Source: Anaerolineales bacterium
Lineage (GTDB): Bacteria; Chloroflexota; Anaerolineae; Anaerolineales; UBA11579
Length of the DNA stretch: 64,000 nucleotides
Assembly (NCBI GenBank): GCA_021463845.1
Contig: JAJTXV010000003.1
Location: 62,001-126,000, forward strand
Direction: 5' to 3'
In this document: positions 1-64,000 of the stretch, piece after piece
How positions within the stretch are numbered: position 1 is the stretch's first letter
Layout of the letters: every line of letters starts with the position of its first letter
Translations under genes and position numbers: made by a program
Notes under the pieces: model-generated
Told to the model about the DNA's origin: nothing
The model's database searches: none
The model's input: only the letters and a program-made list of their open reading frames with translations

Positions 1-564
1 GCCGGCATGGCGCGCACCTACCAGAACATCCGCCTGTTCTCGAACATGACCTCGATCGAGAACATTCTGGTGGGTGAGCATGTCCACCTGCACACGAACC
101 TGGTGGACGCGGTGGTGCGCACCAAGCGCTTCAAGGAAGAGGAAGCCGCGGCCGAAGAAGAGGCCAAGCGCCTGCTCAACTTTGTGGGCCTGCGCGGCCT
201 GGGCGACTCGCTGGCGCGCAACCTGCCTTACGGCGCCCAGCGCCGCCTGGAGATCGCCCGCGCCCTGGCCACCAAGCCCAAGATGCTGCTGCTGGACGAG
301 CCGACCGCGGGCATGAACCCCAACGAAACCGCCGACCTGACCAAGTTCATCCGTGACCTGCGTGACACGCTGGGCATCACGATCATGCTGATCGAGCACG
401 ACATGCGCGTGGTGATGGGCATCAGCGAGCAGATCACGGTGCTGGACTACGGCGCCAAGATCGCTGAAGGCTTGCCGAAGGACATCCAAAGCAACCCGCA
501 GGTGATCGAGGCCTACCTGGGCAGCGGCGCCGCATCTGGCCTTAAGACGGCCAAGGCAAAGTAA
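1..564 (+). CDS. livG: LivG, branched-chain amino-acid ABC transporter ATPase (5' truncated by window edge)
   Basis: This is one of the two cytoplasmic ATPases of a Liv/HAAT importer for branched-chain or related amino acids. The reading frame is open to base 1, and about 70 N-terminal residues including the Walker A loop lie outside the window. The visible part begins with the LivG hallmark AGMARTYQNIRLF. The ABC signature LPYGAQRRLEIARALA, Walker B (KMLLLDEPTAGMNP), the switch histidine in LIEHDM and the family tail follow. A GGAG ribosome site in the 12-base gap leads to livF. The substrate cannot be read from the sequence. Confidence 0.95.
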   Translation, partial: AGMARTYQNIRLFSNMTSIENILVGEHVHLHTNLVDAVVRTKRFKEEEAAAEEEAKRLLNFVGLRGLGDSLARNLPYGAQRRLEIARALATKPKMLLLDEPTAGMNPNETADLTKFIRDLRDTLGITIMLIEHDMRVVMGISEQITVLDYGAKIAEGLPKDIQSNPQVIEAYLGSGAASGLKTAKAK

Positions 565-576
565 GGAGCAGCCCCC

Positions 577-1290
<714 letters not shown>

Positions 1291-1305
1291 ATACGCAGCT
1301 TTGTT

Positions 1306-1422
1306 GTCATTCCGAGAAGCGGCGTAGCCGCGACGAGGAATCCTTTAGGTCAATATCATCCAAGTCAGTCTTTTTTGACCTAAAGGATTCCTCACCCTCG
1401 CTTTGCTCGGGTTCGGAATGAC
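1306..1422. repeat. Dispersed inverted repeat, family A (ATTCC type)
   Basis: The outer arms read GTCATTCCGAG...GAGGAATCC and its complement GGATTCCTC...CGGAATGAC. They face each other across a loop, with an inner TTTAGGTCA/TGACCTAAA pair. Related units lie at 23064-23147 and 55300-55421. It resembles the REP/MITE-like elements dispersed in many environmental genomes and has no coding content. Confidence 0.85.
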
Positions 1423-1434
1423 GATGCAAACAAC

Positions 1435-1465
1435 AAAAAGCGCAGCCGAATGGCTGCGCTTTTTT
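1435..1465. terminator. Bidirectional rho-independent terminator between livF and the deaminase gene
   Basis: A nine-base GC-rich stem (GCGCAGCC-GAAT-GGCTGCGC) is flanked by A5 on the left and T6 on the right. It can therefore stop the plus-strand livF transcript and the convergent minus-strand transcript. Confidence 0.85.
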
Positions 1466-1479
1466 GTTTGCGTTGCAGG

Positions 1480-3450
1480 CTAGGCGGCGATCTTGACGTA
1501 TTCGCGCGGCTCGGCGCCTTCAGTTGACACGCCCAGCAGCTTGGCCAGCTCCAGTATCAGCTTGGCCTTGGTCTCAGCGTCGCGCTGGCTCCAGGTGCGG
1601 CTCTTGATCTCAACAAAGCTGCCCAGATCCGGCTTATCGACCCGGTCTACGTTGACGTAAAAATCTTCGCCGCGGAAATGCACCAGCCAGCGGCGGCGGT
1701 TCTTCTCGACTTCGACCTCACGCGGGGGCTGGAAGTATTCGCGGTAGAAGCGCAGGCTTTGGTCGGCCGGCGCCAGGTAGCGGCTGCGCGAAAGCACCAC
1801 CTCGCTGGGGAACTCACGCTCATGGCTATCGCCCATCAAGGTCAGGCGGTAGCGCGAATGGTCAGGCGCGCCGCTCTCCTTCAGGAACACATCTTCACGG
1901 TAGCGCAGGGTGTAGTTCTCCTCCGGGAAAATGAAGTAGGTGTCGTACTCGTGATAGTGACGCTTGTAGACGATCTTGATCTCGGGATGCTCAAGGGCGG
2001 CGATGACGGTATCGGCATTCTCAACCGGCACCTTGAGTTGGGCCTCGAAACTCTCTTCCTGCGTAGCGCCGCCAATGGCGATCAGCTTGGTCAGGACGGA
2101 CTTCTCACGGGCGATCAGGAACTTATCGATCTTCTTGGCCAGTTCATTGGCCTGGGCCAGCAGGCTGGTCTCATCCAGCGTGGTGAGCTGTCTGGCGCGC
2201 ATCAGCCACTTGCCATTCACCATCACATCAGTCACATCAGTGGACTTGCCCGCATACACGATCTGGGCATAGGTGCTGTTGGGGTCACGGCTGAAGTGCG
2301 GCGAGGCATGCAAGGTGTCGATATCCACCAGGATCAGGTCAGCGCGCTTGCCGGGCTCGAGCGAACCGGTGATGTCGCCGATGTGCATGGCCTGGGCGCC
2401 GAGGCGGGTGGCCATGAGCAAAGCGGTCTGGGCCGGCAGCGTGGTGGGGTCATTCTCACGCAGCTTGGCCAGGAAAGCGGCCAGGCGCACTTCCTCGAAC
2501 ATGTCGAGGTCGTTGTTGGAGGCCGGGCCGTCGGTGCCGATGCCGACGTTGAGGCCGGCCGCAAGCATCTGGCTGACCGGGGCGGCGCCGGAGGCCAGCT
2601 TCATGTTGGAGGATGGGTTGTGGGAGACGCCCACATGGTGGTGCACGAGGGTGTTGATCTCGCCTTTGTCCAGGTGGACGCAGTGAGCAGCCAGCACCTT
2701 GGCATCGAAGAGGTTTTGCTTCTTGACGTAGGGCACCACCGGCATGCCCCAATCCTTGCGGGCATTTTCGACTTCGAATGAGCTTTCTGCGATGTGGGTG
2801 TGCAGGGGAACATCGAACTCCACCGCCAGGGCGGCGGTGGCGCGCAGGATCTCCTCGGTGCAGCTGTAGGGCGCATGCGGGGAAACGGCGGGCACGATGA
2901 GCGGATGGCCTTTCCACTTTTGGATGAACTCGCGCGTGTAGGCCATCGACTCTTCATAGAACTTGGCGTCTGGCGTGGGGAACTTCATCACGGTTTGCCC
3001 GCACACGGCGCGCATTCCGGCCGCGGCGGTTGCTTCGGCCACCGTGGACTCGTAATAGTACATATCCGCAAAGCTGGTGATGCCGGAGCGGATGTATTCG
3101 GCGCAGCCGATCGAGGTGCCGAGGTGCACGAAATCAGGCGTGACGAACTCGCGCTCGACCGGGATCATGTAGCCCATCAGCCACACATCCAGGCGCAGGT
3201 CGTCAGCCAGGCCGCGCAGCAGGGTCATGGGCACATGGGTATGGGCGTTGACCAGGCCGGGCATCAGCACTTTACCGCGGCAATCGAGTTTCTCAGTGGC
3301 TTCGTATTGTTTGAGGATCTCGTCTTCCGGCCCGGCGGCCAGAATGCTGTCGCCGAGGATGGCGACGGCGCCCTTGGGGAATTGGTGCATGCCCTCATTC
3401 ATGGTGAGGACGTGGGCGTTGGTAAGGATAAGGTCTGCTTTAGTAGCCAA
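1480..3450 (-). CDS. MTA/SAH-deaminase-like amidohydrolase fused to a CYTH domain
   Basis: Residues 1 to about 440 form an amidohydrolase of the methylthioadenosine/S-adenosylhomocysteine deaminase (MtaD) group. The metal-site HxH is in GLVNAHTHVPMTLLRG, followed by HIAES, AAHCVHLD, SHNPSSNMKLASG and the metal Asp in GTDGPASNNDLDMFEE. The last 190 residues look like a CYTH triphosphate-binding domain. Its first strand reads EAQLK, where the family has ExExK, so the middle Glu is Gln. It also has LRYRED and a terminal VEIKSRTW strand. The start is TTG at 3450: an in-frame stop precedes it directly and AAAGGGA sits at ribosome-site distance. The fusion is unusual; the deaminase role is inferred from family motifs. 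Confidence 0.82.
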   Translation of the reverse strand: MATKADLILTNAHVLTMNEGMHQFPKGAVAILGDSILAAGPEDEILKQYEATEKLDCRGKVLMPGLVNAHTHVPMTLLRGLADDLRLDVWLMGYMIPVEREFVTPDFVHLGTSIGCAEYIRSGITSFADMYYYESTVAEATAAAGMRAVCGQTVMKFPTPDAKFYEESMAYTREFIQKWKGHPLIVPAVSPHAPYSCTEEILRATAALAVEFDVPLHTHIAESSFEVENARKDWGMPVVPYVKKQNLFDAKVLAAHCVHLDKGEINTLVHHHVGVSHNPSSNMKLASGAAPVSQMLAAGLNVGIGTDGPASNNDLDMFEEVRLAAFLAKLRENDPTTLPAQTALLMATRLGAQAMHIGDITGSLEPGKRADLILVDIDTLHASPHFSRDPNSTYAQIVYAGKSTDVTDVMVNGKWLMRARQLTTLDETSLLAQANELAKKIDKFLIAREKSVLTKLIAIGGATQEESFEAQLKVPVENADTVIAALEHPEIKIVYKRHYHEYDTYFIFPEENYTLRYREDVFLKESGAPDHSRYRLTLMGDSHEREFPSEVVLSRSRYLAPADQSLRFYREYFQPPREVEVEKNRRRWLVHFRGEDFYVNVDRVDKPDLGSFVEIKSRTWSQRDAETKAKLILELAKLLGVSTEGAEPREYVKIAA

Positions 3451-3511
3451 TCATTTCCCTTTCTGTATATTCTTGCAGCGCAAGTTAATGAGTGCTTGAA
3501 ATTAAATTGGC

Positions 3512-4681
3512 CTAGTTTACCTCATCCAGCAGTTTGCGCCGCAGGAAAGACAGCGCCAGGCTGGTGGCCCAGCCCGCCGCCTGGGCAGTATGCCCGCCGT
3601 ACGGCAGGGCAATGTGATGCGGCGCCTTGAGGCCGCTGATGAATATTTCCAACTCGTGGGCGTGCAGACCCTCGCCCTTGGTGCGCAGCTCCACCGCCAG
3701 CACAATGTCGGCGCGCACCTTGCCGGCGTATTCGCTGGCGGCTACCTTGAGCGGCTCGGTGCGCAGGCTGGCGTGCAGCACCTCGCCGCCGACAAAGGCG
3801 TTGCCCTCGCCAGTGAAGGCTTTGACGATGGCGCCGTTGAGGCCCTTTTCGAGCACGGCCAGGGTTTGTTTGCGCTGGGCCAGCTCGCGCAGCACGGCGC
3901 GGGCCAGGGTTTCTTCATCCACGCCGTGCACCCAGTCACCCAGGCGCTGGCGCACTTCGGTTTCCAGCGTGTCAAGCATCTGGTTAGCCTGCTCGACGCT
4001 GTCAGCTTTGGCGGTCAAGCGCACGTCCACGCTGCCGGCATGGGCCGCCAGCCCAACCGTGGGGTTGGTCTGGCGTTCGAGGTCAGCCAGGTGCTCGTCG
4101 ATCTGCGATTCGGGCACGCCAGCCACATGCAGCACGCGGGCACGGATGACGCCGGTGATGCCAAAACGCTCCTGAAAGTACGGCAGGATGCCGTGCTCGT
4201 AGATGTATTTCATCTCGCTGGGCACGCCTGGCACAGCGATGACCACCTTGCCGTTGGATTCGACCAGCACGCCGGGGGCGCTACCTACGGCGTTCTCCAG
4301 GCTGCGGCCGCCCTGCGGCAGCTCCGCCTGGCGCTTGTTGTTCTCGCTGGGCGTGCGGCTCATGCGCGCAAAGCGCGCCACGATCTGCTCCCACAGCTCC
4401 GGGCGGAACTCCAGCCCCACCCCGAGCGCACGCGCAATGCCTTCGCGGGTCACGTCGTCCACCGTCGGCCCCAGGCCGCCGGTGCACAGCACCACATCTG
4501 AGCGGCTGAGGCCCAGCTTCACCGCGTCAGCGATGCGTTGCTCATTGTCGCCCACGGTGGAGGTGTAGAACAGGTCAATGCCGGCATCACGCAGCTGGCG
4601 CGCCAGATATTGGGTGTTGGTGTCGGTGATCTCGCCGAGCAGCAGCTCGGTGCCGATGGTGAGGATCTCTGCGCTGGGCAT
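3512..4681 (-). CDS. cinA: CinA-family protein with degenerate C-terminal PncC domain
   Basis: The N-terminal half is a clear molybdopterin-binding-like CinA/COG1058 domain (SAEILTIGTELLLGEITDTN, CTGGLGPTVDDVTRE). In the family this domain acts as a pyrophosphatase on ADP-ribose or oxidised pyridine nucleotides. The C-terminal half aligns in position with the PncC/NMN-deamidase domain, but the serine motif ESCTGG reads EKGLNG near residue 275. The later TGIAGPGGG-type loop is also absent, so deamidase activity is probably lost. The length of 389 residues is slightly short of a full CinA. The ATG overlaps the stop of the FAD oxidoreductase by one base (TAATG), which suggests translational coupling. 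Longer upstream starts would only read through that gene. Confidence 0.85.
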   Translation of the reverse strand: MPSAEILTIGTELLLGEITDTNTQYLARQLRDAGIDLFYTSTVGDNEQRIADAVKLGLSRSDVVLCTGGLGPTVDDVTREGIARALGVGLEFRPELWEQIVARFARMSRTPSENNKRQAELPQGGRSLENAVGSAPGVLVESNGKVVIAVPGVPSEMKYIYEHGILPYFQERFGITGVIRARVLHVAGVPESQIDEHLADLERQTNPTVGLAAHAGSVDVRLTAKADSVEQANQMLDTLETEVRQRLGDWVHGVDEETLARAVLRELAQRKQTLAVLEKGLNGAIVKAFTGEGNAFVGGEVLHASLRTEPLKVAASEYAGKVRADIVLAVELRTKGEGLHAHELEIFISGLKAPHHIALPYGGHTAQAAGWATSLALSFLRRKLLDEVN

Positions 4682-5832
4682 TAGATTACGTTGTACTCCT
4701 TGATCGAGTCCCGGCTGAAACGGTCCAGGCCCAGCGTCGAGACATCCACACTGCTGGCGCCGCCGTCGAGCATGATCTCGGCCATCAGCTTGCCGGAGAT
4801 CGGGCCGTGCATGAAGCCATGGCCGGAGAAGCCGCCCACCAGGTACAGCCCGTCTATGGGAGTAGCGCCAAAAATGGGATGCGCGTCCGGGGTCACCTCG
4901 TACAGGCCGGCCCAATGGCTGGCCAGGCCAGCTTTTTCGAGGACGGGTAAGCGTTCGGCGGCGCGTTCGAGGATAGTCAGCTCCCACTCCGGGTCCACGT
5001 TCTGGTCGTAGCCCGGCTTCTCGTCGGGATTGGACATGCCGGTCAGCAGGCCATCGCCCTCGCGGTGGAAATACAGCGACTGGGCAAAGTCGATCACGAA
5101 AGGATAATCGGCGGGGATCTCGGGCAGCGGCGTGGTGGTGAGCATCTGGCGGCGGATGGGCCGGATGGGCAGCTCCAGCCCGGCCATCGCGCCCACCTGG
5201 GCCGCCCACGGCCCGGCCGCGTTGAGCACCAGTGGGGCCGAGATGCTGCCCTGGCTGGTGTGCACGTCAGTCACCGCGCCGCCCTCTACTTGCAGGCCAG
5301 TGACCTCGACACTGCCGATGCACTGCGCGCCCAGCCGCGTAGCGGCGTTGATGTAGCCCATCACCACGCTGTTCGGGTCGCACAAGCCGTCCTTGGCGTT
5401 GAAGGTGCCGCGCAGCACATCGTCCAAACGCATCTGCGGCAGGCGGGCGCGCACTTCATCGCCGCTCAGCCATTCGGTGTTGACACCCAGGCTGTTTTGC
5501 AGCGCCACATTCTTTTCGAAGACGGCAATGTCGGCATCGTTATTGAGCAGGAACAGATAGCCGCACTGGCGGTAATCCACTTCCTGCCCGATCTCTTCTG
5601 GAAAGCGCTCCAGCATGGGCAAACTGGCCAGGCTGAGGCGGATATTGACCTCGGTGCCAAACTGGTAGCGGACGCCGCCGGCGCAGCGGCCGGTGGCGCC
5701 CAAGCCGAAGAACTCTTCCTTCTCCAGCAGCACCACATCCTTGATGCCGCGCTGCGCCAGGTGGTAGGCCGCTGAAGCGCCCATCACCCCGCCGCCGATG
5801 ATCACTACTGAAGCTGTCTTTGGAACACTCAC
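4681..5832 (-). CDS. FAD-dependent amine/amino-acid oxidoreductase (DAO family)
   Basis: The N-terminal dinucleotide fold VVIIGGGVMGASAAYHLAQRG, the ATGRCAGGVRYQFG segment and the C-terminal GLYLVGGFSGHGFMHGP mark a D-amino-acid oxidase/sarcosine-oxidase-beta type flavoprotein. Such enzymes oxidise secondary or D-amino acids; the substrate here is unknown. Its partner upstream is an ornithine-cyclodeaminase/mu-crystallin-type protein, a pairing that suggests imino- or amino-acid catabolism (inference). GTG at 5832 is preferred because it forms a 4-base GTGA overlap with the upstream stop and has GGAGG seven bases before it. TTG at 5835 is the alternative. Confidence 0.85.
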   Translation of the reverse strand: MSVPKTASVVIIGGGVMGASAAYHLAQRGIKDVVLLEKEEFFGLGATGRCAGGVRYQFGTEVNIRLSLASLPMLERFPEEIGQEVDYRQCGYLFLLNNDADIAVFEKNVALQNSLGVNTEWLSGDEVRARLPQMRLDDVLRGTFNAKDGLCDPNSVVMGYINAATRLGAQCIGSVEVTGLQVEGGAVTDVHTSQGSISAPLVLNAAGPWAAQVGAMAGLELPIRPIRRQMLTTTPLPEIPADYPFVIDFAQSLYFHREGDGLLTGMSNPDEKPGYDQNVDPEWELTILERAAERLPVLEKAGLASHWAGLYEVTPDAHPIFGATPIDGLYLVGGFSGHGFMHGPISGKLMAEIMLDGGASSVDVSTLGLDRFSRDSIKEYNVI

Positions 5833-6821
5833 CAACTTACCTCCGTGCCAATGCCCAGCTTGCGCGCATTGGCGACTGCCACGCGGGCGGCGAGTGCATC
5901 CTGCACGGCCACGCCCACGGATTTGAAGAATGTGATCTGCTCGGCCGCGCTGCGCCCGGCCGCCTTGCCGTTGAGCACTTCGCCCAGCTCGGCAATGTCG
6001 TCTGCTTTGATGAGCCCATCGCGCAGCGGGATGGCGATCTCGCCGCTTTCCACCTGGGTGGCCGAGCGGCTGTCCACGGTGATGCGCGCTTTGGCGACAA
6101 GCTCGGCCGGCACCTCTATGCCCTCGGCGGTGTGAGTGCCGGCCGCGTTGATGTGCGCCCCAGGGCGCACATCCTCTACGGCGAATACGGGCGCGTGGCT
6201 GGTGGTGGCGGCACTGATGATGTCGGCCTGGGCCACGGCCTCCTGGGCGCTGGCCGCCGGGCGCAGATCCTTGGGCACCCGCCCTACTCCGGCCATCTCG
6301 CTAATGAATTTGACCACCTGGTCTGGATTGGGCGAATACACCCAGGCGGTCTCGATCTCGCGCACGGCGCAGGCCGCCTCCAGCTGCGTGCGGGCTTGCA
6401 CGCCGGCGCCAAAGACCGCCAAGGTCTTGGCGTCCGGGCGGGCCAGCACATCCGTGGCGGCGCCGCAGCCGGCGCCGGTGCGGATAGCGGTGACCGCGGC
6501 GCCCTCGAGCACGGCTTGCAGCACGCCGGTCTCCGGGTCAAAAGCCAGCACCACGGCGTTGATGAGCGGCAGGCCGCGCTGCGGGTTCTTGCCGAACAGC
6601 GAGACCAGCTTGACGGCCAACGCCTGCTGGTCAACCGACGCGCCGTCAACGAATGCGGGCATCAGGATGCTCATGCCCTCGTGCGGCGCAACATTCAGGC
6701 GGGTGCGCAGCGGCACCTCGGCCGTGCCGGCCGAGAGGGCCGCGTAGGCCTGCTTCATGGCGGCGATGCACTCGTCCATCGGCAGCGCCTGGCGTACTTC
6801 GTTAGCATTCAGGATCAGCAT
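5829..6821 (-). CDS. Ornithine cyclodeaminase / mu-crystallin family protein
   Basis: This 330-residue protein has the family layout: an N-terminal substrate lid with LSAGTAEVPLRTRL, LAVKLVSLFGKNPQRGLP, VLEGAAVTAIRTGAGCGAATDVLA and the NAD-binding loop VFGAGVQARTQLEA, then AATTSHAPVF. Members include ornithine cyclodeaminase, alanine dehydrogenase, ketimine reductase and opine-type enzymes, so the reaction is not assigned. It is the first gene of the minus-strand operon that continues with the FAD oxidoreductase and cinA. Its ATG lies seven bases after a TAGAAT box with no ribosome site, so the transcript is probably leaderless or nearly so. Confidence 0.88.
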   Translation of the reverse strand: MLILNANEVRQALPMDECIAAMKQAYAALSAGTAEVPLRTRLNVAPHEGMSILMPAFVDGASVDQQALAVKLVSLFGKNPQRGLPLINAVVLAFDPETGVLQAVLEGAAVTAIRTGAGCGAATDVLARPDAKTLAVFGAGVQARTQLEAACAVREIETAWVYSPNPDQVVKFISEMAGVGRVPKDLRPAASAQEAVAQADIISAATTSHAPVFAVEDVRPGAHINAAGTHTAEGIEVPAELVAKARITVDSRSATQVESGEIAIPLRDGLIKADDIAELGEVLNGKAAGRSAAEQITFFKSVGVAVQDALAARVAVANARKLGIGTEVSW

Positions 6822-6828
6822 GTGTGGA

Positions 6829-6834
6829 ATTCTA
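6829..6834 (-). promoter_or_regulatory. -10 box of the ornithine-cyclodeaminase-like gene, near-leaderless
   Basis: TAGAAT on the minus strand is separated from the ATG by seven bases (TCCACAC), with no Shine-Dalgarno sequence. This spacing puts the expected transcription start at or within a base of the start codon. No good -35 was seen. Confidence 0.55.
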
Positions 6835-6845
6835 ATCCAGTGATG

Positions 6846-6980
6846 CGGGCACCCTCACCCCATTGAATTAAATCCTGGCGTACTCTTACATCCTCCCAAT
6901 GGAGAGGGGAGACGATTTAAGTCTTAGAAAGACTATGTCGGGTTAGGGGCCATACGCAAACCCATATCGGGGTGAGGGGA
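6846..6980. repeat. Imperfect inverted repeat, CCCTCACCCC...GGGGTGAGGG type
   Basis: CACCCTCACCCCAT at the left end faces ATCGGGGTGAGGGG at the right end. In between lie fragments such as CTCCCAATGGAGAGGGGAG and GGGTTAGGGG. The arrangement resembles a decayed member of the common CCCTCACCC/GGGAGAGGG intergenic element. It sits between the divergent ornithine-cyclodeaminase-like and kinase genes. Confidence 0.5.
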
Positions 6981-7005
6981 ACCAGCGCAGAACAAGGCTG
7001 GGGGC

Positions 7006-7011
7006 TATAAT
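7006..7011 (+). promoter_or_regulatory. -10 box upstream of the kinase-PQQ operon
   Basis: A perfect TATAAT would start transcription near 7018. That gives a leader of about 23 bases, which contains GAGGAG just before the ATG at 7041. No convincing -35 hexamer was seen at 17 bases. Confidence 0.6.
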
Positions 7012-7040
7012 CGCTCACCAGGCCGTTTGGCCGAGGAGTA

Positions 7041-8939
7041 ATGCTGAGCGAGGACCAACCCACCCGCAACTTGGATATCCCGGAGAATGCCACGCGCCAC
7101 AGCCAGCTGCGCCAGGGTGAGGTGCTGCAGGAGCGCTACGAGATCCAGGAGATCGTAGGCATCGGCGGCATGGGCTCGGTCTACCGCGCCCGCGACAAGA
7201 ACTTCAAAGCCATCCGCCTGGTGGCGATCAAGGAAATGATCAGCCAGGTCACCGACCCGCTGGTGCGCAAGAACATCTTCCAGATCTTCGAGCGCGAGGC
7301 CAACATCCTCGCCACACTGCGCCACCCTTCCATCCCGCGTATCTACGACTACTTCACCATTGGCGAACGCGCCTATCTGGTGCTGGAATTCATTCACGGC
7401 AAGAACCTGGAGCAGCTGCTGGCGGAGACCACCGGCTTCTTCCCCGAAGAGCAGGTGCTGGCCTGGGCGGTCGAGCTGTGCGATGTGCTGGACTATTTGC
7501 ACAGCCACAAGCCGGAACCGATCATCTTCCGTGACATCAAGCCGTCCAACATCATGAACACCCTGCAGAACCATATTGCCCTGGTGGATTTTGGTATCGC
7601 CAAGGTCTTTGAGTCCAAGCAGAAGAACACCATGGTGGGCACGCAGGGCTATTCCCCGCCGGACCAGTACCGCGGCGAGGCCACCCCCAAGGTGGACATC
7701 TACGCACTGGGCGCTACGCTGCACCACCTGCTGACCCTGCGTGACCCGCAACTGGAGGCGCCGTTCTCCTTCGGGGAACGCCTGATCGGCGAGATCAACC
7801 CCAACGTCAGCCGCGAGTTCGCCGCAGTGGTCGAGCGCGCCCTGGAGTACAAGCCAGAGGACCGCTACGCCAGCGCCATGGAAATGAAGGATGCGCTGAT
7901 CAATGTAGCCCGCAAGACCGGCACCCTGCTCAATCTGAGCATCCCCACCACGCTCAGCAGCGGCGCACCCAGCCGCGGTGTGGGCGTGAAGCCGCTGTGG
8001 AGCTTTGAAGCCGAAGACGAACTGCGCAGCTCGGCCACCTACCACGACGGCACGCTGTACATCGGCTGCTACGACAACAATCTGTACGCGGTGGACGCCG
8101 CCAACGGCGAGTTCAAGTGGAAATACCCCACCGACGGCGGCATCGCCAGCAAGCCGGCCATCTTCGAGAACAATATCTACTTCGGGTCGGAGGACAAGCG
8201 CCTGCACGTCATCTCGACCCGCTCCGGCAAGGTGGTGTGGACACACTACACCAACGGGCCGGTGCGCTCCTCGCCGCGCATTGCTGAGGGGCACGTGTTC
8301 ATCGGCTCAGACGACGGCAGCCTGCACGCCATCGGCCTCAGCAGCGGCCGCCTGGCCTGGCGCTCGGAGGCCGGTTCGCCGGTGCGCTCCACGCCGTGGG
8401 TCGGCAACGAGCACATCTACTTCGGCTCAGAGGCCGGCGATTTCACCGCCACTGACTTCCGCGGCGATGCCAAGTGGCGCTTCAAGGCCAAGCGCGCCAT
8501 TACCTCCTCGCCCGTGCTGCAGGACGGCGTGGTGTACTTCAACTCGATGGACGGCACGCTGTACGCTCTGGACGCCAACACCGGCTGGGCCGTGTGGCGC
8601 TTCCGCCTCGGCAAGGGCAGCATCTGCACCCCCGCCATCGCCGGTAATACGCTCTACACCGGCGCGGCCGACCACATCATCTACGCGATTGACACCCGCT
8701 CGGCCAAGGAGCTGTGGCGCTACACCACCGAGCACCAGGTCAACGGCTCGCCCATCGTGCACCGCGATGCAGTCTACTGCGGCTCGGTGGACGGCAGCCT
8801 GTACTGCCTGGACGCCGCCAGCGGGCGCATGCGCTGGCGCTACCAGACCGATGCGCCCATCACCGGAACCCCGGTGGCCCACGACGATATGATCTTCATT
8901 GGCTCAACCGACAAAAAACTGTATGCCTTCCTGGCATAA
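7041..8939 (+). CDS. Serine/threonine kinase with C-terminal eight-repeat PQQ beta-propeller
   Basis: Residues 32 to about 290 are a Hanks-type kinase: glycine loop GIGGMGSVY, AIKE lysine, catalytic FRDIKPSN, DFG in ALVDFGIAKVF, and the activation-segment motif GTQGYSPPDQY. A short linker with no membrane segment leads to residues 320-632. There, eight consecutive units of about 39 residues each begin with W and carry the PQQ/BamB-like pattern xYFGSxDGxLYALDAxTG. Eight units are enough to close a propeller. Such propellers usually work outside the membrane, yet no signal or membrane helix is present, so this one should be cytoplasmic. It heads an operon with a PP2C phosphatase and an FHA protein. 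The ligand or partner of the propeller is unknown. Confidence 0.93.
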   Translation: MLSEDQPTRNLDIPENATRHSQLRQGEVLQERYEIQEIVGIGGMGSVYRARDKNFKAIRLVAIKEMISQVTDPLVRKNIFQIFEREANILATLRHPSIPRIYDYFTIGERAYLVLEFIHGKNLEQLLAETTGFFPEEQVLAWAVELCDVLDYLHSHKPEPIIFRDIKPSNIMNTLQNHIALVDFGIAKVFESKQKNTMVGTQGYSPPDQYRGEATPKVDIYALGATLHHLLTLRDPQLEAPFSFGERLIGEINPNVSREFAAVVERALEYKPEDRYASAMEMKDALINVARKTGTLLNLSIPTTLSSGAPSRGVGVKPLWSFEAEDELRSSATYHDGTLYIGCYDNNLYAVDAANGEFKWKYPTDGGIASKPAIFENNIYFGSEDKRLHVISTRSGKVVWTHYTNGPVRSSPRIAEGHVFIGSDDGSLHAIGLSSGRLAWRSEAGSPVRSTPWVGNEHIYFGSEAGDFTATDFRGDAKWRFKAKRAITSSPVLQDGVVYFNSMDGTLYALDANTGWAVWRFRLGKGSICTPAIAGNTLYTGAADHIIYAIDTRSAKELWRYTTEHQVNGSPIVHRDAVYCGSVDGSLYCLDAASGRMRWRYQTDAPITGTPVAHDDMIFIGSTDKKLYAFLA

Positions 8940-8960
8940 CGCTGAATACAAGAGAGCGCA

Positions 8961-9866
8961 ATGGTCAACTTCCTGAAGAAGCTGTTTCCCAAGAAAAAGA
9001 GCGGCTCGGCCCCACTGCCAAGCAATGCGGCCACCGCGCCGCTGAGTGAAGCGCAGCTGTGGGATCTGGGCAGCGGCGAGCGGCCGGGCAAGTACATTCA
9101 CTTGATCGCCGGCAGTGCGCTGGACCAGGGGCAGCGCCGTGAGAACAACGAAGACAGCCTGCTGTGCTTCAACGGCACGCTGGGCGCGGGCGACCTGGCG
9201 ACGCCTTTTGGCGTCTATGTGGTCGCCGATGGCATGGGCGGCCATCGCAGCGGCGAGATCGCCAGCGAGACCGCCGTGCGCGCCCTGGGCCAGTACCTGA
9301 TGCAGCACCTGTACAAGCCGCTGTTCGGGCCTGACCCGCAGCCCGCCAATGAATCGCTGCGCGAGATCATGGAAGGCGCGGTGAGCGAAGCCCACCGCGC
9401 CGTCAAGCGCGCCGCCCCCGGCGGCGGTTGCACGCTGACCGCCGCCCTGGTGGTCGGCACCCAGCTGGTGATCGCGCACCTGGGTGACAGCCGCGCCTAC
9501 ATGGTGCACCGTGACGGGCGCATGGAGCAGCTCACCAAGGACCACACCCTGGTCAAACGTCTTCAGGAAATGGGCCAGCTCAGCGAGGAAGAAGCCGCCG
9601 ACCATCCGCAAAAATCCGTGCTGTACCGCGCCCTCGGCCAGGGAGATGTGGTCCAGGCCGACTTCTTCACCGGCAGCCTCTCGCCCAACAGCTTCCTGCT
9701 GCTGTGCTCAGATGGCTTGTGGGGTTTTGTGGAAGAGGATGACATCCAGACCATCATCAATGCCACCACCAGCCCCTACCTGGCCTGCTTGCATCTTGTC
9801 GAAGCCGCCAATGCGGCCGGCGGCGCCGACAACATTGCCGTCATTCTGGCCCGGCTGGTCCACTAA
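8961..9866 (+). CDS. PP2C-family Ser/Thr phosphatase
   Basis: It removes phosphate from Ser/Thr residues and probably opposes the kinase encoded just upstream. The metal-site and family motifs are all visible: RENNEDS, VVADGMGGH, GDSRAY, LLCSDGLWG and GGADNIAVIL. The domain covers residues 50-300. The first 50 residues are a basic and low-complexity leader (KKLFPKKKSG). There is no membrane helix, unlike PstP. The gap to the kinase gene is 21 bases and contains GAGAGC, so the two are co-transcribed. Confidence 0.94.
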   Translation: MVNFLKKLFPKKKSGSAPLPSNAATAPLSEAQLWDLGSGERPGKYIHLIAGSALDQGQRRENNEDSLLCFNGTLGAGDLATPFGVYVVADGMGGHRSGEIASETAVRALGQYLMQHLYKPLFGPDPQPANESLREIMEGAVSEAHRAVKRAAPGGGCTLTAALVVGTQLVIAHLGDSRAYMVHRDGRMEQLTKDHTLVKRLQEMGQLSEEEAADHPQKSVLYRALGQGDVVQADFFTGSLSPNSFLLLCSDGLWGFVEEDDIQTIINATTSPYLACLHLVEAANAAGGADNIAVILARLVH

Positions 9867-9921
9867 CAAACTCGCACCCATGGGGGCATGGCCGGTCAGG
9901 ATTCAGCTACACTGTTAGTTC

Positions 9922-11433
9922 ATGGCAACCAGCTATCTGGATAACTACTACGCCCGCCTGGGCATCCCACGGGATGTCAGCCAGGACGAGATCCAGCGCG
10001 CCTACCGCCGCGCCGCCCGCCAGTTCCACCCAGACGCCAACAAGAACACCGGCGCCAGCGAGCTGTTCCTGCTGGTGCAGGAAGCCTTCGAGACCCTGCA
10101 AGACCCGCCGCGCCGCCGCGAATACGACGCCACCCTGCCGGAGGACATTGAGGCGCCCCCGGCGCTGATGGTGAATGCGCTCTACAGCCGCCCGCAGATC
10201 ACGCCGGATGAATCCGGCCAGGTCATCTACGTCTTGCTTGACCTCAAGCCCAGCGCCAGCGAAGAAGAACGACGGCGCAAGCCGCCGCTCAACGTGGCGC
10301 TGGTGCTGGACACCTCAACCTCAATGGCGGGAGCGCGGCTGGGCCAGGTGGTCAAGGCGGCCAGCCATTTTGTCTCGCAACTCAGCGAGCACGACATCCT
10401 CTCGGTCATCACTTTCAATGACCGCGCCCAAGTGGTGGTGCCGGCCCAGCCGGGCCTAGATATCCAGCGCCTGATCTCACGCCTCAGCACGCTGCAGACC
10501 AGCGGCGGCACCGAGATCTATCAGGGCCTCAAAGCCGGCCTGGTGGAAGTGCAGCGCCACCTGCGCCCCAGCGCCACCAACCACATTGTGCTGATCACCG
10601 ATGGCCGCACCTATGGAGACGAGGCCGCCTGCCTGGAGCTGGCCGGCCAGGCCGCCCAGCAGGGCATCCCCATCAGCGCCATCGGCATTGGCGACGAGTG
10701 GAACGAAGAATTCGTTGACCAGTTGGTGGCCAAATCGGGCGGCAGCAGCCTGTATGCTGATAAAAGCGCCGATATCCACACCGTGCTGGAAAATCGCCTA
10801 CATACCCTCAGCCTGAGCTATGCCAACAACGTCAAACTGAGCTACGAGAACGGCGCCATGAGCAAGCTCAATTATGTCTTCCGCCTCTCGCCCGACCTGG
10901 GGCCGGTGTCGTTGCCCCAGTTGGACAGTAGCCAGCCCATCTTCCTCGGCAACGTGCCGCAGAACGACAGCTTGAGCGTGCTGCTGGAGTTTGAGCTTGA
11001 CAGCCGCGGCGCGCACGATGGCTACATCACGCTGGCCGAGGGCCGCCTGAGCCTGGACGTACCCACCCGCCCCATCCCGTCCAACTCGGCCCGCTTCCAG
11101 CTCACCCGCCAGATCTCAGAGATCGTCGAGGCCGAAGCGCCGCCCAATACGCTGATCAGCGCCATCGGCAAGCTCTCGCTGTATCGCATGCAGGAGCGCG
11201 CCCGCCAGGAGCTGGAGCAGGGCGACCCGGAAGCCGCCGCCAAGCGCATGCGCATGCTGGCCACGCGGCTGCTCTCGCAAGGCCAGCGCAGCCTGGCGCG
11301 CACCGTGCTGCTGGCGGCTGAGGATCTGAAAGAGAACGAAGCGCTGGGTGCGAAAGAGGGAAAACAGATAAAATACGGCACACGCGCCCTGATCGACGAC
11401 ACCGAAGGGCGCGGGAAACGAGGCTCACGGTGA
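9922..11433 (+). CDS. J-domain protein fused to a von Willebrand A domain
   Basis: Residues 5-72 are a DnaJ J domain with the Hsp70-stimulating HPD triad (RQFHPDANKN) and YDATLPE at its end. Residues from about 120 to 300 are a VWA domain with a complete metal-ion-dependent adhesion site (LDTSTSM, the Thr/Gly-rich SGGTEIY, and TDGRTYGDE). A beta-rich and then helical C-terminal region follows. There is no signal peptide. Its place between a phosphatase and an FHA reader suggests an adaptor that brings a DnaK-type chaperone to a phospho-regulated partner (inference). A TACACT box ends eight bases before the ATG and no ribosome site is seen, so it may also have its own promoter. Confidence 0.9.
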   Translation: MATSYLDNYYARLGIPRDVSQDEIQRAYRRAARQFHPDANKNTGASELFLLVQEAFETLQDPPRRREYDATLPEDIEAPPALMVNALYSRPQITPDESGQVIYVLLDLKPSASEEERRRKPPLNVALVLDTSTSMAGARLGQVVKAASHFVSQLSEHDILSVITFNDRAQVVVPAQPGLDIQRLISRLSTLQTSGGTEIYQGLKAGLVEVQRHLRPSATNHIVLITDGRTYGDEAACLELAGQAAQQGIPISAIGIGDEWNEEFVDQLVAKSGGSSLYADKSADIHTVLENRLHTLSLSYANNVKLSYENGAMSKLNYVFRLSPDLGPVSLPQLDSSQPIFLGNVPQNDSLSVLLEFELDSRGAHDGYITLAEGRLSLDVPTRPIPSNSARFQLTRQISEIVEAEAPPNTLISAIGKLSLYRMQERARQELEQGDPEAAAKRMRMLATRLLSQGQRSLARTVLLAAEDLKENEALGAKEGKQIKYGTRALIDDTEGRGKRGSR

Positions 11434-11939
11434 TCGTCGTTTGCAGCGGCTGCGGCAAAAACCAACAACAGGAAGACATATTCTGCCCGGACTGCGGCAC
11501 CAAGCTGATCCAGGACGAGGGTCTGCGCACCATGCCGATGGATAACTCCCCGGGTGGGCTGACCACCACTCGCCTGCAAACCAGCGGCACCCTGATGCGC
11601 CCCAGCGGCGCGGCCCGCCTGAACCTGCACATCATCCGCAGCGGGCAAATTTTGCCGCTCGAAGGGCCGGGCGAATTCATTGTCGGCCGGGTCAGCTCCG
11701 GCCAATCCATCCTGCCGGATGTGGACCTGGAGCCGTATGCGGCCTACGAGTCGGGCGTTTCGCGCCTGCATGCCCGCATCCGCATCCAGGAAGGCGAGAT
11801 CTCGATCATGGACCTGGGCTCAGCCAACGGCACCCGTCTCAACAACGAGAAGCTTTCTCCCCATCAGACCTACTCCCTGAACAACAAAGATGTCCTGCGC
11901 TTTGGACGCCTCAGCATCCAGGCGCTCACCGGCGAATAG
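11430..11939 (+). CDS. Zinc-ribbon / FHA-domain protein
   Basis: The N terminus has a two-knuckle zinc ribbon (CSGCGKNQ...CPDCGTKL). Residues 70-169 form an FHA phosphothreonine-binding domain with IVGR, SRLHARI and LGSANGTRLN. FHA domains read phosphothreonine made by Hanks kinases, so this is the likely reader for the kinase at 7041. The start is GTG in a 4-base overlap with the stop of the J-VWA gene, which indicates translational coupling. The zinc-ribbon/FHA pairing without a membrane segment implies a soluble adaptor. Confidence 0.9.
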   Translation: MIVVCSGCGKNQQQEDIFCPDCGTKLIQDEGLRTMPMDNSPGGLTTTRLQTSGTLMRPSGAARLNLHIIRSGQILPLEGPGEFIVGRVSSGQSILPDVDLEPYAAYESGVSRLHARIRIQEGEISIMDLGSANGTRLNNEKLSPHQTYSLNNKDVLRFGRLSIQALTGE

Positions 11940-11946
11940 AGGCACG

Positions 11947-12189
11947 ATGCCCCACACTGTTCTCATCCATCTGCACAATGAAGACCCTGTGGTCGGCGAG
12001 ATCGAAGAGCTGCCCACTCCCACTGACACCATGCTGCGCGTCATGAACCCACGCAAGCGCGACGGCAAGGACTTGCACTATCTGCAAAATGACGTGACCA
12101 CCGTGTTCTGGCCCTGGACGCGCATCAGCTTTGTCGAGTTGCTGCCGAGCGGCGGCGAAGACGAGATCATCGGCTTTGTGAGGGAATGA
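11947..12189 (+). CDS. Small conserved-looking protein of unknown function
   Basis: This 80-residue acidic protein (MPHTVLIHLHNEDPVVGEIEELP...) starts at an ATG with GAGG eight bases upstream and seven bases after the FHA gene. Its tight position makes it the last gene of the kinase-phosphatase operon. The sequence suggests a small beta-rich fold with DTMLRVMNPRKRDGKDLHYL and a WPWTRISFVE segment. No family was recognised and no function is proposed beyond membership of the signalling operon. Confidence 0.75.
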   Translation: MPHTVLIHLHNEDPVVGEIEELPTPTDTMLRVMNPRKRDGKDLHYLQNDVTTVFWPWTRISFVELLPSGGEDEIIGFVRE

Positions 12190-12190
12190 T

Positions 12191-12261
12191 CCACAGATAA
12201 ACACAGATTTTAAAAGCGGATGTATCCGATTCATCTTTTTAAGCATCCGTGTTCATCTGTG
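12191..12261. repeat. Inverted repeat, CACAGATAAACACAG type
   Basis: CACAGATAAACAC...GGATG on the left faces CATCC-GTGTTCATCTGTG on the right, around an AT-rich loop. The motif is typical of a dispersed intergenic repeat. It lies between the signalling operon and the response-regulator gene and could serve as an mRNA 3' end for the operon. Confidence 0.6.
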
Positions 12262-12292
12262 TGAGTGCTTTGACCAATTTGAGCTATGACTT

Positions 12293-13069
12293 ATGACTGA
12301 ATCGCAACTGACCAACAAACGCATCCTGGTGGTGGATGATGAAGAGCGAATTGTGCGCTTCATCCGCCTTAACCTGGAGCAGGACGGCTTCCAGGTGGAG
12401 GAAGCCTTCTCCGGCAAAAAGGCGATGGACAAGCTGCGCCAAAGCCTGCCTGACCTGATCGTGCTGGATGTGATGCTGCCGGACATTGACGGCTTCGAGG
12501 TGCTGCGCCTGATCCGCGAGAACAATGATGTGCCCGTGATCATGCTCACCGCCAAGTCGGAGGAGGATGACCGCGTGCGCGGCCTGGAGCTGGGCGCGGA
12601 TGACTATGTCACCAAGCCCTTCAGCCCGCGCGAGCTGGTCAGCCGGGTACGGGCCGTGCTGCGCCGCACCGAGACCCAGCGCGGCAGCGAGGGCATCATC
12701 CAGGTGGATGAGCGCCTCAAGCTGGATTTTGACCGCCGTGAAGTATGGGTGGACGGCAAGCTGGTGAAGCTGCGCCCCACCGAGTACCGCTTGCTATATC
12801 ATCTGGTGCAAAATGCCGGCTGGGTGGTCACCCATGACCAGATATTGGCCAAGGTGTGGGGCTACGAGTACCGTGATGAGCCGCACTATGTGCGCCTGTA
12901 CGTCAATTACCTGCGTGAAAAGCTGGAGAAAGACCCGGCCAACCCCAAATACATCCTCACCGAGCGCGGCGTCGGCTACCGCTTTGTAGACTTCAAGCGA
13001 GAGAATGAGCAGGCGAAAGACGCTCCTGCGAAAGAATCTTCCAAAGAAGCAAAAAAGAGCAAAAAGTAG
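12293..13069 (+). CDS. OmpR/PhoB-type response regulator, orphan
   Basis: The receiver domain (residues 8-125) has the acidic pocket VVDDEE, the phospho-acceptor Asp in [10 protein letters not shown], the conserved Thr in MLTAKS, and the Lys in YVTKPF. A winged-helix DNA-binding domain follows ([21 protein letters not shown]...[11 protein letters not shown]...GVGYRF). The C-terminal tail is an unusual charged run of about 25 residues rich in Lys, Glu and Ala. No histidine kinase gene is adjacent, so its partner lies elsewhere. Cross-talk with the nearby Ser/Thr kinase operon is possible but not shown. Confidence 0.92.
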
Positions 13070-13107
13070 AACTGTCTGAAGCAACGGCAACAGCCATTGC
13101 AAAAAAA

Positions 13108-13133
13108 GGAGCCGCTTTTAGCGGCTCTTTTTG
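13108..13133. terminator. Rho-independent terminator after the response regulator
   Basis: GGAGCCGC-TTTTA-GCGGCTCTTTTTG, preceded by A7 on the opposite side, can end both the response-regulator transcript and the convergent DUF971 transcript. Confidence 0.85.
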
Positions 13134-13484
13134 TTACTTGCCTTTGGCGGCGTGCTTGTCCATTTCATCGGCCAGCGCCAGCAGGTAATGCCAGTTGTAG
13201 ATGCCGTACTTGTGCCCGTCTTCCCACTCCACATTGATGGCGTAGTTGCCCACCGCTTCAATGCCCACCAGACGGGTGGCGTTGGCGCTCATCAGCGGGA
13301 TGATGAAGACGCCCGGGTCGGGCTCAGGCTTCATGTTCTCGTGGCCGCCGCGGCACTGGGCACACGGGCAGGCGTTGCGCAGCAGCTCGAACGGGTAGCT
13401 GGCCACACGGCCGCTGCTCCACTCGATGGTCAAACGCGCCTGGGCGCGGTTGGCGGTGATGGAAGTGGGAATAGTTTCAGTCAT
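13134..13484 (-). CDS. DUF971 (GBBH-like N-terminal) domain protein
   Basis: At 116 residues this is a stand-alone DUF971 protein. The family pattern is complete: IEWSSGRVASYPFELLRNACPCAQCRGG, then VGNYAINVEWEDGHKYGIYNWHYLLAL. Members occur alone, with iron-sulfur carrier proteins, or fused to gamma-butyrobetaine-hydroxylase-type enzymes. The CPCAQC cysteines suggest metal or cluster contact, but the function is not established. It is a single gene on the minus strand, sharing a terminator with the response regulator. Confidence 0.85.
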   Translation of the reverse strand: MTETIPTSITANRAQARLTIEWSSGRVASYPFELLRNACPCAQCRGGHENMKPEPDPGVFIIPLMSANATRLVGIEAVGNYAINVEWEDGHKYGIYNWHYLLALADEMDKHAAKGK

Positions 13485-13516
13485 GATCTTGCAATAGTAA
13501 TGGGTAAGTTGTGATT

Positions 13517-13550
13517 AGAGATTGGAGATTAAATCTCGATTCTCCAATCT
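13517..13550. repeat. Inverted repeat, AGAGATTGGAGATT type (copy 1)
   Basis: AGATTGGAGA and TCTCCAATCT face each other across a short loop. A longer, perfect copy of the same element occurs at 19837-19884 after degV. Confidence 0.7.
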
Positions 13551-13556
13551 CGGTTT

Positions 13557-14060
13557 TTACTCACTAACCACCACTTCCAGATACGTGCCGGCCGCCCAGC
13601 CGGCGCGGGCCGCATCCACCGGGGTGACGATATACCACCAGGTGAGCCCGTCGACCTCACGCGGGCCGTCGCGCACCACAAAGACTTCGGCATCATAGGC
13701 CAGGAACTGCACATTGGTGGAAAGCCCCGGCGCATTGCGGATATTCAGGCCGCGGCCCTCAGTGCCCACGATCTGCACATAGGCGCCCACGCCCATTTGC
13801 CCGCTGGCGGGCGGCTCGAAGGACGGCGTGGGCGTGGATGTGGGCACCAGGGTGGCGGTTGGTGCGGGCGTATTGGTGGGGCCGGGGATCCAGGTCAGCG
13901 CGGCCGCACGGTCTTCGACCGTGCTGGCCGGCATGTAGGCGAACATGGCGTACACGCCGGCTGCGCCGAGCACTATGGCCAGGCCCACCGCGGTCAGCAG
14001 CACCTTGGGCGGCACATAGGTGCGCAGCCAGTTGAGCAGGTCTCGGAATTCCACGCGCAC
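13557..14060 (-). CDS. Membrane-anchored SH3b-domain protein
   Basis: One N-terminal membrane helix (KVLLTAVGLAIVLGAAGVYAMF) is followed by a Pro/Thr-rich spacer of the kind common in Anaerolineae surface proteins. A bacterial SH3 domain of about 80 residues follows (GLNIRNAPGLSTNVQFL, WWYIVTPVDAARAGWAAGTYLE). Such domains bind cell-wall or other surface ligands; the ligand is unknown. The start is GTG at 14060, and a second in-frame GTG is two codons downstream. It follows the SUMF1-type lipoprotein gene on the same strand after a 39-base gap. Confidence 0.8.
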   Translation of the reverse strand: MRVEFRDLLNWLRTYVPPKVLLTAVGLAIVLGAAGVYAMFAYMPASTVEDRAAALTWIPGPTNTPAPTATLVPTSTPTPSFEPPASGQMGVGAYVQIVGTEGRGLNIRNAPGLSTNVQFLAYDAEVFVVRDGPREVDGLTWWYIVTPVDAARAGWAAGTYLEVVVSE

Positions 14061-14099
14061 AAGGATACTACGCGGCGGGCTGAGTTGCGCAGCGCTGGC

Positions 14100-14864
14100 T
14101 TATTGGCCCCAGCTAGTCAAGGCGAAATCGTCGAACACGCAGCGGAAACCGCGCCCCTCTCCCGCCGAGCCCGGCTCATGCGATAAGCGAGTATAGGTCA
14201 GGCTGTATACGGCGGGGTCATACCAGGCGGCCCCGCGCAGCACTACATGCGCTTCATCGAACCAATCGTCGATCCATTCGCGCACATTGCCGCCCATATC
14301 CAGCACATCGTAAGGGCTGTGCCCCTGCGTAAAGGAACCGACTGCAGCAGTAGTGCCTTGGTAGCCGCGCCCCACATGGGCGCGCAGAGTAATGTCTTCG
14401 GTTTCACCCCAGGGGAAGCTGTTGGCATTCTCGCCGCGGGCGGCCTTCTCCCACTCCAGCTCATGCGGCAGGCGCCCTCCAGCCCAGTGACAGAAATCCT
14501 GGGCTTGATACCAGTTGATGTATACCACCGGATGGTTGGCGTACTCAGGCAGGTAATAGTAGGGGTTGCGCTCCGGGCCTATGGGATACTCGCAGGCGCC
14601 AGCCCCCACGCACTTGTGGTACTGCGCATTGGTGACCTGGGTGCGCGAGATCCAGTAGCCTGGCAACGCGGCACGGGCCATTTGAAGGGCAAAGACGCTG
14701 CCTGGGGTATTCTCCGGGGCCTGGCCAAAAATGAACTCCCCGGCGGGGATATAGACTTCGAGTTGCTCGGTACGGGGATTGAGCCGTATGTACGAACGGC
14801 AGGATGGCAAAAAACCCAGAAGGATACAGGTTGACCCAATTACTAGCCATTTCTTGAATTGCAT
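14100..14864 (-). CDS. SUMF1/FGE-sulfatase-type lipoprotein
   Basis: ATG at 14864 gives a signal peptide ending in a lipobox (GFLPSC), so this is a predicted lipoprotein. The rest is a formylglycine-generating-enzyme-like (SUMF1) fold: PAGEFIFGQ, WISRTQVTNAQYHKC, HPVVYINWYQAQDFCHWAGGRLPHELEWEKAARG, PWG, DMGGNVREWIDDWF, VLRGAAWYD and GFRC. Most bacterial members are not sulfatase activators but binding or scaffold proteins. Here the function is open, and the active-site cysteine pair of true FGE cannot be confirmed. The gene diverges from the kinase gene at 14973. Confidence 0.85.
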   Translation of the reverse strand: MQFKKWLVIGSTCILLGFLPSCRSYIRLNPRTEQLEVYIPAGEFIFGQAPENTPGSVFALQMARAALPGYWISRTQVTNAQYHKCVGAGACEYPIGPERNPYYYLPEYANHPVVYINWYQAQDFCHWAGGRLPHELEWEKAARGENANSFPWGETEDITLRAHVGRGYQGTTAAVGSFTQGHSPYDVLDMGGNVREWIDDWFDEAHVVLRGAAWYDPAVYSLTYTRLSHEPGSAGEGRGFRCVFDDFALTSWGQ

Positions 14865-14972
14865 ACAGTTGCCCGCAAAAGATGAGCGCAGTCTACGCAC
14901 AAAGCACGAACTTGTCAATCATCCATATCCTGGCTGAAAACAGGCGTTTTGCCGCGATAAAATCGCCATGTT

Positions 14973-15989
14973 ATGTCTGAGAAACATCTGCTGAACAAGC
15001 GTTACCAGCTGCAAGACTTCCTGGAAAAAGGCGGCATGGCCAGCGTGTACCGCGGCCGCGACCTGATGCTGGAGCGCGATGTAGCCATCAAAGTGCTGCG
15101 CGAGGACTACTCCAAGGACGCCGGCTTCCGTGAGCGCTTCCGCCAGGAGGCCAAAGCCGCCGCCAACCTGAGCCACAGCAACATCGTCACCGTATACGAC
15201 TTCGGCTACGACGAGGAGCGCCTGTTCATCGTCATGGAGTATGTGCCCGGCACCGACCTGAACACCCTCATCAAGCAAAAACGTGTCTATTCGCTGGAGG
15301 AGGGCATCCCCCTCGTGATCCAGGCCTGCAAGGGGCTGGGCTATGCCCACCGGGCCGGCCTGGTGCACTGCGACATCAAACCTCACAACTTTCTGGTGAC
15401 GCCGGACGGGCGCGTCAAGGTGACCGACTTCGGCATTGCCCGCGCCCTGGCCTCGATCAACCCGCGCGAGGAGCAGGAGATCGTGTGGGGCTCACCGCAA
15501 TACTTCTCGCCCGAGCAGGCGGCCGGCAGCGCCCCCTCACCCGCTTCAGATGTGTACAGCATGGGCGTGATCATGTACCTGATGTTCACCGGCCAGCTGC
15601 CCTTCACCAGCAAGACCCCCGCCGAGCTGAGCCAGCAGCACCGTACAGAGCTGCCGGTGCCGCCCAACCAGCTCAACCCCAACATTCCGCCGGCGCTCAA
15701 CGAGATCATGCTGAAGGTGCTCTCCAAGGAGCCCTCGGCCCGCTACCGGGCGGCTGACCAGCTCGGGCGCGTCCTGCTCACCTTCGCCGCGCCGCAGATC
15801 GCCGCCGAACGGGCGCAGGAAGCCGCCACCATGAGCGCGGCCGCCGCAGACCTGCAGCCGGAGCCAAAAGAGCAGGGCCAGACTGACTGGGTGGCCGTGG
15901 CGCTGGGGCTGCTGGCCGCGCTAGCGGTTGGCGGCCTGCTGCCGTTCTGGATGTGGGTCTATCTGGTCTACAACCCGCCAATTCAATAA
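14973..15989 (+). CDS. Membrane-tethered Ser/Thr protein kinase with HCD instead of HRD
   Basis: This is a Hanks-type kinase: GGMASVYRG, AIKVLRED lysine, DFG in VTDFGIAR, and the activation segment GSPQYFSPEQ. The catalytic loop reads HCDIKPHN, so the HRD arginine is cysteine. Such non-RD kinases usually do not depend on activation-loop phosphorylation. A spacer of about 40 residues leads to a single C-terminal membrane helix (VALGLLAALAVGGLLPFWMWVYLVY) with only five residues after it. It therefore lacks the PASTA or other external sensor seen in PknB-type kinases. A TAAAAT box lies nine bases before the ATG. Confidence 0.92.
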   Translation: MSEKHLLNKRYQLQDFLEKGGMASVYRGRDLMLERDVAIKVLREDYSKDAGFRERFRQEAKAAANLSHSNIVTVYDFGYDEERLFIVMEYVPGTDLNTLIKQKRVYSLEEGIPLVIQACKGLGYAHRAGLVHCDIKPHNFLVTPDGRVKVTDFGIARALASINPREEQEIVWGSPQYFSPEQAAGSAPSPASDVYSMGVIMYLMFTGQLPFTSKTPAELSQQHRTELPVPPNQLNPNIPPALNEIMLKVLSKEPSARYRAADQLGRVLLTFAAPQIAAERAQEAATMSAAAADLQPEPKEQGQTDWVAVALGLLAALAVGGLLPFWMWVYLVYNPPIQ

Positions 15990-16198
15990 CCTACGTTTAT
16001 CCTCGCCACTCTTGCTGGATAACTCTCGGCGCTCTCCAAGGCTAAAAGTTATTAGTTTAAAAACAGGGAGGGGGTTAAAACTTATAAGTAACAACCTCTA
16101 CTACCCTCAAAGATGGCTGAGTTGTAACCTGTTTCAGACGGTGCGAACCAGGTGAAGGACTGAAATCAAGGGATTGGTGACTGCCAGAGCACCTCAGT

Positions 16199-16204
16199 TA
16201 TAAT
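16199..16204 (+). promoter_or_regulatory. -10 box giving a leaderless rpe transcript
   Basis: A perfect TATAAT is followed by six bases (TTTCCA) and then the ATG of rpe. The expected transcription start is the A of the start codon. There is no ribosome-binding sequence. TTGGTG at 16174-16179 may be the -35, at a long 19-base spacing. The rest of the gap from 15990 shows nothing recognised. Confidence 0.65.
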
Positions 16205-16210
16205 TTTCCA

Positions 16211-16888
16211 ATGGCGTCCAAGCCAATCATCGCTCCATCCATCCTAAGTGCAGATTTTGGCTATCTAGCCGAGCAGATCGCCCAGGCCGAGCAGGCCGGG
16301 GCGGATTGGCTGCATATTGACGTGATGGACGGGCACTTCGTGCCGCCCATCACCATGGGCCAGCTGGTTACCCAAGTCTGCCGCCAGCACAGCCAGCTGC
16401 CGCTGGATGTGCACCTGATGGTGCAGAACCCCGACCGCATGCTGGCCTCCTTCGCTGACGCCGGCGCCGATCACATCCACATCCATGTAGAAGCCAGCCC
16501 AGACCCTGCCGCAAGCCTGGCCGCCATCCGCGGCCTGGGCTGCAAGGCCGGCCTGGCGCTTAACCCACCCACCCCAGTCGAGCACGTATTGCCCTACCTG
16601 GAGCAGGCCGACATCATCCTGGTGATGAGCGTCAACCCGGGCCGCTCCGGCCAGGCGTTCATGCCAGACAGCCTGGATAAGGTGCGCCAACTCAGCGCGG
16701 CCATCGCCGAACGCGGGCTGGACACCATCATCCAACTGGACGGCGGCATCGACGCCAGCACCCTGCCGGCGGCCCACAGGGCCGGCAGCCAGGCCTTCGT
16801 GGCCGGCCATGCCATCTTCGACCACCCACAGGGCATTGCGGCGGGCGTTCACGCCCTGCGCAATGCAGCCCTGGTAGCCCAACACTAG
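16211..16888 (+). CDS. rpe: Ribulose-phosphate 3-epimerase
   Basis: It interconverts ribulose-5-phosphate and xylulose-5-phosphate in the pentose phosphate pathway. At 225 residues it has the standard length. The TIM-barrel motifs are present: IIAPSILSADF, the metal/catalytic HIDVMDGHFVPPITMG, LDVHLMVQNP, GLALNPPTP, ILVMSVNPGRSGQ.F and IQLDGGID. It heads a run of housekeeping genes on the plus strand. Confidence 0.96.
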   Translation: MASKPIIAPSILSADFGYLAEQIAQAEQAGADWLHIDVMDGHFVPPITMGQLVTQVCRQHSQLPLDVHLMVQNPDRMLASFADAGADHIHIHVEASPDPAASLAAIRGLGCKAGLALNPPTPVEHVLPYLEQADIILVMSVNPGRSGQAFMPDSLDKVRQLSAAIAERGLDTIIQLDGGIDASTLPAAHRAGSQAFVAGHAIFDHPQGIAAGVHALRNAALVAQH

Positions 16889-16897
16889 GACGACACA

Positions 16898-17251
16898 ATG
16901 ACCGCAGACAACGCTCCTCACGGCAGCACCCATGTTTCGCCCCGCGCCATCGCCACCATCGCCTACCAGGCCGCCGTGCAGTCGTACGGTGTGGTGGGCC
17001 TGGCCGCCAAGAACTTTCTGGACGGCGTCAGCAACTTCATTGTCAAAGACCCCACTCACGGGATTGAAGTCAGTTACGATGAGGGCTCGATCAACATTGA
17101 TATTTACATCGTGGTGGAATACGGCACCAACATCAAAACCATCGCCGCCAGCGTAGCCCAGACCGTGCGCTACAACGTAGAGAAGGCGCTTGGCTTGCCG
17201 ATCCAGCATGTCAACGTGCATGTGCAAGGGCTGCGCGTCAGCGCAGACTAA
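16898..17251 (+). CDS. Asp23/Gls24 family protein (YloU-like)
   Basis: This 117-residue protein starts nine bases after rpe, with AGGA as ribosome site. It has the Asp23 pattern: VSPRAIATIAYQAAVQSYGVVGLA, then IDIYIVVEYGTNIKTIAASVAQTVRYNVEKALGLPIQHVNVHVQGL. In Firmicutes the same gene (yloU) sits directly before the fatty-acid kinase gene fakA/yloV, exactly as here. The role is often linked to cell-envelope stress, but it is not settled. Confidence 0.9.
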   Translation: MTADNAPHGSTHVSPRAIATIAYQAAVQSYGVVGLAAKNFLDGVSNFIVKDPTHGIEVSYDEGSINIDIYIVVEYGTNIKTIAASVAQTVRYNVEKALGLPIQHVNVHVQGLRVSAD

Positions 17252-17280
17252 ATCCAGCAGAGAGAAGCAGGAATCATCCC

Positions 17281-18969
17281 ATGTCAGAACTTACACAAGA
17301 ACGCGCCCACCGTGCCACCATCTTGCAGCACCGCCCGGTTGACGGCAACGGTGTGCGCAGCCTGGCCCTCGCCGGCTTTGGCTGGCTGGAGGCCAACAAG
17401 CAGTCCGTCAACGCGCTGAACGTCTTCCCGGTGCCGGATGGCGACACCGGCACCAACATGGTGCTCACCATGAAATCGGCCATCGAAGAGATGCACAAGA
17501 CCGCCGAGCAGAAGGCTGGCAAAGTGCTCGAGGCCGTGGCGCGCGGCGCCCTGCTGGGGGCGCGCGGCAACTCCGGCGTGATCCTCTCGCAGCTGTGGCG
17601 CGGTTTTGCCCGCGCCGCCGAGGGCAAGGACCTGCTGACCGCTGAAGACCTGGCGCGCGGCTTTAGCGAATCGCGCGATGCTGCCTACAAAGGCGTGGTG
17701 CGCCCGGTGGAAGGCACGATATTGACGGTATCGAAGGACATGGCGGCCGCGGCGGAAGAATCCATCGCCAACGGCATGAAGGACCCGATCCAATTGCTCG
17801 AAGCCGTTTTGAAAGCGGCCGACGCCTCCGTGCGGCGCACGCCGGAACTGCTGCCGATCCTCAAGGAAGCTGGCGTGGTCGACTCGGGCGGCAAGGGTTT
17901 GTACTTCCTCATCGAAGGCATGCTGCGCTGGGTGCGCGGCCAGCAGGTGCGCCAGGCCGAGAGCATCATTGCGCCCATCGCCGCGCTGAACCTGGAGAAC
18001 TCGCTGGAAGCTGTGGAAGAAGGCCAGGACTACGAAGTGGTCGTGGACTTCCGCCCCAATGGCGAGCTGACGCTGCCGTCCTTCTACGCTGAGCTGGAGA
18101 AGATGGGCACATCCATCCAGGTGGGCGAAGGCGAAGGCATGTTCCGCATGCATATCCATGTTCCCACCGAGAAGCGCTACGAGCCGATCGACTACATCAT
18201 GACCCTCGGCACCGTGACCAACGTGGCCATCGAGAACCTGATGGCGCAAATGGACGACATTACCGCCCAGGCCAAGGGCCGCGGCGAGTACACCGTGCGT
18301 CCCATCGCCCCCGGCCAGATCGCCGTGGTGGCGGTGGCGCCGGGCGCCGGGATCGCCCGCCACTTTGCTGACCTGGGCGTGGCCGCCATCATCGAAGGCG
18401 GCCAGACCATGAACCCCAGCACGGCCGACATTCTGAAATCGTTCGAGAACCTGCCGACTGATAAGGTCGTGATCCTGCCCAACAACAAGAACATTGCCCT
18501 GGCAGCCCAAGCGGCGGCCGAGCTGACGGTGAAGGACGCCATCGTGCTGCCCACCACCAGCGTGCCGCAAGGTCTTGCGGCCATGCTGGTGTGGGACCCC
18601 ACCGGCGAGCTGGAGCCGGTGAGCGAAGCGATGCGCAAGGCGGCCGCCGCCGTGCAAACCGGCGAGGTGACTACCGCCACCCGCAGCGTGGAGCTGGACG
18701 GCGTCAAGGTCAAGGACGGCCAGATCATTGGCCTGCACAACGGCAAGCTCAAAGTGGCTGCCGAAGATGTAGAGAAGGCCAGCCTGGCTTTGTTGAAAGA
18801 GATGAAATTTGAAGGCATGGAAGTGCTTTCGATCTTCTACGGCGAAGAAGTGGACGCCCAGGTAGCTGAATCGGTGGCCGCCACCATCCGCCAGGCCTAC
18901 CCTGACCAGGAGATCGAAGTCCAGCACGGCGGGCAACCGCACTATCAATTCATCTTCGCCGCGGAATAA
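17281..18969 (+). CDS. fakA: Fatty acid kinase catalytic subunit FakA (DAK2-domain, YloV-like)
   Basis: It phosphorylates fatty acids bound to a FakB/DegV carrier, feeding acyl-phosphate to phospholipid synthesis. The N-terminal DhaL-type ATP domain shows NVFPVPDGDTGTNMVLTM and GARGNSGVILSQLWRGF. The middle and C-terminal FakA domains follow (YEVVVDFR, MHIHVPTEKRYEPIDY, LPNNKNIALAAQAAAELT, PTTSVPQGLAAML). The length of 562 residues is typical. A degV gene follows 15 bases downstream, matching the FakA-FakB partnership. Confidence 0.93.
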   Translation: MSELTQERAHRATILQHRPVDGNGVRSLALAGFGWLEANKQSVNALNVFPVPDGDTGTNMVLTMKSAIEEMHKTAEQKAGKVLEAVARGALLGARGNSGVILSQLWRGFARAAEGKDLLTAEDLARGFSESRDAAYKGVVRPVEGTILTVSKDMAAAAEESIANGMKDPIQLLEAVLKAADASVRRTPELLPILKEAGVVDSGGKGLYFLIEGMLRWVRGQQVRQAESIIAPIAALNLENSLEAVEEGQDYEVVVDFRPNGELTLPSFYAELEKMGTSIQVGEGEGMFRMHIHVPTEKRYEPIDYIMTLGTVTNVAIENLMAQMDDITAQAKGRGEYTVRPIAPGQIAVVAVAPGAGIARHFADLGVAAIIEGGQTMNPSTADILKSFENLPTDKVVILPNNKNIALAAQAAAELTVKDAIVLPTTSVPQGLAAMLVWDPTGELEPVSEAMRKAAAAVQTGEVTTATRSVELDGVKVKDGQIIGLHNGKLKVAAEDVEKASLALLKEMKFEGMEVLSIFYGEEVDAQVAESVAATIRQAYPDQEIEVQHGGQPHYQFIFAAE

Positions 18970-18984
18970 GCGCCGCCCTCTGGC

Positions 18985-19830
18985 ATGTCCGTCGCCATTG
19001 TTACTGACAGTACCGTCTCATTCCCCAACCCGGTCTTCCCGGGCCGGGAATTGGTGCACATCCTCACCCCGGGCTGGCAGCCGGGGCTGCCTGCCGGCGT
19101 AGAGCGCCTGAAGGCCAGCAGCTTCCCCGCCAGTTTGCGCGGCGGCGCCAACGGCGCGGCGCCGCGCCTGCTGCCGCCGCGGGCCGCCGACCTGGAAGCC
19201 TTGTATCGCCAGCTGGGCCAAAGCCACGACGGCGTGCTGGTGGTGCTGCACTCCAATCATTTCAGCCCAATTGAAGAAGAGGCCCAGGCCGCCGCCGGCG
19301 CAGTGCACGGCAAAGTGCCGGTGCGCGTGCTCGACAGCCTGAACATCTCGCTGGGGCTGGGCCTGCTGGTGCAGGCCGCCGCGGCGGCCAGTGCGGCCGG
19401 CATGCCGCTGGCAGAGCTGGACCTGCATGTGCGCGGCCTGCTGCCGCGCGTGTTCGGCATGCTGTGCGTGCCGGGGCTCAGCTACCTGGAGCGCACGGGG
19501 CAGATCAACCACAGCCAGGCGGTGGTGGGCGAATATTTGGAGATCCTGCAGGTATTTACGCTGGACAGCGGCCAGCTGGTGCCTACCCAAAAAGCGCGCA
19601 ACCCGCGCCAGCTGGTGGATGTGATGCATGAATTTTTGTCTGAGTTCACCGACCTGAGCCATATCGCTCTGCTGCAAGGCTCGCCGGCTTTCGAAGCTGA
19701 GACGCGCGCCCTGCGCGAGCGCCTGGCCGAAGAAGGCCACACCACGCCGATCAGCGAGCAGATCATCAATGCGCCGCTGGCCAGTTTTATTGGCCCCAGG
19801 TCGTTGGGATTATTTGCGATACGGAGTTGA
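18985..19830 (+). CDS. DegV family protein (FakB-like), divergent
   Basis: VAIVTDSTVSFPNP at the N terminus and VRVLDSLNISLGLGLLVQAAA in the middle mark a DegV/FakB fatty-acid-binding protein of normal length (281 residues). It is the natural carrier partner of FakA next door. Two usual binding motifs are altered. The TSQPSP-type segment is replaced by an Ala/Arg/Pro-rich stretch (AAPRLLPPRAAD). The SSxLSGTYQSA segment reads SNHFSPIEEEAQAA. It may therefore bind a different lipid or be specialised. No ribosome site is visible, so translation probably couples to fakA. Confidence 0.83.
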   Translation: MSVAIVTDSTVSFPNPVFPGRELVHILTPGWQPGLPAGVERLKASSFPASLRGGANGAAPRLLPPRAADLEALYRQLGQSHDGVLVVLHSNHFSPIEEEAQAAAGAVHGKVPVRVLDSLNISLGLGLLVQAAAAASAAGMPLAELDLHVRGLLPRVFGMLCVPGLSYLERTGQINHSQAVVGEYLEILQVFTLDSGQLVPTQKARNPRQLVDVMHEFLSEFTDLSHIALLQGSPAFEAETRALRERLAEEGHTTPISEQIINAPLASFIGPRSLGLFAIRS

Positions 19831-19836
19831 AAAAAA

Positions 19837-19884
19837 GAAATTAGAGATTGGAGATTGGTAAAGTAATCTCCAATCTCTAATTTC
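19837..19884. repeat. Perfect 20-bp inverted repeat, AGAGATTGGAGATT type (copy 2)
   Basis: Two perfectly complementary 20-base arms (GAAATTAGAGATTGGAGATT and its complement) flank an 8-base loop directly after the degV stop. A shorter copy lies at 13517-13550. It could form the 3' end of the fakA-degV mRNA. Confidence 0.8.
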
Positions 19885-19929
19885 CAGTTACCAATAACCA
19901 CTTACCAAATACCAACCCGCAATTCCCAG

Positions 19930-19935
19930 TAGAAT
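19930..19935 (+). promoter_or_regulatory. -10 box giving a leaderless recG transcript
   Basis: TAGAAT is followed by exactly six bases (CCTCTC) and then ATG. No Shine-Dalgarno sequence is present and the -35 is poor. Confidence 0.6.
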
Positions 19936-19941
19936 CCTCTC

Positions 19942-22476
19942 ATGCATCCCGCCCTCAGCACCCTGAGGAAGTATTTCCGTCTGGAAGCCGAGCGCGGCTA
20001 CGACAACCGCGCCGTGCTGGGCGGCCTAGAGAAGATGCTGCCCCTGTGGGCCAGCAATGCCCGCGCTGAAGGCGTGGACGAAGCGCTGGTGAACGCCATC
20101 ACCCAGCGCCTGCACAACTACGACCAGTTGGCCGAGGATGACCGCGCCGCCGCGCTCAAGGCCGCATGGCAGCTGGTCCCGGGCGGCAAGCCCGCCGCCG
20201 GCAGCCGCAAACCTGCGGCCAAGGCGGCGGCCAAAGCCGCCCCAGCGAAAACAAAAGCACGAACCACAAAGACACAAAGCGCACAAAGTAAAGCTGCCCC
20301 CACAAAGCCAACCGAGGCGGCCGCTCCTAAGACCGCACCCAAACCCGCGGCCCGGCGCAGCAAGCCGCCGGCCCGCCGCGCCAAGATCGAAGGCGAACCA
20401 GCCGCCCTGGAGGCCAGCACCACCGTGCTGACCGGGGTCGGCCCGGTGAACGCCGAGCGGCTGGAGAAGCTCGGCATCTACACCCTGGGCGATATGCTGT
20501 ATCACTTCCCGCGGCGCTACGATGACTACAGCCAGCTGCTGCCGATCCGCGAGCTCAAGTTTGGCCAGGTGGTGACTGTGATCGGCACGGTCAAGAGCAA
20601 GAGCCGCCACGGCCCGCCGCGCGGCAAGCAGGTCTTCGAGATCGTGGTGGATGACGGCACGGCCGCCCTGCGCGCCATCTGGTTCAACCAGCCCTGGCTG
20701 CTCAAAAATTTCCACGAAGGCGACGAAGTGGTGCTCTCGGGCAAGATCGACCAGTACCTCGGCCGCCTGACTCTCAGCAGCCCCGAATGGGAACTGGTGG
20801 AAGACGAAGATGCCGCCGCCGACACCCAGCACACCAACCGCATCGTGCCCGTCTATCCGCTCACTGCAGACATCCGCCAGCGCTGGCTGCGCGGCCTGAT
20901 GAAGAAGGTTGTCGGCCACTGGGCGCCGCGCCTGCCGGACATGCTGCCGGCTGATCTGGTATCCAGCGCCGGTCTGCTGCCGTTTGCGGATGCGCTGCAG
21001 CAAGTGCACTTCCCCGACTCGCAGGAACAATTGGAATCTGCCAGACTGCGCCTGGCCTTCAACGAAGTATTCCTGCTGCAGCTGGCCGTGTTGATCCAGA
21101 AGCGCATCTGGCAGGGCGAGCGCGCCACCGCCTTCCGCCCTGCGGCCGGCTGGCTGGAGGCCCAGACCGCCCGCCTGCCCTACACCCTCACCGGCGCCCA
21201 GCACACCGCCCTGGAGGACCTGCTGGGCGACATTGCCTCCGGCCGCCCGATGAACCGCCTGCTGCAAGGCGACGTGGGCTCGGGCAAGACGGTGGTGGCG
21301 GCGCTGTGCATGGCGCTGGTGGCCGCTCACGGCGCCCAGGCGGCGCTGATGGCACCCACCAGCATTCTGGCCGAGCAGCACTACGCCAGCCTGCGCAAGC
21401 TGCTGGCCAACGAAGGCGGCCCGCTGGCGCCGGACGAGATCCGTTTGATGATCGGCGCCACCAGCAAAGCTGAGAAGGACGAGATCAAAGCCGGGCTCAG
21501 CGACGGCCGCATCAAGCTGATCATCGGCACGCACACGCTCATCGAAGACCCGGTGGTCTTCGATGCGCTCGAGCTGATTGTCATCGACGAGCAGCACCGC
21601 TTCGGCGTAGGCCAGCGCGCCGCCCTGCGCAGCAAGGGCAATAACCCGCACCTGCTGGTGATGAGCGCCACGCCGATCCCGCGTTCGCTGGCGCTGACCC
21701 TGTACGGCGACCTTGACGTAAGTGTGATCGGCGAGCTGCCGCCGGGCCGCCAGCAGGTCAGCACGCATGTGCTGCCGCCGCGCCAGGTGGAGCGCGCCTA
21801 CACCTACATTCGCAAAGAGGCCGCGGCCGGGCGGCAGGCCTTCGTCATCTACCCGCTCATCGAAGACAACGAGAACTCGCAGGCCAAGGCCGCCGTGGCC
21901 GAGCACGCCCGGCTCAGTAAGGACATCTTTCCCGAACTAAAATTGGGCCTGCTGCACGGTCGCATGAGCGCCGAGGACAAAGACAAGGTCATGAGCGCCT
22001 TCCGTGATGGCCAGACGGATGTGCTGGTCTCCACCACGGTGATCGAAGTGGGCGTGGATGTGCCCAACGCCACGGTCATGCTGATCGAGGGCGCCAACCG
22101 CTTCGGCCTGGCGCAGCTGCACCAGCTGCGCGGCCGGGTGGGCCGCGGCGCAGACCAGGCCTACTGCATCCTGGTGCCCGACAGCGAAGACGCCCTGGAG
22201 AACGAGCGCCTGACCGCGCTGGCCAGCACGCACGACGGCTTCAAGCTGGCCGAGATCGACCTGCAGCAGCGCGGCCCGGGCCAGTTCATGGGCATGGCCC
22301 AGGCCGGCTTCGGCGATCTGCAGCTGGCGCTCACCGATACGCGCCTGATCGACAAGGCCCGCCGCCAGGCCGAAGGCCTGCTGGCGGCCGACCCGGATCT
22401 GAGCCAGCCCCAGCACAGTGCCATCGCCGCAGCCTTGATACACTACACTCGAGACGGTAAGGGAGACCTGAGTTAA
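19942..22476 (+). CDS. recG: ATP-dependent DNA helicase RecG, with long basic linker
   Basis: RecG remodels stalled replication forks and Holliday junctions. The wedge/OB domain begins near residue 155 (LTGVGPVNAERLEKLGIY, LYHFPRRYDDYS). Helicase motifs are complete: Walker A GDVGSGKTVVA, DEQHRFG, MSATPIPRSLALTLYGDLD, STTVIEVGVDVPNA and QLHQLRGRVGRG. At 844 residues it is about 150 longer than E. coli RecG. The extra N-terminal part is a helical region (1-75) and a Lys/Ala/Pro-rich linker (75-135). The linker contains a lower-GC patch at about 20248-20292 that resembles an ACCACAAAGACACAAAG-type intergenic repeat read in frame. The stop overlaps coaD by one base. Confidence 0.95.
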   Translation: MHPALSTLRKYFRLEAERGYDNRAVLGGLEKMLPLWASNARAEGVDEALVNAITQRLHNYDQLAEDDRAAALKAAWQLVPGGKPAAGSRKPAAKAAAKAAPAKTKARTTKTQSAQSKAAPTKPTEAAAPKTAPKPAARRSKPPARRAKIEGEPAALEASTTVLTGVGPVNAERLEKLGIYTLGDMLYHFPRRYDDYSQLLPIRELKFGQVVTVIGTVKSKSRHGPPRGKQVFEIVVDDGTAALRAIWFNQPWLLKNFHEGDEVVLSGKIDQYLGRLTLSSPEWELVEDEDAAADTQHTNRIVPVYPLTADIRQRWLRGLMKKVVGHWAPRLPDMLPADLVSSAGLLPFADALQQVHFPDSQEQLESARLRLAFNEVFLLQLAVLIQKRIWQGERATAFRPAAGWLEAQTARLPYTLTGAQHTALEDLLGDIASGRPMNRLLQGDVGSGKTVVAALCMALVAAHGAQAALMAPTSILAEQHYASLRKLLANEGGPLAPDEIRLMIGATSKAEKDEIKAGLSDGRIKLIIGTHTLIEDPVVFDALELIVIDEQHRFGVGQRAALRSKGNNPHLLVMSATPIPRSLALTLYGDLDVSVIGELPPGRQQVSTHVLPPRQVERAYTYIRKEAAAGRQAFVIYPLIEDNENSQAKAAVAEHARLSKDIFPELKLGLLHGRMSAEDKDKVMSAFRDGQTDVLVSTTVIEVGVDVPNATVMLIEGANRFGLAQLHQLRGRVGRGADQAYCILVPDSEDALENERLTALASTHDGFKLAEIDLQQRGPGQFMGMAQAGFGDLQLALTDTRLIDKARRQAEGLLAADPDLSQPQHSAIAAALIHYTRDGKGDLS

Positions 22477-23003
22477 TGATCCGTGCATTGTTCCCCGCTA
22501 CGTTTGACCCCATCCACAATGGGCATATTGACATTGCCCTGCGCGCCAGCAAGCTGTTCGACGAGATCGTGATCGCGGTGTACGAGCTGCCCCAGAAGAA
22601 CCTGCTGCTGTCCACCGAAACCCGCGTGGCGCTGGTGAAGGAAACCTTCAAGAACGAGAAAAAGGTCACCGTCACCACCTACTCCGGCCTGACGGTGGAC
22701 TATTGCCGCCAGATCGGCGCCCAGGTGATCGTGCGCGGGCTGCGTGTGTTCTCTGACTTCGAGTACGAGTTCCGCATGGCGCTGGCGAACCGCCAGCTGG
22801 CGCCCGACCTGGAAACGGTCTCGCTGATCACCAGCAAGGAGCACAGCTTCCTGTCCTCCACCACGGTGCGCGAGGTGGCCTCGCTCGGCGGCGACGTCGG
22901 CAGCATGGTGCCGCCGCACGTGAAGCAGGCCCTGGCCGATCGCATCGCCGAGATGGCCGCCAACGGCGAACCGAAGTACCCCGCCAACCAGCTACGCGAT
23001 TAA
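22476..23003 (+). CDS. coaD: Phosphopantetheine adenylyltransferase
   Basis: It makes dephospho-CoA from ATP and 4'-phosphopantetheine, the penultimate step of CoA synthesis. The nucleotidyltransferase motif is FPATFDPIHNGHIDIA (HxGH is HNGH). Further motifs are TVDYCRQIGAQVIVRGLRVFSDFEYEFRMALANRQL and the terminal FLSSTTVREVASLGGDVGSMVPP. The length of 175 residues is slightly over the usual 160. TAATG overlap with recG indicates coupled translation. Confidence 0.95.
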   Translation: MIRALFPATFDPIHNGHIDIALRASKLFDEIVIAVYELPQKNLLLSTETRVALVKETFKNEKKVTVTTYSGLTVDYCRQIGAQVIVRGLRVFSDFEYEFRMALANRQLAPDLETVSLITSKEHSFLSSTTVREVASLGGDVGSMVPPHVKQALADRIAEMAANGEPKYPANQLRD

Positions 23004-23063
23004 CTTCTGCCCTGCTGAAAACATACATCCAGCAGATATGGTTGCAACTTTATTCGTCTTAGC

Positions 23064-23147
23064 GGATTCCTCCTCGCTACGCTCGTTCGGAATGACACAT
23101 CATCCTATTTTGTCATTCCGACGAGGCTGAAAGCCGAGGAGGAATCC
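23064..23147. repeat. Dispersed inverted repeat, family A (two facing units)
   Basis: A GGATTCC...GGAATGAC unit (23064-23096) faces a GTCATTCC...GGAATCC unit (23112-23147), with CTCGCTACGCTCG and GAGGCTGAAAGCCGAGG as internal stems. It fills most of the 288-base gap between coaD and the coiled-coil gene. Confidence 0.85.
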
Positions 23148-23291
23148 GTTGTGGGCCTATCAATTGTTACCAATCTCTGCACAAAGCCCTTGATATGCTA
23201 TAGATTGCCCAGCCCAGCAAGTTGCCTAAACGGCCGTTTGCAGATAAGCTTGGCTCAAATCTTGCATCTTTAGGCAAGAGGTACGAAACCT

Positions 23292-23783
23292 ATGGACATT
23301 CTTCAACTCGTAGACAAGCTGGAAGAGCTTTTTAACGAAAGCCGCCCCCTGCCGCTGACCAATAACGTCATTGTGGACGAAGACCGCATGCTGGACCTGA
23401 TCGACCAGATGCGCGTAGCGATCCCTGATGAGGTCAAAAAGGCCCAGAAGCTGATCGCCGAGCGCGACCGCACCATGGCCCAGGCGCAGGAGGAAGCCCA
23501 GCGCACCCTGCAGCTGGCCCGCGAGAAGAGCGACGGCCTGGTGGAGCGGGATGCGGTGGTGACCGCGGCTGAGAGCCGCGCCGACCAGATCATCCAGCAG
23601 GCCAATCTGGACGCCGAAGCAACCCGCCAGGAAGCCGATGACTACGTGATCGAGACCCTGACCAGCCTGGAGATGGAGCTGGAACGCGTGCTGAACCAGG
23701 TGCGCAACGGCATCCGCACGGTCATGCAGCAGCAGGAAGAGAAGCGCACCGAGATGCAGGCCCGCCAGGGTGGCGGCAACTAA
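23292..23783 (+). CDS. Coiled-coil protein, DivIVA/ATP-synthase-b-like, unknown function
   Basis: This 163-residue protein has a short N-terminal helix (MDILQLVDKLEELFNE), a loop, and then an almost continuous charged coiled coil from about residue 45 to 150, rich in Gln, Glu, Arg and Ala. There is no membrane segment. Similar coiled-coil proteins lie near coaD in Actinobacteria and Chloroflexota and are sometimes described as DivIVA- or SepIVA-like, so a role in growth or division is possible but only inferred. GAGGT lies nine bases before the ATG. A terminator follows directly. Confidence 0.8.
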   Translation: MDILQLVDKLEELFNESRPLPLTNNVIVDEDRMLDLIDQMRVAIPDEVKKAQKLIAERDRTMAQAQEEAQRTLQLAREKSDGLVERDAVVTAAESRADQIIQQANLDAEATRQEADDYVIETLTSLEMELERVLNQVRNGIRTVMQQQEEKRTEMQARQGGGN

Positions 23784-23810
23784 GCCTAGAATTTATTGCT
23801 CAAGATAAAC

Positions 23811-23840
23811 AAAACGCCCGCATATATGCGGGCGTTTTTT
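23811..23840 (+). terminator. Rho-independent terminator after the coiled-coil gene
   Basis: AAAACGCCCGCATATATGCGGGCGTTTTTT is a ten-base stem around ATAT followed by T6. It may also act on the convergent channel gene. Confidence 0.85.
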
Positions 23841-23845
23841 GTATA

Positions 23846-23874
23846 GTCATTGCGAGCGCAGCGAAGCAATCTGG
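23846..23874. repeat. Dispersed repeat, family B (ATTGC type), single unit
   Basis: GTCATTGCGAG...GAAGCAATCTGG lies between the terminator and the 3' end of the channel gene. Related units lie at 30395, 32332, 50884 and 52310. Confidence 0.8.
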
Positions 23875-23880
23875 TTTTTG

Positions 23881-25788
23881 CTAACTCTCCGCCAGCACGA
23901 TCACCTTGTCACCCTCGCCGAAGATGATCGAGCTGGACTTGGGCGGGTTGGTGTACACCCCGTAGGACTTGGCCGGGTCGTTGGATTCGGCCACCAGGCG
24001 GTAGCCGATGGCGGTCTCGCCGCGGCGGCGGGCCGCCTCCACCACGGTATAGAAGTTGACCGGGCGGCCGGTTTCCACATAGTAGTCGGCGGGCTTCAGG
24101 TAGACTTCGGCGCCTTCAGGGTCGAAGATGTCAGCGAAGACCGCGTACAGGTCAGCGTTCTCGGCGAACTGCGCCATCATCAGGCTGACCAGCTGCTCGC
24201 TGACAATGAAGTCGTCCACGCGGGTGACCTTGGCCAGCTCGCGGTTGCGAATGTCGAGCACTTCGCTGACGATCGAGAAGGGCGTCTGGTCCTGATGGAA
24301 GATGTCACGCAAGTGCAGCAGGGTGACCAGGGTCAGGGCATCCGCCTGCTGGACACCGCGTTCGATATAGGCCAGCACGATGACATGGTGGTAATCCTCC
24401 ACCTTGAGCGCATCCAGCAAGCCGCGGTCGGTGGCGTCGCCCTGCAGCACATGCAGATTTAGGTTTTGCAGCGCGTTCGACTGGGCACGCAAGCCGTCGG
24501 CAACCGCATCCGAGATATCGGCCACCACGCGCACTTCAGAGCCTTTGGTGACGTAGTGGTCCAGTTCGCGCAGAATGGTGAAGCCGTTCTGGTTCCAGCC
24601 CAGCACCAGGGTGCGCACCGGCTCGGGCTTGGGCAGCGTGGCGCGAGTGCGGATCAGTGCATCCTGGATCTCGACGTCATCGGGCTTCGCCAGGCGGATG
24701 GTGTCATCATCTGACGATAGCGCAAAGAGATGGTCGCCGGGCTTGATCTCAGTGTCCATGGGCGGGCTCAGCCAGATCTTGCCCTCCGCCGAGCGCATGC
24801 CCATCACAGCCGAGTCCTCGTAGGATAGCAGGGCCTCGCCATAAGTTTTGCCGACCAGGGCCGGCTCTTCCTTGAAATAGATCTCGTCGCCGTCAAAATT
24901 CATCAGCTCGGTGTAGACCACCGAGAGGCCGGACTGGTGGTTGGCCTGGGCCACCAGGCGCGAGATCAAATCGCCGATCAGCACGACTTGCAGCTTGTCC
25001 TGCTCACTCACCAGTTTGAGCACATTCAGATTGCGCGCGTTGCGCACCTGAGTGTTGATCGAATACGGCTCAGGGCGGCGGTTGGCGGCGTTGGTGATTG
25101 CCAGTACGGACTTGATCACCTCGGCGTCAGGGTCAGCCGTATCGGGGGGCAGGATGATGATCGACTTGCTGGCCTGCGGGTTAGATATCTCGATATCGGC
25201 CGGGTCGTTGGGCTGGCCGCTGCGGCAGACAATGCGGGTCTTGTTGCCGCGCAGGTTGACCCGCTCGCGGATCTCGTCTTCCATTTCAACCTTGTCACGG
25301 TCAGCCAGAATGACGATGCAGGCATTCTTCTGGTTCTCGTTGGCAAGCACCAGCTCGTTCAAAATAGTGAAGACCTGGGGCGACCAGCCCAGGATCAGGG
25401 TGTGCCCGCTTTCCAGCACGCGCGAGCGGCCCTTGCGCAACTCATCGATCTTGGCTTCGATGCCATTGTTGAGCACGCCGATCAAGGCGCTGACGATGAA
25501 GATGCCGCCCAGGGTGACCAGCAGCATGACGAAGCGGTAGCCGGCCCCGGTGTCGCCGCCCATGGTGCCTGAATCGAGCGTGCGCATCAGGCTTTGCCAG
25601 GCCGCCTCGGTGAAGCTGAGGCGCTCCATCTCGCCGTCCTGCACGAAGCCGGCGATGGTGAGGATGGTGGCGGCCAGCAGCACCACCAGCAAGGAAACGA
25701 CAAACAGCATGCCGATCAGCGCAGGCGCGCCGCGCGACATCAGGTTGTCAAAGCGGTAACGCAGGCGGTCGCCAAATGACGGTTTCAT
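23881..25788 (-). CDS. CASTOR/POLLUX-type ion channel with tandem RCK-like domains
   Basis: Two membrane helices (residues 20-48 and 83-105) flank a pore-like segment (LMRTLDSGTMGGDTG). Tandem TrkA-N/RCK nucleotide-binding-like domains follow, the first opening with GHTLILGWSPQVFTILNEL and the second with RTLVLGWNQNGFTILREL. This matches bacterial homologues of the plant nuclear channels CASTOR, POLLUX and DMI1, which conduct K+ or Ca2+. The ion here is not known. A GAGGA ribosome site precedes the ATG and a TATAAT at 25820-25825 is the likely -10. It is a single gene. Confidence 0.9.
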   Translation of the reverse strand: MKPSFGDRLRYRFDNLMSRGAPALIGMLFVVSLLVVLLAATILTIAGFVQDGEMERLSFTEAAWQSLMRTLDSGTMGGDTGAGYRFVMLLVTLGGIFIVSALIGVLNNGIEAKIDELRKGRSRVLESGHTLILGWSPQVFTILNELVLANENQKNACIVILADRDKVEMEDEIRERVNLRGNKTRIVCRSGQPNDPADIEISNPQASKSIIILPPDTADPDAEVIKSVLAITNAANRRPEPYSINTQVRNARNLNVLKLVSEQDKLQVVLIGDLISRLVAQANHQSGLSVVYTELMNFDGDEIYFKEEPALVGKTYGEALLSYEDSAVMGMRSAEGKIWLSPPMDTEIKPGDHLFALSSDDDTIRLAKPDDVEIQDALIRTRATLPKPEPVRTLVLGWNQNGFTILRELDHYVTKGSEVRVVADISDAVADGLRAQSNALQNLNLHVLQGDATDRGLLDALKVEDYHHVIVLAYIERGVQQADALTLVTLLHLRDIFHQDQTPFSIVSEVLDIRNRELAKVTRVDDFIVSEQLVSLMMAQFAENADLYAVFADIFDPEGAEVYLKPADYYVETGRPVNFYTVVEAARRRGETAIGYRLVAESNDPAKSYGVYTNPPKSSSIIFGEGDKVIVLAES

Positions 25789-25819
25789 AGTTCCTCAGCT
25801 GGGGCGAATTTTGCGGGCC

Positions 25820-25825
25820 ATTATA
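25820..25825 (-). promoter_or_regulatory. -10 box of the ion-channel gene
   Basis: TATAAT on the minus strand would give a leader of about 25 bases carrying GAGGA. No clear -35 was seen. Confidence 0.55.
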
Positions 25826-25913
25826 TACGCAGGGTGCTTGAGGCAGAAAATCAAAATGTTGGCATCAACCCTTGTCCCTCTCAATTTTTGTACACCACTT
25901 AGCAACGCCTGTT

Positions 25914-25953
25914 GTAGGGGCGTAACAGCCGTCGCGAGGAGCAGCTGCCCTAC
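25914..25953. repeat. Inverted repeat, GTAGGGGCG type; supplies the HIT gene stop codon
   Basis: GTAGGGGCG...CAGCTGCCCTAC forms imperfect facing arms, related to the perfect palindrome at 61906-61933. Its right end contains the TAG stop (minus strand) of the HIT gene at 25950. Confidence 0.55.
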
Positions 25954-26294
25954 CCCAGCGGATGCTGCATGCGCCGGCCACCCAGCAGATGCAGATGCAT
26001 ATGTGGCACCTCCTGGCGGCCGTGGGCGCCCGTGTTCATGATGAGGCGGTAGCCGTCCTCGGCGATGCCTTCCTGGCGGGCCAATTCGGGTACCAGGGTC
26101 AGCATGCGGCCGGCCGCGGCCGCATGCTCGGGCGCCAGGTCATTGGTGCTGGCCAGGTGGGTATTGGGAATGATGAGGATGTGGGTGGGCGCCAGCGGAT
26201 GGATATCGCGAAAGGCGGTGACCAACTCATCCTGGTAAAGCTTGGTGGCCGGCAGCTCGCCGGCGACGATCTTGCAAAATATGCAGTCTGTCAT
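25950..26294 (-). CDS. HIT family hydrolase (HINT-like)
   Basis: This is a 114-residue histidine-triad protein that hydrolyses nucleoside phosphoramidates or related nucleotides. CIFCKIVAGELPATKLYQDE is the classical zinc-cysteine N terminus. THILIIPNTHLAST and the catalytic triad PHMHLHLLGG follow. The usual tail after the triad is only about eight residues long (RRMQHPLG), and the stop codon falls inside a dispersed repeat, so the tail may have been reset by repeat insertion. A ribosome site AGGTGA precedes the ATG. The terminator of the upstream gene lies 17 bases away. Confidence 0.93.
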   Translation of the reverse strand: MTDCIFCKIVAGELPATKLYQDELVTAFRDIHPLAPTHILIIPNTHLASTNDLAPEHAAAAGRMLTLVPELARQEGIAEDGYRLIMNTGAHGRQEVPHMHLHLLGGRRMQHPLG

Positions 26295-26310
26295 ACCGTC
26301 ACCTAAAAAT

Positions 26311-26345
26311 AAAAGCGGTGTGCTCGGTTGAGCACACCGCTTTAT
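26311..26345 (-). terminator. Rho-independent terminator after the lipoprotein gene at 26363
   Basis: A 12-base stem (GCGGTGTGCTC...GAGCACACCGC) is followed on the minus strand by a T-rich run (TTTTATTTTT). Confidence 0.85.
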
Positions 26346-26362
26346 TATAAGCAGACGCGGGG

Positions 26363-27190
26363 TTACGGCTGGGCGATCAGGAAGTTGTCGAAGACAACAT
26401 CCACGCCGCCCACATCAAAGCTGCCGGCGTAAACGCCCACATCACCCGTGGTGAGCGAGCTGTCCTGCACCTGGATCAGCTGGGTACCGTTGGCATACAG
26501 CGTCAGGCTCGAGCCTATGCAATCCAAACGGATGCGGTTGCTCTGCGTGCCGGTGTAGATGGCGGTGCTGGTCTGGCCGCTGTCCATGCCCACCAGTTCC
26601 CAGTCGCCGCCGTTGAGGCGGCGCCAGATGAAGTAGTAGCCATCACTGGCGATCGTGGCGGCATAGAAATTGTCATTGTCCACAAAGCGGCACAGCAGGC
26701 CAAACTCGTTCTCCTCCGGCCCGCCAAGCATGACCGCGTCGGCTTCCACCGAGATGTCACCGAAGTCGCCGGCGCCAGAGCTGGCCCAGATGGCGTACTC
26801 AGTCTCAATGACCGTGATGCGGTACTGGCCGTTGTAGTAACCGGTGGAACCTTCGGTGAAGTTGTCGATCGGCCAGCCGCTGTTCGTGCTGGAGAAGTCA
26901 TCCTGGTAGACGATGGCGCCGGAGGCCTGGCCGCCAAACTGGGCCATCAGCGTTTCCAGCGGCATAGCAGTACCGCCAGCCATCATGGTAGCGGCCATGC
27001 TCTGGGCGTCATCGCTGAGGCCGCTGTCGGCCAGCATCGTGGCCATCTGGACGAACTCATCCAGGCCGCTGGTGGCCAGGGCGGTGCTGACGACATTGCC
27101 AGCCAGGTCGCCGATATTCGGCAGACCGGCGCAGGCCATCGCCAGGGCGCTGAGCAGCGCGATTACAAGCAATAGTTTCTTGACGTGCAT
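26363..27190 (-). CDS. Lipoprotein with C-terminal concanavalin-like domain (paralogue 1)
   Basis: A signal peptide with lipobox (SALAMAC) makes this a predicted surface lipoprotein of 275 residues. After a Met/Ala-rich helical region, residues from about 95 form a beta-sandwich domain like the DUF1080/3-keto-disaccharide-hydrolase type. It carries YQDDFSSTNSGW, ENEFGLLCRFVDNDNFYAATI, NRIRLDCIGSSLTLYANG and GDVGVYAGSFDVGGVDVVFDNF. The next gene upstream encodes a paralogue. ATG at 27190 is chosen for its AAGGAGA ribosome site. No catalytic residues are identifiable; carbohydrate binding is a guess. Confidence 0.82.
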   Translation of the reverse strand: MHVKKLLLVIALLSALAMACAGLPNIGDLAGNVVSTALATSGLDEFVQMATMLADSGLSDDAQSMAATMMAGGTAMPLETLMAQFGGQASGAIVYQDDFSSTNSGWPIDNFTEGSTGYYNGQYRITVIETEYAIWASSGAGDFGDISVEADAVMLGGPEENEFGLLCRFVDNDNFYAATIASDGYYFIWRRLNGGDWELVGMDSGQTSTAIYTGTQSNRIRLDCIGSSLTLYANGTQLIQVQDSSLTTGDVGVYAGSFDVGGVDVVFDNFLIAQP

Positions 27191-27204
27191 CACTCTCCTT
27201 AAAG

Positions 27205-27238
27205 GGGTAAGCGGCTGGCGACTGCCAGCCGCTTACCC
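27205..27238 (-). other. Strong 15-bp hairpin between the two paralogous lipoprotein genes
   Basis: GGGTAAGCGGCTGGC and its perfect complement flank a GACT loop. It ends just before the ribosome site of the downstream gene on the minus strand. There is no T-run, so it is more likely an mRNA-processing or stability element than a terminator. Confidence 0.65.
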
Positions 27239-27250
27239 GACTAACAGTGG

Positions 27251-27946
27251 TTACGGGCGCTGGGCAACAAAGTTATCGAAGAAGACATCAATGCCTGACG
27301 TGGCGAAGGTGCCGGCATACAAGCCGACATCGCCGCTGCCAAAGCTGCTGTCGTTGCCCGAGATGAGCTGGATACCATTGACATACAGGGTCAGGGTGGA
27401 ACCCACGCAATCGAGGCGCACCCGGTTGACCTGCTCACCTTGCAGGATCAGGTCAGAGGACTGCATGCCCTCCGTGCCAACATAGCCGAACTCGCCATCC
27501 TGGATCTTGACGATGGCGTAGAAGCCGTCGCTGCTGATGCTGCCAGCGTAGAAGTTGCTCTCGTCCTGGTAGCGGCAGATGACGCCGAACTCGTTGTCAT
27601 CCACACCGCCGCGCTTGACGCCGTCAACCTCAACACTCACATCCGCCACGTTGATGCCCGGGTTGGCCCACACGGAGGCGTATTCACCGTTCACCAGAAT
27701 GTGATAGCCGCTGTCCACATAATCCGTCTGGCTGCCATCATCATAGGTCGTGCGGTCCCACCCGCTGCTGGTGCTGGAAAAATCGTCCTGGAACAGGACG
27801 GACGACTCGGTGGCGGGGGCCGCCTGAGTCGGGGCGCTGGTGTCGCTCGTCGGTGCGCCACCTTGCGTCTCAGAGCCGGCGCCGAAGCTGCAAGCCAAGC
27901 CTACAACCAACAGAGCCAGTACAACCAACCATAGCTGTTTGCGCAT
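27251..27946 (-). CDS. Lipoprotein with C-terminal concanavalin-like domain (paralogue 2)
   Basis: The signal peptide has a lipobox (VVGLACS) and is followed by a Ser/Thr/Pro/Ala-rich spacer and the same beta-sandwich domain as its neighbour. The matching motifs are FQDDFSSTSSGWDR, DNEFGVICRYQDESNFYAGSI, NRVRLDCVGSTLTLYVNG and GDVGLYAGTFATSGIDVFFDNF. The two genes clearly arose by tandem duplication. They differ in the N-terminal spacer, since the helical region of the other gene is missing here. The start at 27946 has an AAGGAGA site; a longer upstream reading has none. Confidence 0.82.
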   Translation of the reverse strand: MRKQLWLVVLALLVVGLACSFGAGSETQGGAPTSDTSAPTQAAPATESSVLFQDDFSSTSSGWDRTTYDDGSQTDYVDSGYHILVNGEYASVWANPGINVADVSVEVDGVKRGGVDDNEFGVICRYQDESNFYAGSISSDGFYAIVKIQDGEFGYVGTEGMQSSDLILQGEQVNRVRLDCVGSTLTLYVNGIQLISGNDSSFGSGDVGLYAGTFATSGIDVFFDNFVAQRP

Positions 27947-28000
27947 ATCGATCTCCTTAATCACGCAGTGAACGCATTTTAACACGGGGGTGTTACTAGG

Positions 28001-29056
28001 CTACTGGGATATTTGTGCTAGCCAGTGGGCCGCCAGGCTGGCCTGCGGGCCGCTGGGCTGCAGGGCCAGCACGCTGTTGAGGTGCTGGCGGGCCTCGTCC
28101 AGGCGCTGGGCCGCCAGCAGGAAGATGCCGTAATACAGATGAGCCGAAACGTGGCTCTCATCCGCCTGCAGGGCCTGCACAAAGCTAATTTCAGCCTCGC
28201 TATCCCGGCGCAGCAGGGCCAGGGCGCGGGCCTTGAGCACCAGATAATCGGCTTGCTGAGGTTCCTGCCTGATCAAGCGTTCAAGCGTGGGCAGGCCGAT
28301 TTCCTCGATATACAGGGCTGATTCGACGCTGTAGGCGGCCACCGCCCGCCAGATGGCCGGGTCGTTTGGCGCCAGGTCAAGAGCGCGCTGCAGAAAAGGC
28401 AGCGCGCCGGCCATGTCGCCTTTGAGAACTGCATTCTCGGCCAGTTGGATCTGCACCAGCGGATTGCTGGGGTGCTGCAGGGCGGCCACGCGCAGGTTTT
28501 GCTCAGCGCGCTCAAAGTCGTTCTGGCGCTGCCAGTACAGGGCCAGGAACAGGCGCACCGACAGCGAATTGGGGTCGAGCTCCTCGGCCTTTTGCAGGGC
28601 TTGCAAGCCGTCTTGCCCGTTCTTCTGCAGCGCTTCGCCCAGATAGGCCCAGGCCTCAGCGTAATCGGGGTTGGCCTCGACCGCCGCCAGGAAGGCCTGG
28701 CGGGCGGCGGCCCACTCCCCCACCGCGGCCAGTGACTGGCCGGTGGCGGTCAGCAGGTAGGCGCGGTCGCCGCTGAGGCGGCCACCCTGGATGCCCTGGC
28801 GGATGATCAGCGCCGCGCTGGCATAAGGGCTATCGATCAGTTCGCTCAGCAGGGGCAGCGCATCCAGCGGCTCGCTGGCAGCCAGTTCGACCGCCCGGCG
28901 GTAGGTCTCTTCGAATGGGGATGGCGCCACCGTGGCGGTGGGCGTCGGCAGGCCGCCCTGACGCGGCAGCCAGGTGCGCATCCACCAGGTGGGCAGCGCA
29001 AACACCATGACAGCCAGCGGGAGCAACAGCCAAAGCTTGCGGGAGACGCGGCGCAT
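28001..29056 (-). CDS. Membrane-anchored TPR-repeat protein
   Basis: One N-terminal membrane helix (LWLLLPLAVMVFALPTWW) and a Pro/Thr-rich spacer lead to about seven tetratricopeptide repeats, for example YAEAWAYLGEALQKNGQ and NPLVQIQLAENAVLKGD. TPR arrays bind protein partners; none is indicated here. The ATG at 29056 is chosen because a TATAAT box ends exactly six bases before it, which makes a leaderless transcript. A GTG 14 codons upstream would place the promoter inside the gene. Confidence 0.8.
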   Translation of the reverse strand: MRRVSRKLWLLLPLAVMVFALPTWWMRTWLPRQGGLPTPTATVAPSPFEETYRRAVELAASEPLDALPLLSELIDSPYASAALIIRQGIQGGRLSGDRAYLLTATGQSLAAVGEWAAARQAFLAAVEANPDYAEAWAYLGEALQKNGQDGLQALQKAEELDPNSLSVRLFLALYWQRQNDFERAEQNLRVAALQHPSNPLVQIQLAENAVLKGDMAGALPFLQRALDLAPNDPAIWRAVAAYSVESALYIEEIGLPTLERLIRQEPQQADYLVLKARALALLRRDSEAEISFVQALQADESHVSAHLYYGIFLLAAQRLDEARQHLNSVLALQPSGPQASLAAHWLAQISQ

Positions 29057-29062
29057 GCGTTG

Positions 29063-29068
29063 ATTATA
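29063..29068 (-). promoter_or_regulatory. -10 box giving a leaderless TPR-gene transcript
   Basis: TATAAT, six bases (CAACGC), then ATG on the minus strand. It fixes the start codon of the TPR gene. Confidence 0.65.
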
Positions 29069-29130
29069 AGAGTCCGCCCGCGCTTTGGTTGGCGCCACGG
29101 CGGCGAAGATGGAGGCTGGGCGTATCTAGG

Positions 29131-29136
29131 TATAAT
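29131..29136 (+). promoter_or_regulatory. -10 box of the acyl-CoA dehydrogenase gene
   Basis: A perfect TATAAT would start transcription near 29143. The leader of about 44 bases carries GGAG before the ATG at 29187. No clear -35 was seen. Confidence 0.6.
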
Positions 29137-29186
29137 TCCCACTCTGTGCGCTTTTAATCACAAGTTTTTCCTTTATATGGAGTCAC

Positions 29187-30392
29187 ATGGACTTTCGATT
29201 AAGTGAAGAGCACCTGATGGTGCAAAAGATGGTGCGGGACTTCGTGCAAAAAGAGGTCAAGCCCGTCATTCAGGAGTGGGACCGCAAGCAGGAGATGGCC
29301 CCCTTCATTCTGCCGCGCATGGCCGAGCTCGGCATCCTGGGCATCAACATCCCCGTGCGCTATGGCGGCCAGGGCTTTGATTACATCACCCTCGGCCTGG
29401 TGTGCGAGGAGCTGGAAGCCGGCGACAGCCCGCTGCGCGTCGTAATGTCGGTGCATATGGGGCTGAACAGCATGGCCCTGCTGCAGTGGGGCACTGAGGA
29501 GCAGAAGCAAAAGTTCCTGACCCCGCAGGCCAAGGGCGAGAAATACGCCTGCTTCGGCCTGACCGAGCCGGGCGCCGGCTCAGACGTGGCCGGCATGAAG
29601 GCCACCGCCCGCCGTGATGGCGATGAGTATGTGCTCAACGGCGAGAAGATGTGGATCTCGCTGGCCAGCAAGGCGCACCACGCCCTGATCGTGGCCCGAA
29701 CCAACCCGGATGCCGAGCCGCACGATGGGCTCAGTGCCTTCATTGTGGAGCTGGACCGCAAGGGCATCACCACTGGCGACATTCACGGCAAGCTGGGCAT
29801 GCGCGCCGGTTCCACCGGCTACATTGCCATGCAAGACGTGCGCGTGCCGGTCGAGAACCGCCTGGGCGAAGAGGGCGAGGGCTTCAAGATCGCCATGTCC
29901 TGCCTGGACAATGGCCGCTATACCGTAGCGGCTGGGGCCACCGGCCTGATCCGCGCCAGCCTAGACGCCAGCGTCAAGTATTCGCACGAGCGCAAAGCAT
30001 TCAACAAGGAGATCGGCCAGTTCCAACTGGTGCAGCAGAAGATCGCTTACATGGTGCAGCAATACGAGACCTCCCGCCTGCTGTATTTGAAGGCCGGCTG
30101 GATGAAGAACCAGGGCGAGCGCAACACTCGTGAGACCTCGCTGGCCAAGTGGTACGCCACCGATGCCTCGTTCGATGCCGCCTCGGAAGCCATCCAGGTG
30201 CACGGCGCCTATGGCTACAGTGATGAATACGATGTAGAGCGCTACCTACGCAATTCCAAGGGCGGCGTGATCTACGAAGGCACGAGTGAGATCCACCAAC
30301 TGATGCAGGCTGGCTACGCGCTGGGCTACCGCAAGGACGCCGAGCTGCGCTGCGAACTGCCCGCCTACGACGCCGAGTTCTGGCAAAGCTAG
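29187..30392 (+). CDS. Acyl-CoA dehydrogenase
   Basis: It is a flavoenzyme introducing the alpha-beta double bond into an acyl-CoA and passing electrons to electron-transfer flavoprotein. The three-domain family pattern is complete over 401 residues: CFGLTEPGAGSDVAGMKATARRDGDEYVLNGEKMWIS, RKAFNKEIGQFQLVQ, HGAYGYSDEYDVERYLRNSKGGVIYEGTSEIH. The Glu in IYEGTSE is the expected catalytic base. Chain-length specificity cannot be read. The genes of its electron acceptor, etfB and etfA, follow directly. Confidence 0.94.
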   Translation: MDFRLSEEHLMVQKMVRDFVQKEVKPVIQEWDRKQEMAPFILPRMAELGILGINIPVRYGGQGFDYITLGLVCEELEAGDSPLRVVMSVHMGLNSMALLQWGTEEQKQKFLTPQAKGEKYACFGLTEPGAGSDVAGMKATARRDGDEYVLNGEKMWISLASKAHHALIVARTNPDAEPHDGLSAFIVELDRKGITTGDIHGKLGMRAGSTGYIAMQDVRVPVENRLGEEGEGFKIAMSCLDNGRYTVAAGATGLIRASLDASVKYSHERKAFNKEIGQFQLVQQKIAYMVQQYETSRLLYLKAGWMKNQGERNTRETSLAKWYATDASFDAASEAIQVHGAYGYSDEYDVERYLRNSKGGVIYEGTSEIHQLMQAGYALGYRKDAELRCELPAYDAEFWQS

Positions 30393-30394
30393 CC

Positions 30395-30420
30395 GTCATT
30401 GCGAGCGCAGCGAGCAATCT
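30395..30420. repeat. Dispersed repeat, family B, single unit
   Basis: GTCATTGCGAG...GAGCAATCT fills the gap between the dehydrogenase stop and the AGGAGG of etfB, so it is transcribed inside the operon. Confidence 0.75.
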
Positions 30421-30437
30421 CGGATTAGGAGGAACGT

Positions 30438-31211
30438 TTGAAAATAGCAGTCTTCGTTAAACAAGTGCCTGACTCAGCCGCCAAGCTGTCCGTCGATAAC
30501 GGCACTGTGAACTGGGGCGACGCCCCGCTGGTGATCAACCCGTGGGACGAGTACGCCGTAGAAGCCGCCCTGCAGCTGGCCGAAAAGCACAACGGCGAAG
30601 TGGCCGCCATCAGCCTGGGTGACGAGAACGCCAAAGAGGCGCTCAAGCACGCCCTGGCCATGGGCGCCGCCAGCGCCACGCTGGTGAGCGACCCGGCCCT
30701 GGCCAAGGCCGATGCCGCCGCGGCTGCCCGTGTGTTCGCCGCCGCCGTCCAGAAGCTGGGCGGCGTGGACCTGGCGATCTTCGGCAAGCAGGCCATCGAC
30801 TCGGACACCGGGCTGGCCCCGGCCATGACCGCCCGCGTGCTGGGCTGGCCGGCGCTCAGCATGGTGGCCGCCATCCCGTCCCTCGATGCAGGCAGCATCA
30901 AAGTCGAGCGCGCCATCGAAGAAGGCCGCCAGATCGTGGAGGGCAAGCTGCCGGCGGTGCTCAGCATCGTCAAGGATTTTGCCGAGCCGCGCTACCCCTC
31001 CTTCATGGGCATCCGTAAGGCCTCCAAGGCCGAGATCCCGGTCTGGAGCCTGGGCGACCTGGGCATCAGCGCCCCCGACTCCAAAGTCAGCTGGGCTGAG
31101 ATCAGCGCCCCGCCGGCCCGCGACGTGACCAGCGAGATGGTCACCGGCGCCAATGCCGACGAGATCGCCGCCAAGCTGGCTGATCTCATCATTGCTGAGG
31201 GGGTGCTGTAA
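30438..31211 (+). CDS. etfB: Electron transfer flavoprotein beta subunit
   Basis: With EtfA it accepts electrons from acyl-CoA dehydrogenase. KIAVFVKQVPD at the N terminus, NPWDEYAVEAALQL, the nucleotide segment FGKQAIDSDTG and GKLPAVLSIVKDFAEPRYPSFMGIRKASK are typical; the length is 257. The start is TTG with an AGGAGG ribosome site five bases upstream, which decides it. The stop overlaps the etfA start by one base. Confidence 0.95.
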   Translation: MKIAVFVKQVPDSAAKLSVDNGTVNWGDAPLVINPWDEYAVEAALQLAEKHNGEVAAISLGDENAKEALKHALAMGAASATLVSDPALAKADAAAAARVFAAAVQKLGGVDLAIFGKQAIDSDTGLAPAMTARVLGWPALSMVAAIPSLDAGSIKVERAIEEGRQIVEGKLPAVLSIVKDFAEPRYPSFMGIRKASKAEIPVWSLGDLGISAPDSKVSWAEISAPPARDVTSEMVTGANADEIAAKLADLIIAEGVL

Positions 31212-32242
31212 TGGCTGGCATCTGGGTATACGTAGACCATTTCAAAGGCGCGGCCCTGCCCGCCTCCTATGAAGCCGTCGCCGCCGCCAAAACCCTTGGC
31301 GGCCCGGTGACCGCCCTCATCTTTGGCCAGGGCGTGGACGCCCTGGCGCAAAGCGCCTTCCACTACGGCGCCGACGAAGTGCTGCTGGGCGATGACGCCA
31401 GCCTGGCCGATTACCGCGCCGAGGCCTACGCCAGCTTGCTCAGCAAGCTGGCCAAAGAGCACCAGCCGGATGCGGTCCTGTTCTCGACCAGCACGCGTGG
31501 CCGAGAGATCGCCGCCATGGCGGCGATCGACCTGGACACCGGCGTGCTGGTGGATGTGACCGGAATCAGCAAAGACGGTGACGGCTTCGCCGCCACCCAC
31601 CCCATCTACGCCGGCAAGCTGCTCAGCAAGGTGACGGTCAGCGCCAAGCCGGCTCTCATCACGCTGCGCGGGCGTGCCTTCGGCAAGCCGGTGGCGGATA
31701 CGAGCCGCAGCGGCAGCGTCACCAAGGTGGCCGCCGCAGTCGCCGATGGCGACCTGCAGACCAAGGTGGTGGACTATGCCACGGTAGAAGGCCGGGTGAG
31801 CCTGGCGGATGCCGGCGTGATCGTCTCCGGCGGCCGCGGCGTGGCCAACAACCCGGCCCTCACCCCGCCTGCCGAGATCACTGACGAGAAGGAAAAAGAG
31901 ATCTGGCGCGCCCAGCAGGGCTTCCTGATGATCGGCGAGCTGGCCCAGGCCCTCGGTGGCGCCGTCGGCGCCAGTCGGGCCGCGGTGGACGCGGGCTACA
32001 TCCCCTACGCCAGCCAGGTCGGCCAGACCGGCAAAGTGGTCTCGCCTGACCTGTACATCGCCCTGGGCATCTCGGGCGCCATCCAGCATCTGGCGGGCAT
32101 GCGCACCAGCAAGGTGATCGTGGCCATCAACAAGGATCCGGATGCGCCGATCTTCAAACTGGCGCGCTTCGGCGTAGTCGGCGATCTGTACGAGATCGTG
32201 CCGGCGCTGACCAAGGCCCTCAAGGAACGGCTGAGCAAGTAG
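31211..32242 (+). CDS. etfA: Electron transfer flavoprotein alpha subunit
   Basis: This is the FAD-binding subunit of the heterodimer with EtfB. The C-terminal signature [37 protein letters not shown] is complete, and VSGGRGV precedes it. The length of 343 is slightly longer than usual. The TAATG overlap with etfB shows coupled translation. Whether this pair is a plain or an electron-bifurcating ETF cannot be decided by eye. Confidence 0.95.
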
Positions 32243-32263
32243 CTTTCAGCGTTCAGCTAATAC

Positions 32264-32298
32264 AAAAAGAGGCGCAGCAAATGCTGCGCCTCTTTTTA
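32264..32298 (+). terminator. Rho-independent terminator after etfA
   Basis: AAAAAGAGGCGCAGC-AAAT-GCTGCGCCTCTTTTT is a long stem followed by T5 and ends the dehydrogenase-etf operon. Confidence 0.88.
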
Positions 32299-32331
32299 TA
32301 CTGACTTAGGGATTGTGTGATCTCACATGTG

Positions 32332-32439
32332 GATTGCTTCGTCGTTCAGCGGCTGCGCCGCCTCACATCCTCGCAATGACGATTTATGTCATTGCGAGGA
32401 GTAGTCGCTGCGTAGCAGCGGCAACGGACGAAGCAATCT
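32332..32439. repeat. Dispersed inverted repeat, family B, two facing units
   Basis: GATTGCTTCGTCG...CGCAATGAC faces GTCATTGCG...GACGAAGCAATC, with inner CAGCGGCTGCGCCGC and CGCTGCGTAGCAGCGG stems. Confidence 0.85.
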
Positions 32440-32455
32440 CCAAGCTTGTTTTCTG

Positions 32456-32842
32456 CTACCCCGGATAGCTAAATTCGCCGATCTGCTCGCCGTTGAGCCA
32501 GACGCTGTACTCGCCATCCGCCAGCCCGTCCAGCGGGATGGCGATGGTTTCGTCGAAGGGCTCCAACACCTGCATGCAGGTCACCGCCGGGTCCACCGTG
32601 GTGTAGACGCTGACATGGATCTGGTTCTGCGCATTGGCTTCAGCGATCTCGTAGGCCAGCTCGTGGCATGGCGTAGGCAGGTTGCCGGCCATCACCAACC
32701 GCAGTTGGATCGGGAAGCTTTCCAGGATCAGCACATCGGCCGAGTCAAAGAAGACCGGCCCGCGGCCTTCAACCGGCGCCGGCGTCCCGCAGGCGGCCAG
32801 CACCACCGCCAGAACAATGAGAACAAATAGTTGCTTTTTCAT
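32456..32842 (-). CDS. Small lipoprotein of unknown function
   Basis: ATG at 32842 begins a signal peptide with lipobox (VVLAACG); longer starts only add unstructured residues. The mature part of about 110 residues has two well-spaced cysteines (PTPCHELAYE, VTCMQVLEPFDE) that could form a disulfide, and ends with SVWLNGEQIGEFSYPG. No family was recognised. It is a single gene between a dispersed repeat and the fhaA promoter. Confidence 0.75.
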   Translation of the reverse strand: MKKQLFVLIVLAVVLAACGTPAPVEGRGPVFFDSADVLILESFPIQLRLVMAGNLPTPCHELAYEIAEANAQNQIHVSVYTTVDPAVTCMQVLEPFDETIAIPLDGLADGEYSVWLNGEQIGEFSYPG

Positions 32843-32960
32843 ATTCGTAGAACGCCTCCACTCGCTGAAATGTTCCTGCCCTGTACGCAAAAACGATCCT
32901 GTGCGCATTAATGCTGATTAAACCATCCGCCGCACAACTGCGCCACAGGGGCTAAAACGA

Positions 32961-32966
32961 TACAAT
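32961..32966 (+). promoter_or_regulatory. -10 box giving a leaderless fhaA transcript
   Basis: TACAAT, six bases (CCAATT), then ATG at 32973, with no ribosome site. Confidence 0.6.
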
Positions 32967-32972
32967 CCAATT

Positions 32973-33749
32973 ATGAGCCAGTTGCACCGTCTGGAAGCGC
33001 GCTTGCAGCGATTGATCGAAGAAGGCACGGCGCGTTTGTTCTCCACCCATGACACCAAGGCCGTGTTGGCTTCCCAATTGATCGAAGCCATGCAGGCCGA
33101 AGTCCAGTTCGCCGGCGGCGACAGGCTCCAGGCGCCAGGCACCTACACCATCCTGGCGCACCCCGAGCACGCCAGCGGGCTGCGCGCCAACGCCAGCCTG
33201 CTCGACGAGCTGGGTGGCGCCCTGCGCCACGCCGCCGCCGAATCCGGCATCGCCATGGCTGGCGAGCTGGTGCTGCACGTGGCCCCGCAGGACGGGCTCG
33301 CCGAAGGCGAGTTCCGCGTCCGCGCCGCGGGTGTGGGCGAGAGCCTGAGCACCACCCAGAGCCTGGACGCTGACGCCAGCGCCACCGGGGCCGAAGTGCA
33401 GATCCCGGTCGGCGCCTTTCTCATCGTGGCCGGCTCCGAAGTGGTGCCCCTGACCCACGCCATCATCAACATTGGCCGCAAGAACGACAACCAGCTGGTG
33501 ATCGAGCACCCGCAGGTCTCCCGCCGCCACGCCCAGCTGCGCGCCATCGGCGGGCACTATCACTTCTTTGACCTGGGCTCCACCGGTGGCACGCGCATCA
33601 ACGGCGCCGAAGCCCGCAGCGCCATATTGCTGGCCGGCGACGTGATCCAGCTGGCCGGCGTGGTGCCGCTCATCTACGGGCAGGACGCCGCCACCAGCAA
33701 GGCGCAGGAGACCCAGGAGATCAACACCAGCGCCAATTCCGTGAAGTGA
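32973..33749 (+). CDS. FhaA-like protein: DUF3662 domain plus FHA domain
   Basis: The first 110 residues match the DUF3662 domain found before FHA in mycobacterial FhaA (LEARLQRLIEEGTARLF, LIEAMQAEVQF...GTYTILAHPEH). The C-terminal FHA domain has INIGRKNDNQLVIEHPQVSRRHAQLR and LGSTGGTRINGAE. FhaA proteins bind phosphorylated cell-wall targets. It is followed by an fhaB-like gene, mtnP and a rodA fusion, echoing the actinobacterial fhaA-fhaB-pstP-rodA-pbpA cluster without kinase or phosphatase genes. Confidence 0.88.
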   Translation: MSQLHRLEARLQRLIEEGTARLFSTHDTKAVLASQLIEAMQAEVQFAGGDRLQAPGTYTILAHPEHASGLRANASLLDELGGALRHAAAESGIAMAGELVLHVAPQDGLAEGEFRVRAAGVGESLSTTQSLDADASATGAEVQIPVGAFLIVAGSEVVPLTHAIINIGRKNDNQLVIEHPQVSRRHAQLRAIGGHYHFFDLGSTGGTRINGAEARSAILLAGDVIQLAGVVPLIYGQDAATSKAQETQEINTSANSVK

Positions 33750-34213
33750 TGGCAGAGCTCCCCGCATACATACTCCTGGGCCTGCGGGCCTTGATGGCCC
33801 TGGCCCTGTACGGCTTCCTGGCCTGGTGCTTCCTCACGCTGTGGCGTGAGCTCAAGCAGCAGGCCCTCAACCTGGCCCGCCAGCGCATCCCCGCCCTGCT
33901 GGTGACGCAGGACGCCGCCAGCGAGCAGCTGCGCTTCGCCACCGCTGAGGTGACGCTGGGGCGTCACCCCAGCTGCGAGTGGGTGCTGGCCGACGAGACC
34001 GTCTCGTCCCGCCATGCCCGCCTGGTGTTCCACCACGACCATTGGTGGCTCGAGGACCTGGGCTCGCGCAACGGCACTTTCCTCAACGGCGATGCGCTCA
34101 GCGCCCCAGTGGTGTTAACCAATCAGGACCATATTCGCTGCGGCCAGGTGAGCTTCACCCTCCACATCGAAGCCCTGCCGCAGGCCGCACCGCAGACACA
34201 GGAGCAAGCATGA
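33749..34213 (+). CDS. FhaB-like membrane-anchored FHA protein
   Basis: An N-terminal membrane helix (YILLGLRALMALALYGFLAWCFLTL) is followed by a cytoplasmic FHA domain with VTLGRHPSCEWVLADETVSSRHARL and LGSRNGTFLNGD. This is the FhaB layout, which links phosphothreonine signals to division and wall proteins. The ATG at 33749 overlaps the fhaA stop by one base; a GTG one codon earlier is the alternative. Its own stop overlaps mtnP by four bases. Confidence 0.88.
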   Translation: MAELPAYILLGLRALMALALYGFLAWCFLTLWRELKQQALNLARQRIPALLVTQDAASEQLRFATAEVTLGRHPSCEWVLADETVSSRHARLVFHHDHWWLEDLGSRNGTFLNGDALSAPVVLTNQDHIRCGQVSFTLHIEALPQAAPQTQEQA

Positions 34214-35073
34214 ACCCAGCCCCCGAACTCGCCATCATTGGAGGCTCCGGCCTGTACGACATGCCGGGCCTGGAAGACAAGCGCGAGCACAACGTGGATA
34301 CGCCCTTCGGCGAACCCAGCTCGCCCGTGGTGGTGGGCACGCTGGAGGGGCGGCGGGTGGCCTTCCTGGCCCGCCACGGCGTCAAGCACACCATCTCGCC
34401 CACCCACGTCAATTACCGCGCCAACATCTACGCGCTTAAATCGCTGGGCGTGCGCTGGATTGTGGCGGTCAGCGCCTGCGGCTCACTGCGCGAGGATTTT
34501 GAGCCCGGCCATATTGTGGTGCCCAGCCAGCTTTTCGATCTGACCCGCCACCGCGTGAATTCGTTCTTCGATGACCCCGGGCTGGTGGCGCATATCGGCG
34601 TGGCCGACCCGTTCTGCAACAGCCTGAGCCAGCAAGTCTATGCCGCTTCCACCGCCGCCGGCGCCACGGCCCACATGGGCGGCGACTTCATCACAGTCGA
34701 GGGGCCGCGCTTCTCCACTCGAGCCGAGTCGAATATCTATCGCTCCTGGGGCCTTTCCATCATCGGCATGACCACTTCGCCCGAAGCGTTCCTGGCCCGC
34801 GAAGCCGAGCTGTGCTACGCGGTAATGGCCCACGTGACCGACTATGACGTCTGGCACCAGGAGCCGGTCAGCGTGGATATGGTCGTGCGCACCCTGCACC
34901 AAAACACGCGCACCGCGCAGGAAGCCATCCGCCAGCTGGCCGCCGGGCTGCAGGCGCCAGAGTGCGCCTGCGACCAGGCGCTGGCCCCGGCCCTGATCAC
35001 CCACAAGCGCAATATCGACCCAGCCGCCCGCAAGAAGCTGGGCCTGCTGGTTGAGAAATATTTGACCGAATGA
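34210..35073 (+). CDS. mtnP: S-methyl-5'-thioadenosine phosphorylase
   Basis: It splits methylthioadenosine to adenine and methylthioribose-1-phosphate in methionine salvage. IIGGSGLYDMPGL, the phosphate-site SPVVVGTLEGRRVAFLARHGVKHTISPTHVNYRANIYALKSLGV, and MGGDFITVEGPRFSTRAES are typical of MtnP rather than of plain purine nucleoside phosphorylase. The length is 287. ATGA overlaps on both sides place it firmly inside the fha-rodA operon, an unexpected context. A purine nucleoside phosphorylase paralogue is at 49894. Confidence 0.92.
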   Translation: MNPAPELAIIGGSGLYDMPGLEDKREHNVDTPFGEPSSPVVVGTLEGRRVAFLARHGVKHTISPTHVNYRANIYALKSLGVRWIVAVSACGSLREDFEPGHIVVPSQLFDLTRHRVNSFFDDPGLVAHIGVADPFCNSLSQQVYAASTAAGATAHMGGDFITVEGPRFSTRAESNIYRSWGLSIIGMTTSPEAFLAREAELCYAVMAHVTDYDVWHQEPVSVDMVVRTLHQNTRTAQEAIRQLAAGLQAPECACDQALAPALITHKRNIDPAARKKLGLLVEKYLTE

Positions 35074-37703
35074 AAGTCCCCCGCCCGCTGAGGCGCCTGC
35101 TGCCCGCCAGCGTCTCCGCCAGCCTGCTACGGCTGGCGGCGGCCTTCCTGGGCCTGTTTGCGCTGGCGCTGACCCTCTCGCCTGCTGTGCGCCAGCGCAG
35201 CCTGCTGCCGCTGGCCGAGCTGCGCTGGGCGCACTGGCTGGGCGTGGTGGTCTGGGTGCTGGCCCTCTTCTGGCTCGACCGGCGCACGCGTGAGCGCCTG
35301 CCCAACCGTGACCCCTTCATCATCCCCGTGGCCGGCCTGCTGGCGGGCTGGGGCCTGCTGACCATCTGGCGTCTGACCTTTGAGTTCGGCCTGCGCCAGA
35401 CCGCCTGGCTGGCGGTCAGCTGCGCGCTGTTCGTGCTGGCCCTGCGCCTGCGTGAGCGCATTCTGCCCATGCTGCGCCGCTACAAGTACGTCTGGCTGCT
35501 GGCCGGCCTGCTCATCACCGCCCTCACTTTTCTGTTCGGCACCAACCCCTCCGGCATCGGGCCGGATCTGTGGCTGGGCTGCTGCGGGCTCTACTTCCAG
35601 CCGTCTGAGCTGCTCAAACTATTGCTGATAATCTACCTGGCCGCTTACCTGGCTGATCGCCAGCCGCTGATGACCGGCCTGCTGCCGCTGCTGGCGCCGA
35701 CCGCAGTGATGACCGGCGCGGTGCTGCTGCTGTTGATGGTCCAGCGCGATCTCGGCACAGCCTGGGTCTTTATCTTCATCTATACCATCCTGATCTACAT
35801 CGCCGCCGGCAAGCGGCGCGTGCTGCTGGCCAGCGCCGTGGTATTGATATTGGCCATGGTCGCCGGCTATGAGCTGGTGGGCCTGGTGCACGCCCGCATT
35901 GACAGCTGGCTGAATCCTTGGGTAGACCCCACCAATCGCTCGTACCAGATCGTGCAGGCGCTAATGGCCATCGCCGCCGGCGGCATGTTTGGCCGCGGGC
36001 CAGGCCTCGGCAGCCCCGGCTTTGTGCCGGTGGCCCACAGTGACTTCATCTACACCTCCATCGTGGAGGAGAGCGGCCTGTTGGGCGCCATCGCCCTGCT
36101 GGCGCTGATCGCTTTCCTGGTGGTGCGCGCCCTGCGCATTTCGCTGCACGCCCGCGATGCCTACCAGCGCTACCTCGCCATCGGCCTGGCGGCCTACATC
36201 GCCAGCCAGAGTCTGCTCATCATCGGCGGCAACATCCGCATGCTGCCGCTCACCGGCGTCACCCTGCCGTTCGTGTCCTACGGCGGGTCTTCCATGCTGA
36301 TCTCGTTCTTTGCCCTGTTGCTGCTGTGCCTGGTCAGCCATGATGGCGTGCATCGCGCCGCGCCGGTGCTCAACAGCCGCCCCACCCTGATCATCGCCGG
36401 CCTGCTGCTGGGCGCCTTCGCGCTGGCCGCCGTCATCACCGGATGGTGGGGTGTGGCCCGCGGGCCAGACCTGCTGACCCGCACCGACAATGCCCGCCGC
36501 GGCCTGTCTGACCGCTACGTGTGGCGCGGCGCTCTGCTCGACCGCGATTTTCAGCTGCTCTCACGCACCGGCGGCAGCGCCAGTCAATACACGCGTGACT
36601 ATGTCGAGCCGAGCCTGGGCAACGTATTGGGCTACTCGCATCCGCAATTCGGCCAGTCCGGTCTGGAGGATGGGCTCGACCCGATCCTGCGCGGCGAGGA
36701 GCGCCAGCCCGCCTGGGGCTTGTGGCTCAGCCATATCCTGTATGGCCAACCCTCGCCCGGGCTGGATGTGCAACTCAGTCTGGACCGCGAGCTTACGCTG
36801 CAAAGCATGCAGGCGCTGGAGGGCCAGCGCGGCGCAGCCGTGGTGATGGACGCCGCCAGCGGCGAGGTGCTGGCGCTGGCCTCGCAGCCCGGTTTCAACG
36901 CCAGCACGGTGGGCGAGGACTGGCAAAGCCTGCTGGAGAGCGAATATTCGCCGCTGATGAACCGGGCCGTGCAGGGCGCCTACCCGCCCGGCGGCGTGCT
37001 GGGGCCCTGGCTGCTGGCCGCCGCCCGCAATCAGGACCTGCTGCCCGAGCCGGAACTTGAAACCAGCTACCTGCTCAACGGCACAACCCTTGAATGCACC
37101 CAGCCGCCCAGCGAAATGGAATGGGATGCGTTGATCGCCGCAGCCTGCCCGGGTGCGCTGGCCCAACTGGGTCTGGCGCTGGGCGAGCAGAACTTGCTGA
37201 CCCTATACAGCGCGCTGGGCTTGTACACCGCGCCGTCTGTGCCGCTGAGGCAGCCCAGCTTCGCCGCGCCGGCCAGCCTGCCGCGCCCGGGCGAGGCCGC
37301 CACTGGCCAGGCCGGCATGCTGGTCAGCCCGCTGCAGATGGCGCGCGTGGCCGCTACGCTCAGCAATGGCGGCCAGCTGCCGGCCGCCCAGCTTGCGCTG
37401 GCGGTGAAAGACGCCAGCGGTGAGTGGCAGCCCTACACTGAGCCGAGCGCCGCCCAAGCCGTGCTCACCAGCGCCGCCGCCTTCAGCCAGGCCCAGCGCC
37501 TGGCCGCCGAAGATGCGCCGATCTGGGAACTGCGCACCACGGCCCAAGGCGCCAGCGGGCTGCACTACACCTGGTATTTGGCCGGCAGCCTAAGCCGCGG
37601 CAGCCAGCCGGCCCGCGTGGTGGTCGTGCTGCTGGAAGGCAGCAGCCCGCAGCAGGCCGCCGCCATCGGGCGTCAAGTTCTGCTGACCGCCCTGGGCGAA
37701 TAG
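35070..37703 (+). CDS. RodA/FtsW glycosyltransferase fused to a pseudo-transpeptidase (PbpA-like) domain
   Basis: Residues 1-450 are a SEDS peptidoglycan polymerase with about ten membrane helices. Conserved SEDS segments are SWLNPWVDPTNRSYQIVQALMAIAAGG, PVAHSDFIYTSIVEESGLLG and LPFVSYGGSSML. After one more helix, residues 470-877 follow the layout of mycobacterial PbpA (AAVVMDAASGEVLALASQPGFNAS, NRAVQGAYPPG, SPLQMARVAATLSNGG, YTWYLAG). All three penicillin-binding motifs are lost. The SxxK serine and lysine are Gly642 and Gly645 (PPGGVLG), SxN reads ACP near 692-694, and KTG is replaced by TTAQG at 823-827. The PBP part is thus predicted to be inactive and may regulate the fused polymerase. 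ATGA overlap with mtnP. Confidence 0.9.
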   Translation: MKVPRPLRRLLPASVSASLLRLAAAFLGLFALALTLSPAVRQRSLLPLAELRWAHWLGVVVWVLALFWLDRRTRERLPNRDPFIIPVAGLLAGWGLLTIWRLTFEFGLRQTAWLAVSCALFVLALRLRERILPMLRRYKYVWLLAGLLITALTFLFGTNPSGIGPDLWLGCCGLYFQPSELLKLLLIIYLAAYLADRQPLMTGLLPLLAPTAVMTGAVLLLLMVQRDLGTAWVFIFIYTILIYIAAGKRRVLLASAVVLILAMVAGYELVGLVHARIDSWLNPWVDPTNRSYQIVQALMAIAAGGMFGRGPGLGSPGFVPVAHSDFIYTSIVEESGLLGAIALLALIAFLVVRALRISLHARDAYQRYLAIGLAAYIASQSLLIIGGNIRMLPLTGVTLPFVSYGGSSMLISFFALLLLCLVSHDGVHRAAPVLNSRPTLIIAGLLLGAFALAAVITGWWGVARGPDLLTRTDNARRGLSDRYVWRGALLDRDFQLLSRTGGSASQYTRDYVEPSLGNVLGYSHPQFGQSGLEDGLDPILRGEERQPAWGLWLSHILYGQPSPGLDVQLSLDRELTLQSMQALEGQRGAAVVMDAASGEVLALASQPGFNASTVGEDWQSLLESEYSPLMNRAVQGAYPPGGVLGPWLLAAARNQDLLPEPELETSYLLNGTTLECTQPPSEMEWDALIAAACPGALAQLGLALGEQNLLTLYSALGLYTAPSVPLRQPSFAAPASLPRPGEAATGQAGMLVSPLQMARVAATLSNGGQLPAAQLALAVKDASGEWQPYTEPSAAQAVLTSAAAFSQAQRLAAEDAPIWELRTTAQGASGLHYTWYLAGSLSRGSQPARVVVVLLEGSSPQQAAAIGRQVLLTALGE

Positions 37704-37720
37704 AAGCTAAAGCCGTGCCG

Positions 37721-38272
37721 TCACTTGGCAGGTTCAACCAAGTATCTAGCAACCAGACTCTCATTGATCTGAGGCGAGTCACTGTAGCCATAATCAATTC
37801 GTACAATGCGCCCTTGGGTTACCTGCAATGTAATGCTGTAGCTTTGTTCGTTATCTGGGATGAATACCAGCGCATACTCGCCGCGCGGATAATTCTCATC
37901 AGAGTATGCCGCTGCCGAGACTTCATAGACCGCATACAGGCTGGCCACCTGCACTCCCTCCCAATGTTGCAGTTCCGCCTTGCGAATGAAACTGCCCTCT
38001 GCCCCCAGCAGCGGCAGCACTTCCACTAAAGTGCCTTCCGCCTCATCTGGCAGGCACTTGGGCGGCCCACCCAGCCCTTCCGCGTTGGTGCAATGCGCCT
38101 GGGTGAAATGGACCAGTAAACGTAACTCGCCAACATCCCCGGCAAGCGCAGTTTCGATGATGTGGTCGATCTCGGGCATGCCCGTGCGCTCTGCGGGCTG
38201 CGCCGGTCTGCCACAGGCCGCCAGCAGGATGGCGATTGCGATCAATATCAGGCGGGTGTTTGGGTTCAACAT
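37721..38272 (-). CDS. Lipoprotein of unknown function
   Basis: A signal peptide with lipobox (AILLAACG) is followed by a domain of about 155 residues with two cysteines (HCTNAEGLGGPPKC), FVHFTQ-like strands and QVTQGRIVRIDYGYSDSP near the end. The start has an AGGAG ribosome site. No family was recognised. It converges on the RodA fusion with a gap of only 17 bases and no clear terminator. Confidence 0.75.
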   Translation of the reverse strand: MLNPNTRLILIAIAILLAACGRPAQPAERTGMPEIDHIIETALAGDVGELRLLVHFTQAHCTNAEGLGGPPKCLPDEAEGTLVEVLPLLGAEGSFIRKAELQHWEGVQVASLYAVYEVSAAAYSDENYPRGEYALVFIPDNEQSYSITLQVTQGRIVRIDYGYSDSPQINESLVARYLVEPAK

Positions 38273-38364
38273 GCGTGAGCTCCTATCTTTAAAGAGGTTG
38301 AAGGGTTAGCAAGTACAACGCTGCGCCTCTCGTCAAAGTTCCTCGCGCCGCAACAAACTGCTCA

Positions 38365-38393
38365 TTGACAGGCAAGTGTTTACTTGCAATACT
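38365..38393 (+). promoter_or_regulatory. arsR promoter with palindromic operator in the spacer; leaderless start
   Basis: A consensus -35 TTGACA (38365-38370), a 17-base spacer and a -10 AATACT (38388-38393) are followed by six bases and the GTG start at 38400. The spacer contains the palindrome GCAAGT-GTTT-ACTTGC (38372-38387). The same GCAAGT-N4-ACTTGC core occurs at 39559-39574 before the second VOC gene. A repressor bound here would block RNA polymerase, so autorepression by the encoded ArsR protein is likely. Confidence 0.8.
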
Positions 38394-38399
38394 CTGGTC

Positions 38400-38678
38400 G
38401 TGGACCTGATATTCAAAGCGCTGGCCGACCCTACCCGCAGAAGCATTTTGGATGAACTCAGCAAGCACGACGGGCAAACCCTGTTCGAGCTGTGCCAGCG
38501 CCTGCTGTTCGAGCACAAGGTTGAATCTTCGCGCCAGGCCATTTCGCAGCACCTGGATGTACTCGAAGCGGCCGATTTGATCCGCATCAAGCGCCAGGGC
38601 CGCTACAAATTCCATTTCATCAATACCGAACCATTGAAAACCATCCAGCAGCGCTGGAGCCACAAGGAGAGATCATGA
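38400..38678 (+). CDS. ArsR-family transcriptional repressor
   Basis: This 92-residue winged-helix regulator (MDLIFKALADPTRRSILDELSKHDGQTLFEL...SRQAISQHLDVLEAADLIRIKRQGRYKFHFIN) belongs to the ArsR group without metal-binding cysteines near the recognition helix. It is of the type often paired with VOC, SRPBCC or YciI genes. GTG at 38400 is chosen because it lies six bases after the -10 box; an in-frame GTG at 38376 would lie inside the promoter spacer. The stop overlaps the VOC gene by four bases (ATGA), so the two are co-expressed. Confidence 0.88.
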   Translation: MDLIFKALADPTRRSILDELSKHDGQTLFELCQRLLFEHKVESSRQAISQHLDVLEAADLIRIKRQGRYKFHFINTEPLKTIQQRWSHKERS

Positions 38679-39073
38679 GAATCTACATCACCAGCGTCCC
38701 CATCTCGGATTACGACAACGCCGTGGAGTTCTACACCGGGAAACTCGGCTTCGTGAAGAAGCGCGATATCGAGATGGGCCATGCCATGCGCTTCATCACC
38801 CTGGTCTCGCCTGAGGACCCCGACGGGCCGGAGCTGCTGCTGGAGCCGAACGCCGAGCACCGCGGCATCAAGGCCCTGCGTGAGGCGCTGGCTGAGGACG
38901 GCATCCCCATCACCTCGTTCGCGGTCAAGGATCTCGATGCCGAGTACAAACGCCTGAGCGGGCTGGGCGTGCTGTTCACGCAGAAGCCCATGCGCCAGGG
39001 CGGCTGGTACTCGGCCGTGCTGGATGACACCAACGGCAACCTGATCGAGCTGGCCGAGGTGCCCAGCGCGTAA
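38675..39073 (+). CDS. VOC (glyoxalase/bleomycin-resistance) superfamily protein
   Basis: This 132-residue protein has the paired beta-alpha-beta pattern of the vicinal-oxygen-chelate fold: ITSVPISDYDNAVEFYTGKLGFVKKRDIEMG, ELLLEPNAE, FAVKDLDAEYKRLSGLGVLFTQKP and TNGNLIELAEVP. The metal positions and substrate are not certain. It is translated together with the ArsR regulator and is presumably under the same operator. Confidence 0.9.
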   Translation: MRIYITSVPISDYDNAVEFYTGKLGFVKKRDIEMGHAMRFITLVSPEDPDGPELLLEPNAEHRGIKALREALAEDGIPITSFAVKDLDAEYKRLSGLGVLFTQKPMRQGGWYSAVLDDTNGNLIELAEVPSA

Positions 39074-39075
39074 AC

Positions 39076-39109
39076 AAAAAAAGCCCGTGGCAGAGCCACG
39101 GGCTTTTTT
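39076..39109. terminator. Bidirectional terminator between the two VOC genes
   Basis: AAAAAAAGCCCGTGGC-AGA-GCCACGGGCTTTTTT separates the convergent VOC genes and has A and T runs on both sides. Confidence 0.88.
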
Positions 39110-39126
39110 GTTGGGCGTGCGGCGCG

Positions 39127-39534
39127 CTATGCGCGGCTGGCCACCATCCAGTGCGTACCGAACTTGTCCGTAAGCATGCCCAGCTCCTGGCCCCAGGCCT
39201 GCTTCTCGAACGGCATGAACACCGCCCCACCCTCGGCCAACGCGCTGAAGTACGCGCCCAGCTTGGCCACATCACTCCCGGCCAGGCACACGCGCACGTT
39301 GTCGCCAAAGGTCGTCGTTGCGCCCGGCACGGTGTCACCGGCGAACAGGGTCATAAACTCGGTGTCGAGCTCAGCATGCATCACCTTGTGGGCTTCGTTC
39401 TCGGGCATTTCGTACATGTCTCGGTAGTAGTTCACCACCAGCTCGCCCCCGAACACGCTTTTGTAGAACTTCATGGCTTCATCACAGGTGGCGTCAAACA
39501 CCAGCGACGGCAGCAGTTGTACAGCTTGTTTCAT
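39127..39534 (-). CDS. PhnB-like VOC family protein
   Basis: This 135-residue protein is of the PhnB/3-demethylubiquinone-like VOC type: LLPSLVFDATCDEAMKFYKSVFGGELV, HKVMHAELDTEFMTLFAGD, NVRVCLAGSDVAKLGAYFSALAEGG and WGQELGMLTDKFGTHWMVA. A GAGGAG ribosome site precedes the ATG. Just upstream lies a 40-bp perfect palindrome holding the same core as the arsR operator, so it likely belongs to the same regulon although it is on the opposite strand. Confidence 0.9.
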   Translation of the reverse strand: MKQAVQLLPSLVFDATCDEAMKFYKSVFGGELVVNYYRDMYEMPENEAHKVMHAELDTEFMTLFAGDTVPGATTTFGDNVRVCLAGSDVAKLGAYFSALAEGGAVFMPFEKQAWGQELGMLTDKFGTHWMVASRA

Positions 39535-39546
39535 GGTCTAGCTCTC

Positions 39547-39586
39547 CTCTGCTAATATGCAAGTATATACTTGCATATTAGCAGAG
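39547..39586. promoter_or_regulatory. 40-bp perfect palindrome with ArsR-type operator core, upstream of the PhnB-like gene
   Basis: The 20-base arm CTCTGCTAATATGCAAGTAT is followed at once by its exact complement, with no mismatch. The core GCAAGT-ATAT-ACTTGC (39559-39574) matches the arsR operator. On the minus strand TTTACA, 17 bases, TAATAT forms a plausible promoter whose -10 and start lie inside the palindrome, so repressor binding would block it. The palindrome also overlaps the GAGGAG ribosome site edge. Confidence 0.8.
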
Positions 39587-39874
39587 CCGTGCGTAAATGT
39601 AAAGGGCCTGCCCTTGGCCCCAAAGCAGGGGCGTCCACTGCCTTGACGCACCGCCCAAATTTCGCCCTCTTACCCCAGAGCATGGTTAACTGCATCGCAG
39701 CGGCGGCCATCCCTGGCCACAGCACGTTAACAAGCCATGCTAAACACGCCACCTTATCAGGCAGATGGGTCGTCAAAGCCCTTGGTATTAACCTTTAACG
39801 GTCATCCCCCGCCCCACTTTTTTAGCCATGATGATGATTAAAGGTTTTCAAGGGGCACAGCCTGGGCGCACCCA
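39587..39874. other. Gene-free stretch between PhnB-like operator and tyrS, with one imperfect stem
   Basis: No convincing gene lies in the 288 bases between the operator and the tyrS stop codon. An imperfect stem runs from 39679 to 39741. AGCATGGTTAAC pairs with GTTAACAAGCCATGCT around an inner GGCCA-TCCC-TGGCC hairpin, so a small structured RNA is possible but unsupported by other signals. No clear terminator for tyrS was found. Confidence 0.35.
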
Positions 39875-41098
39875 CTATATGAACTCAATGCGCACAAAGC
39901 GGCGCTTGCCCACCTGCAGCACGCCGCCCGCCGGCAGCGCCGCGGCCGGGTCAGTGAGGGCCTGGCCATCCAGGCGCACGCCGTTCTGCTCCACCAGACG
40001 GCGGCCTTCGCTCTTGCTCTTGACCAGACCAACGGCCAGCAGGACGTCAAGCAAAGGTTGGTCCTTATCTACATTAAAGGTATCCATTGCCGTTGGTACC
40101 TCGCCCTGCTGGAAGACGCGGTCAAAGTGCTGGCGGGCCGCCGCAGCCGCCTCGGCGCCGTAGAAGATGCTGGTGATCTCAGCGGCCAGCTCAGCCTTGG
40201 CCTCACGCGGGTGCAGGCTGCCGTCGCAGACGGCAGCCTCGCGGCGGGCTACCTCACTGGCGGTCCAGCGGGTGGCGAGGCGCATGTAGGCGCCCATAGC
40301 CTTGTCGGGCACGCTCATCACCTTGCCGAACATGTCGTTGGCGTCCGTGTTGAGCGGAATATGGTTGCCGAGGGATTTGCTCATCTTGACTTCGCCATCC
40401 GTGCCGGGCAGGATGCCGAGGATGATGCCAATGTTGGGCTTCTCACCCATCGCGGTCATCAGCTTGCGCCCGGCGGTGAGGATGTTGAACAGCTGATCGG
40501 TGCCGCCCACCTGCACATCGGTCTTGAGCGCGTAGGCATCGTAGCCCTGCATGATCGGATAGAAGGTCTCGTGCAGAAAGATGGGGTCGCCCTTCTCCCA
40601 GCGCAGATGGAAATTCTCACGGGTGATGAACTGCTGCAGGGTGAAGTTGGCCGCCAACTTGATCAGGTCCGCAAAGTCAAGCTTGGAGAGCCATTCGGAA
40701 TTCTGGCGCACCTCGGTCTTGTCGCGGTCCAGCACGCGGAAGGCCTGCTCGGCATACGTCTGGGCGTTCTGCTCCACCTCCTCCGCGGTCAGCTGCGGGC
40801 GCAGCTGATCCTTGTCGGAGGGGTCGCCGATCAGCGAGGTAAAGCTGCCAATGAGGAAGACGACATGATGCCCAAAATCCTGAAACTGGCGCAGCTTGCG
40901 CATGGGGATGGTGTGGCCCAGATGCAGGTCGGTGGTGCGCGGGTCAAAGCCGGCATACACGCGCAGCGGCCGCCCGCTGGCCTGCGCCTCGCTGAGGCGC
41001 TGGCGCAGCTCGGTCTCCATCGCTTTGGCCAGCTGCGGGTCACCGTACTCGGTGCCCTGCATCAGGGTTTGGACTTGCTCTTCAATGTTCATACTCAT
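39875..41098 (-). CDS. tyrS: Tyrosyl-tRNA synthetase
   Basis: It charges tRNA-Tyr. Class I motifs are DLHLGHTIPMRKL (HIGH-type) and KMSKSLGN. Tyrosine-site segments are YAGFDPRTTDLH, PIMQGYDAY and VGGTDQLFN. A C-terminal S4 RNA-binding domain follows (LLAVGLVKSKSEGRRLVEQNGVRLDG). At 407 residues it is the TyrZ-like length class. GGAG precedes the ATG. The leader is about 110 bases long and contains a hairpin followed by a T-rich run. Confidence 0.95.
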   Translation of the reverse strand: MSMNIEEQVQTLMQGTEYGDPQLAKAMETELRQRLSEAQASGRPLRVYAGFDPRTTDLHLGHTIPMRKLRQFQDFGHHVVFLIGSFTSLIGDPSDKDQLRPQLTAEEVEQNAQTYAEQAFRVLDRDKTEVRQNSEWLSKLDFADLIKLAANFTLQQFITRENFHLRWEKGDPIFLHETFYPIMQGYDAYALKTDVQVGGTDQLFNILTAGRKLMTAMGEKPNIGIILGILPGTDGEVKMSKSLGNHIPLNTDANDMFGKVMSVPDKAMGAYMRLATRWTASEVARREAAVCDGSLHPREAKAELAAEITSIFYGAEAAAAARQHFDRVFQQGEVPTAMDTFNVDKDQPLLDVLLAVGLVKSKSEGRRLVEQNGVRLDGQALTDPAAALPAGGVLQVGKRRFVRIEFI

Positions 41099-41121
41099 GC
41101 TCGGCTCCAGTTAAACAAATA

Positions 41122-41141
41122 CGCCCTCGCTGGCGAGGGCG
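41122..41141 (-). promoter_or_regulatory. Terminator-like hairpin in the tyrS leader
   Basis: CGCCCTCGC and GCGAGGGCG pair around a 2-base loop, followed on the minus strand by TATTTGTTTAA and then the GGAG of tyrS. It could be an attenuator. No T-box consensus was found in the leader. Confidence 0.45.
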
Positions 41142-41217
41142 CGCAGGCTTGCCCGTCACCAGCTCAGCAAGACGGGGCGTACGCATATGCGGGGGCAGTG
41201 CCTGCGTGCATGCGGGC

Positions 41218-41223
41218 ATTATA
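41218..41223 (-). promoter_or_regulatory. -10 box of tyrS
   Basis: TATAAT on the minus strand lies 120 bases before the tyrS start. It faces the divergent -10 box of the HNH gene 40 bases away. The -35 is unclear. Confidence 0.5.
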
Positions 41224-41262
41224 TAACATTGCGGGTTTACAGCCAGCCGATACCCGTGATGC

Positions 41263-41268
41263 TATAAT
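41263..41268 (+). promoter_or_regulatory. -10 box of the HNH endonuclease gene
   Basis: A perfect TATAAT would start transcription near 41275, 17 bases before the ATG. No good ribosome site is visible in this short leader. Confidence 0.5.
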
Positions 41269-41291
41269 GCCCTCGTTGCTCCATCACGGCC

Positions 41292-41807
41292 ATGCAACCA
41301 AGCCTTAAGGAACTCGTCCTCGTCCTCAACACCAACTACGAACCGATCAACGTTTGCACCATGCGCCGCGCCATGGGCCTGATCTTTTCCGAGAAGGCCT
41401 CCATGCTCCAGAACGGCCGCGGCGAGATCCACACGGCTCGAGAGGTGTACCCGGCCCCATCCGTCATCCGGCTGGAGCGCATGGTGCGCCGCCCCCGCCC
41501 CAAAGTCAAGCTGAACAAACAGGAGATCTTCCGCCGAGACCATCACACCTGCCAGTACTGCGGCCGCAAGGATGTCGAGCTGACCCTCGACCACATCCTG
41601 CCGCGCCGCCTGGGCGGCCGCCACAGCTGGGATAACCTGATCACTGCCTGCCGGGCCTGCAACCACCAAAAGGGCGGCCGCGTGCTGGTGGAAGCCGGCA
41701 TGCAGCTGCTCAGCCAGCCGCATGCGCCCGCCGCCTCGGCCCAGTACATCTTCGGCCGCTACCTGGCTGAGAACACGGATTGGGACAGTTTTATCAAAGG
41801 CTGGTAG
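41292..41807 (+). CDS. HNH endonuclease
   Basis: This 171-residue protein belongs to the stand-alone HNH family widespread in Chloroflexota, Cyanobacteria and Actinobacteria. The C-terminal nuclease domain shows IFRRDHHTCQYCGRKDVELTLDHILPRRLGGRHSWDNLITACRACNHQKGG. It has zinc cysteine pairs CxxC and CxxC and the catalytic His in LDHILP with the N and H partners. The N-terminal 65 residues (LVLNTNYEPINVCTMRRAMGLIFSEKA) are typical of this family. No methylase or mobile-element partner is adjacent; the biological role is unknown. Confidence 0.92.
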   Translation: MQPSLKELVLVLNTNYEPINVCTMRRAMGLIFSEKASMLQNGRGEIHTAREVYPAPSVIRLERMVRRPRPKVKLNKQEIFRRDHHTCQYCGRKDVELTLDHILPRRLGGRHSWDNLITACRACNHQKGGRVLVEAGMQLLSQPHAPAASAQYIFGRYLAENTDWDSFIKGW

Positions 41808-41821
41808 GCTTCGCAGCCTCG

Positions 41822-41859
41822 GGAGAAACCTACTCGGCTGACGCCGAGTATGGTTCTCC
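41822..41859. repeat. Hairpin after the HNH gene
   Basis: TACTCGGC-TGAC-GCCGAGTA forms a perfect 8-base stem, extended imperfectly by GGAGAAACC/TGGTTCTCC. A shorter ACTCGGC/GCCGAGT hairpin occurs near 56930. It lies between the HNH stop and the terminator. Confidence 0.55.
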
Positions 41860-41872
41860 ACACGCATAGAAT

Positions 41873-41900
41873 AAAAAAGGCGGCCGACTGGCCGCCTTTT
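41873..41900. terminator. Bidirectional terminator between HNH gene and lgt
   Basis: AAAAAAGGCGGCC-GACT-GGCCGCCTTTT separates the convergent HNH and lgt genes. Confidence 0.85.
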
Positions 41901-41902
41901 GC

Positions 41903-42721
41903 TTACTTACGCTTCTTTTTATCCGGCCGGGTGTGGCGGTAGATGAGCGTACCGGCCGCCAGCACCAGCACAACCGCCATCAGGGTCTGGTTGGCGTTGA
42001 AACCGCCCACCTGCGAAGCATCCAGGCGCAGGAAGTCGAGCAGGATGCGGATGGTGGGATAGGTGATCAGATAGGTCAGGAAGATGTCGCCCGGCTTGAG
42101 CGCCTTGCCGTACTTGCGGCCCAGCCAGATCAGGAAGAACACCGTAGCCAGGCTCCACAACGACTCATACAAAAAGATGGGGTGGTAGCGCGACACATCC
42201 GCAAACTCAGGCAGGCGGTGCGCTTCGTCAATGGTGATGGCCCACGGCAGGTCAGACGGAGCGCCGTACAGCTCCTGGTTGACGAAGTTGCCCCAGCGGC
42301 CGATCGCCTGGCCCAGCGCCAGCGGGGCGGCGATCACGTCCAGCCAGGCTGGCAATTTTTCGCCGTGCTTGCGGGCCATGATGTACAGGGCGATCACACC
42401 GCCCACCACGGCGCCGGGGATGCCCAGGCCGCCGCGCCACACCGCGATCGCATCCAGAGGATGGGTGAGGTAGTACATGGTGGTAACGCCGGCCTCCACC
42501 ATGCTGGGCGGCGGGGTCAGGATATGCCACAAACGGGCGCCAAGGATGCCGCCCAGCACGATCCACAGCAGGCTGTCCCAGATGAACTCGCTGTTCATCT
42601 TGCGTTCCTTGGCGATGCGTTCGCCAAGATAGGCGGCCGCGATCACGCCGCCCATCAGGATCAGGCCATAGAAATGAATGGTCAGCGGCCCGATATAAAT
42701 TGCAGTTTGGTCGATCGACAT
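41903..42721 (-). CDS. lgt: Prolipoprotein diacylglyceryl transferase
   Basis: It adds diacylglycerol to the lipobox cysteine of prolipoproteins in the membrane, the first step of lipoprotein maturation. The Lgt signature GQAIGRWGNFVNQELYG is complete. IHFYGLILMGGVIAA, WRGGLGIPGAVVG and YHPIFLYESLW are also present, with seven membrane helices over 272 residues. AAGGAGC precedes the ATG, nine bases after the phosphatidyltransferase gene. lspA is at 53500, and the window encodes several predicted lipoproteins. Confidence 0.95.
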   Translation of the reverse strand: MSIDQTAIYIGPLTIHFYGLILMGGVIAAAYLGERIAKERKMNSEFIWDSLLWIVLGGILGARLWHILTPPPSMVEAGVTTMYYLTHPLDAIAVWRGGLGIPGAVVGGVIALYIMARKHGEKLPAWLDVIAAPLALGQAIGRWGNFVNQELYGAPSDLPWAITIDEAHRLPEFADVSRYHPIFLYESLWSLATVFFLIWLGRKYGKALKPGDIFLTYLITYPTIRILLDFLRLDASQVGGFNANQTLMAVVLVLAAGTLIYRHTRPDKKKRK

Positions 42722-42730
42722 GCGTGCTCC

Positions 42731-43381
42731 TTACTTGCGGGGCTTGCGGGTTGGTTTGCGTTTGCGCCCGGCCGCGTTTGCGCTGGCGAGCTTGCGGGCT
42801 TCTGTGCGAACATGCCAAATGCGCTGGATGGCGGTGAGGTTTGCGCCGATGGCAATGATACTGACGCCGATCAGCGGAAGATTGAATAACAATGTCGGGC
42901 CGAGGATGAAGTAGCGCTCCACCCGGCTCAGCAGGCCGACCTTGGCCTCAAGCCCCACGCTTTGGGCGCGGGCCCGGATGTACGAGACCAGCACCGAGCC
43001 AAAGGCGCCAAGGTAACTGGCGACCGCCAGCCAGTGATGGTTGTTGAGGCTGGCCCACCACAGCAAGCCGCCGTAGACCACCAACTCGCCGTAGCGGTCG
43101 CTTACAGAGTCGACGAAGGCGCCGAACTCTTGCGATTCGCCGCGGCGGCGGGCCAGGGCGCCATCCAGGGCATCGAAGGGTGTCATGAGCAGCACCATCA
43201 AGCCGGCCATGGGGAAGTTGCCCTGGGCGGCGAACCAGGCGCCGACTGAGATGCCCAAAAAGCCCACGATGGTGAGCATATTGGGGGTTACACCGAGTTT
43301 GTATAGAAGTTCAACCGTGGGGTTGATAAGCCAGGCAAAGCTGATGCGCAGGCGGTCAGTGAAGGTTATGGGGTCGCGCAT
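42731..43381 (-). CDS. CDP-alcohol phosphatidyltransferase
   Basis: This membrane enzyme transfers a phosphatidyl group from CDP-diacylglycerol to an alcohol. The eight-residue metal motif is complete: DALDGALARRRGESQEFGAFVDSVSDR fits D-x2-D-G-x2-A-R-x8-G-x3-D-x3-D. Five or six membrane helices and a basic C-terminal tail follow. The product (phosphatidylglycerophosphate, inositol phosphate or another lipid) is not determined. ATG at 43381 is chosen at the first conserved region (MRDPITFTDRLR). TTG at 43423, which overlaps the ftsK stop by four bases, is a plausible coupled alternative. Confidence 0.85.
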   Translation of the reverse strand: MRDPITFTDRLRISFAWLINPTVELLYKLGVTPNMLTIVGFLGISVGAWFAAQGNFPMAGLMVLLMTPFDALDGALARRRGESQEFGAFVDSVSDRYGELVVYGGLLWWASLNNHHWLAVASYLGAFGSVLVSYIRARAQSVGLEAKVGLLSRVERYFILGPTLLFNLPLIGVSIIAIGANLTAIQRIWHVRTEARKLASANAAGRKRKPTRKPRK

Positions 43382-43419
43382 GGAAGTGATGGCTATGCTA
43401 CTGGAGCGCGCGAGCGGTG

Positions 43420-45672
43420 TCAAGCGACATCATCATCCCCATCCTCGCCGCCAAAGTTGTCAAGGTCCATCAGCACTTCGCGCTCGCGGCCGCCGCTTTG
43501 CGCCGGGCCGAGCACGCCCATCTCTTCGAGCTCATCCACCAGGCGGGCGGCCCGCGGGTAGCCCACCTTCAGCGCGCGCTGCAGGTGCGAGGCGCTGGAC
43601 TTGCCGGTGACGCGGATCACGTCAATGGCGCGGTCGATCAACTCATCGCGGTCTTCACTCAGCGCTTCGCGCTGCAACAAGCTGTCCCACGGGGCAGAGA
43701 TGTCTTCGTCGGGCGGCCAGGCCTTCTGCCAATAGGCGATGACCGCTTCGATCTCGGCGTCCGTGATCATGACGCCCTGCGAGCGCATGGGGCCGGCGGC
43801 CTCGGGCGAGAGGTAGAGCATGTCGCCGCGTCCCAGCAGCGATTCGGCGCCAGTGGTGTCCAGGATCACGCGCGAGTCGATGGCCGAGGCGACCGCGAAC
43901 GAAATACGCGCCGGAAAGTTGGCCTTGATGAGGCCAGTGACCACATCTGTGCTGGGGCGCTGGGTCGCCACCACCAGGTGGATGCCGACGGCGCGGGCCA
44001 TCTGCGCCAGGCGCACCAGGGTGCTCTCAGTATGCTCAGCGGTGTTCATCATCAGGTCGGCCAGCTCATCGATCAAGACGACGATGCGCGGCAGACGTTC
44101 GGCGTCTTCCTGCTTCTCAACCTTGCGGTTGAAGCCGTCAATATCGCGCACACGTTCTTTTTCTAGCAGTTTGTAGCGGCGCTGCATCTCGGCCACCACC
44201 CAGCGCAGGCTGGCGGTGATGCGCTCGAGCTCGGTTTCCACTTTGCCGATCAGGTGCGGCAGGCCGTTGAAGCGCACCAGCTCGACCATCTTGGGGTCAA
44301 GCATCACCAGGCGCAGATCGGCCGGGCTGTTGTTCATCATCAAGCACACCGCGATGGCCGAGATGAGTACAGACTTGCCGGAGCCCGTGGTGCCAGCCAC
44401 CAAAAGGTGCGGCATGCGCGCCAGGTCGGCCGCAATAGGCTCGCCCGAAACATCCCGCCCCAGCGCAATGCCGAGCTGCGAGTTGAGCTTGTGGAAGGCC
44501 ATGCTCTCCAAAATGGGGCGCATGCGCACCGTCATGGTGCGCAGGTTGGGCACCTCAATACCAACGTAGGAGCGGCCGGGCACCGGCGCCTGGATGCGCA
44601 GGCGCTGGGCGGAGAGCGCCAGCGCCAGGTCGCGCTGCAAGGCGGAGATCTGGGCCACGCGCACACGCTGGCCGCCCTCGCCCTGCGGGTCACCGGGGCG
44701 CTGGATGTAGCCGGGCTCCACCGCGAACTGCGTCACCGTAGGCCCAACCTGGAAGTCGATCACTTTGGCAGGCACACCCAGCTCGGCCAGCGCTTTCTCC
44801 AGCAGGCCTGCCATCTCGTTGATGTGGCGCTCGTCGGGGCGCGTGCTGCGCTCTTCCACCAACAGTTTGAGTGGCGGCAGATCCGCCGAACGCGGCACGG
44901 CCGCCTTGGCGGGCTTCTTCTGCTCCTCGCTCAGTTTGAAATCCTTGCGGTACTCGGCCGGCAGCCGTTGGCGCCGCGGCCGCGGCGCGGCAACAGGCTC
45001 GTCCTCCGGCTCGATATCCGCGCTCATCGGCGAGGCGCTGAACACCGGCTCATCATCAAACTCAAAGCTGGGCAGCTTGGACTCAGCGCCGCCCAGTTGG
45101 CCGCGCAGCCAGGCCACCTGGCTGAAGGCCCACAGACCCGCCAGGCCGGCCACGGCCAGGAAAACCAAGCCAGTGATGCCGAGCGAGAGCCAGTTGGGCA
45201 AAATGCTGTCGAGCAGCAGGTGCAGGCCTTCGGCCAGCCCCCAGCCGATCAGGCCGCCGGCCCTGCCGGCTTCGGCCTGCTCCAGCGAGAGGCCGGTGAC
45301 CAGGCTGAGCAAGCCCAAGGAAGCGAATACGGCAATTTCAAATGCGATGAGGCGCGCCGGCGAAAGGCTGGCGCCGAGGCGGCGGCGCTGCAACAGCTGC
45401 CAGCCCGCCAAGCCCAGCCCGATCACCACCAGCACCGAGCCCCAGCCCAGCCAGCGCCGCCATACGCCCACCCAGGGCGAGAGCCACGCGCCGCCCGTCA
45501 GGCCCACCAGGCCCAGGATGGTGATCACCGCCAGGGCGATCAACAGCACGCCGACCACATCTGAGACATAGTCGGCTGGCCCGCCTTGCAGCCAGCCCAC
45601 CCGCTCCCATAGGGAGCGTTGGGGCGGGCGTTGCGTAGCCATATTGCGCTGCTGCGATGGTTGTTTAGGCAT
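43420..45672 (-). CDS. ftsK: DNA translocase FtsK/SpoIIIE
   Basis: It pumps chromosomal DNA through the closing septum. Four to five N-terminal membrane helices are followed by an acidic/proline linker and the RecA-like motor. The motor has Walker A AGTTGSGKSVLIS, Walker B RIVVLIDELADLMM, and VRLAQMARAVGIHLVVATQRPSTDVVTGLIKANFPARISF. The C-terminal winged-helix gamma domain is present (LIDRAIDVIRVTGKSSASHLQRALKVGYPRAARLVDELEEMGVLGP). ATG at 45672 has GGAGAG upstream and overlaps the stop of the S1 gene by eight bases; an earlier in-frame start six codons upstream lacks this site. Confidence 0.95.
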   Translation of the reverse strand: MPKQPSQQRNMATQRPPQRSLWERVGWLQGGPADYVSDVVGVLLIALAVITILGLVGLTGGAWLSPWVGVWRRWLGWGSVLVVIGLGLAGWQLLQRRRLGASLSPARLIAFEIAVFASLGLLSLVTGLSLEQAEAGRAGGLIGWGLAEGLHLLLDSILPNWLSLGITGLVFLAVAGLAGLWAFSQVAWLRGQLGGAESKLPSFEFDDEPVFSASPMSADIEPEDEPVAAPRPRRQRLPAEYRKDFKLSEEQKKPAKAAVPRSADLPPLKLLVEERSTRPDERHINEMAGLLEKALAELGVPAKVIDFQVGPTVTQFAVEPGYIQRPGDPQGEGGQRVRVAQISALQRDLALALSAQRLRIQAPVPGRSYVGIEVPNLRTMTVRMRPILESMAFHKLNSQLGIALGRDVSGEPIAADLARMPHLLVAGTTGSGKSVLISAIAVCLMMNNSPADLRLVMLDPKMVELVRFNGLPHLIGKVETELERITASLRWVVAEMQRRYKLLEKERVRDIDGFNRKVEKQEDAERLPRIVVLIDELADLMMNTAEHTESTLVRLAQMARAVGIHLVVATQRPSTDVVTGLIKANFPARISFAVASAIDSRVILDTTGAESLLGRGDMLYLSPEAAGPMRSQGVMITDAEIEAVIAYWQKAWPPDEDISAPWDSLLQREALSEDRDELIDRAIDVIRVTGKSSASHLQRALKVGYPRAARLVDELEEMGVLGPAQSGGREREVLMDLDNFGGEDGDDDVA

Positions 45673-46711
45673 GCTCTCCGGGGGTTTCAAGCCAGGCGGG
45701 GCCTTCGGCCTGGTCCTTCCATGGTTCGCCGAGCAACTGCAGGCTCAAGCGCTGGCGCTCAGGCTCCACCTGCAGCACTTTCACCTGCACCTGCATGCCG
45801 TTCTCCAGCACCAGGCGGGGATCGAGGCGATGGTGCAGGCCCATTTGAGTAATGTGGATCAGGCCCTCCAGCCCTTCTTCCAATTTGGCGAAGGCACCAA
45901 AGTGTACAACTTCGGTGATCTCGGCGCTGGTTTCTGCACCTTCAGGGAAGCGCTCCAGCACGCTGGCCCACGGGTTGTGCTGGCCGCGTTTGACGCTCAG
46001 CGAGACGCGCTCGAGGTCACTGTTGATCTCAAGCACCACCACGGTGAGCACCTGGCCGGGCGAAGCCACTTCGCGCGGGTGGCCGACCCGGCCCCACGAC
46101 AGCTCGGAGATATGCACCAGGCCCTCCACGCCGCCCAAGTCAATGAACAGGCCAAAGTTGGTGACGTTGGTGACCTTGCCCTCTACCTGCTGGCCGGGCT
46201 GCAGGGTTTGCAGCAAGCCTTGGCGCGAGCCGGGGGCGCTCTCCGCCGCCCGCTCGGAAAGCACGATGCGGCCGCGCTCCGGGTCACACTCGATCACCTT
46301 GAGCTCCATTTCCTTGCCCATGTAGCTTTCAAGCAGCTTCTCGGTAATGCGCTGGCCGTTGGCAGTGGCCTGTAGATGCGAACGCGGCACAAAGCCCTGG
46401 AATTCCTGGGCGCGTACCAGCAGGCCACCCTTGTTCCAGCTCACCACTTCGGCGTAGCACACCGTCTCGTTCTCCTGCAGCTCCAGCACGCGGCGCCAGT
46501 CCACCCAGCCCATGCTCTCATCGCTCTTGGGTTTGGGCGCCGGGCCGCGGCCGCCTGTGCGCTGGCCGCCACGCGGGCCGCCCGGCCGTTGGCCGGGGCG
46601 CTTGCCCTGCGGGCGGCGCGGCGCGCTCCCCAGGTGGTCATCAGCTAGTGAACCACCCCACCCTTCACTACGCGGGGCAGAGGAATTTCTGGCGCGGTTG
46701 TACTCATTCAT
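45665..46711 (-). CDS. RNA-binding protein with three S1 domains
   Basis: A low-complexity Arg/Gly/Pro-rich N terminus (residues 1-65) is followed by three S1 modules. They are at about 85-155 (AEVVSWNKGGLLVRAQEFQGFVPRSHL), 170-240 (GKVTNVTNFGLFIDLGGVEGLVHISELSW) and 255-325 (AEITEVVHFGAFAKLEEGLEGLIHITQM). The layout resembles a short ribosomal protein S1, as found in Gram-positive and Chloroflexota genomes, and suggests a translation role. The ATG at 46711 overlaps the stop of the 7TM-GAF gene (TGATG); a GTG one codon earlier is possible. Confidence 0.88.
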   Translation of the reverse strand: MNEYNRARNSSAPRSEGWGGSLADDHLGSAPRRPQGKRPGQRPGGPRGGQRTGGRGPAPKPKSDESMGWVDWRRVLELQENETVCYAEVVSWNKGGLLVRAQEFQGFVPRSHLQATANGQRITEKLLESYMGKEMELKVIECDPERGRIVLSERAAESAPGSRQGLLQTLQPGQQVEGKVTNVTNFGLFIDLGGVEGLVHISELSWGRVGHPREVASPGQVLTVVVLEINSDLERVSLSVKRGQHNPWASVLERFPEGAETSAEITEVVHFGAFAKLEEGLEGLIHITQMGLHHRLDPRLVLENGMQVQVKVLQVEPERQRLSLQLLGEPWKDQAEGPAWLETPGEHA

Positions 46712-48612
46712 CACTGTGATTCCTTTCCATTCTTCACGGCAAGAGTGTCTTTTTCCATTTCAAGCAAGCTGCGGGCCACACTCTCGATGGCGACGCGCTG
46801 CTTGCGATACAGATCAGCTTCAGACATGGCCAGGCGCATGGCAACCTCGCGCACTTTGCGGCCTTGCATGAACTTCATTTCGAGCAGGTTGTACAGCATC
46901 CACTCGCCGTTGAGGCGCGGCTCGCCCTCCGGGCGGTTACGCTCAATGGCGGTCTTCAAAATGGCGCGCATCGCCAGCGAAGGGTTGCCCTCATGCTGGT
47001 CGAGGGCGCCTTGCACCACCTGCAGGCTGCGCAACGGGCTCTGGGTGAGCCGCGGGCCGCCCCAGTAATGCGTCAGCGCATCGCGTACCCACTTGACCAG
47101 GTCCTTGTACTTGGGCAGTTTCTCCACATCGCTCAGCACTTCGCCCTGGTCATAGCGCGAGGCGGCCCGCAAGCGCTGGATGACCTCTACGCGCGGGGTC
47201 AAGCTTTGCAGCGAGCGCAGCACTTCGCCCTGCTGGCGGCGGTCCTCCAGCGCCTGGGCGGCGCGCGCCCCCAGGCTCTCAAAGGCGCGCAGCTGCTCTT
47301 CGCTCAGCTCGCCCCGGCGGCCGCGCTGCACGCCCAGCATGCCGATCAGCTGCTTGCCGTCGCTGCCATGCAGCGGCAGCAAGCGGTACCCGCTCCAGGT
47401 GAACACCTGCCCGCCATTCTGCTTGCCGGCCACTTCGAGCAGGTCTTTGGATTTGTCATCATCCCGCAAATTGCGCGAGCCAACCTCCACCACGGTCTGC
47501 ATCTGCCCGTCCTGCAGGCTCACCACGAAAGCGGACTTGCTCTGGAAGCGGTCGCACACGGAGGCCAGCACGGCCTCCAAAAACTGGCGCATATCGGCAT
47601 CGGTAAGGAAGCGCTCCGGCAGCTCCTGCAGGAACTGCATGTCGTCCTCGCTGGCGCCGAAGATCAGCCATTTTTCCAGCACCGGCGCGGCCAGGGTCAG
47701 CACATGCGAGACCAGCAAGGTTGAAAGCCCCACCAGGATAGGCAGCACGACCCCATCCTGAATTTGCAGGATGCGGCCAATATCATCGGCCCAGGGGATC
47801 AGTGCCAGCACGATGAAGACCGTCACCGGCCCGCGCAGCAGCCAGCGGAACAGGCGGCTCTTGACCACCCGGTCGGGCCAGGGCACGCCAAAGAATGCGG
47901 TGGCGTAGGCCATCGCCACCATGGCGTAGAAGACGAATACATTCGCGATCGAGGCTGTGAGGAAGAACAGGATCGGCACCGCCGCCGCCAGCTCGCCGGC
48001 CAGCAGCAGGAAGGGATAGCTGCCCACCGCCACGGCGATCGAGCCGACCAACAGATAGGTCATGCGGCGGCGGCTGGCAGTAAGCACGGTGCGCTTCCAG
48101 GCCCGGTAGATCACCGAGAGCGCCATCAGAATCGTGACGACGTAGTAGACGCTGAAGCCCAGCGAGAGCGAGGTCAGCGTGAGATGTGGCATGGGCTGGC
48201 CTTCGGCCACCAGCGGGCCGAGGAACAGCGTGGTGGGCAGCAGCAGCGAGAACGCCGCCGAAATAAAGTACGAAAAGCGCACCGCCCAGCGGCGACGGCC
48301 ACGCGAGGGGCGCCCAGTGGTCTCCAGCAGGGCGTCAGAGAAGTGCAAATAAGCCGCCGGCAGGAACAGGGTGCCCATCCACTGCAAACGCAGCCACACT
48401 TCCAGGCTGCTGGACTGGCTGAGCACCCCCGCCACCGCCTCGCCTGAGAAGCTGACCATGACACAGGCCAGGATGACGGCGAAGGCCCGCGAGATGCGGT
48501 CACGCAGATTAAAGGTCAGGGCGCGTAGGAACAGCGACAGCGCCGTGATGGCGATGCCGGCCTCAAATATTCGGTTGATGGTTTGCAAACTTCTCAGAAC
48601 CCAATCATCCAT
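46711..48612 (-). CDS. 7TM-GAF membrane receptor with C-terminal helix-turn-helix-like region, no kinase domain
   Basis: About eight to nine membrane helices cover residues 10-310, in the style of the N-terminal 7TM region of sensor kinases. A GAF-like domain (about 330-465) follows: FLTDADMRQFLEAVLASVCDRFQSKSAFVV...LIGMLGVQRG...ALEDRRQ. No histidine box, ATPase domain or cyclase motif is present. Instead the last 100 residues end in a segment like sigma-70 region 4 (MLYNLLEMKFMQGRKVREVAMRLAMSEADLYRKQRVAIESVARSLLEME). It may be a one-component membrane regulator, which is inference. It lies in a run of overlapping genes with GNAT, S1 and ftsK. Confidence 0.8.
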   Translation of the reverse strand: MDDWVLRSLQTINRIFEAGIAITALSLFLRALTFNLRDRISRAFAVILACVMVSFSGEAVAGVLSQSSSLEVWLRLQWMGTLFLPAAYLHFSDALLETTGRPSRGRRRWAVRFSYFISAAFSLLLPTTLFLGPLVAEGQPMPHLTLTSLSLGFSVYYVVTILMALSVIYRAWKRTVLTASRRRMTYLLVGSIAVAVGSYPFLLLAGELAAAVPILFFLTASIANVFVFYAMVAMAYATAFFGVPWPDRVVKSRLFRWLLRGPVTVFIVLALIPWADDIGRILQIQDGVVLPILVGLSTLLVSHVLTLAAPVLEKWLIFGASEDDMQFLQELPERFLTDADMRQFLEAVLASVCDRFQSKSAFVVSLQDGQMQTVVEVGSRNLRDDDKSKDLLEVAGKQNGGQVFTWSGYRLLPLHGSDGKQLIGMLGVQRGRRGELSEEQLRAFESLGARAAQALEDRRQQGEVLRSLQSLTPRVEVIQRLRAASRYDQGEVLSDVEKLPKYKDLVKWVRDALTHYWGGPRLTQSPLRSLQVVQGALDQHEGNPSLAMRAILKTAIERNRPEGEPRLNGEWMLYNLLEMKFMQGRKVREVAMRLAMSEADLYRKQRVAIESVARSLLEMEKDTLAVKNGKESQ

Positions 48613-48634
48613 GCCGTTTCAACTTTAAAAGTGG

Positions 48635-49186
48635 TTATGTCAAACGCTTGGCAAAGAACAGCGCAATATCCTGATTTTCATAATAGCGGTCACTAAACCC
48701 GGCAAATTCAAAGGCCAGCTTCTGGGCCAGCTTGATGGCCGGTTGATTCTTGGCCTGCATCTCCAGCACCAGGCGCTGGCAGCCGTGCTCACGCGCCCAA
48801 GCCTGGGCGCCCAGCACCAGGCGGCTGCCCACGCCGCGGCGGCGCTGGCTGGCCGCCACCACCACATCCGTGACCCACGCAGTCGAGGGCACCAGTTGCG
48901 TGGTGAGGGCCGCATAGCCGATGGGCTGGCCCTCGGCTTCGGCCAATAGGGCCAGGCTGCGTTGCGCAAGCAAGGCGGCCTGGGCCTGCTTGGGGCGCGG
49001 GTAGGCCACCTGCATCAGGCGCGGCAAACGCATCTCGCGGAAGCGCGCCCCCATGCGCGGGGTGGTCGCGTCCACTTCCATCTGCCACACATGCTCAGTG
49101 GAATACCCGTGATCCAGCGCCATCAAGGCGGGGTGATCGTCCTCGGTCACCGGACGCAGGCTGACCTGCAATTTCGGTTCGTTCAT
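48635..49186 (-). CDS. GNAT family N-acetyltransferase
   Basis: This 183-residue protein has the acetyl-CoA-binding core VVVAASQRRRGVGSRLVLGAQAWAREHGCQRLVLEMQAKNQPAIKLAQKLAFEFAGFSDRYY, with the Q/R-x-x-G-x-G/A loop as RRGVGS. The substrate is unknown. Its ATG overlaps the stop of the Ig-like membrane protein gene by four bases. Confidence 0.9.
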   Translation of the reverse strand: MNEPKLQVSLRPVTEDDHPALMALDHGYSTEHVWQMEVDATTPRMGARFREMRLPRLMQVAYPRPKQAQAALLAQRSLALLAEAEGQPIGYAALTTQLVPSTAWVTDVVVAASQRRRGVGSRLVLGAQAWAREHGCQRLVLEMQAKNQPAIKLAQKLAFEFAGFSDRYYENQDIALFFAKRLT

Positions 49187-49881
49187 GAACTTGGCGCCTC
49201 AATACGCACAGGGACGCGGCAGGGCGGCAGCTCGCTGCCGCTGCTGTCCGTCACCACCAATTGCAGCACATAATCGCCAGTGGGCAGGCGCGAAGTATCC
49301 CAGTTCTCCACCAGCACGTCATCCCGAATGATCGAGCGGCCAGCCTGGATGGTGAGCCACAGCTCTTCCTCGGCGCGGGCCACTTCAAATTTGTAGAAGC
49401 CAAAATTGGTCACATCCACCGTGCCAATGATCGAAACCGAGCCGCTTAGCGAAGCGCCGGGTTCCGGGTCCGTGATGGCGATCTGGGCCGGTATACACGC
49501 CTCCGGGTTCACCGCCACAGTGGGCAGCGCGGTGGCAGTGGCCAGCACCTCATCGCCGGCGGGCGTAACCGTGGTGGCCCCGGTTTGGGATTCCATCGAG
49601 AGGGAAAGGGTGGGAGTAGCCAAAAGATCCTGAGCAGGCAACGAGGTGGCCACAAAGGTCACCATGACAAAAACGCCGACTGCGATCACCAGCATGCCGA
49701 ACAGCATCAGGGCCGCCTGGTTCAGCCGCTCGCGGCTGGCCTGGCGCTCCAGGCCATAGTGGGCCTCGCGCACTTCCTGCCAGGCGAGCAGGAAACGATA
49801 GAAATACAGAATGCCAGCCAGGCCCAGTAAAAAGTACAGGACCGCTTCATATTGAACGAAAAATCTTAATACTTCAGCCAT
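49183..49881 (-). CDS. Membrane protein with two helices and an external Ig-like domain
   Basis: Two N-terminal membrane helices (VLYFLLGLAGILYFYRFLLAW and ALMLFGMLVIAVGVFVMVTFVA) flank a short charged loop. A Ser/Thr-rich spacer leads to a domain of about 95 residues with the beta-sandwich pattern IAITDPEPGASLSGSVSIIGTVDVTNFGFYKFEVA...SRLPTGDYVLQLVVTDSSGSELPPCRVPV. This domain probably lies outside the cell. No function is known. It is 12 bases downstream of the purine nucleoside phosphorylase gene and overlaps the GNAT gene by four bases. Confidence 0.8.
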   Translation of the reverse strand: MAEVLRFFVQYEAVLYFLLGLAGILYFYRFLLAWQEVREAHYGLERQASRERLNQAALMLFGMLVIAVGVFVMVTFVATSLPAQDLLATPTLSLSMESQTGATTVTPAGDEVLATATALPTVAVNPEACIPAQIAITDPEPGASLSGSVSIIGTVDVTNFGFYKFEVARAEEELWLTIQAGRSIIRDDVLVENWDTSRLPTGDYVLQLVVTDSSGSELPPCRVPVRIEAPSS

Positions 49882-49893
49882 CGGAGCAACACG

Positions 49894-50730
49894 TTACAGC
49901 TTGCGCAGCACCCCGCGAACCAACTGGGTAAGTTTGGGCGCCAGCACCGTGCCCGCCTCCAGCACTTCTTCGTGGGTGGTCTCGGTGTTGCCGTCCAGGT
50001 TGGCTTTGTTGCTGACGCCGGAGACGCCCAGCACCCGCGTGCCGCTGTGGCGGGCGATGGTGGCTTCCGGCACGGTGGACATGCCCACCGCGTCCACCCC
50101 GATGCCACGGAGGAAGCGCAGATCGGCCGGGGTTTCAAAACTGGGGCCGGCCAGGCAGCAGTACACACCTTCACGCAGGCCAATGTGCTCGGCCGCGGCC
50201 ACTTCACGGGTCAGGGACTGCAGTTGGCGGTCGTACACCTGGCTCATATCTGGGAAGCGCGGGCCAAGCTCATCAAGATTGGGGCCGCGCAGCGGGTTCT
50301 GGCCGGCCATGCCGATCAGGTTGAGGTGGTCAGTGATCAGCATCAGGTCACCCGGCTCAAACTCCGGGTTGACCGCGCCGGCCGCATTGGTGATCACGAT
50401 GATCTCGATCCCCAGCGCCTGCATGACCCGCACCGGCAGGCCCAAGCGCGGCATGTCGTAGCCTTCGTAATAATGCGTACGGCCCTGCATCACGACAACA
50501 TTCTGGCCTTCCAGGCTGCCCAGCACCAGGCGGCCAGCGTGGCCCTTGACGCCAGAGATCGGCCAGCCGGGAATGTCGCTGTACGGGACGTATTGCGGAT
50601 TTTCGATGGATTCGGCTAATGAGCCCAAGCCAGAGCCCAATATCATGCCTACCCGGGGCTTTTGGTCAGTCTTTTTTTGAATTGCAGCGGCTGCAGCTTG
50701 AATATCGGCAATGGTGAGGAAATCACCCAT
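49894..50730 (-). CDS. Purine nucleoside phosphorylase (trimeric type)
   Basis: It splits purine nucleosides with phosphate for base salvage. The low-molecular-mass family pattern is clear over 278 residues: VGMILGSGLGSLAE, GVKGHAGRLVLGSLEGQNVVVMQGRTHYYEGY, ITNAAGAVNPEFEPGDLMLITDHLNLIG, YCCLAGPSFETPADLRFLRGIGVDAVGMSTVPEATIARH and VSGVSNKA. It heads the minus-strand run that continues to lgt. GGAGC lies nine bases before the ATG, and TATAAT at 50785-50790 is the likely -10. Confidence 0.94.
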   Translation of the reverse strand: MGDFLTIADIQAAAAAIQKKTDQKPRVGMILGSGLGSLAESIENPQYVPYSDIPGWPISGVKGHAGRLVLGSLEGQNVVVMQGRTHYYEGYDMPRLGLPVRVMQALGIEIIVITNAAGAVNPEFEPGDLMLITDHLNLIGMAGQNPLRGPNLDELGPRFPDMSQVYDRQLQSLTREVAAAEHIGLREGVYCCLAGPSFETPADLRFLRGIGVDAVGMSTVPEATIARHSGTRVLGVSGVSNKANLDGNTETTHEEVLEAGTVLAPKLTQLVRGVLRKL

Positions 50731-50784
50731 CTATGTTCTGCTCCATTGGAAGGTTGATAAAAACGCTAAAGGACAATAAGCAAA

Positions 50785-50790
50785 ATTATA
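50785..50790 (-). promoter_or_regulatory. -10 box of the purine nucleoside phosphorylase operon
   Basis: TATAAT on the minus strand gives a leader of about 48 bases. The -35 is weak. Confidence 0.5.
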
Positions 50791-50883
50791 ACAGTGGCCC
50801 GATACCCCAGCCCCTGAAACAGCTAAGCGGTTGCTGAGCGCAGGATGAGATATTGCCGCCTACCCGCAAATCCCCACCTGTCT

Positions 50884-50935
50884 GTCATTGCGAGGACGTG
50901 AAGCGGCGTAGCCGCTGAACGACGTGGCAATCTGG
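50884..50935. repeat. Dispersed repeat, family B
   Basis: GTCATTGCGAG...GGCAATCTGG with an inner AAGCGGCGTAGCCGCT stem abuts the 3' end of the threonine aldolase gene. Confidence 0.8.
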
Positions 50936-50937
50936 GT

Positions 50938-51966
50938 TTAAAGGTTACGGGCAAAAGCGGCCAGCGTAGCCTCAATGTCAGCGTCTTCCACTCCGTGATG
51001 GGTTACTGCGCGGAAACCTTCGTAGTGGCCATAGTCGAGCAGTACGCCATCGCGGGCCAGGGCCGCGGTCAGCGCCGGCGCGTCCACCTGCGAACCCTCG
51101 GCCATGCGGAAGCGCACGATGTTGGTGTGCGGCGAAGGCACCACAAAATCGCGGAACTCCATCAAGCCCTCCGCCAAACGGGCGGCGCGGGCATGATCCT
51201 CGGCCAGGCGGTCTACCATCTTGGTGAGCGAAATAATGCCTGCGGCGGCCAGAATGCCCGCCTGGCGCATGCCGCCGCCCAGCTGCTTGCGGGCGCGGCG
51301 GGCACGATAGATAAACTCCTCATCGCCGCACAGCACCGAGCCAACCGGCGCGCACAGCCCCTTGCTGAGGCAGAAGGTCACGGAGTCCGCCTCCGCCACC
51401 AGAGTCGCGGCCGGCACGCCCAGCGCCACGGCCGCGTTGAACAACCGCGCCCCGTCAATGTGCAGCTTGAGCCCGTTGGCATGCGCCAACTCCGCCACGG
51501 CGCGGGTGTATTCCACCGTCAGCGGCACGCCGTTGCAGCGGTTGTGGGTGTTCTCCAGCGAGATCAGCCGCGTCACCGCATGGTGCACATCGTCCTCACG
51601 GATGGCGGCCTGCAGATCCTCGAGGCGCAGCGTGCCGTCCGGCTGGTTGGGCAGCGTATAGGGCTGGATGCCGCCCACCGCTGCCAGGCTGCCGGTCTCC
51701 GAGTTGAACGGGTGCGAGAGATTGCCGAGGATGACCTCGTCACCGCGCTGGCAGTGCGCCAGGAAGGCGGCCAGGTTGCCCATGTGCCCTGAGGGCACGA
51801 ACAGGGCCGCCGCCTTGCCGGTGCGCTCGGCAGCCAGCTCCTGCAATTGGTTTACAGTGGGGTCTTCACCATATACATCATCGCCCACCTCGGCGCGGGC
51901 CATGGCCTGGCGCATCTCCTCGGTGGGCTTGGTCACAGTGTCAGAGCGCAGATCAATTGGGGGCAT
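50938..51966 (-). CDS. ltaE: Low-specificity L-threonine aldolase
   Basis: This PLP enzyme cleaves threonine and related beta-hydroxy amino acids to glycine and an aldehyde. IDLRSDTVTKPTEEMRQAMARAEVGDDVYGEDPTVN, the phosphate-binding VPSGHMGNLAA, LKLHIDGARLFNA and the PLP lysine in SVTFCLSKGLCAPVGSVL are all present over 342 residues. A TAGAAT box ends six bases before the ATG, so the transcript is probably leaderless. Confidence 0.94.
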   Translation of the reverse strand: MPPIDLRSDTVTKPTEEMRQAMARAEVGDDVYGEDPTVNQLQELAAERTGKAAALFVPSGHMGNLAAFLAHCQRGDEVILGNLSHPFNSETGSLAAVGGIQPYTLPNQPDGTLRLEDLQAAIREDDVHHAVTRLISLENTHNRCNGVPLTVEYTRAVAELAHANGLKLHIDGARLFNAAVALGVPAATLVAEADSVTFCLSKGLCAPVGSVLCGDEEFIYRARRARKQLGGGMRQAGILAAAGIISLTKMVDRLAEDHARAARLAEGLMEFRDFVVPSPHTNIVRFRMAEGSQVDAPALTAALARDGVLLDYGHYEGFRAVTHHGVEDADIEATLAAFARNL

Positions 51967-51972
51967 AGGCGT

Positions 51973-51978
51973 ATTCTA
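51973..51978 (-). promoter_or_regulatory. -10 box giving a leaderless ltaE transcript
   Basis: TAGAAT, six bases (ACGCCT), then ATG on the minus strand. No ribosome site; -35 weak. Confidence 0.6.
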
Positions 51979-52107
51979 AAGCGTTATTTAGGAGCGGGCC
52001 GTGCTTGAGTTCGCTGCCCTTCGAACAAAAACTGCCACAACCTGCAACGCGGGTCTCACTGAGGCCGAGCTTAGACTGCAAACCTCCGGTTACCGTCTGA
52101 GGGGGTT

Positions 52108-52136
52108 CTTAGGGGGAACTAGCAGTTCCCCCTAAG
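52108..52136. repeat. Perfect 13-bp hairpin
   Basis: CTTAGGGGGAACT and its complement flank an AGC loop. Together with the next hairpin it forms a GC-rich structured block of about 55 bases. Confidence 0.7.
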
Positions 52137-52141
52137 CGGGG

Positions 52142-52160
52142 CCAGGGGCAGAGCCCCTGG
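52142..52160. repeat. Perfect 8-bp hairpin CCAGGGGC/GCCCCTGG
   Basis: CCAGGGGC-AGA-GCCCCTGG is followed on the plus strand by an A-rich run, so it is not a terminator on that strand. Confidence 0.65.
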
Positions 52161-52309
52161 AAAACAAAAAACATCAAAACCCCTCATGGCGAGCACGGCA
52201 ACCTAATTAGGCGTGCGCACGCATTCAACACCATCTCCTTGACACCGCAGCCCAATCCACCCGCCAACCCACGTTCCCCGCTATACCTTCCAAGTACTCG
52301 CCACCCTCT

Positions 52310-52361
52310 GTCATTGCGAGGAAGCGAGGCGGCGGAGCTGCTGAGCGACGAAGCAATCTGG
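52310..52361. repeat. Dispersed repeat, family B
   Basis: GTCATTGCGAG...GAAGCAATCTGG with an inner GCGGCGGAGCTGC segment, in the ltaE-rluD gap. Confidence 0.8.
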
Positions 52362-52559
52362 TTTTGCGCCCACCTCGATCAAAGGAGGAGTTAAAACAAT
52401 TAATACATTAAGTACATTTCCCCTAAATACAGGCTAAGCAAGCATCAAAACAGGGGACAAATGTTTTAACGAAACGGCAAAGATATGGGGGCACTAAAAA
52501 CAAAGATGATGATGATTAATGGTTATCTGCGAACAAGCGCACTATGGCGCGCCCCGCAA

Positions 52560-53519
52560 CTATCGCCTGGTCTGCAAGTTGTTCAACGCATGCTGCAGGT
52601 CCGCCGGCAGCGGCGCGCTGAAGACACGCAGCTCACTCTCGCCCGGCAGCACCAGGCCCAGCCGGGCCGCATGCAGGAACTGGCGCTTAAGCGGCAGGCT
52701 GGCCTTGCGGCGCCCGTACACTGTGTCCGCCACCACCGGGCAGCCGATGAACGCCAGATGCACGCGGATCTGGTGCGTGCGGCCGGTGTGGATATCGACC
52801 TCAAGCAGGGTGTGCTCGTCAAATTCTTCCACGGTGCGGTACTCGCTCACCGCCTCGCGGCCGCGGCTGCTGCTGGAGCGCACCACCGCCATGCGCTTGC
52901 GCTCACGCGGGTCACGCCCGATCGCCGCCTCAATCCGGCCAGTCGGCGTGGTCGGGCGTCCATCCACCAGGGCGATATAAGTCTTCTGCGCCTGGCGCTG
53001 CTGGAACTGGGCTTGCAAGGCGTGCTGGGCCGCGTCGTTCTTGGCCAGCACGATCAGCCCCGAGGTGTCTTTATCCAGGCGGTGCACCAGGCCGGGGCGC
53101 AGCTCGCCGCCCACACCCTCGATCTCGGGCGCATGCGCCAAGGCGGCGTGAATGAGCGTGCTGGTGTTGTGCCCCGCCGCCGGGTGCACCACCATGCCGG
53201 CCGGCTTGTTGACGATGAGCACATCATCATTCTCGAACACGACGTCCAGCGGAATGTCTTCGGACACCAGGTTGCTGGGCGCGGCGGGCGGCACGCGGAT
53301 TTCGATTCGCTCCCCACCCTCCAGCTGCTGGCCGCTTTTGCTGGCGGGCTTGCCGTTCACCAGCACCAGGCCGTCTTTAATCAGCGCCTGCAGGCGGGCG
53401 CGCGAAAAGCCTTCGAGCTGCTCGACCAGATACTTATCCAGGCGCTGCACGCCGCCCTGGTTATGGAAGGTATGGGTTGTGCCCGGTAGCCGGGCTTGGT
53501 CAGTTGGCGGGTTTGTCAT
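52560..53519 (-). CDS. RluD-type pseudouridine synthase
   Basis: It isomerises uridines in 23S rRNA. An N-terminal S4 domain (RLDKYLVEQLEGFSRARLQALIKDGLVLVNGK) is followed by the catalytic domain with the Asp in LVHRLDKDTSGLIVLAKND, the PAGMVVHPAAGH segment and HTGRTHQIRVHLAFIGCPVVADTVYG. ATG at 53519 has AAGGG upstream and lies 20 bases inside the end of lspA; longer starts would read through lspA. It probably modifies positions of the RluD class, but site specificity is not assigned. Confidence 0.93.
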   Translation of the reverse strand: MTNPPTDQARLPGTTHTFHNQGGVQRLDKYLVEQLEGFSRARLQALIKDGLVLVNGKPASKSGQQLEGGERIEIRVPPAAPSNLVSEDIPLDVVFENDDVLIVNKPAGMVVHPAAGHNTSTLIHAALAHAPEIEGVGGELRPGLVHRLDKDTSGLIVLAKNDAAQHALQAQFQQRQAQKTYIALVDGRPTTPTGRIEAAIGRDPRERKRMAVVRSSSSRGREAVSEYRTVEEFDEHTLLEVDIHTGRTHQIRVHLAFIGCPVVADTVYGRRKASLPLKRQFLHAARLGLVLPGESELRVFSAPLPADLQHALNNLQTRR

Positions 53520-54042
53520 CGCCCTTGGCAGACGCGGCGTGGCCCTGCTCCCTGCGCTCGCGGTTGAAGAGAAGGTCGAGCACCAGCACGACCACGCCGC
53601 AGGTGATGCTGGCATCGGCAATGTTCCACACCGGGAAGCTGCCAATGGATACGAAGTCAGTCACATGGCCGTGCTGAAGGCGGTCGATCAGGTTGCCCAG
53701 CGCCCCGCCCAGCTGCAGGCTCATGGCCAGGCGCACGGCCCAATCGCCCGGCTCCAGGCGCGGGAAGTAGTACACGATCATGCCCGCCACCAGAATGGCG
53801 AGCACGGCAAAGATGCCGCCGGCGTTCTGGAACATGCCAAAGGCTGCGCCGGTGTTCTGCCAATGCACGATGCGCGCATAGGGAGCGAGTTCTTCCCAGG
53901 GCATCCAGGTCTGGCCATAGGCCAGGTTGGCGCGCACCCAGTTCTTGGTGAGCTGGTCAAGCAGGATGATGGTGCCCGAGATCAGCACCAGGGAGAGATA
54001 GCTGCGCAGGTTAATGACAGGTTGGGGGGTCTTGGATGCCAT
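53500..54042 (-). CDS. lspA: Lipoprotein signal peptidase (signal peptidase II)
   Basis: It removes the signal peptide from diacylglyceryl-prolipoproteins. The two catalytic Asp motifs are visible: GGALGNLIDRL and VWNIADASITCG. DQLTKNWVRANL and the NTGAAFGMF loop are typical, with four membrane helices over 180 residues. The gene overlaps rluD by 20 bases, a common lspA-rluD pairing. A TAGAAT at 54069-54074 is the likely -10, giving a leader of about 20 bases. Confidence 0.95.
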   Translation of the reverse strand: MASKTPQPVINLRSYLSLVLISGTIILLDQLTKNWVRANLAYGQTWMPWEELAPYARIVHWQNTGAAFGMFQNAGGIFAVLAILVAGMIVYYFPRLEPGDWAVRLAMSLQLGGALGNLIDRLQHGHVTDFVSIGSFPVWNIADASITCGVVVLVLDLLFNRERREQGHAASAKGDDKPAN

Positions 54043-54091
54043 GGAGACTCAAAGGGGGATGAACTCTTATTCTACCCGCCGCGGCGGGCGA

Positions 54092-55249
54092 TCACTTTTG
54101 GTCTTGCAGATAGACGCGCGGCACGCGGGTGTTGATATTGGTCAGGATCTCATACGGAATGGTGCCGGCCCAGACGGCCAGGTCCTCGACCGTGATGCGC
54201 TCGTTTCCGCTCTGCCCCACCAGGATAATCTCGTCTTCGTTGTAGGCCGAGTTGTGTTCAATGTTGACCATGAACTGGTCCATGCAAATGGTGCCCACCA
54301 CCGGATAGCGCTGGCCTTTGATCAGCACTTGCGCCTGGCCCGACATGGCGCGGAAGTAGCCGTCGCCATAGCCCACCGGCACGGTCACCACCCGCACGGC
54401 GTGATCGCTCTGCCAGGTGGAGCCGTAGCTGACCGGGTGGCCGGGCTGCACGACTTTGAAATAGACGATGCGCGAAGACCAGGTCAGTGCCGGCTGCACC
54501 GCCACGGTGCGCTGCGCCTGGGCGGAGGGATACACGCCATACAGCAGGATGCCGGGGCGCACCATATCCATCCAGCTTTCGGGCAGCTGCAGCACCGCGC
54601 CCGAGTTGGCCATGTGGCGCAGCGGCATGGGCAAGCTGCGTTTCTCATAAAAGCGCAGCACTTCCTCGAAGCGCGCCACCTGCGTGCGCGCCGAGGCCAG
54701 GTCGGCCGCGTCGGCATTGGCGAAGTGCGAGAAGATGCCCTCGACCTCGACATGCTTGCACTTCAGCGTGGCCTCCAGCAGGCTTTCGGCATTGTAATAG
54801 TGCACGCCGATGCGCTCCATGCCGGTGTCGATCTTGAGATGGACGCGAGCGGTCACGCCGGCGGCAGCCGCCGCCGCCTCGACCTGCTCCAGCTTCTGGG
54901 TCGAAGACACCGTCAGGGTCAGGTTGTGCTGCAGGAACAACGGCGCCTGGCTGCCGAGGATGCCGCCCAGCACCAGAATGGGCGTGGTGATGCCCGCCTC
55001 GCGCAGCAATATGCCCTCCTCGAGGTAAGCGACCCCGATCGAGCCGACACCGAGCTCTTGCATATACTGGCCCACTCGCACCAGGCCATGCCCGTAGGCA
55101 TTCGCCTTGAGGATCGGCATCACTTTTGCGCTGCCCACATGCGCCTGGATGGCCTGCAGATTGCTTTGCAGACGCTCCAGGTCCACCTGGACATGGGTTG
55201 GCCTCAGGTCAACGCTGGTGCTGATGGTGGGATGGTTGCTGATTTGCAT
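54092..55249 (-). CDS. alr: Alanine racemase
   Basis: This PLP enzyme makes D-alanine for peptidoglycan. The PLP lysine is in PILKANAYGHG and the catalytic Tyr region is VPVGYGDGYFRAMSG. KIDTGMERIGVHY, FSHFANAD, VRPGILLYGVYPS and VVGTICMDQFMVNI are all as expected over 385 residues. A TAGAAT box ends eight bases before the ATG with no ribosome site, so the transcript is near-leaderless. Confidence 0.95.
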   Translation of the reverse strand: MQISNHPTISTSVDLRPTHVQVDLERLQSNLQAIQAHVGSAKVMPILKANAYGHGLVRVGQYMQELGVGSIGVAYLEEGILLREAGITTPILVLGGILGSQAPLFLQHNLTLTVSSTQKLEQVEAAAAAAGVTARVHLKIDTGMERIGVHYYNAESLLEATLKCKHVEVEGIFSHFANADAADLASARTQVARFEEVLRFYEKRSLPMPLRHMANSGAVLQLPESWMDMVRPGILLYGVYPSAQAQRTVAVQPALTWSSRIVYFKVVQPGHPVSYGSTWQSDHAVRVVTVPVGYGDGYFRAMSGQAQVLIKGQRYPVVGTICMDQFMVNIEHNSAYNEDEIILVGQSGNERITVEDLAVWAGTIPYEILTNINTRVPRVYLQDQK

Positions 55250-55257
55250 GCTATGGG

Positions 55258-55263
55258 ATTCTA
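55258..55263 (-). promoter_or_regulatory. -10 box of alr, near-leaderless
   Basis: TAGAAT, eight bases (CCCATAGC), then the alr ATG on the minus strand. Confidence 0.5.
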
Positions 55264-55299
55264 TCTGCTTGCGGCACCCTACGCAGCATTAATGCTCGT

Positions 55300-55421
55300 G
55301 TCATTCCGAGCGAAGCGAGGAATCCGTCTAGAGTCTATTTCTCGTCGAACATATCTGCGACAATTCAAACCAACCGTTAGCGGATTCCTCCTCGCTGCTA
55401 CGCAGCTCGTTCGGAATGACA
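55300..55421. repeat. Dispersed inverted repeat, family A
   Basis: GTCATTCCGAGCGAAGCGAGG... at the left faces CCTCCTCGCTGC...CGGAATGAC at the right, with a GTCTAGAGTC segment near the left arm. It separates cca from alr and ends five bases from the cca stop. Confidence 0.85.
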
Positions 55422-55426
55422 ATCTC

Positions 55427-56905
55427 TCAATTCCGGCCGGCGCGCACCCGCTGGCGGGCGAAGGCCAGCGCCGCAGCCCGGTCGGGCACATTACCCATCG
55501 CCTGGGCCTCGCGCAGTGCCTCCAGGATCTCGCCCACCTTGCGGCCAGGCTTCAGGCCCAGCTCGTTCATCAAGTCGTTGCCGTTGAGCAGCACGGGCGG
55601 CGATACGATCTCGTCGGCGAGTTCGTAATACCCTTCCAGCAGGGCGCGCAAGGTATCCAGGGTGGCGGTGAGCTCTTTCTCGTTCACCTCCGGGCCGCGC
55701 TTGCCAAGCTGATCGGCCAGCGAGAGCAGGCAAATGTCCACGCCGGCAGCGCCGGCATCCCGGAAGTAGCGATAGATGGCGCGGCGGCTGGGCGGCTTGC
55801 CGGTATGGGTCAGCAGGAACGGGCGCATATGGTGCGCCACGATCGTGCGCAGCAGCTCGATCTCGTCGCTGCTCAGGTGCATGGCTTGCGCCCGCGCCTC
55901 GATCAGCTCCGCGCCGCGGGCTTCATGCTCAAAGAAGCGGATGCGTCCGTTGGTGTCTACCGTGCGTGTGAGCGCCTTGCCGGCGTCGTGCAGCAGCGCG
56001 GCCAGCAGCAGCAGGCCGCGGCGCGGGCGGCCGGGCACCAGCTCGGCAGCCAGGTGCTGGCTGATCTGGCTGCGGTAGCGGCCCAGGCGCAGCACGGTCA
56101 GCCCGCTGACCAACTCCCCCACCCCATCGGCCGGATAGTTCTCGTCCAAGGCGCCGAAGACCAGGCCGAGCTTGTCTACTACGTGCAGGCTGTGGTTCCA
56201 GACATCATAGATATGCGGCGGGGATTGCTCCAAACCCTTGAGCGGCTCGAGCTCGGGAAACAAAACCGACAACGCACCGAACACATCCAGGGCACGCAGC
56301 GAGGTGGCAGGCTTCGGCGCCAGCAGCAGACGGAATATCTCATCACGCCGGCGCTCCGGGGAAACCTGGCCGAGCGCCGGCACCGCGGCCCGCAGGGCCG
56401 CACGCGTCTCGGCTTCCATCTGCAAACCGAAGACGGCTGCCATGCGCACCGCCCGCAAGACTCGTACAGGGTCGTTGGCAAATGCCAACGGCCCGGTCAT
56501 ACGCAGGCGTTTGGTGCGCAGGTCGGCTGCGCCGCCCAGCGGGTCATGCAAGGCGGCGTCGTGCAGGCTGAGCGCCATGGCATTGATGGTAAAGTCACGC
56601 CCGCCCAGGTCCTCTTCCAGGCTGGCGCCCTGCTGGGCTACGAAGTCGAGCGCCGCGCCGTGCTGGGGCAGCAGCACGCGGCCGGCATCCCGCTCGGCAT
56701 CGAGCGGGTAGAAGCTGCCGCCCAGCGCATCCGCCACTTTGCGCGCCAGGGAGATGGCGCGGCCAGGCACCACAAAATCGAGGTCGTGGATAGTGCGGTT
56801 GAGCAACAGGTCGCGCACCGCCCCGCCCACCAGATAGAGCGGCTGGTCAGGCGGCAGCGCAGCGCGAACTTGCCGCACCAGCGGCGGCAATTGAGGGAAG
56901 CTCAT
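55427..56905 (-). CDS. cca: tRNA nucleotidyltransferase / poly(A) polymerase family with HD domain
   Basis: The class II nucleotidyltransferase head has LYLVGGAVRDLLLNRTIHDLDFVV (metal DxD) and GGRDFTINAMALSL, ANDPVRVLRAVRMAAVFGLQ and RRDEIFRLL. A C-terminal HD domain (HSLHVVD, LLHDAGKALTR, FEHEARGAEL) completes the 492 residues. It adds CCA or part of it to tRNA 3' ends; CCA-adding versus A-adding specificity cannot be read. TAGACT lies exactly six bases before the ATG, so a leaderless mRNA is likely. Confidence 0.9.
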   Translation of the reverse strand: MSFPQLPPLVRQVRAALPPDQPLYLVGGAVRDLLLNRTIHDLDFVVPGRAISLARKVADALGGSFYPLDAERDAGRVLLPQHGAALDFVAQQGASLEEDLGGRDFTINAMALSLHDAALHDPLGGAADLRTKRLRMTGPLAFANDPVRVLRAVRMAAVFGLQMEAETRAALRAAVPALGQVSPERRRDEIFRLLLAPKPATSLRALDVFGALSVLFPELEPLKGLEQSPPHIYDVWNHSLHVVDKLGLVFGALDENYPADGVGELVSGLTVLRLGRYRSQISQHLAAELVPGRPRRGLLLLAALLHDAGKALTRTVDTNGRIRFFEHEARGAELIEARAQAMHLSSDEIELLRTIVAHHMRPFLLTHTGKPPSRRAIYRYFRDAGAAGVDICLLSLADQLGKRGPEVNEKELTATLDTLRALLEGYYELADEIVSPPVLLNGNDLMNELGLKPGRKVGEILEALREAQAMGNVPDRAAALAFARQRVRAGRN

Positions 56906-56911
56906 GGGTTA

Positions 56912-56917
56912 AGTCTA
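56912..56917 (-). promoter_or_regulatory. -10 box giving a leaderless cca transcript
   Basis: TAGACT, six bases (TAACCC), then ATG on the minus strand, without ribosome site. Confidence 0.5.
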
Positions 56918-57023
56918 GCGCAGAAGCGTCACTCGGCGGTAGCCGAGTAGCATCTGCCGCGCTGTGTGGCAGCGCAAAAGTCTAGTTCACTGCGCTCCAA
57001 GGGAGCGGCGGGCGCCAGAAGTT

Positions 57024-57593
57024 CTACTCTGTGGGTTTGTATTTGGACGTATCCACCACGCCGATGAAAGGCAGGTTACGGTAGTACTCGTCGAGATCGA
57101 GCCCGTAGCCAAAGACAAACTTGGTGGGGATGACGAAGCCGGTGTAATCGATCGGCACTTCGGTCTGGCGCAGCTCTGGCTTGTCGAGCAGGCTGCACAC
57201 CTTGAGGCTGGCTGGTTGGCGGGCCTGCAGCAAGGCCAGCACCGAGGCGATGGTGTTGCCGCTGTCGACGATATCCTCCACCAGCACCACGTTGCGCCCG
57301 GCAATGTCCATGCTCAGGTCCATGGTGATGCGCACCTGGCCGCTGCTCTCGCGCGCCCCGGCGCCATAAGATGACACAGCCATGAAGTCCATCATATGCG
57401 GGGCGGCGATGTGGCGCACCAGATCGGTCAGGAACATGACCCCGCCGCGCAGGATGCAGATCAGCACCAGGTCTTTGCCGGCATAGTCAGCGCTGATCTG
57501 CTGGCCGAGTTCCTGAATGCGGGCTTGCAACTGTTCTTCGGTGATGAGGACTTCTGACAGCAGGTCGGTGTATGGCGGGGGGAGCTGGGGCAT
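57024..57593 (-). CDS. hpt: Hypoxanthine phosphoribosyltransferase
   Basis: It salvages hypoxanthine and guanine with PRPP. The PRPP motif is VVLVEDIVDSGNT. LVLICILRGGVMFLTDLVRHI, SSYGAGARESSGQVRI and FVFGYGLDLDEYYRNLPFIGVV are typical over 189 residues. It starts three bases after tdk, so salvage of purines and thymidine is co-expressed. Confidence 0.95.
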   Translation of the reverse strand: MPQLPPPYTDLLSEVLITEEQLQARIQELGQQISADYAGKDLVLICILRGGVMFLTDLVRHIAAPHMMDFMAVSSYGAGARESSGQVRITMDLSMDIAGRNVVLVEDIVDSGNTIASVLALLQARQPASLKVCSLLDKPELRQTEVPIDYTGFVIPTKFVFGYGLDLDEYYRNLPFIGVVDTSKYKPTE

Positions 57594-57596
57594 GGG

Positions 57597-58166
57597 CTAG
57601 TTCGGCACCTGGTGGTGAGCGCGGCAGCGGGCCTCATACATTTCAGACGCGCCGACGATGACGATGGGGTCATTGTAATTGGCTGGGCGGCCGTTCACCA
57701 GGCGCTGGGTGCGGCTGGCATCTCGCCCGCACACCATGCAGATGGCGTGCAGCTTGTCCACCCGCTCGGCCTGGGCGGTGAGCACCGGCATGCTGCCGAA
57801 AGGCTCACCGCGGAAGTCGGTATCCAGCCCGGCGACGATGACACGGATGCCATTGTCAGCGAGATAGTTGACGATGGCAACGATCTCCTCGTCCAAGAAT
57901 TGGGCTTCGTCAATGCCGACGACGGTGGTGGCGGGCTGGAGCTGGGAGCGGATGTCAGCGGCCTTCTCGATGGCGACGGCGTCGAATTCGTTGCCGGCAT
58001 GCGAAACGACCTTGCTTTCGGCATAGCGGTTGTCGAGGGCAGGTTTGAAGACCTGGATGTGCTGCTGGGCGATCTTGGCGCGGCGCAGGCGGCGGATCAG
58101 TTCATCTGATTTGCCGCAAAACATTGAGCCGGTAATGACTTCGAGCGAGCCGGTTTGGGCTTCCAT
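57597..58166 (-). CDS. tdk: Thymidine kinase (type II)
   Basis: It phosphorylates thymidine with ATP. The P-loop is [15 protein letters not shown], the catalytic/Walker B region is [12 protein letters not shown], the lasso-like [19 protein letters not shown] segment is present, and CMVC with C/H residues near the C terminus gives the zinc site. The length of 189 is typical. GAGGTG precedes the ATG. It is followed by hpt after three bases. Confidence 0.95.
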
Positions 58167-58267
58167 TGCACCTCAGCAATTGTGAAAGGGAGTTGCCACA
58201 AACCGTGGCTGAATCTTATTGTAGAGCAAGTCCGCGCGGCTTGCCATGTATGGCGGAAGTTTTAAAC

Positions 58268-58296
58268 AAAAAGCGCTCCCGTATGGGAGCGCTTTT
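58268..58296 (-). terminator. Rho-independent terminator after rpmE
   Basis: AAAAAGCGCTCCC-GTAT-GGGAGCGCTTTT ends the rplU-rpmA-rpmE operon; on the minus strand the stem is followed by TTTTTGTTT. Confidence 0.88.
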
Positions 58297-58308
58297 GGGC
58301 TTGCATGC

Positions 58309-58797
58309 TTACTCAGCCGCTTCAGCTTCCGGCTCGGTGTCCGTGCCTTCAGGCAGGGCGAAACCGGCGCGCTTGAGGGCCTTCTTGGTGTCAGCCAGAC
58401 CCTTGCGGCCAACGCCATCCAGCGCCAGCAGGGCTTCGTCGCCGCCTTGCAGCTTATCGACGAACTGGCCGGCGGTCTCGATGCCGGCGGCCTTGTAGGC
58501 TTCCAGGGTCTTCTTGGTGAGCTCGAACTCAGCCAGCGGGCGGGAAGGCGAAGTCTTGGCCGCCTGGGCCGCATCGCGGGTCTTCTTGTATTCGGTGCGC
58601 ACTTCGAGGCGCTTGTAGAAGCGGTCCACCTGGCCTTCGGTGTCAATGATGCGCTGCTCACCGGTGTAGAACGGGTGGCAATTGGAGCAGATGTCCACGC
58701 GGATCTCCGACTTGGTGGAGCCGGTGGTCCAGGTGTTGCCGCAAGCGCAGATGACCTTGGCCTCAGCGTAGTACTTCGGGTGAATCTCAGCCTTCAT
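58309..58797 (-). CDS. rpmE: Ribosomal protein L31 with C-terminal helix-hairpin-helix extension
   Basis: The first 70 residues are a zinc-type bL31 with two cysteine pairs (CACGNTW and [30 protein letters not shown] start). The protein is 162 residues, about twice the usual length. The extra part has a charged helix and then a helix-hairpin-helix-like segment ([19 protein letters not shown]...[24 protein letters not shown]) ending in an acidic tail. The ATG at 58797 has AAAGGAAAC upstream. It is the last gene after rplU and rpmA; the extension may bind rRNA or DNA. Confidence 0.92.
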
Positions 58798-58840
58798 TTG
58801 TTTCCTTTCAACGCCCGTGCTGCGGCGCTTCAATTGATAT

Positions 58841-59104
58841 TTACTTGGCCTCGGCCGGCTGCACGCTGACGCGCTTGCGACCATTGGCGACCGTGTCAAA
58901 AACGACCTGGCCGTCAACCGTGGCGAAGATGGTGTGGTCCTTGCCCAAGCCAACATTCTGGCCGGGGTGGATCTTGGTGCCGCGCTGGCGCACGAGGATG
59001 TTGCCGGCCTTGACCTGCTCGCCGCCAAACTTCTTCACGCCCAGGCGCTGGGAGTGGCTGTCACGTCCGTTGCGGCTTGAACCGCCGCCTTTTTTATGTG
59101 CCAT
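58841..59104 (-). CDS. rpmA: Ribosomal protein L27
   Basis: This 87-residue bL27 has the N-terminal [29 protein letters not shown], which starts directly at the Ala-His-Lys-Lys tail reaching the peptidyl-transferase centre. There is no Firmicutes-type cleavable extension. [28 protein letters not shown] follows. It is second in the rplU-rpmA-rpmE operon. Confidence 0.97.
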
Positions 59105-59122
59105 CTGTCATCTGCTCCAAAC

Positions 59123-59584
59123 TTATTTCTTTTTCGCGGTCTTTTTGGCCGCGGTCTTCTTCGCAACCGTTTTCTTGGCTGCGGTCTTCTTGGCTGCCGG
59201 CTTGCGCTTGGCGGCCGCCTTGGGGGCGGGCGCGGCTTCCTGCCTGGCAGGCTTGGTGCGGGTCTCGCCAGCAATGTTGATGCTGTCGATCATCAGGCGG
59301 GTCAGCTTCTGGCGGTGGCCGGTCTTGACGCGGTAGCGGATCTTGGGCTTGTACTTGAAGACCGTGATCTTGGGGCCTTGCGTGTCATCCACCACGGTGG
59401 CCGCCACTTTGGCGCCGGCCACGGTGGGCGTGCCGACCAGGATGTTGTCGCCATCCGAGATCAGCAGCACCTGGGCAATCTCAATCTGCTTGCCAGCTTC
59501 CTGCTCAACCAGATCGACCTCAATGGTCTCACCTTCAACGGCCTTGTATTGCTTGCCGCCGCTCTCAATAATTGCGTAACGCAT
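59123..59584 (-). CDS. rplU: Ribosomal protein L21 with lysine/alanine-rich tail
   Basis: Residues 1-103 are bL21 ([50 protein letters not shown]). The last 50 residues are a histone-H1-like tail of AAKK repeats, an extension seen in some Chloroflexota and Actinobacteria ribosomal proteins. ATG at 59584 has GGAG upstream; a longer start seven codons earlier lacks it. It follows a near-consensus promoter. Confidence 0.95.
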
Positions 59585-59690
59585 CAACAACGTCTCCAGG
59601 AACAAAAATTTTCAAAATTAAGCCCCAGCAAGTAGTCTGCCGGGGCAGTTGCCGTGCCTGCACGGCGGCCCTACCAGTAGAGCGGCGGCT

Positions 59691-59720
59691 ATTATACGAG
59701 CAGAAGGCGGGAACTGTCAA
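59691..59720 (-). promoter_or_regulatory. Near-consensus promoter of the rplU-rpmA-rpmE operon
   Basis: TTGACA and TATAAT on the minus strand are separated by 18 bases, the best sigma-70-type promoter in the window. The leader of about 100 bases could hold an autoregulatory L21-type structure, but no consensus was identified. Confidence 0.85.
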
Positions 59721-59727
59721 CCATCTA

Positions 59728-60345
59728 CTAGCGAAGGCTCGCAGCGGCGTAGATAGTGAAGGTGGACACGAACCAATGAATGAGGAAGGGGTAGAGGAAG
59801 GAGCGGGTGCGCCAAGCGACCAGGCCGAAAAGCACGCCTCCAAACAGGGTTGAATAGGTCTCCACAGCGGGTTTGCTGATATGGGCTAAAGCAAAGGGCA
59901 CTGAGGCGAGCCAGAGGGCATTGGCCCCGAAAAAACGGGCATAGCCGAAGAGCAGGAAGCCCCGGAAGAAGAATTCCCAGCCGATAAGGTCCAAAAACGT
60001 GTAAATGGCGGCGGCGGGGCCGCTTTGGTGGGCGTAATACGAGACCATGGCGGGGTCATTGCGGCCCACGAACCAGAGGATGGGGGCGCCAATGGCGACC
60101 ACCAGGCCGGTGAGGGCCAAGCCGGCGCGCCAATCGCCCAGCTGGAAGCCGTACTCGCCCACCGGGCGGCGGAAGGCGAAGATAATGATGCCAAGCGGGA
60201 TGATGAGATAGAGGGCAACGCGGTCGATGACCTTAATGGGGGTCAGACGCTGGTAGTAGTCGATCATCAGCAGGAGGGTGCTGACGATAGTGAGGGCGAC
60301 CACTTCGCGGTCAAACTTGACGTTGAAATCGAAGAGTTTTTTCAT
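59728..60345 (-). CDS. CPBP-family intramembrane metalloprotease-like protein
   Basis: This 205-residue protein has about six membrane helices and the CPBP/Abi motif set in slightly altered form. Motif 1 reads WEFFFRG where the family has EExxxR, so the first Glu is Trp. Motif 2 is FALAH and motif 3 is LIHWF. Members range from Rce1-like proteases to bacteriocin-immunity proteins; loss of the first Glu makes activity uncertain. It starts one base after the glycosyltransferase stop. Confidence 0.82.
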   Translation of the reverse strand: MKKLFDFNVKFDREVVALTIVSTLLLMIDYYQRLTPIKVIDRVALYLIIPLGIIIFAFRRPVGEYGFQLGDWRAGLALTGLVVAIGAPILWFVGRNDPAMVSYYAHQSGPAAAIYTFLDLIGWEFFFRGFLLFGYARFFGANALWLASVPFALAHISKPAVETYSTLFGGVLFGLVAWRTRSFLYPFLIHWFVSTFTIYAAASLR

Positions 60346-60346
60346 C

Positions 60347-61774
60347 TTAGTAAGAGAAGCCGGCGTGATTGCCGTCTGGCCCGAAGAGCTGGGCCAGCTT
60401 GGCTGAGTCGCGGTGCAGCTCCAGACCCCAATTCAACCACAGCAAAGCGACCAGCAGCCCGGCGGCCAGTAAGCGAGGTGTGCTAGCGCGAGCGGCTGTC
60501 CTTATTTGGGCACGCTGCGACCAGGCATGTCCAGCATAGACTGCCAGCACAGGCAGGATGGCGAGGTGGAAGCGATCCTCGGCCATGAGTAGCGCATGCG
60601 GAAGAATGTAGGCCAACAGCAGCAGAAGCATGAGGGCATGCTTGCGGGTAAAGCGCACGAAGGGGATGCTCACGGCGGCCAGGGTAGCGATGATAGGAAA
60701 CGGCAGCGTGAAGAGCAGAAAGAGGACTACCAACGGAACAGTAGGAATAGGGCCGAAGAAATTATTGGTGTAGAAGTAGCTGATGGCGCGCCGCTCGAGC
60801 CCGAAGAAGTAGCCAAGCTTGCTGGCGATGAGCGAGGGCACGCGGCCGGGATCTTGCTTGATGTAGTCCAGCGCCAGCTGCGTGCCGAGGGTGTTGCGCT
60901 CGCCATCATCCAGATACGGGAGCAGCTCAAGCGAGATGCCGTACTGGAAAGTGCCGCTGCCCTGCGGGTGGTAACCCATGTGCAGGTTGTAGCCCATCGA
61001 GTTCTCGACAAAAGTGAACTGACCTTCGAGCAGGGTATTGCGAATGGTCCAGGGCAACACCAGCGTCAGCACGGCCAGGCCATACAGCAGCGCGCCGCGG
61101 AAATTGCGCAGGCCGAACCAGATCCACAGCCCGGCCAGCCCGGCGAAGGCAAAGATGACTGAGCGGGTCAGGGTGGCGAGGCCGAGGATGGCGCCGGCCA
61201 ACAACCAGTCACGCCCACGTTGGGTTTCGGCGGCGCGCAGCAAGGCCAGCAGCCCGCCCAACACTAGTGGAAAGAACAGGTTCTCAGTGGCGAGGGCGAG
61301 CGGGTAGATGAGCAGCAAGGGATAGACGGCCAAGGCAATGCCAGCGAAGCGGGCCACGCGAGCGTCATCCGGAAACAGGCGGCGCGCCAGCGCGTAGGCC
61401 ATCGGCGCCAACAGCGCACCGAGGGCGGCGTTAACCAGGCGGGCGGCGAACAGGCGGCTCCCGAGCCCGCTGAGGGTATAGACGCCGGCGAGCAGGAAGG
61501 GATAAGCCGGAGCGCGGAACGAAGTCTCGATGCCGCGCGGGTCGTAGTTAGGCGCGATGAAGTCGATGTCGATGTAGCTGCGAATAAGGTCAAGATCGGG
61601 CTGGGCGTACCAGCGATAGCCTTCGCCGGTGGCGAGGCTGCGGCCAAGCATGTCGTACTGGAACATGTCGTCGAGGCCGATCGGTAGGTTGAAGGCGGCG
61701 ATGACGGGGATGAGGCGCAGGACGAAGGCGAGCAAGAAGAGGCCGGCGGGCGAGAAGAGCTTAGGGAGGCGCAT
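60347..61774 (-). CDS. Membrane glycosyltransferase, GT39/PMT_2-like
   Basis: About ten membrane helices cover this 475-residue protein. The first external loop holds the typical acidic pair (LPIGLDDMFQYDMLGRSLATGEGY) and RGIETSFRAPAYPFLLAGVY. TATENLFFPLVLGGLLALLR-like helices follow. Such enzymes transfer sugars from polyprenyl-phosphate to proteins, lipids or wall polymers; donor and acceptor are unknown. ATG at 61774 is preferred over a start 18 codons upstream because a TATAAT at 61784-61789 lies nine bases before it. Confidence 0.82.
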   Translation of the reverse strand: MRLPKLFSPAGLFLLAFVLRLIPVIAAFNLPIGLDDMFQYDMLGRSLATGEGYRWYAQPDLDLIRSYIDIDFIAPNYDPRGIETSFRAPAYPFLLAGVYTLSGLGSRLFAARLVNAALGALLAPMAYALARRLFPDDARVARFAGIALAVYPLLLIYPLALATENLFFPLVLGGLLALLRAAETQRGRDWLLAGAILGLATLTRSVIFAFAGLAGLWIWFGLRNFRGALLYGLAVLTLVLPWTIRNTLLEGQFTFVENSMGYNLHMGYHPQGSGTFQYGISLELLPYLDDGERNTLGTQLALDYIKQDPGRVPSLIASKLGYFFGLERRAISYFYTNNFFGPIPTVPLVVLFLLFTLPFPIIATLAAVSIPFVRFTRKHALMLLLLLAYILPHALLMAEDRFHLAILPVLAVYAGHAWSQRAQIRTAARASTPRLLAAGLLVALLWLNWGLELHRDSAKLAQLFGPDGNHAGFSY

Positions 61775-61905
61775 AGTGGCGGGATTATACGGCGGGTAGA
61801 TGCTGTTCAGAGGGCGCGCCGCTGGCAAGTCTTCTATTTTGAGCCTGAGTGTCTAAACACGCGTAATGAGGATCCCTCGCTACGCTCGGGATGCACGGAG
61901 CCCTT

Positions 61906-61933
61906 GTAGGGGCGAAGCATGCTTCGCCCCTAC
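61906..61933. repeat. Perfect 28-bp palindrome, GTAGGGGCGAAGC type
   Basis: GTAGGGGCGAAGCA is followed directly by its exact complement. It lies among fragments that resemble a decayed family-A unit (61870-61890 and GGGAATGAC at 61942-61950), in the gap between the DCC and glycosyltransferase genes. A diverged relative is at 25914-25953. Confidence 0.75.
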
Positions 61934-61956
61934 GCGATTCGGGAATGACGGAGCTG

Positions 61957-62316
61957 CTACTTGCCCCCGGCCCGGCCGAACCATGTGTAGCGGTTGTGGG
62001 CGATGAAGCTGTAGATGGGGTCACGCAAAAAGGCGGGGACCAGCCGCAGCACGCCGAGCAGCGGCCATGGGAAGCGCAGGTAGCGCAGCAGATGCAGGGC
62101 GGCCGCCGAGCGCAGATAGATGCGCCCGCCGTCTTGCACGACGATGCTGTCAAAGTCCTGCTGCGGCAGTCCGGCGGCGGCCAGGACATACTGGCCGCGG
62201 GCGGACTGCAGCGAGGCATACTCCAGCGCGCCTTCACGCTGGCGGGCTTGCAGGAAAGATACGCTGCGGTTGCACAGCGCACAGTAGCCATCGTAGAGCA
62301 CTAGGGGCCGGCTCAT
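61957..62316 (-). CDS. DCC-family thiol-disulfide oxidoreductase-like protein
   Basis: The DxxCxxC motif is complete (LVLYDGYCALCNRSVSFLQARQREG), followed by YVLAAAGLPQQDFDSIVVQDGGRIYLRSAAALHLLRYL and YSFIAHNRYTWFGR over 119 residues, as in the DUF393/DCC family. The family is predicted to act on thiols; the substrate is unknown. It overlaps the GNAT gene by four bases. Confidence 0.92.
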   Translation of the reverse strand: MSRPLVLYDGYCALCNRSVSFLQARQREGALEYASLQSARGQYVLAAAGLPQQDFDSIVVQDGGRIYLRSAAALHLLRYLRFPWPLLGVLRLVPAFLRDPIYSFIAHNRYTWFGRAGGK

Positions 62317-62786
62317 GCGTTGCCCTCGCGCTTCATGACCATGATGCGCTCATCCACCCGCTCAAATTCGGCGATCATGGCCGGCATCTGCGTCAGGCGG
62401 CGAAAATATCTTGGCATGTGCTCGCGTTCGATCTCCACGAAACCGAATTTCTCGTAGAGTGGCTTGAGGGCGGAGATGCTCATGAGGTACAGCTCGCCTG
62501 TGTGCCTGGCCAGCAGGGCTTCGATGATGGAGCGGCCAACGCCCTGCCCCTGCCAGCCGGGCTGTACGGCGATAGAGGCCAGCTCCCAAGTGCCATCCTG
62601 ATGTTGCTTGACCTGGCCGCAGCCGATGAACTCACCAGCGGGTGTGAGGGCGACGAGGAAGTTGCGCCAGTCGAGCCCGTGCTGGAAGAGGTCGGCCTGC
62701 TCGATAAGCTGGCGGATGGGTTCGGCATGCTGGGGTGCAGCCGGCTGGATGCTGAAATCGGATGGCAGCGGGTCGTTACTAGCCAC
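62313..62786 (-). CDS. GNAT family N-acetyltransferase (ArgA-like)
   Basis: This 157-residue protein has LASIAVQPGWQGQGVGRSIIEALLARHTGELYLMSISALKPLYEKFGFVEIER, with the acetyl-CoA loop as QGQGVG. The short single-domain form resembles the N-acetylglutamate-synthase-like or YhbS-like group; the substrate is not assigned. It overlaps gatB by eight bases and the DCC gene by four, so the three genes are co-translated. Confidence 0.88.
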   Translation of the reverse strand: MASNDPLPSDFSIQPAAPQHAEPIRQLIEQADLFQHGLDWRNFLVALTPAGEFIGCGQVKQHQDGTWELASIAVQPGWQGQGVGRSIIEALLARHTGELYLMSISALKPLYEKFGFVEIEREHMPRYFRRLTQMPAMIAEFERVDERIMVMKREGNA

Positions 62787-64000
62787 GCAGCAGTTCGTTG
62801 AGGATGCGGGCGGCGGCCTTGGGGTCGGCCTTGCCCTTGGTGCGCTGCATGAGCTGACCGACGAACCAACCCATCAGGGCCTCTTTGCCGCCGCGGAAGC
62901 TGGCAACGTTGTCTGGATTGGCAGTGATGATGTCTTCGGCGATCTTGCGCAGTTCAGTCTCATCGCTGACCTGTGCCAGGCCCTCGGCCTGTACGATGTC
63001 AGCGGGAGCCTGGCCGCTGGCCTGCACTTTGGCGAGCAGGCTCTTGCCGGTGGGCGTATTGACCGCGCCGGAATCCATCAGCTTGAGCACCTCAGCAAAA
63101 TAGTGAGGGGTCAACTTAAGCTGGTCAGCGGTTTGGCCGCTCTCGTTGAGCATGGCGAGCACATCGTTCATCAGCCAATTGGAGACGCGCTTGATGTCGC
63201 CTCCGTACGCCGCGGCGGCAGCCTCGAAGTAGTCGGAGAGGGCGCGCTCGCCGCTGAGGATGTCGGCGTCGTACTCCGGCAGGCCAAGCTCGGCGATGAA
63301 GCGTTGGCGGCGGGCGAGCGGAAGCTCGGGCAGCGAGCCGATGATCTCGGCGCGGCGGCCATCGTCGAGCACCAGGGGCAGTAGGTCAGGCTCGCGGAAG
63401 TAGCGGTAATCGGCCTCGGTTTCCTTCGAGCGCATTTTGCTGAGTGTGCCAGTGTTCTCGTCCCAGCCCAGGGTCCAGGGCTGGATGGTGCCGCCGGCTT
63501 CGACTTCGCGGGTTTGGCGCTCGATCTCAGCCTCGATGGCGGAGCGCAGCGAGTCGATCGAGTTGACGTTCTTGATCTCGGTCTTGGTGTTGAGCACATC
63601 GCTGCCGACCGGGCGGATGGAGACGTTGGCGTCGGCGCGCAAGTGACCTTTCTCCATATCGGCCTCAGAGATGCCAAGCCAGCGCAGGAGCTGGCGCAGG
63701 CGGATGAGGTATTGGGCAGCCTCGTCGGCCGAGCGCAGGTCTGGCCCGGTGACCATCTCGACCAGCGGTACGCCGCAGCGGTTGAAATCGATCAGGCGGG
63801 CACCGTCGGCGCGGTTGACAGTCTTGCCGGCGTCTTCTTCCAGGTGAAGCTTGTGGATGCCGATGCGGCGGAGGCCGTTGGCGGTGGGCAGATCCATGTA
63901 CCCGCCCTTGGCGAGCGGCATGTCGTATTGCGAGATCTGGTAGCCCTTGGGTAAGTCGGGATAGAAGTAGTTTTTGCGATCAAAGTGCGAGACGGGCTGC
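62779..64000 (-). CDS. gatB: Asp-tRNA(Asn)/Glu-tRNA(Gln) amidotransferase subunit B (5' part beyond window)
   Basis: GatB binds tRNA and, with GatA and GatC, amidates Glu-tRNA-Gln or Asp-tRNA-Asn. The frame is open to base 64000 (SHFDRKNYFYPDLPKGYQISQYD), so roughly the first 75 residues are outside. GHLRADANVSIRP, NTKTEIKNVNSIDSLRSAIEAEIERQ, YRYFREPDLLPL and the C-terminal GatB/YqeY domain (LLAKVQASGQAPADIVQAEGLAQVSD...NPDNVASFRGGKEALMGWFVGQLMQRTKGKADP) are present. Confidence 0.96.
   Translation of the reverse strand, partial: QPVSHFDRKNYFYPDLPKGYQISQYDMPLAKGGYMDLPTANGLRRIGIHKLHLEEDAGKTVNRADGARLIDFNRCGVPLVEMVTGPDLRSADEAAQYLIRLRQLLRWLGISEADMEKGHLRADANVSIRPVGSDVLNTKTEIKNVNSIDSLRSAIEAEIERQTREVEAGGTIQPWTLGWDENTGTLSKMRSKETEADYRYFREPDLLPLVLDDGRRAEIIGSLPELPLARRQRFIAELGLPEYDADILSGERALSDYFEAAAAAYGGDIKRVSNWLMNDVLAMLNESGQTADQLKLTPHYFAEVLKLMDSGAVNTPTGKSLLAKVQASGQAPADIVQAEGLAQVSDETELRKIAEDIITANPDNVASFRGGKEALMGWFVGQLMQRTKGKADPKAAARILNELLRG

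Follow-up and report, generated by a model that had tools for sequence, protein, structure and literature searches.

In actinobacteria, rodA and pbpA lie in a cluster with the order fhaA-fhaB-pstP-rodA-pbpA-pknA-pknB. This fhaA-to-pknB locus is the subject of at least part of PMC6554272. The dependence of SEDS polymerases on class B penicillin-binding proteins (bPBPs) is well described: FtsW and RodA require a bPBP partner for polymerization in vitro, and the position of the transpeptidase (TP) domain gates RodA (PMC10257715). Changes in the pedestal of PBP2 activate RodA, and Escherichia coli RodA running with an inhibited PBP2 leads to a toxic futile cycle (PMC6207328). In Bacillus subtilis, division can proceed with an inactive PBP 2B, transpeptidation then being provided by PBP 3 (PMC5656894). 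Moreover, fusions of SEDS and PBP in a single open reading frame (ORF) are on record (PMC10449877, which cites a genome paper by McLeod as reference 18).

The Anaerolineales locus studied here resembles each of these systems in part. Like the RodA–PBP2 and FtsW–FtsI synthases (PDB 6PL5, 8TJ3, and 8BH1), it combines a SEDS protein, which matches by sequence and keeps its catalytic residues, with a bPBP; unlike theirs, this bPBP is covalently attached and lacks SxxK, SxN, and KTG. The Mycobacterium tuberculosis PbpA/RodA cluster offers the closest solved fold and also has FhaA and FhaB genes upstream, but PbpA is active and separate there, whereas here it is dead and fused, a gene for S-methyl-5'-thioadenosine phosphorylase (MTAP) lies in the operon, and the kinases and phosphatase lie outside it. 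The known single-ORF fusions share the joining of SEDS and PBP halves in one polypeptide; however, those that we found in L047, L061, and L211 (two MAGs of Actinomycetota and one Chloroflexota genome from a different class), which are separate fusion events, keep all three motifs. In B. subtilis carrying PBP 2B S309A together with PBP 3, a dead bPBP likewise fills a structural role while another PBP cross-links, but that is a laboratory mutant of one protein rather than a natural clade, and the present genome has a MecA_N-type PBP, a candidate for the cross-linking role. We looked in the open-licence literature for a natural class-wide pseudo-PBP partner, fused SEDS, and Chloroflexota SEDS, and found no such description. 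SEDS–PBP fusions being already known, what appears to be new is the natural, class-wide dead partner.

Architecture and Catalytic Residues of the Fusion

The features of the locus are collected in table 1, with positions in the window, that is, the whole stretch of 64,000 nucleotides that was analyzed. The SEDS half matched PF01098 with an E value of 3e-70 (237 bits against a cut-off of 26.4), and the TP domain matched PF00905 at residues 588–794 (E 2e-15), while the PBP_dimer_2 match at residues 499–564 (23.9 bits) was under its cut-off of 27 (all Pfam). In the AlphaFold2 model (mean pLDDT 92.2, pTM 0.81), the SEDS helices are followed by a linker of about 12 residues, the PBP transmembrane helix, the pedestal, and the TP fold. 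The preliminary description had proposed structure modeling as a check, and the PBP half indeed keeps a PbpA-type fold: its top-ranked solved structure was M. tuberculosis PbpA (3lo7; Z 43.0, rmsd 2.6 over 373 residues, 26% identity), tied within 1 Z with an E. lenta homologue (4mnr, Z 42.1). TP fold, pedestal, and membrane anchor are all present in the model, with Z of about 39–43 to solved class B PBPs.

Table 1. Features of the fusion gene and its operon (positions in the window)
Feature	Position	Strand	Basis or remark
SEDS-PbpA* fusion gene, 877 aa, uninterrupted ORF	35070..37703	+	Single reading frame encoding both halves
SEDS (RodA/FtsW) glycosyltransferase domain, residues 104-424	35379..36341	+	Pfam PF01098 (FTSW_RODA_SPOVE)
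SEDS Asp325 within HSDF	36042..36044	+	D in 105/106 dead-partner SEDS rows, remaining row unresolved X
PBP transmembrane anchor helix, residues 437-463, preceded by ~12-residue linker	36378..36458	+	AlphaFold2 model
PBP pedestal / dimerization region, residues ~464-585	36459..36824	+	PBP_dimer_2 match below cut-off; no relaxation versus active partners
Pseudo-transpeptidase domain, residues 586-877	36825..37700	+	Pfam PF00905; M. tuberculosis PbpA fold
Site of lost SxxK, G642-V643-L644-G645	36993..37004	+	Alignment with active partners
Site of lost SxN, A692-C693-P694	37143..37151	+	Alignment with active partners
Site of lost KTG, L821-R822-T823	37530..37538	+	Alignment with active partners
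FhaA-like protein (FhaA_N + FHA), 258 aa, first gene of operon	32973..33749	+	PF12401, PF00498
FhaB-like membrane FHA protein, 155 aa, 4-base overlap with FhaA gene	33746..34213	+	PF00498; NCBIfam FhaB_Rv0019c below cut-off
MTAP, 287 aa, 4-base overlaps on both sides	34210..35073	+	TIGR01694 over cut-off

None of the three class B motifs is found in the fusion (GVLG, ACP, and LRT in their place). The six columns S, K, S, N, K, and G are occupied by these residues in 100% of the active Chloroflexota partners, and the T of KTG in 95%; the fusion reads G642, G645, A692, P694, L821, and T823 at the invariant columns and R822 at the 95% column. Thus, the loss of SxxK, SxN, and KTG reported in the preliminary description stands, but its placement of the former KTG at TTAQG (823–827) was two residues late. 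Among the dead partners, the positions of the serine, the lysine, and KTG are filled by non-constant residues, and the whole SxN region is missing from 45 proteins. Where this region is retained, a pair of cysteines, C676 and C693, is present in 61 of 62 proteins, and one could guess at a disulfide.

In the SEDS half, D325, E180, D227, and R276 are retained in essentially every dead-partner SEDS, the K183 position is K or R, and the fusion itself has all five residues. By an alignment made by eye, we take Asp325 to correspond to D297 of E. coli FtsW and D262 of RodA. The SEDS half is presumably active as a polymerase.

Distribution of Dead Partners and Order of Events

With the full protein as query, 298 genomes from the class and 301 from the phylum were searched, and 120 regions were retrieved in addition to 80 named loci; the loci were picked by similarity to the query, so that the following counts, made per distinct genome with activity called from the motifs in aligned columns, are not a census. 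The survey of Anaerolineae for conserved loss of SxxK that the preliminary description had proposed supported its view: all 67 fused partners were dead, and no fusion with intact SxxK, SxN, and KTG occurred among the close homologues. The complete genome of Leptolinea sp. HRD-7 also carries a dead fusion. The same SEDS lineage has 41 unfused partners in the class, of which 32 were dead, 8 were active, and 1 was partially deleted. In the rest of the phylum, 28 unfused partners and 1 fused partner were active, 1 fused partner was dead, and 1 row was truncated at the end of its contig, and in other phyla all 41 partners (39 unfused and 2 fused) were active. Taken together, the domains, the motif columns, and this survey bear out the proposal that a catalytically dead PBP is covalently joined to a SEDS polymerase. 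One genome of the same order, assembled in a single contig (G253), has no fusion, its best match (E 1e-33) being at the level of an ordinary RodA/FtsW; thus, the system can be lost.

In trees built from the SEDS domain alone, dead partners formed one clade (81 rows, SH-aLRT 98 in the larger tree; 47 rows, UFBoot 98 and SH-aLRT 78 in the careful tree), and the lineages just outside it (L181, L187/L193, and L139/L186) were active and unfused. A single clade of all fused dead proteins was rejected (AU p ~1e-29), and so was a common origin for every dead partner when L210 is counted among them (AU p 0.002); L210 and the part-deleted L184 are therefore counted as separate losses. Fusion first and decay later is not favored, since the 81-row clade includes 29 dead, unfused rows and parsimony within it requires 6 fusions, or 10 fissions given a fused ancestor. 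The trees thus indicate one old main loss and at least two further ones (L210 and L184), followed by repeated fusion. In contrast to the picture given in the preliminary description, the loss came before fusion and is independent of it. At five loci (L123, L125, L129, L132, and L133), the genes of the dead pair lie in one frame with a single stop codon between them, and losing this codon could fuse them. The clade and its relatives span graded states, from active and unfused through partners that are unfused and either partly deleted or dead to dead fusions and dead partners whose active-site segment is deleted. The unfused partner L184, sister to the fully active L181, has an in-frame deletion of about 97 amino acids that removes SxxK and SxN and spares KTG, and is a possible intermediate.

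Between close fusions, Nei–Gojobori dN/dS, where computable and with some dS near saturation, was about 0.07–0.31 for the SEDS domain, 0.04–0.30 for the pedestal, and 0.07–0.37 for the dead TP half. Because 67 fusions share the loss and dN/dS is well below 1, the dead fusion is more than a product of chance. At matched SEDS distance (0.45–0.55; pairs not independent), the mean protein distance of the pedestal was 0.603 in dead versus 0.625 in active partners, that of the N-terminal TP part 0.544 versus 0.497, and that of the C-terminal TP part 0.754 versus 0.596. Conservation of several pedestal residues was higher in the dead clade than among active relatives, including N474 (100% vs. 84%), D473 (90% vs. 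27%), R471 (90% vs. 46%), R541 (91% vs. 42%), and G531 (97% vs. 66%). The former active-site half is partly deleted in many families, and a relative that lacks some 70 residues in the SxN region nevertheless gives a confident model (pLDDT 93.7, pTM 0.89). Purifying selection persists, constraint has moved to the pedestal, and the former active-site half is relaxed. The TP half being under purifying selection, it may have functions beyond holding the pedestal.

Proposed Role of the Dead Partner

We consider it probable that the dead PbpA (PbpA*) is an obligatory, noncatalytic structural or allosteric subunit of its SEDS polymerase, the product being cross-linked in trans. Its transmembrane helix and pedestal would keep the SEDS protein in place and activate it, which in RodA–PBP2 and FtsW–FtsI is done by an active bPBP, PbpA* would itself perform no cross-linking, the glycan from the fused SEDS would be cross-linked by other transpeptidases of the cell, and the FHA proteins may couple the fusion to Ser/Thr phosphorylation. 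The preliminary description had suggested an allosteric activator; the constrained pedestal, the relaxed or deleted active-site half, and the retained SEDS residues fit this suggestion, and we infer an activating subunit based on this pattern and on the RodA/FtsW and PBP 2B precedents.

Candidates for cross-linking are present. The source genome has three SEDS genes and five TP-domain genes. In addition to the fused SEDS, it encodes a RodA paired with PBP2 and an FtsW paired with FtsI, and all of these are intact. The other four transpeptidases (FtsI-like, PBP2-like, MecA_N-type, and class A-like) keep SxxK, SxN, and KTG, and there are five YkuD L,D-transpeptidases; thus, the fused partner is the sole dead one, and cross-linkers are available in trans. 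The MecA_N-type protein (L005) consists of MecA_N, PBP_dimer, and transpeptidase domains. A PBP of this type was found in 87 of 93 dead-partner genomes of the class versus 81 of 198 without a characterized third pair, a contrast that phylogeny confounds and whose comparison group was not checked singly. For these reasons, its recruitment as the trans cross-linker is a lead.

The main rival to an activating subunit is that PbpA* serves as an autoinhibitory or sensing domain, with the SEDS protein held closed and opened by binding of peptidoglycan or a partner. The retained fold, the purifying selection on the TP half, and the FHA genes in the operon would suit such a brake, and closure of the TP domain at interface II represses polymerization in Thermus thermophilus and E. 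coli RodA–PBP2 (PMC10257715). Nevertheless, we regard this as unlikely: much of the former active-site region is deleted in many relatives, contrary to what a conserved ligand pocket would require, and constraint has been retained most strongly by the pedestal. It is more doubtful still that the fused SEDS makes glycan not meant for cross-linking, such as short or soluble strands or a peptidoglycan-like layer, for which a transpeptidase partner is dispensable. That it is a third SEDS beside two intact pairs would agree with this, but its catalytic residues are canonical, and the cluster partners sought (FhaA, FhaB, and MTAP only) include no export or modification genes.

Residual catalysis or beta-lactam binding through noncanonical residues could be argued from the retained fold and the near invariance of C676 and C693; with serine, lysine, and KTG replaced by non-constant residues and the SxN region so often absent, we hold it to be very improbable. 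As for a decaying gene or an artefact of assembly or annotation, the motif loss itself is all that would suggest one, and the chance of it is negligible: assembly error, frameshift, and recent decay are ruled out by the 67 genomes, the complete Leptolinea genome, and dN/dS, and the main loss is old.

Overall, the balance tips slightly toward a class-wide Anaerolineae SEDS synthase whose dedicated bPBP is a pseudoenzyme with an activating function only, polymerization and cross-linking being uncoupled in nature. Point mutants and beta-lactams have so far been used to ask whether activation by a bPBP can be separated from its catalysis; the PbpA* clade looks like a natural separation of the two, made by evolution, and its graded states show what part of the PBP a SEDS polymerase needs. 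If this is true, beta-lactams that act on its own partner would leave the synthase unaffected, and its cross-links would be supplied in trans. It also raises the question of what protects these cells from the futile cycle seen in E. coli upon PBP2 inhibition; given that cycle, an uncoupled SEDS should need a safeguard, and none was seen in this analysis.

Operon and Window Context

The fusion is the fourth and last of a series of overlapping genes. The two FHA genes noticed alongside it in the preliminary description proved to be FhaA-like and FhaB-like, with MTAP between this pair and the fusion. Searches with single sequences, which undercount, found homologues of FhaA and FhaB flanking active SEDS–PBP pairs too, and MTAP beside many dead and some active pairs. 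Because active pairs have the same neighbors, the FHA/MTAP context is older than the motif loss, and, in contrast to the picture in the preliminary description, the dead form shares its FHA/kinase context with active relatives. A scan for promoters and terminators gave nothing exceeding chance.

Two Ser/Thr kinases and one PP2C phosphatase lie outside the operon at 7041–15989, 17–26 kb upstream in the window. At 7041–9866 (+ strand), a kinase with a C-terminal PQQ/BamB-like beta-propeller is followed by a PP2C phosphatase; these two could be the writer and eraser that act on the FHA proteins. Downstream of a kinase and a PP2C phosphatase, at 9922–11433 (+ strand), is a gene for a 503-aa protein with an N-terminal DnaJ domain (residues 8–69) followed by a VWA domain (124–287).
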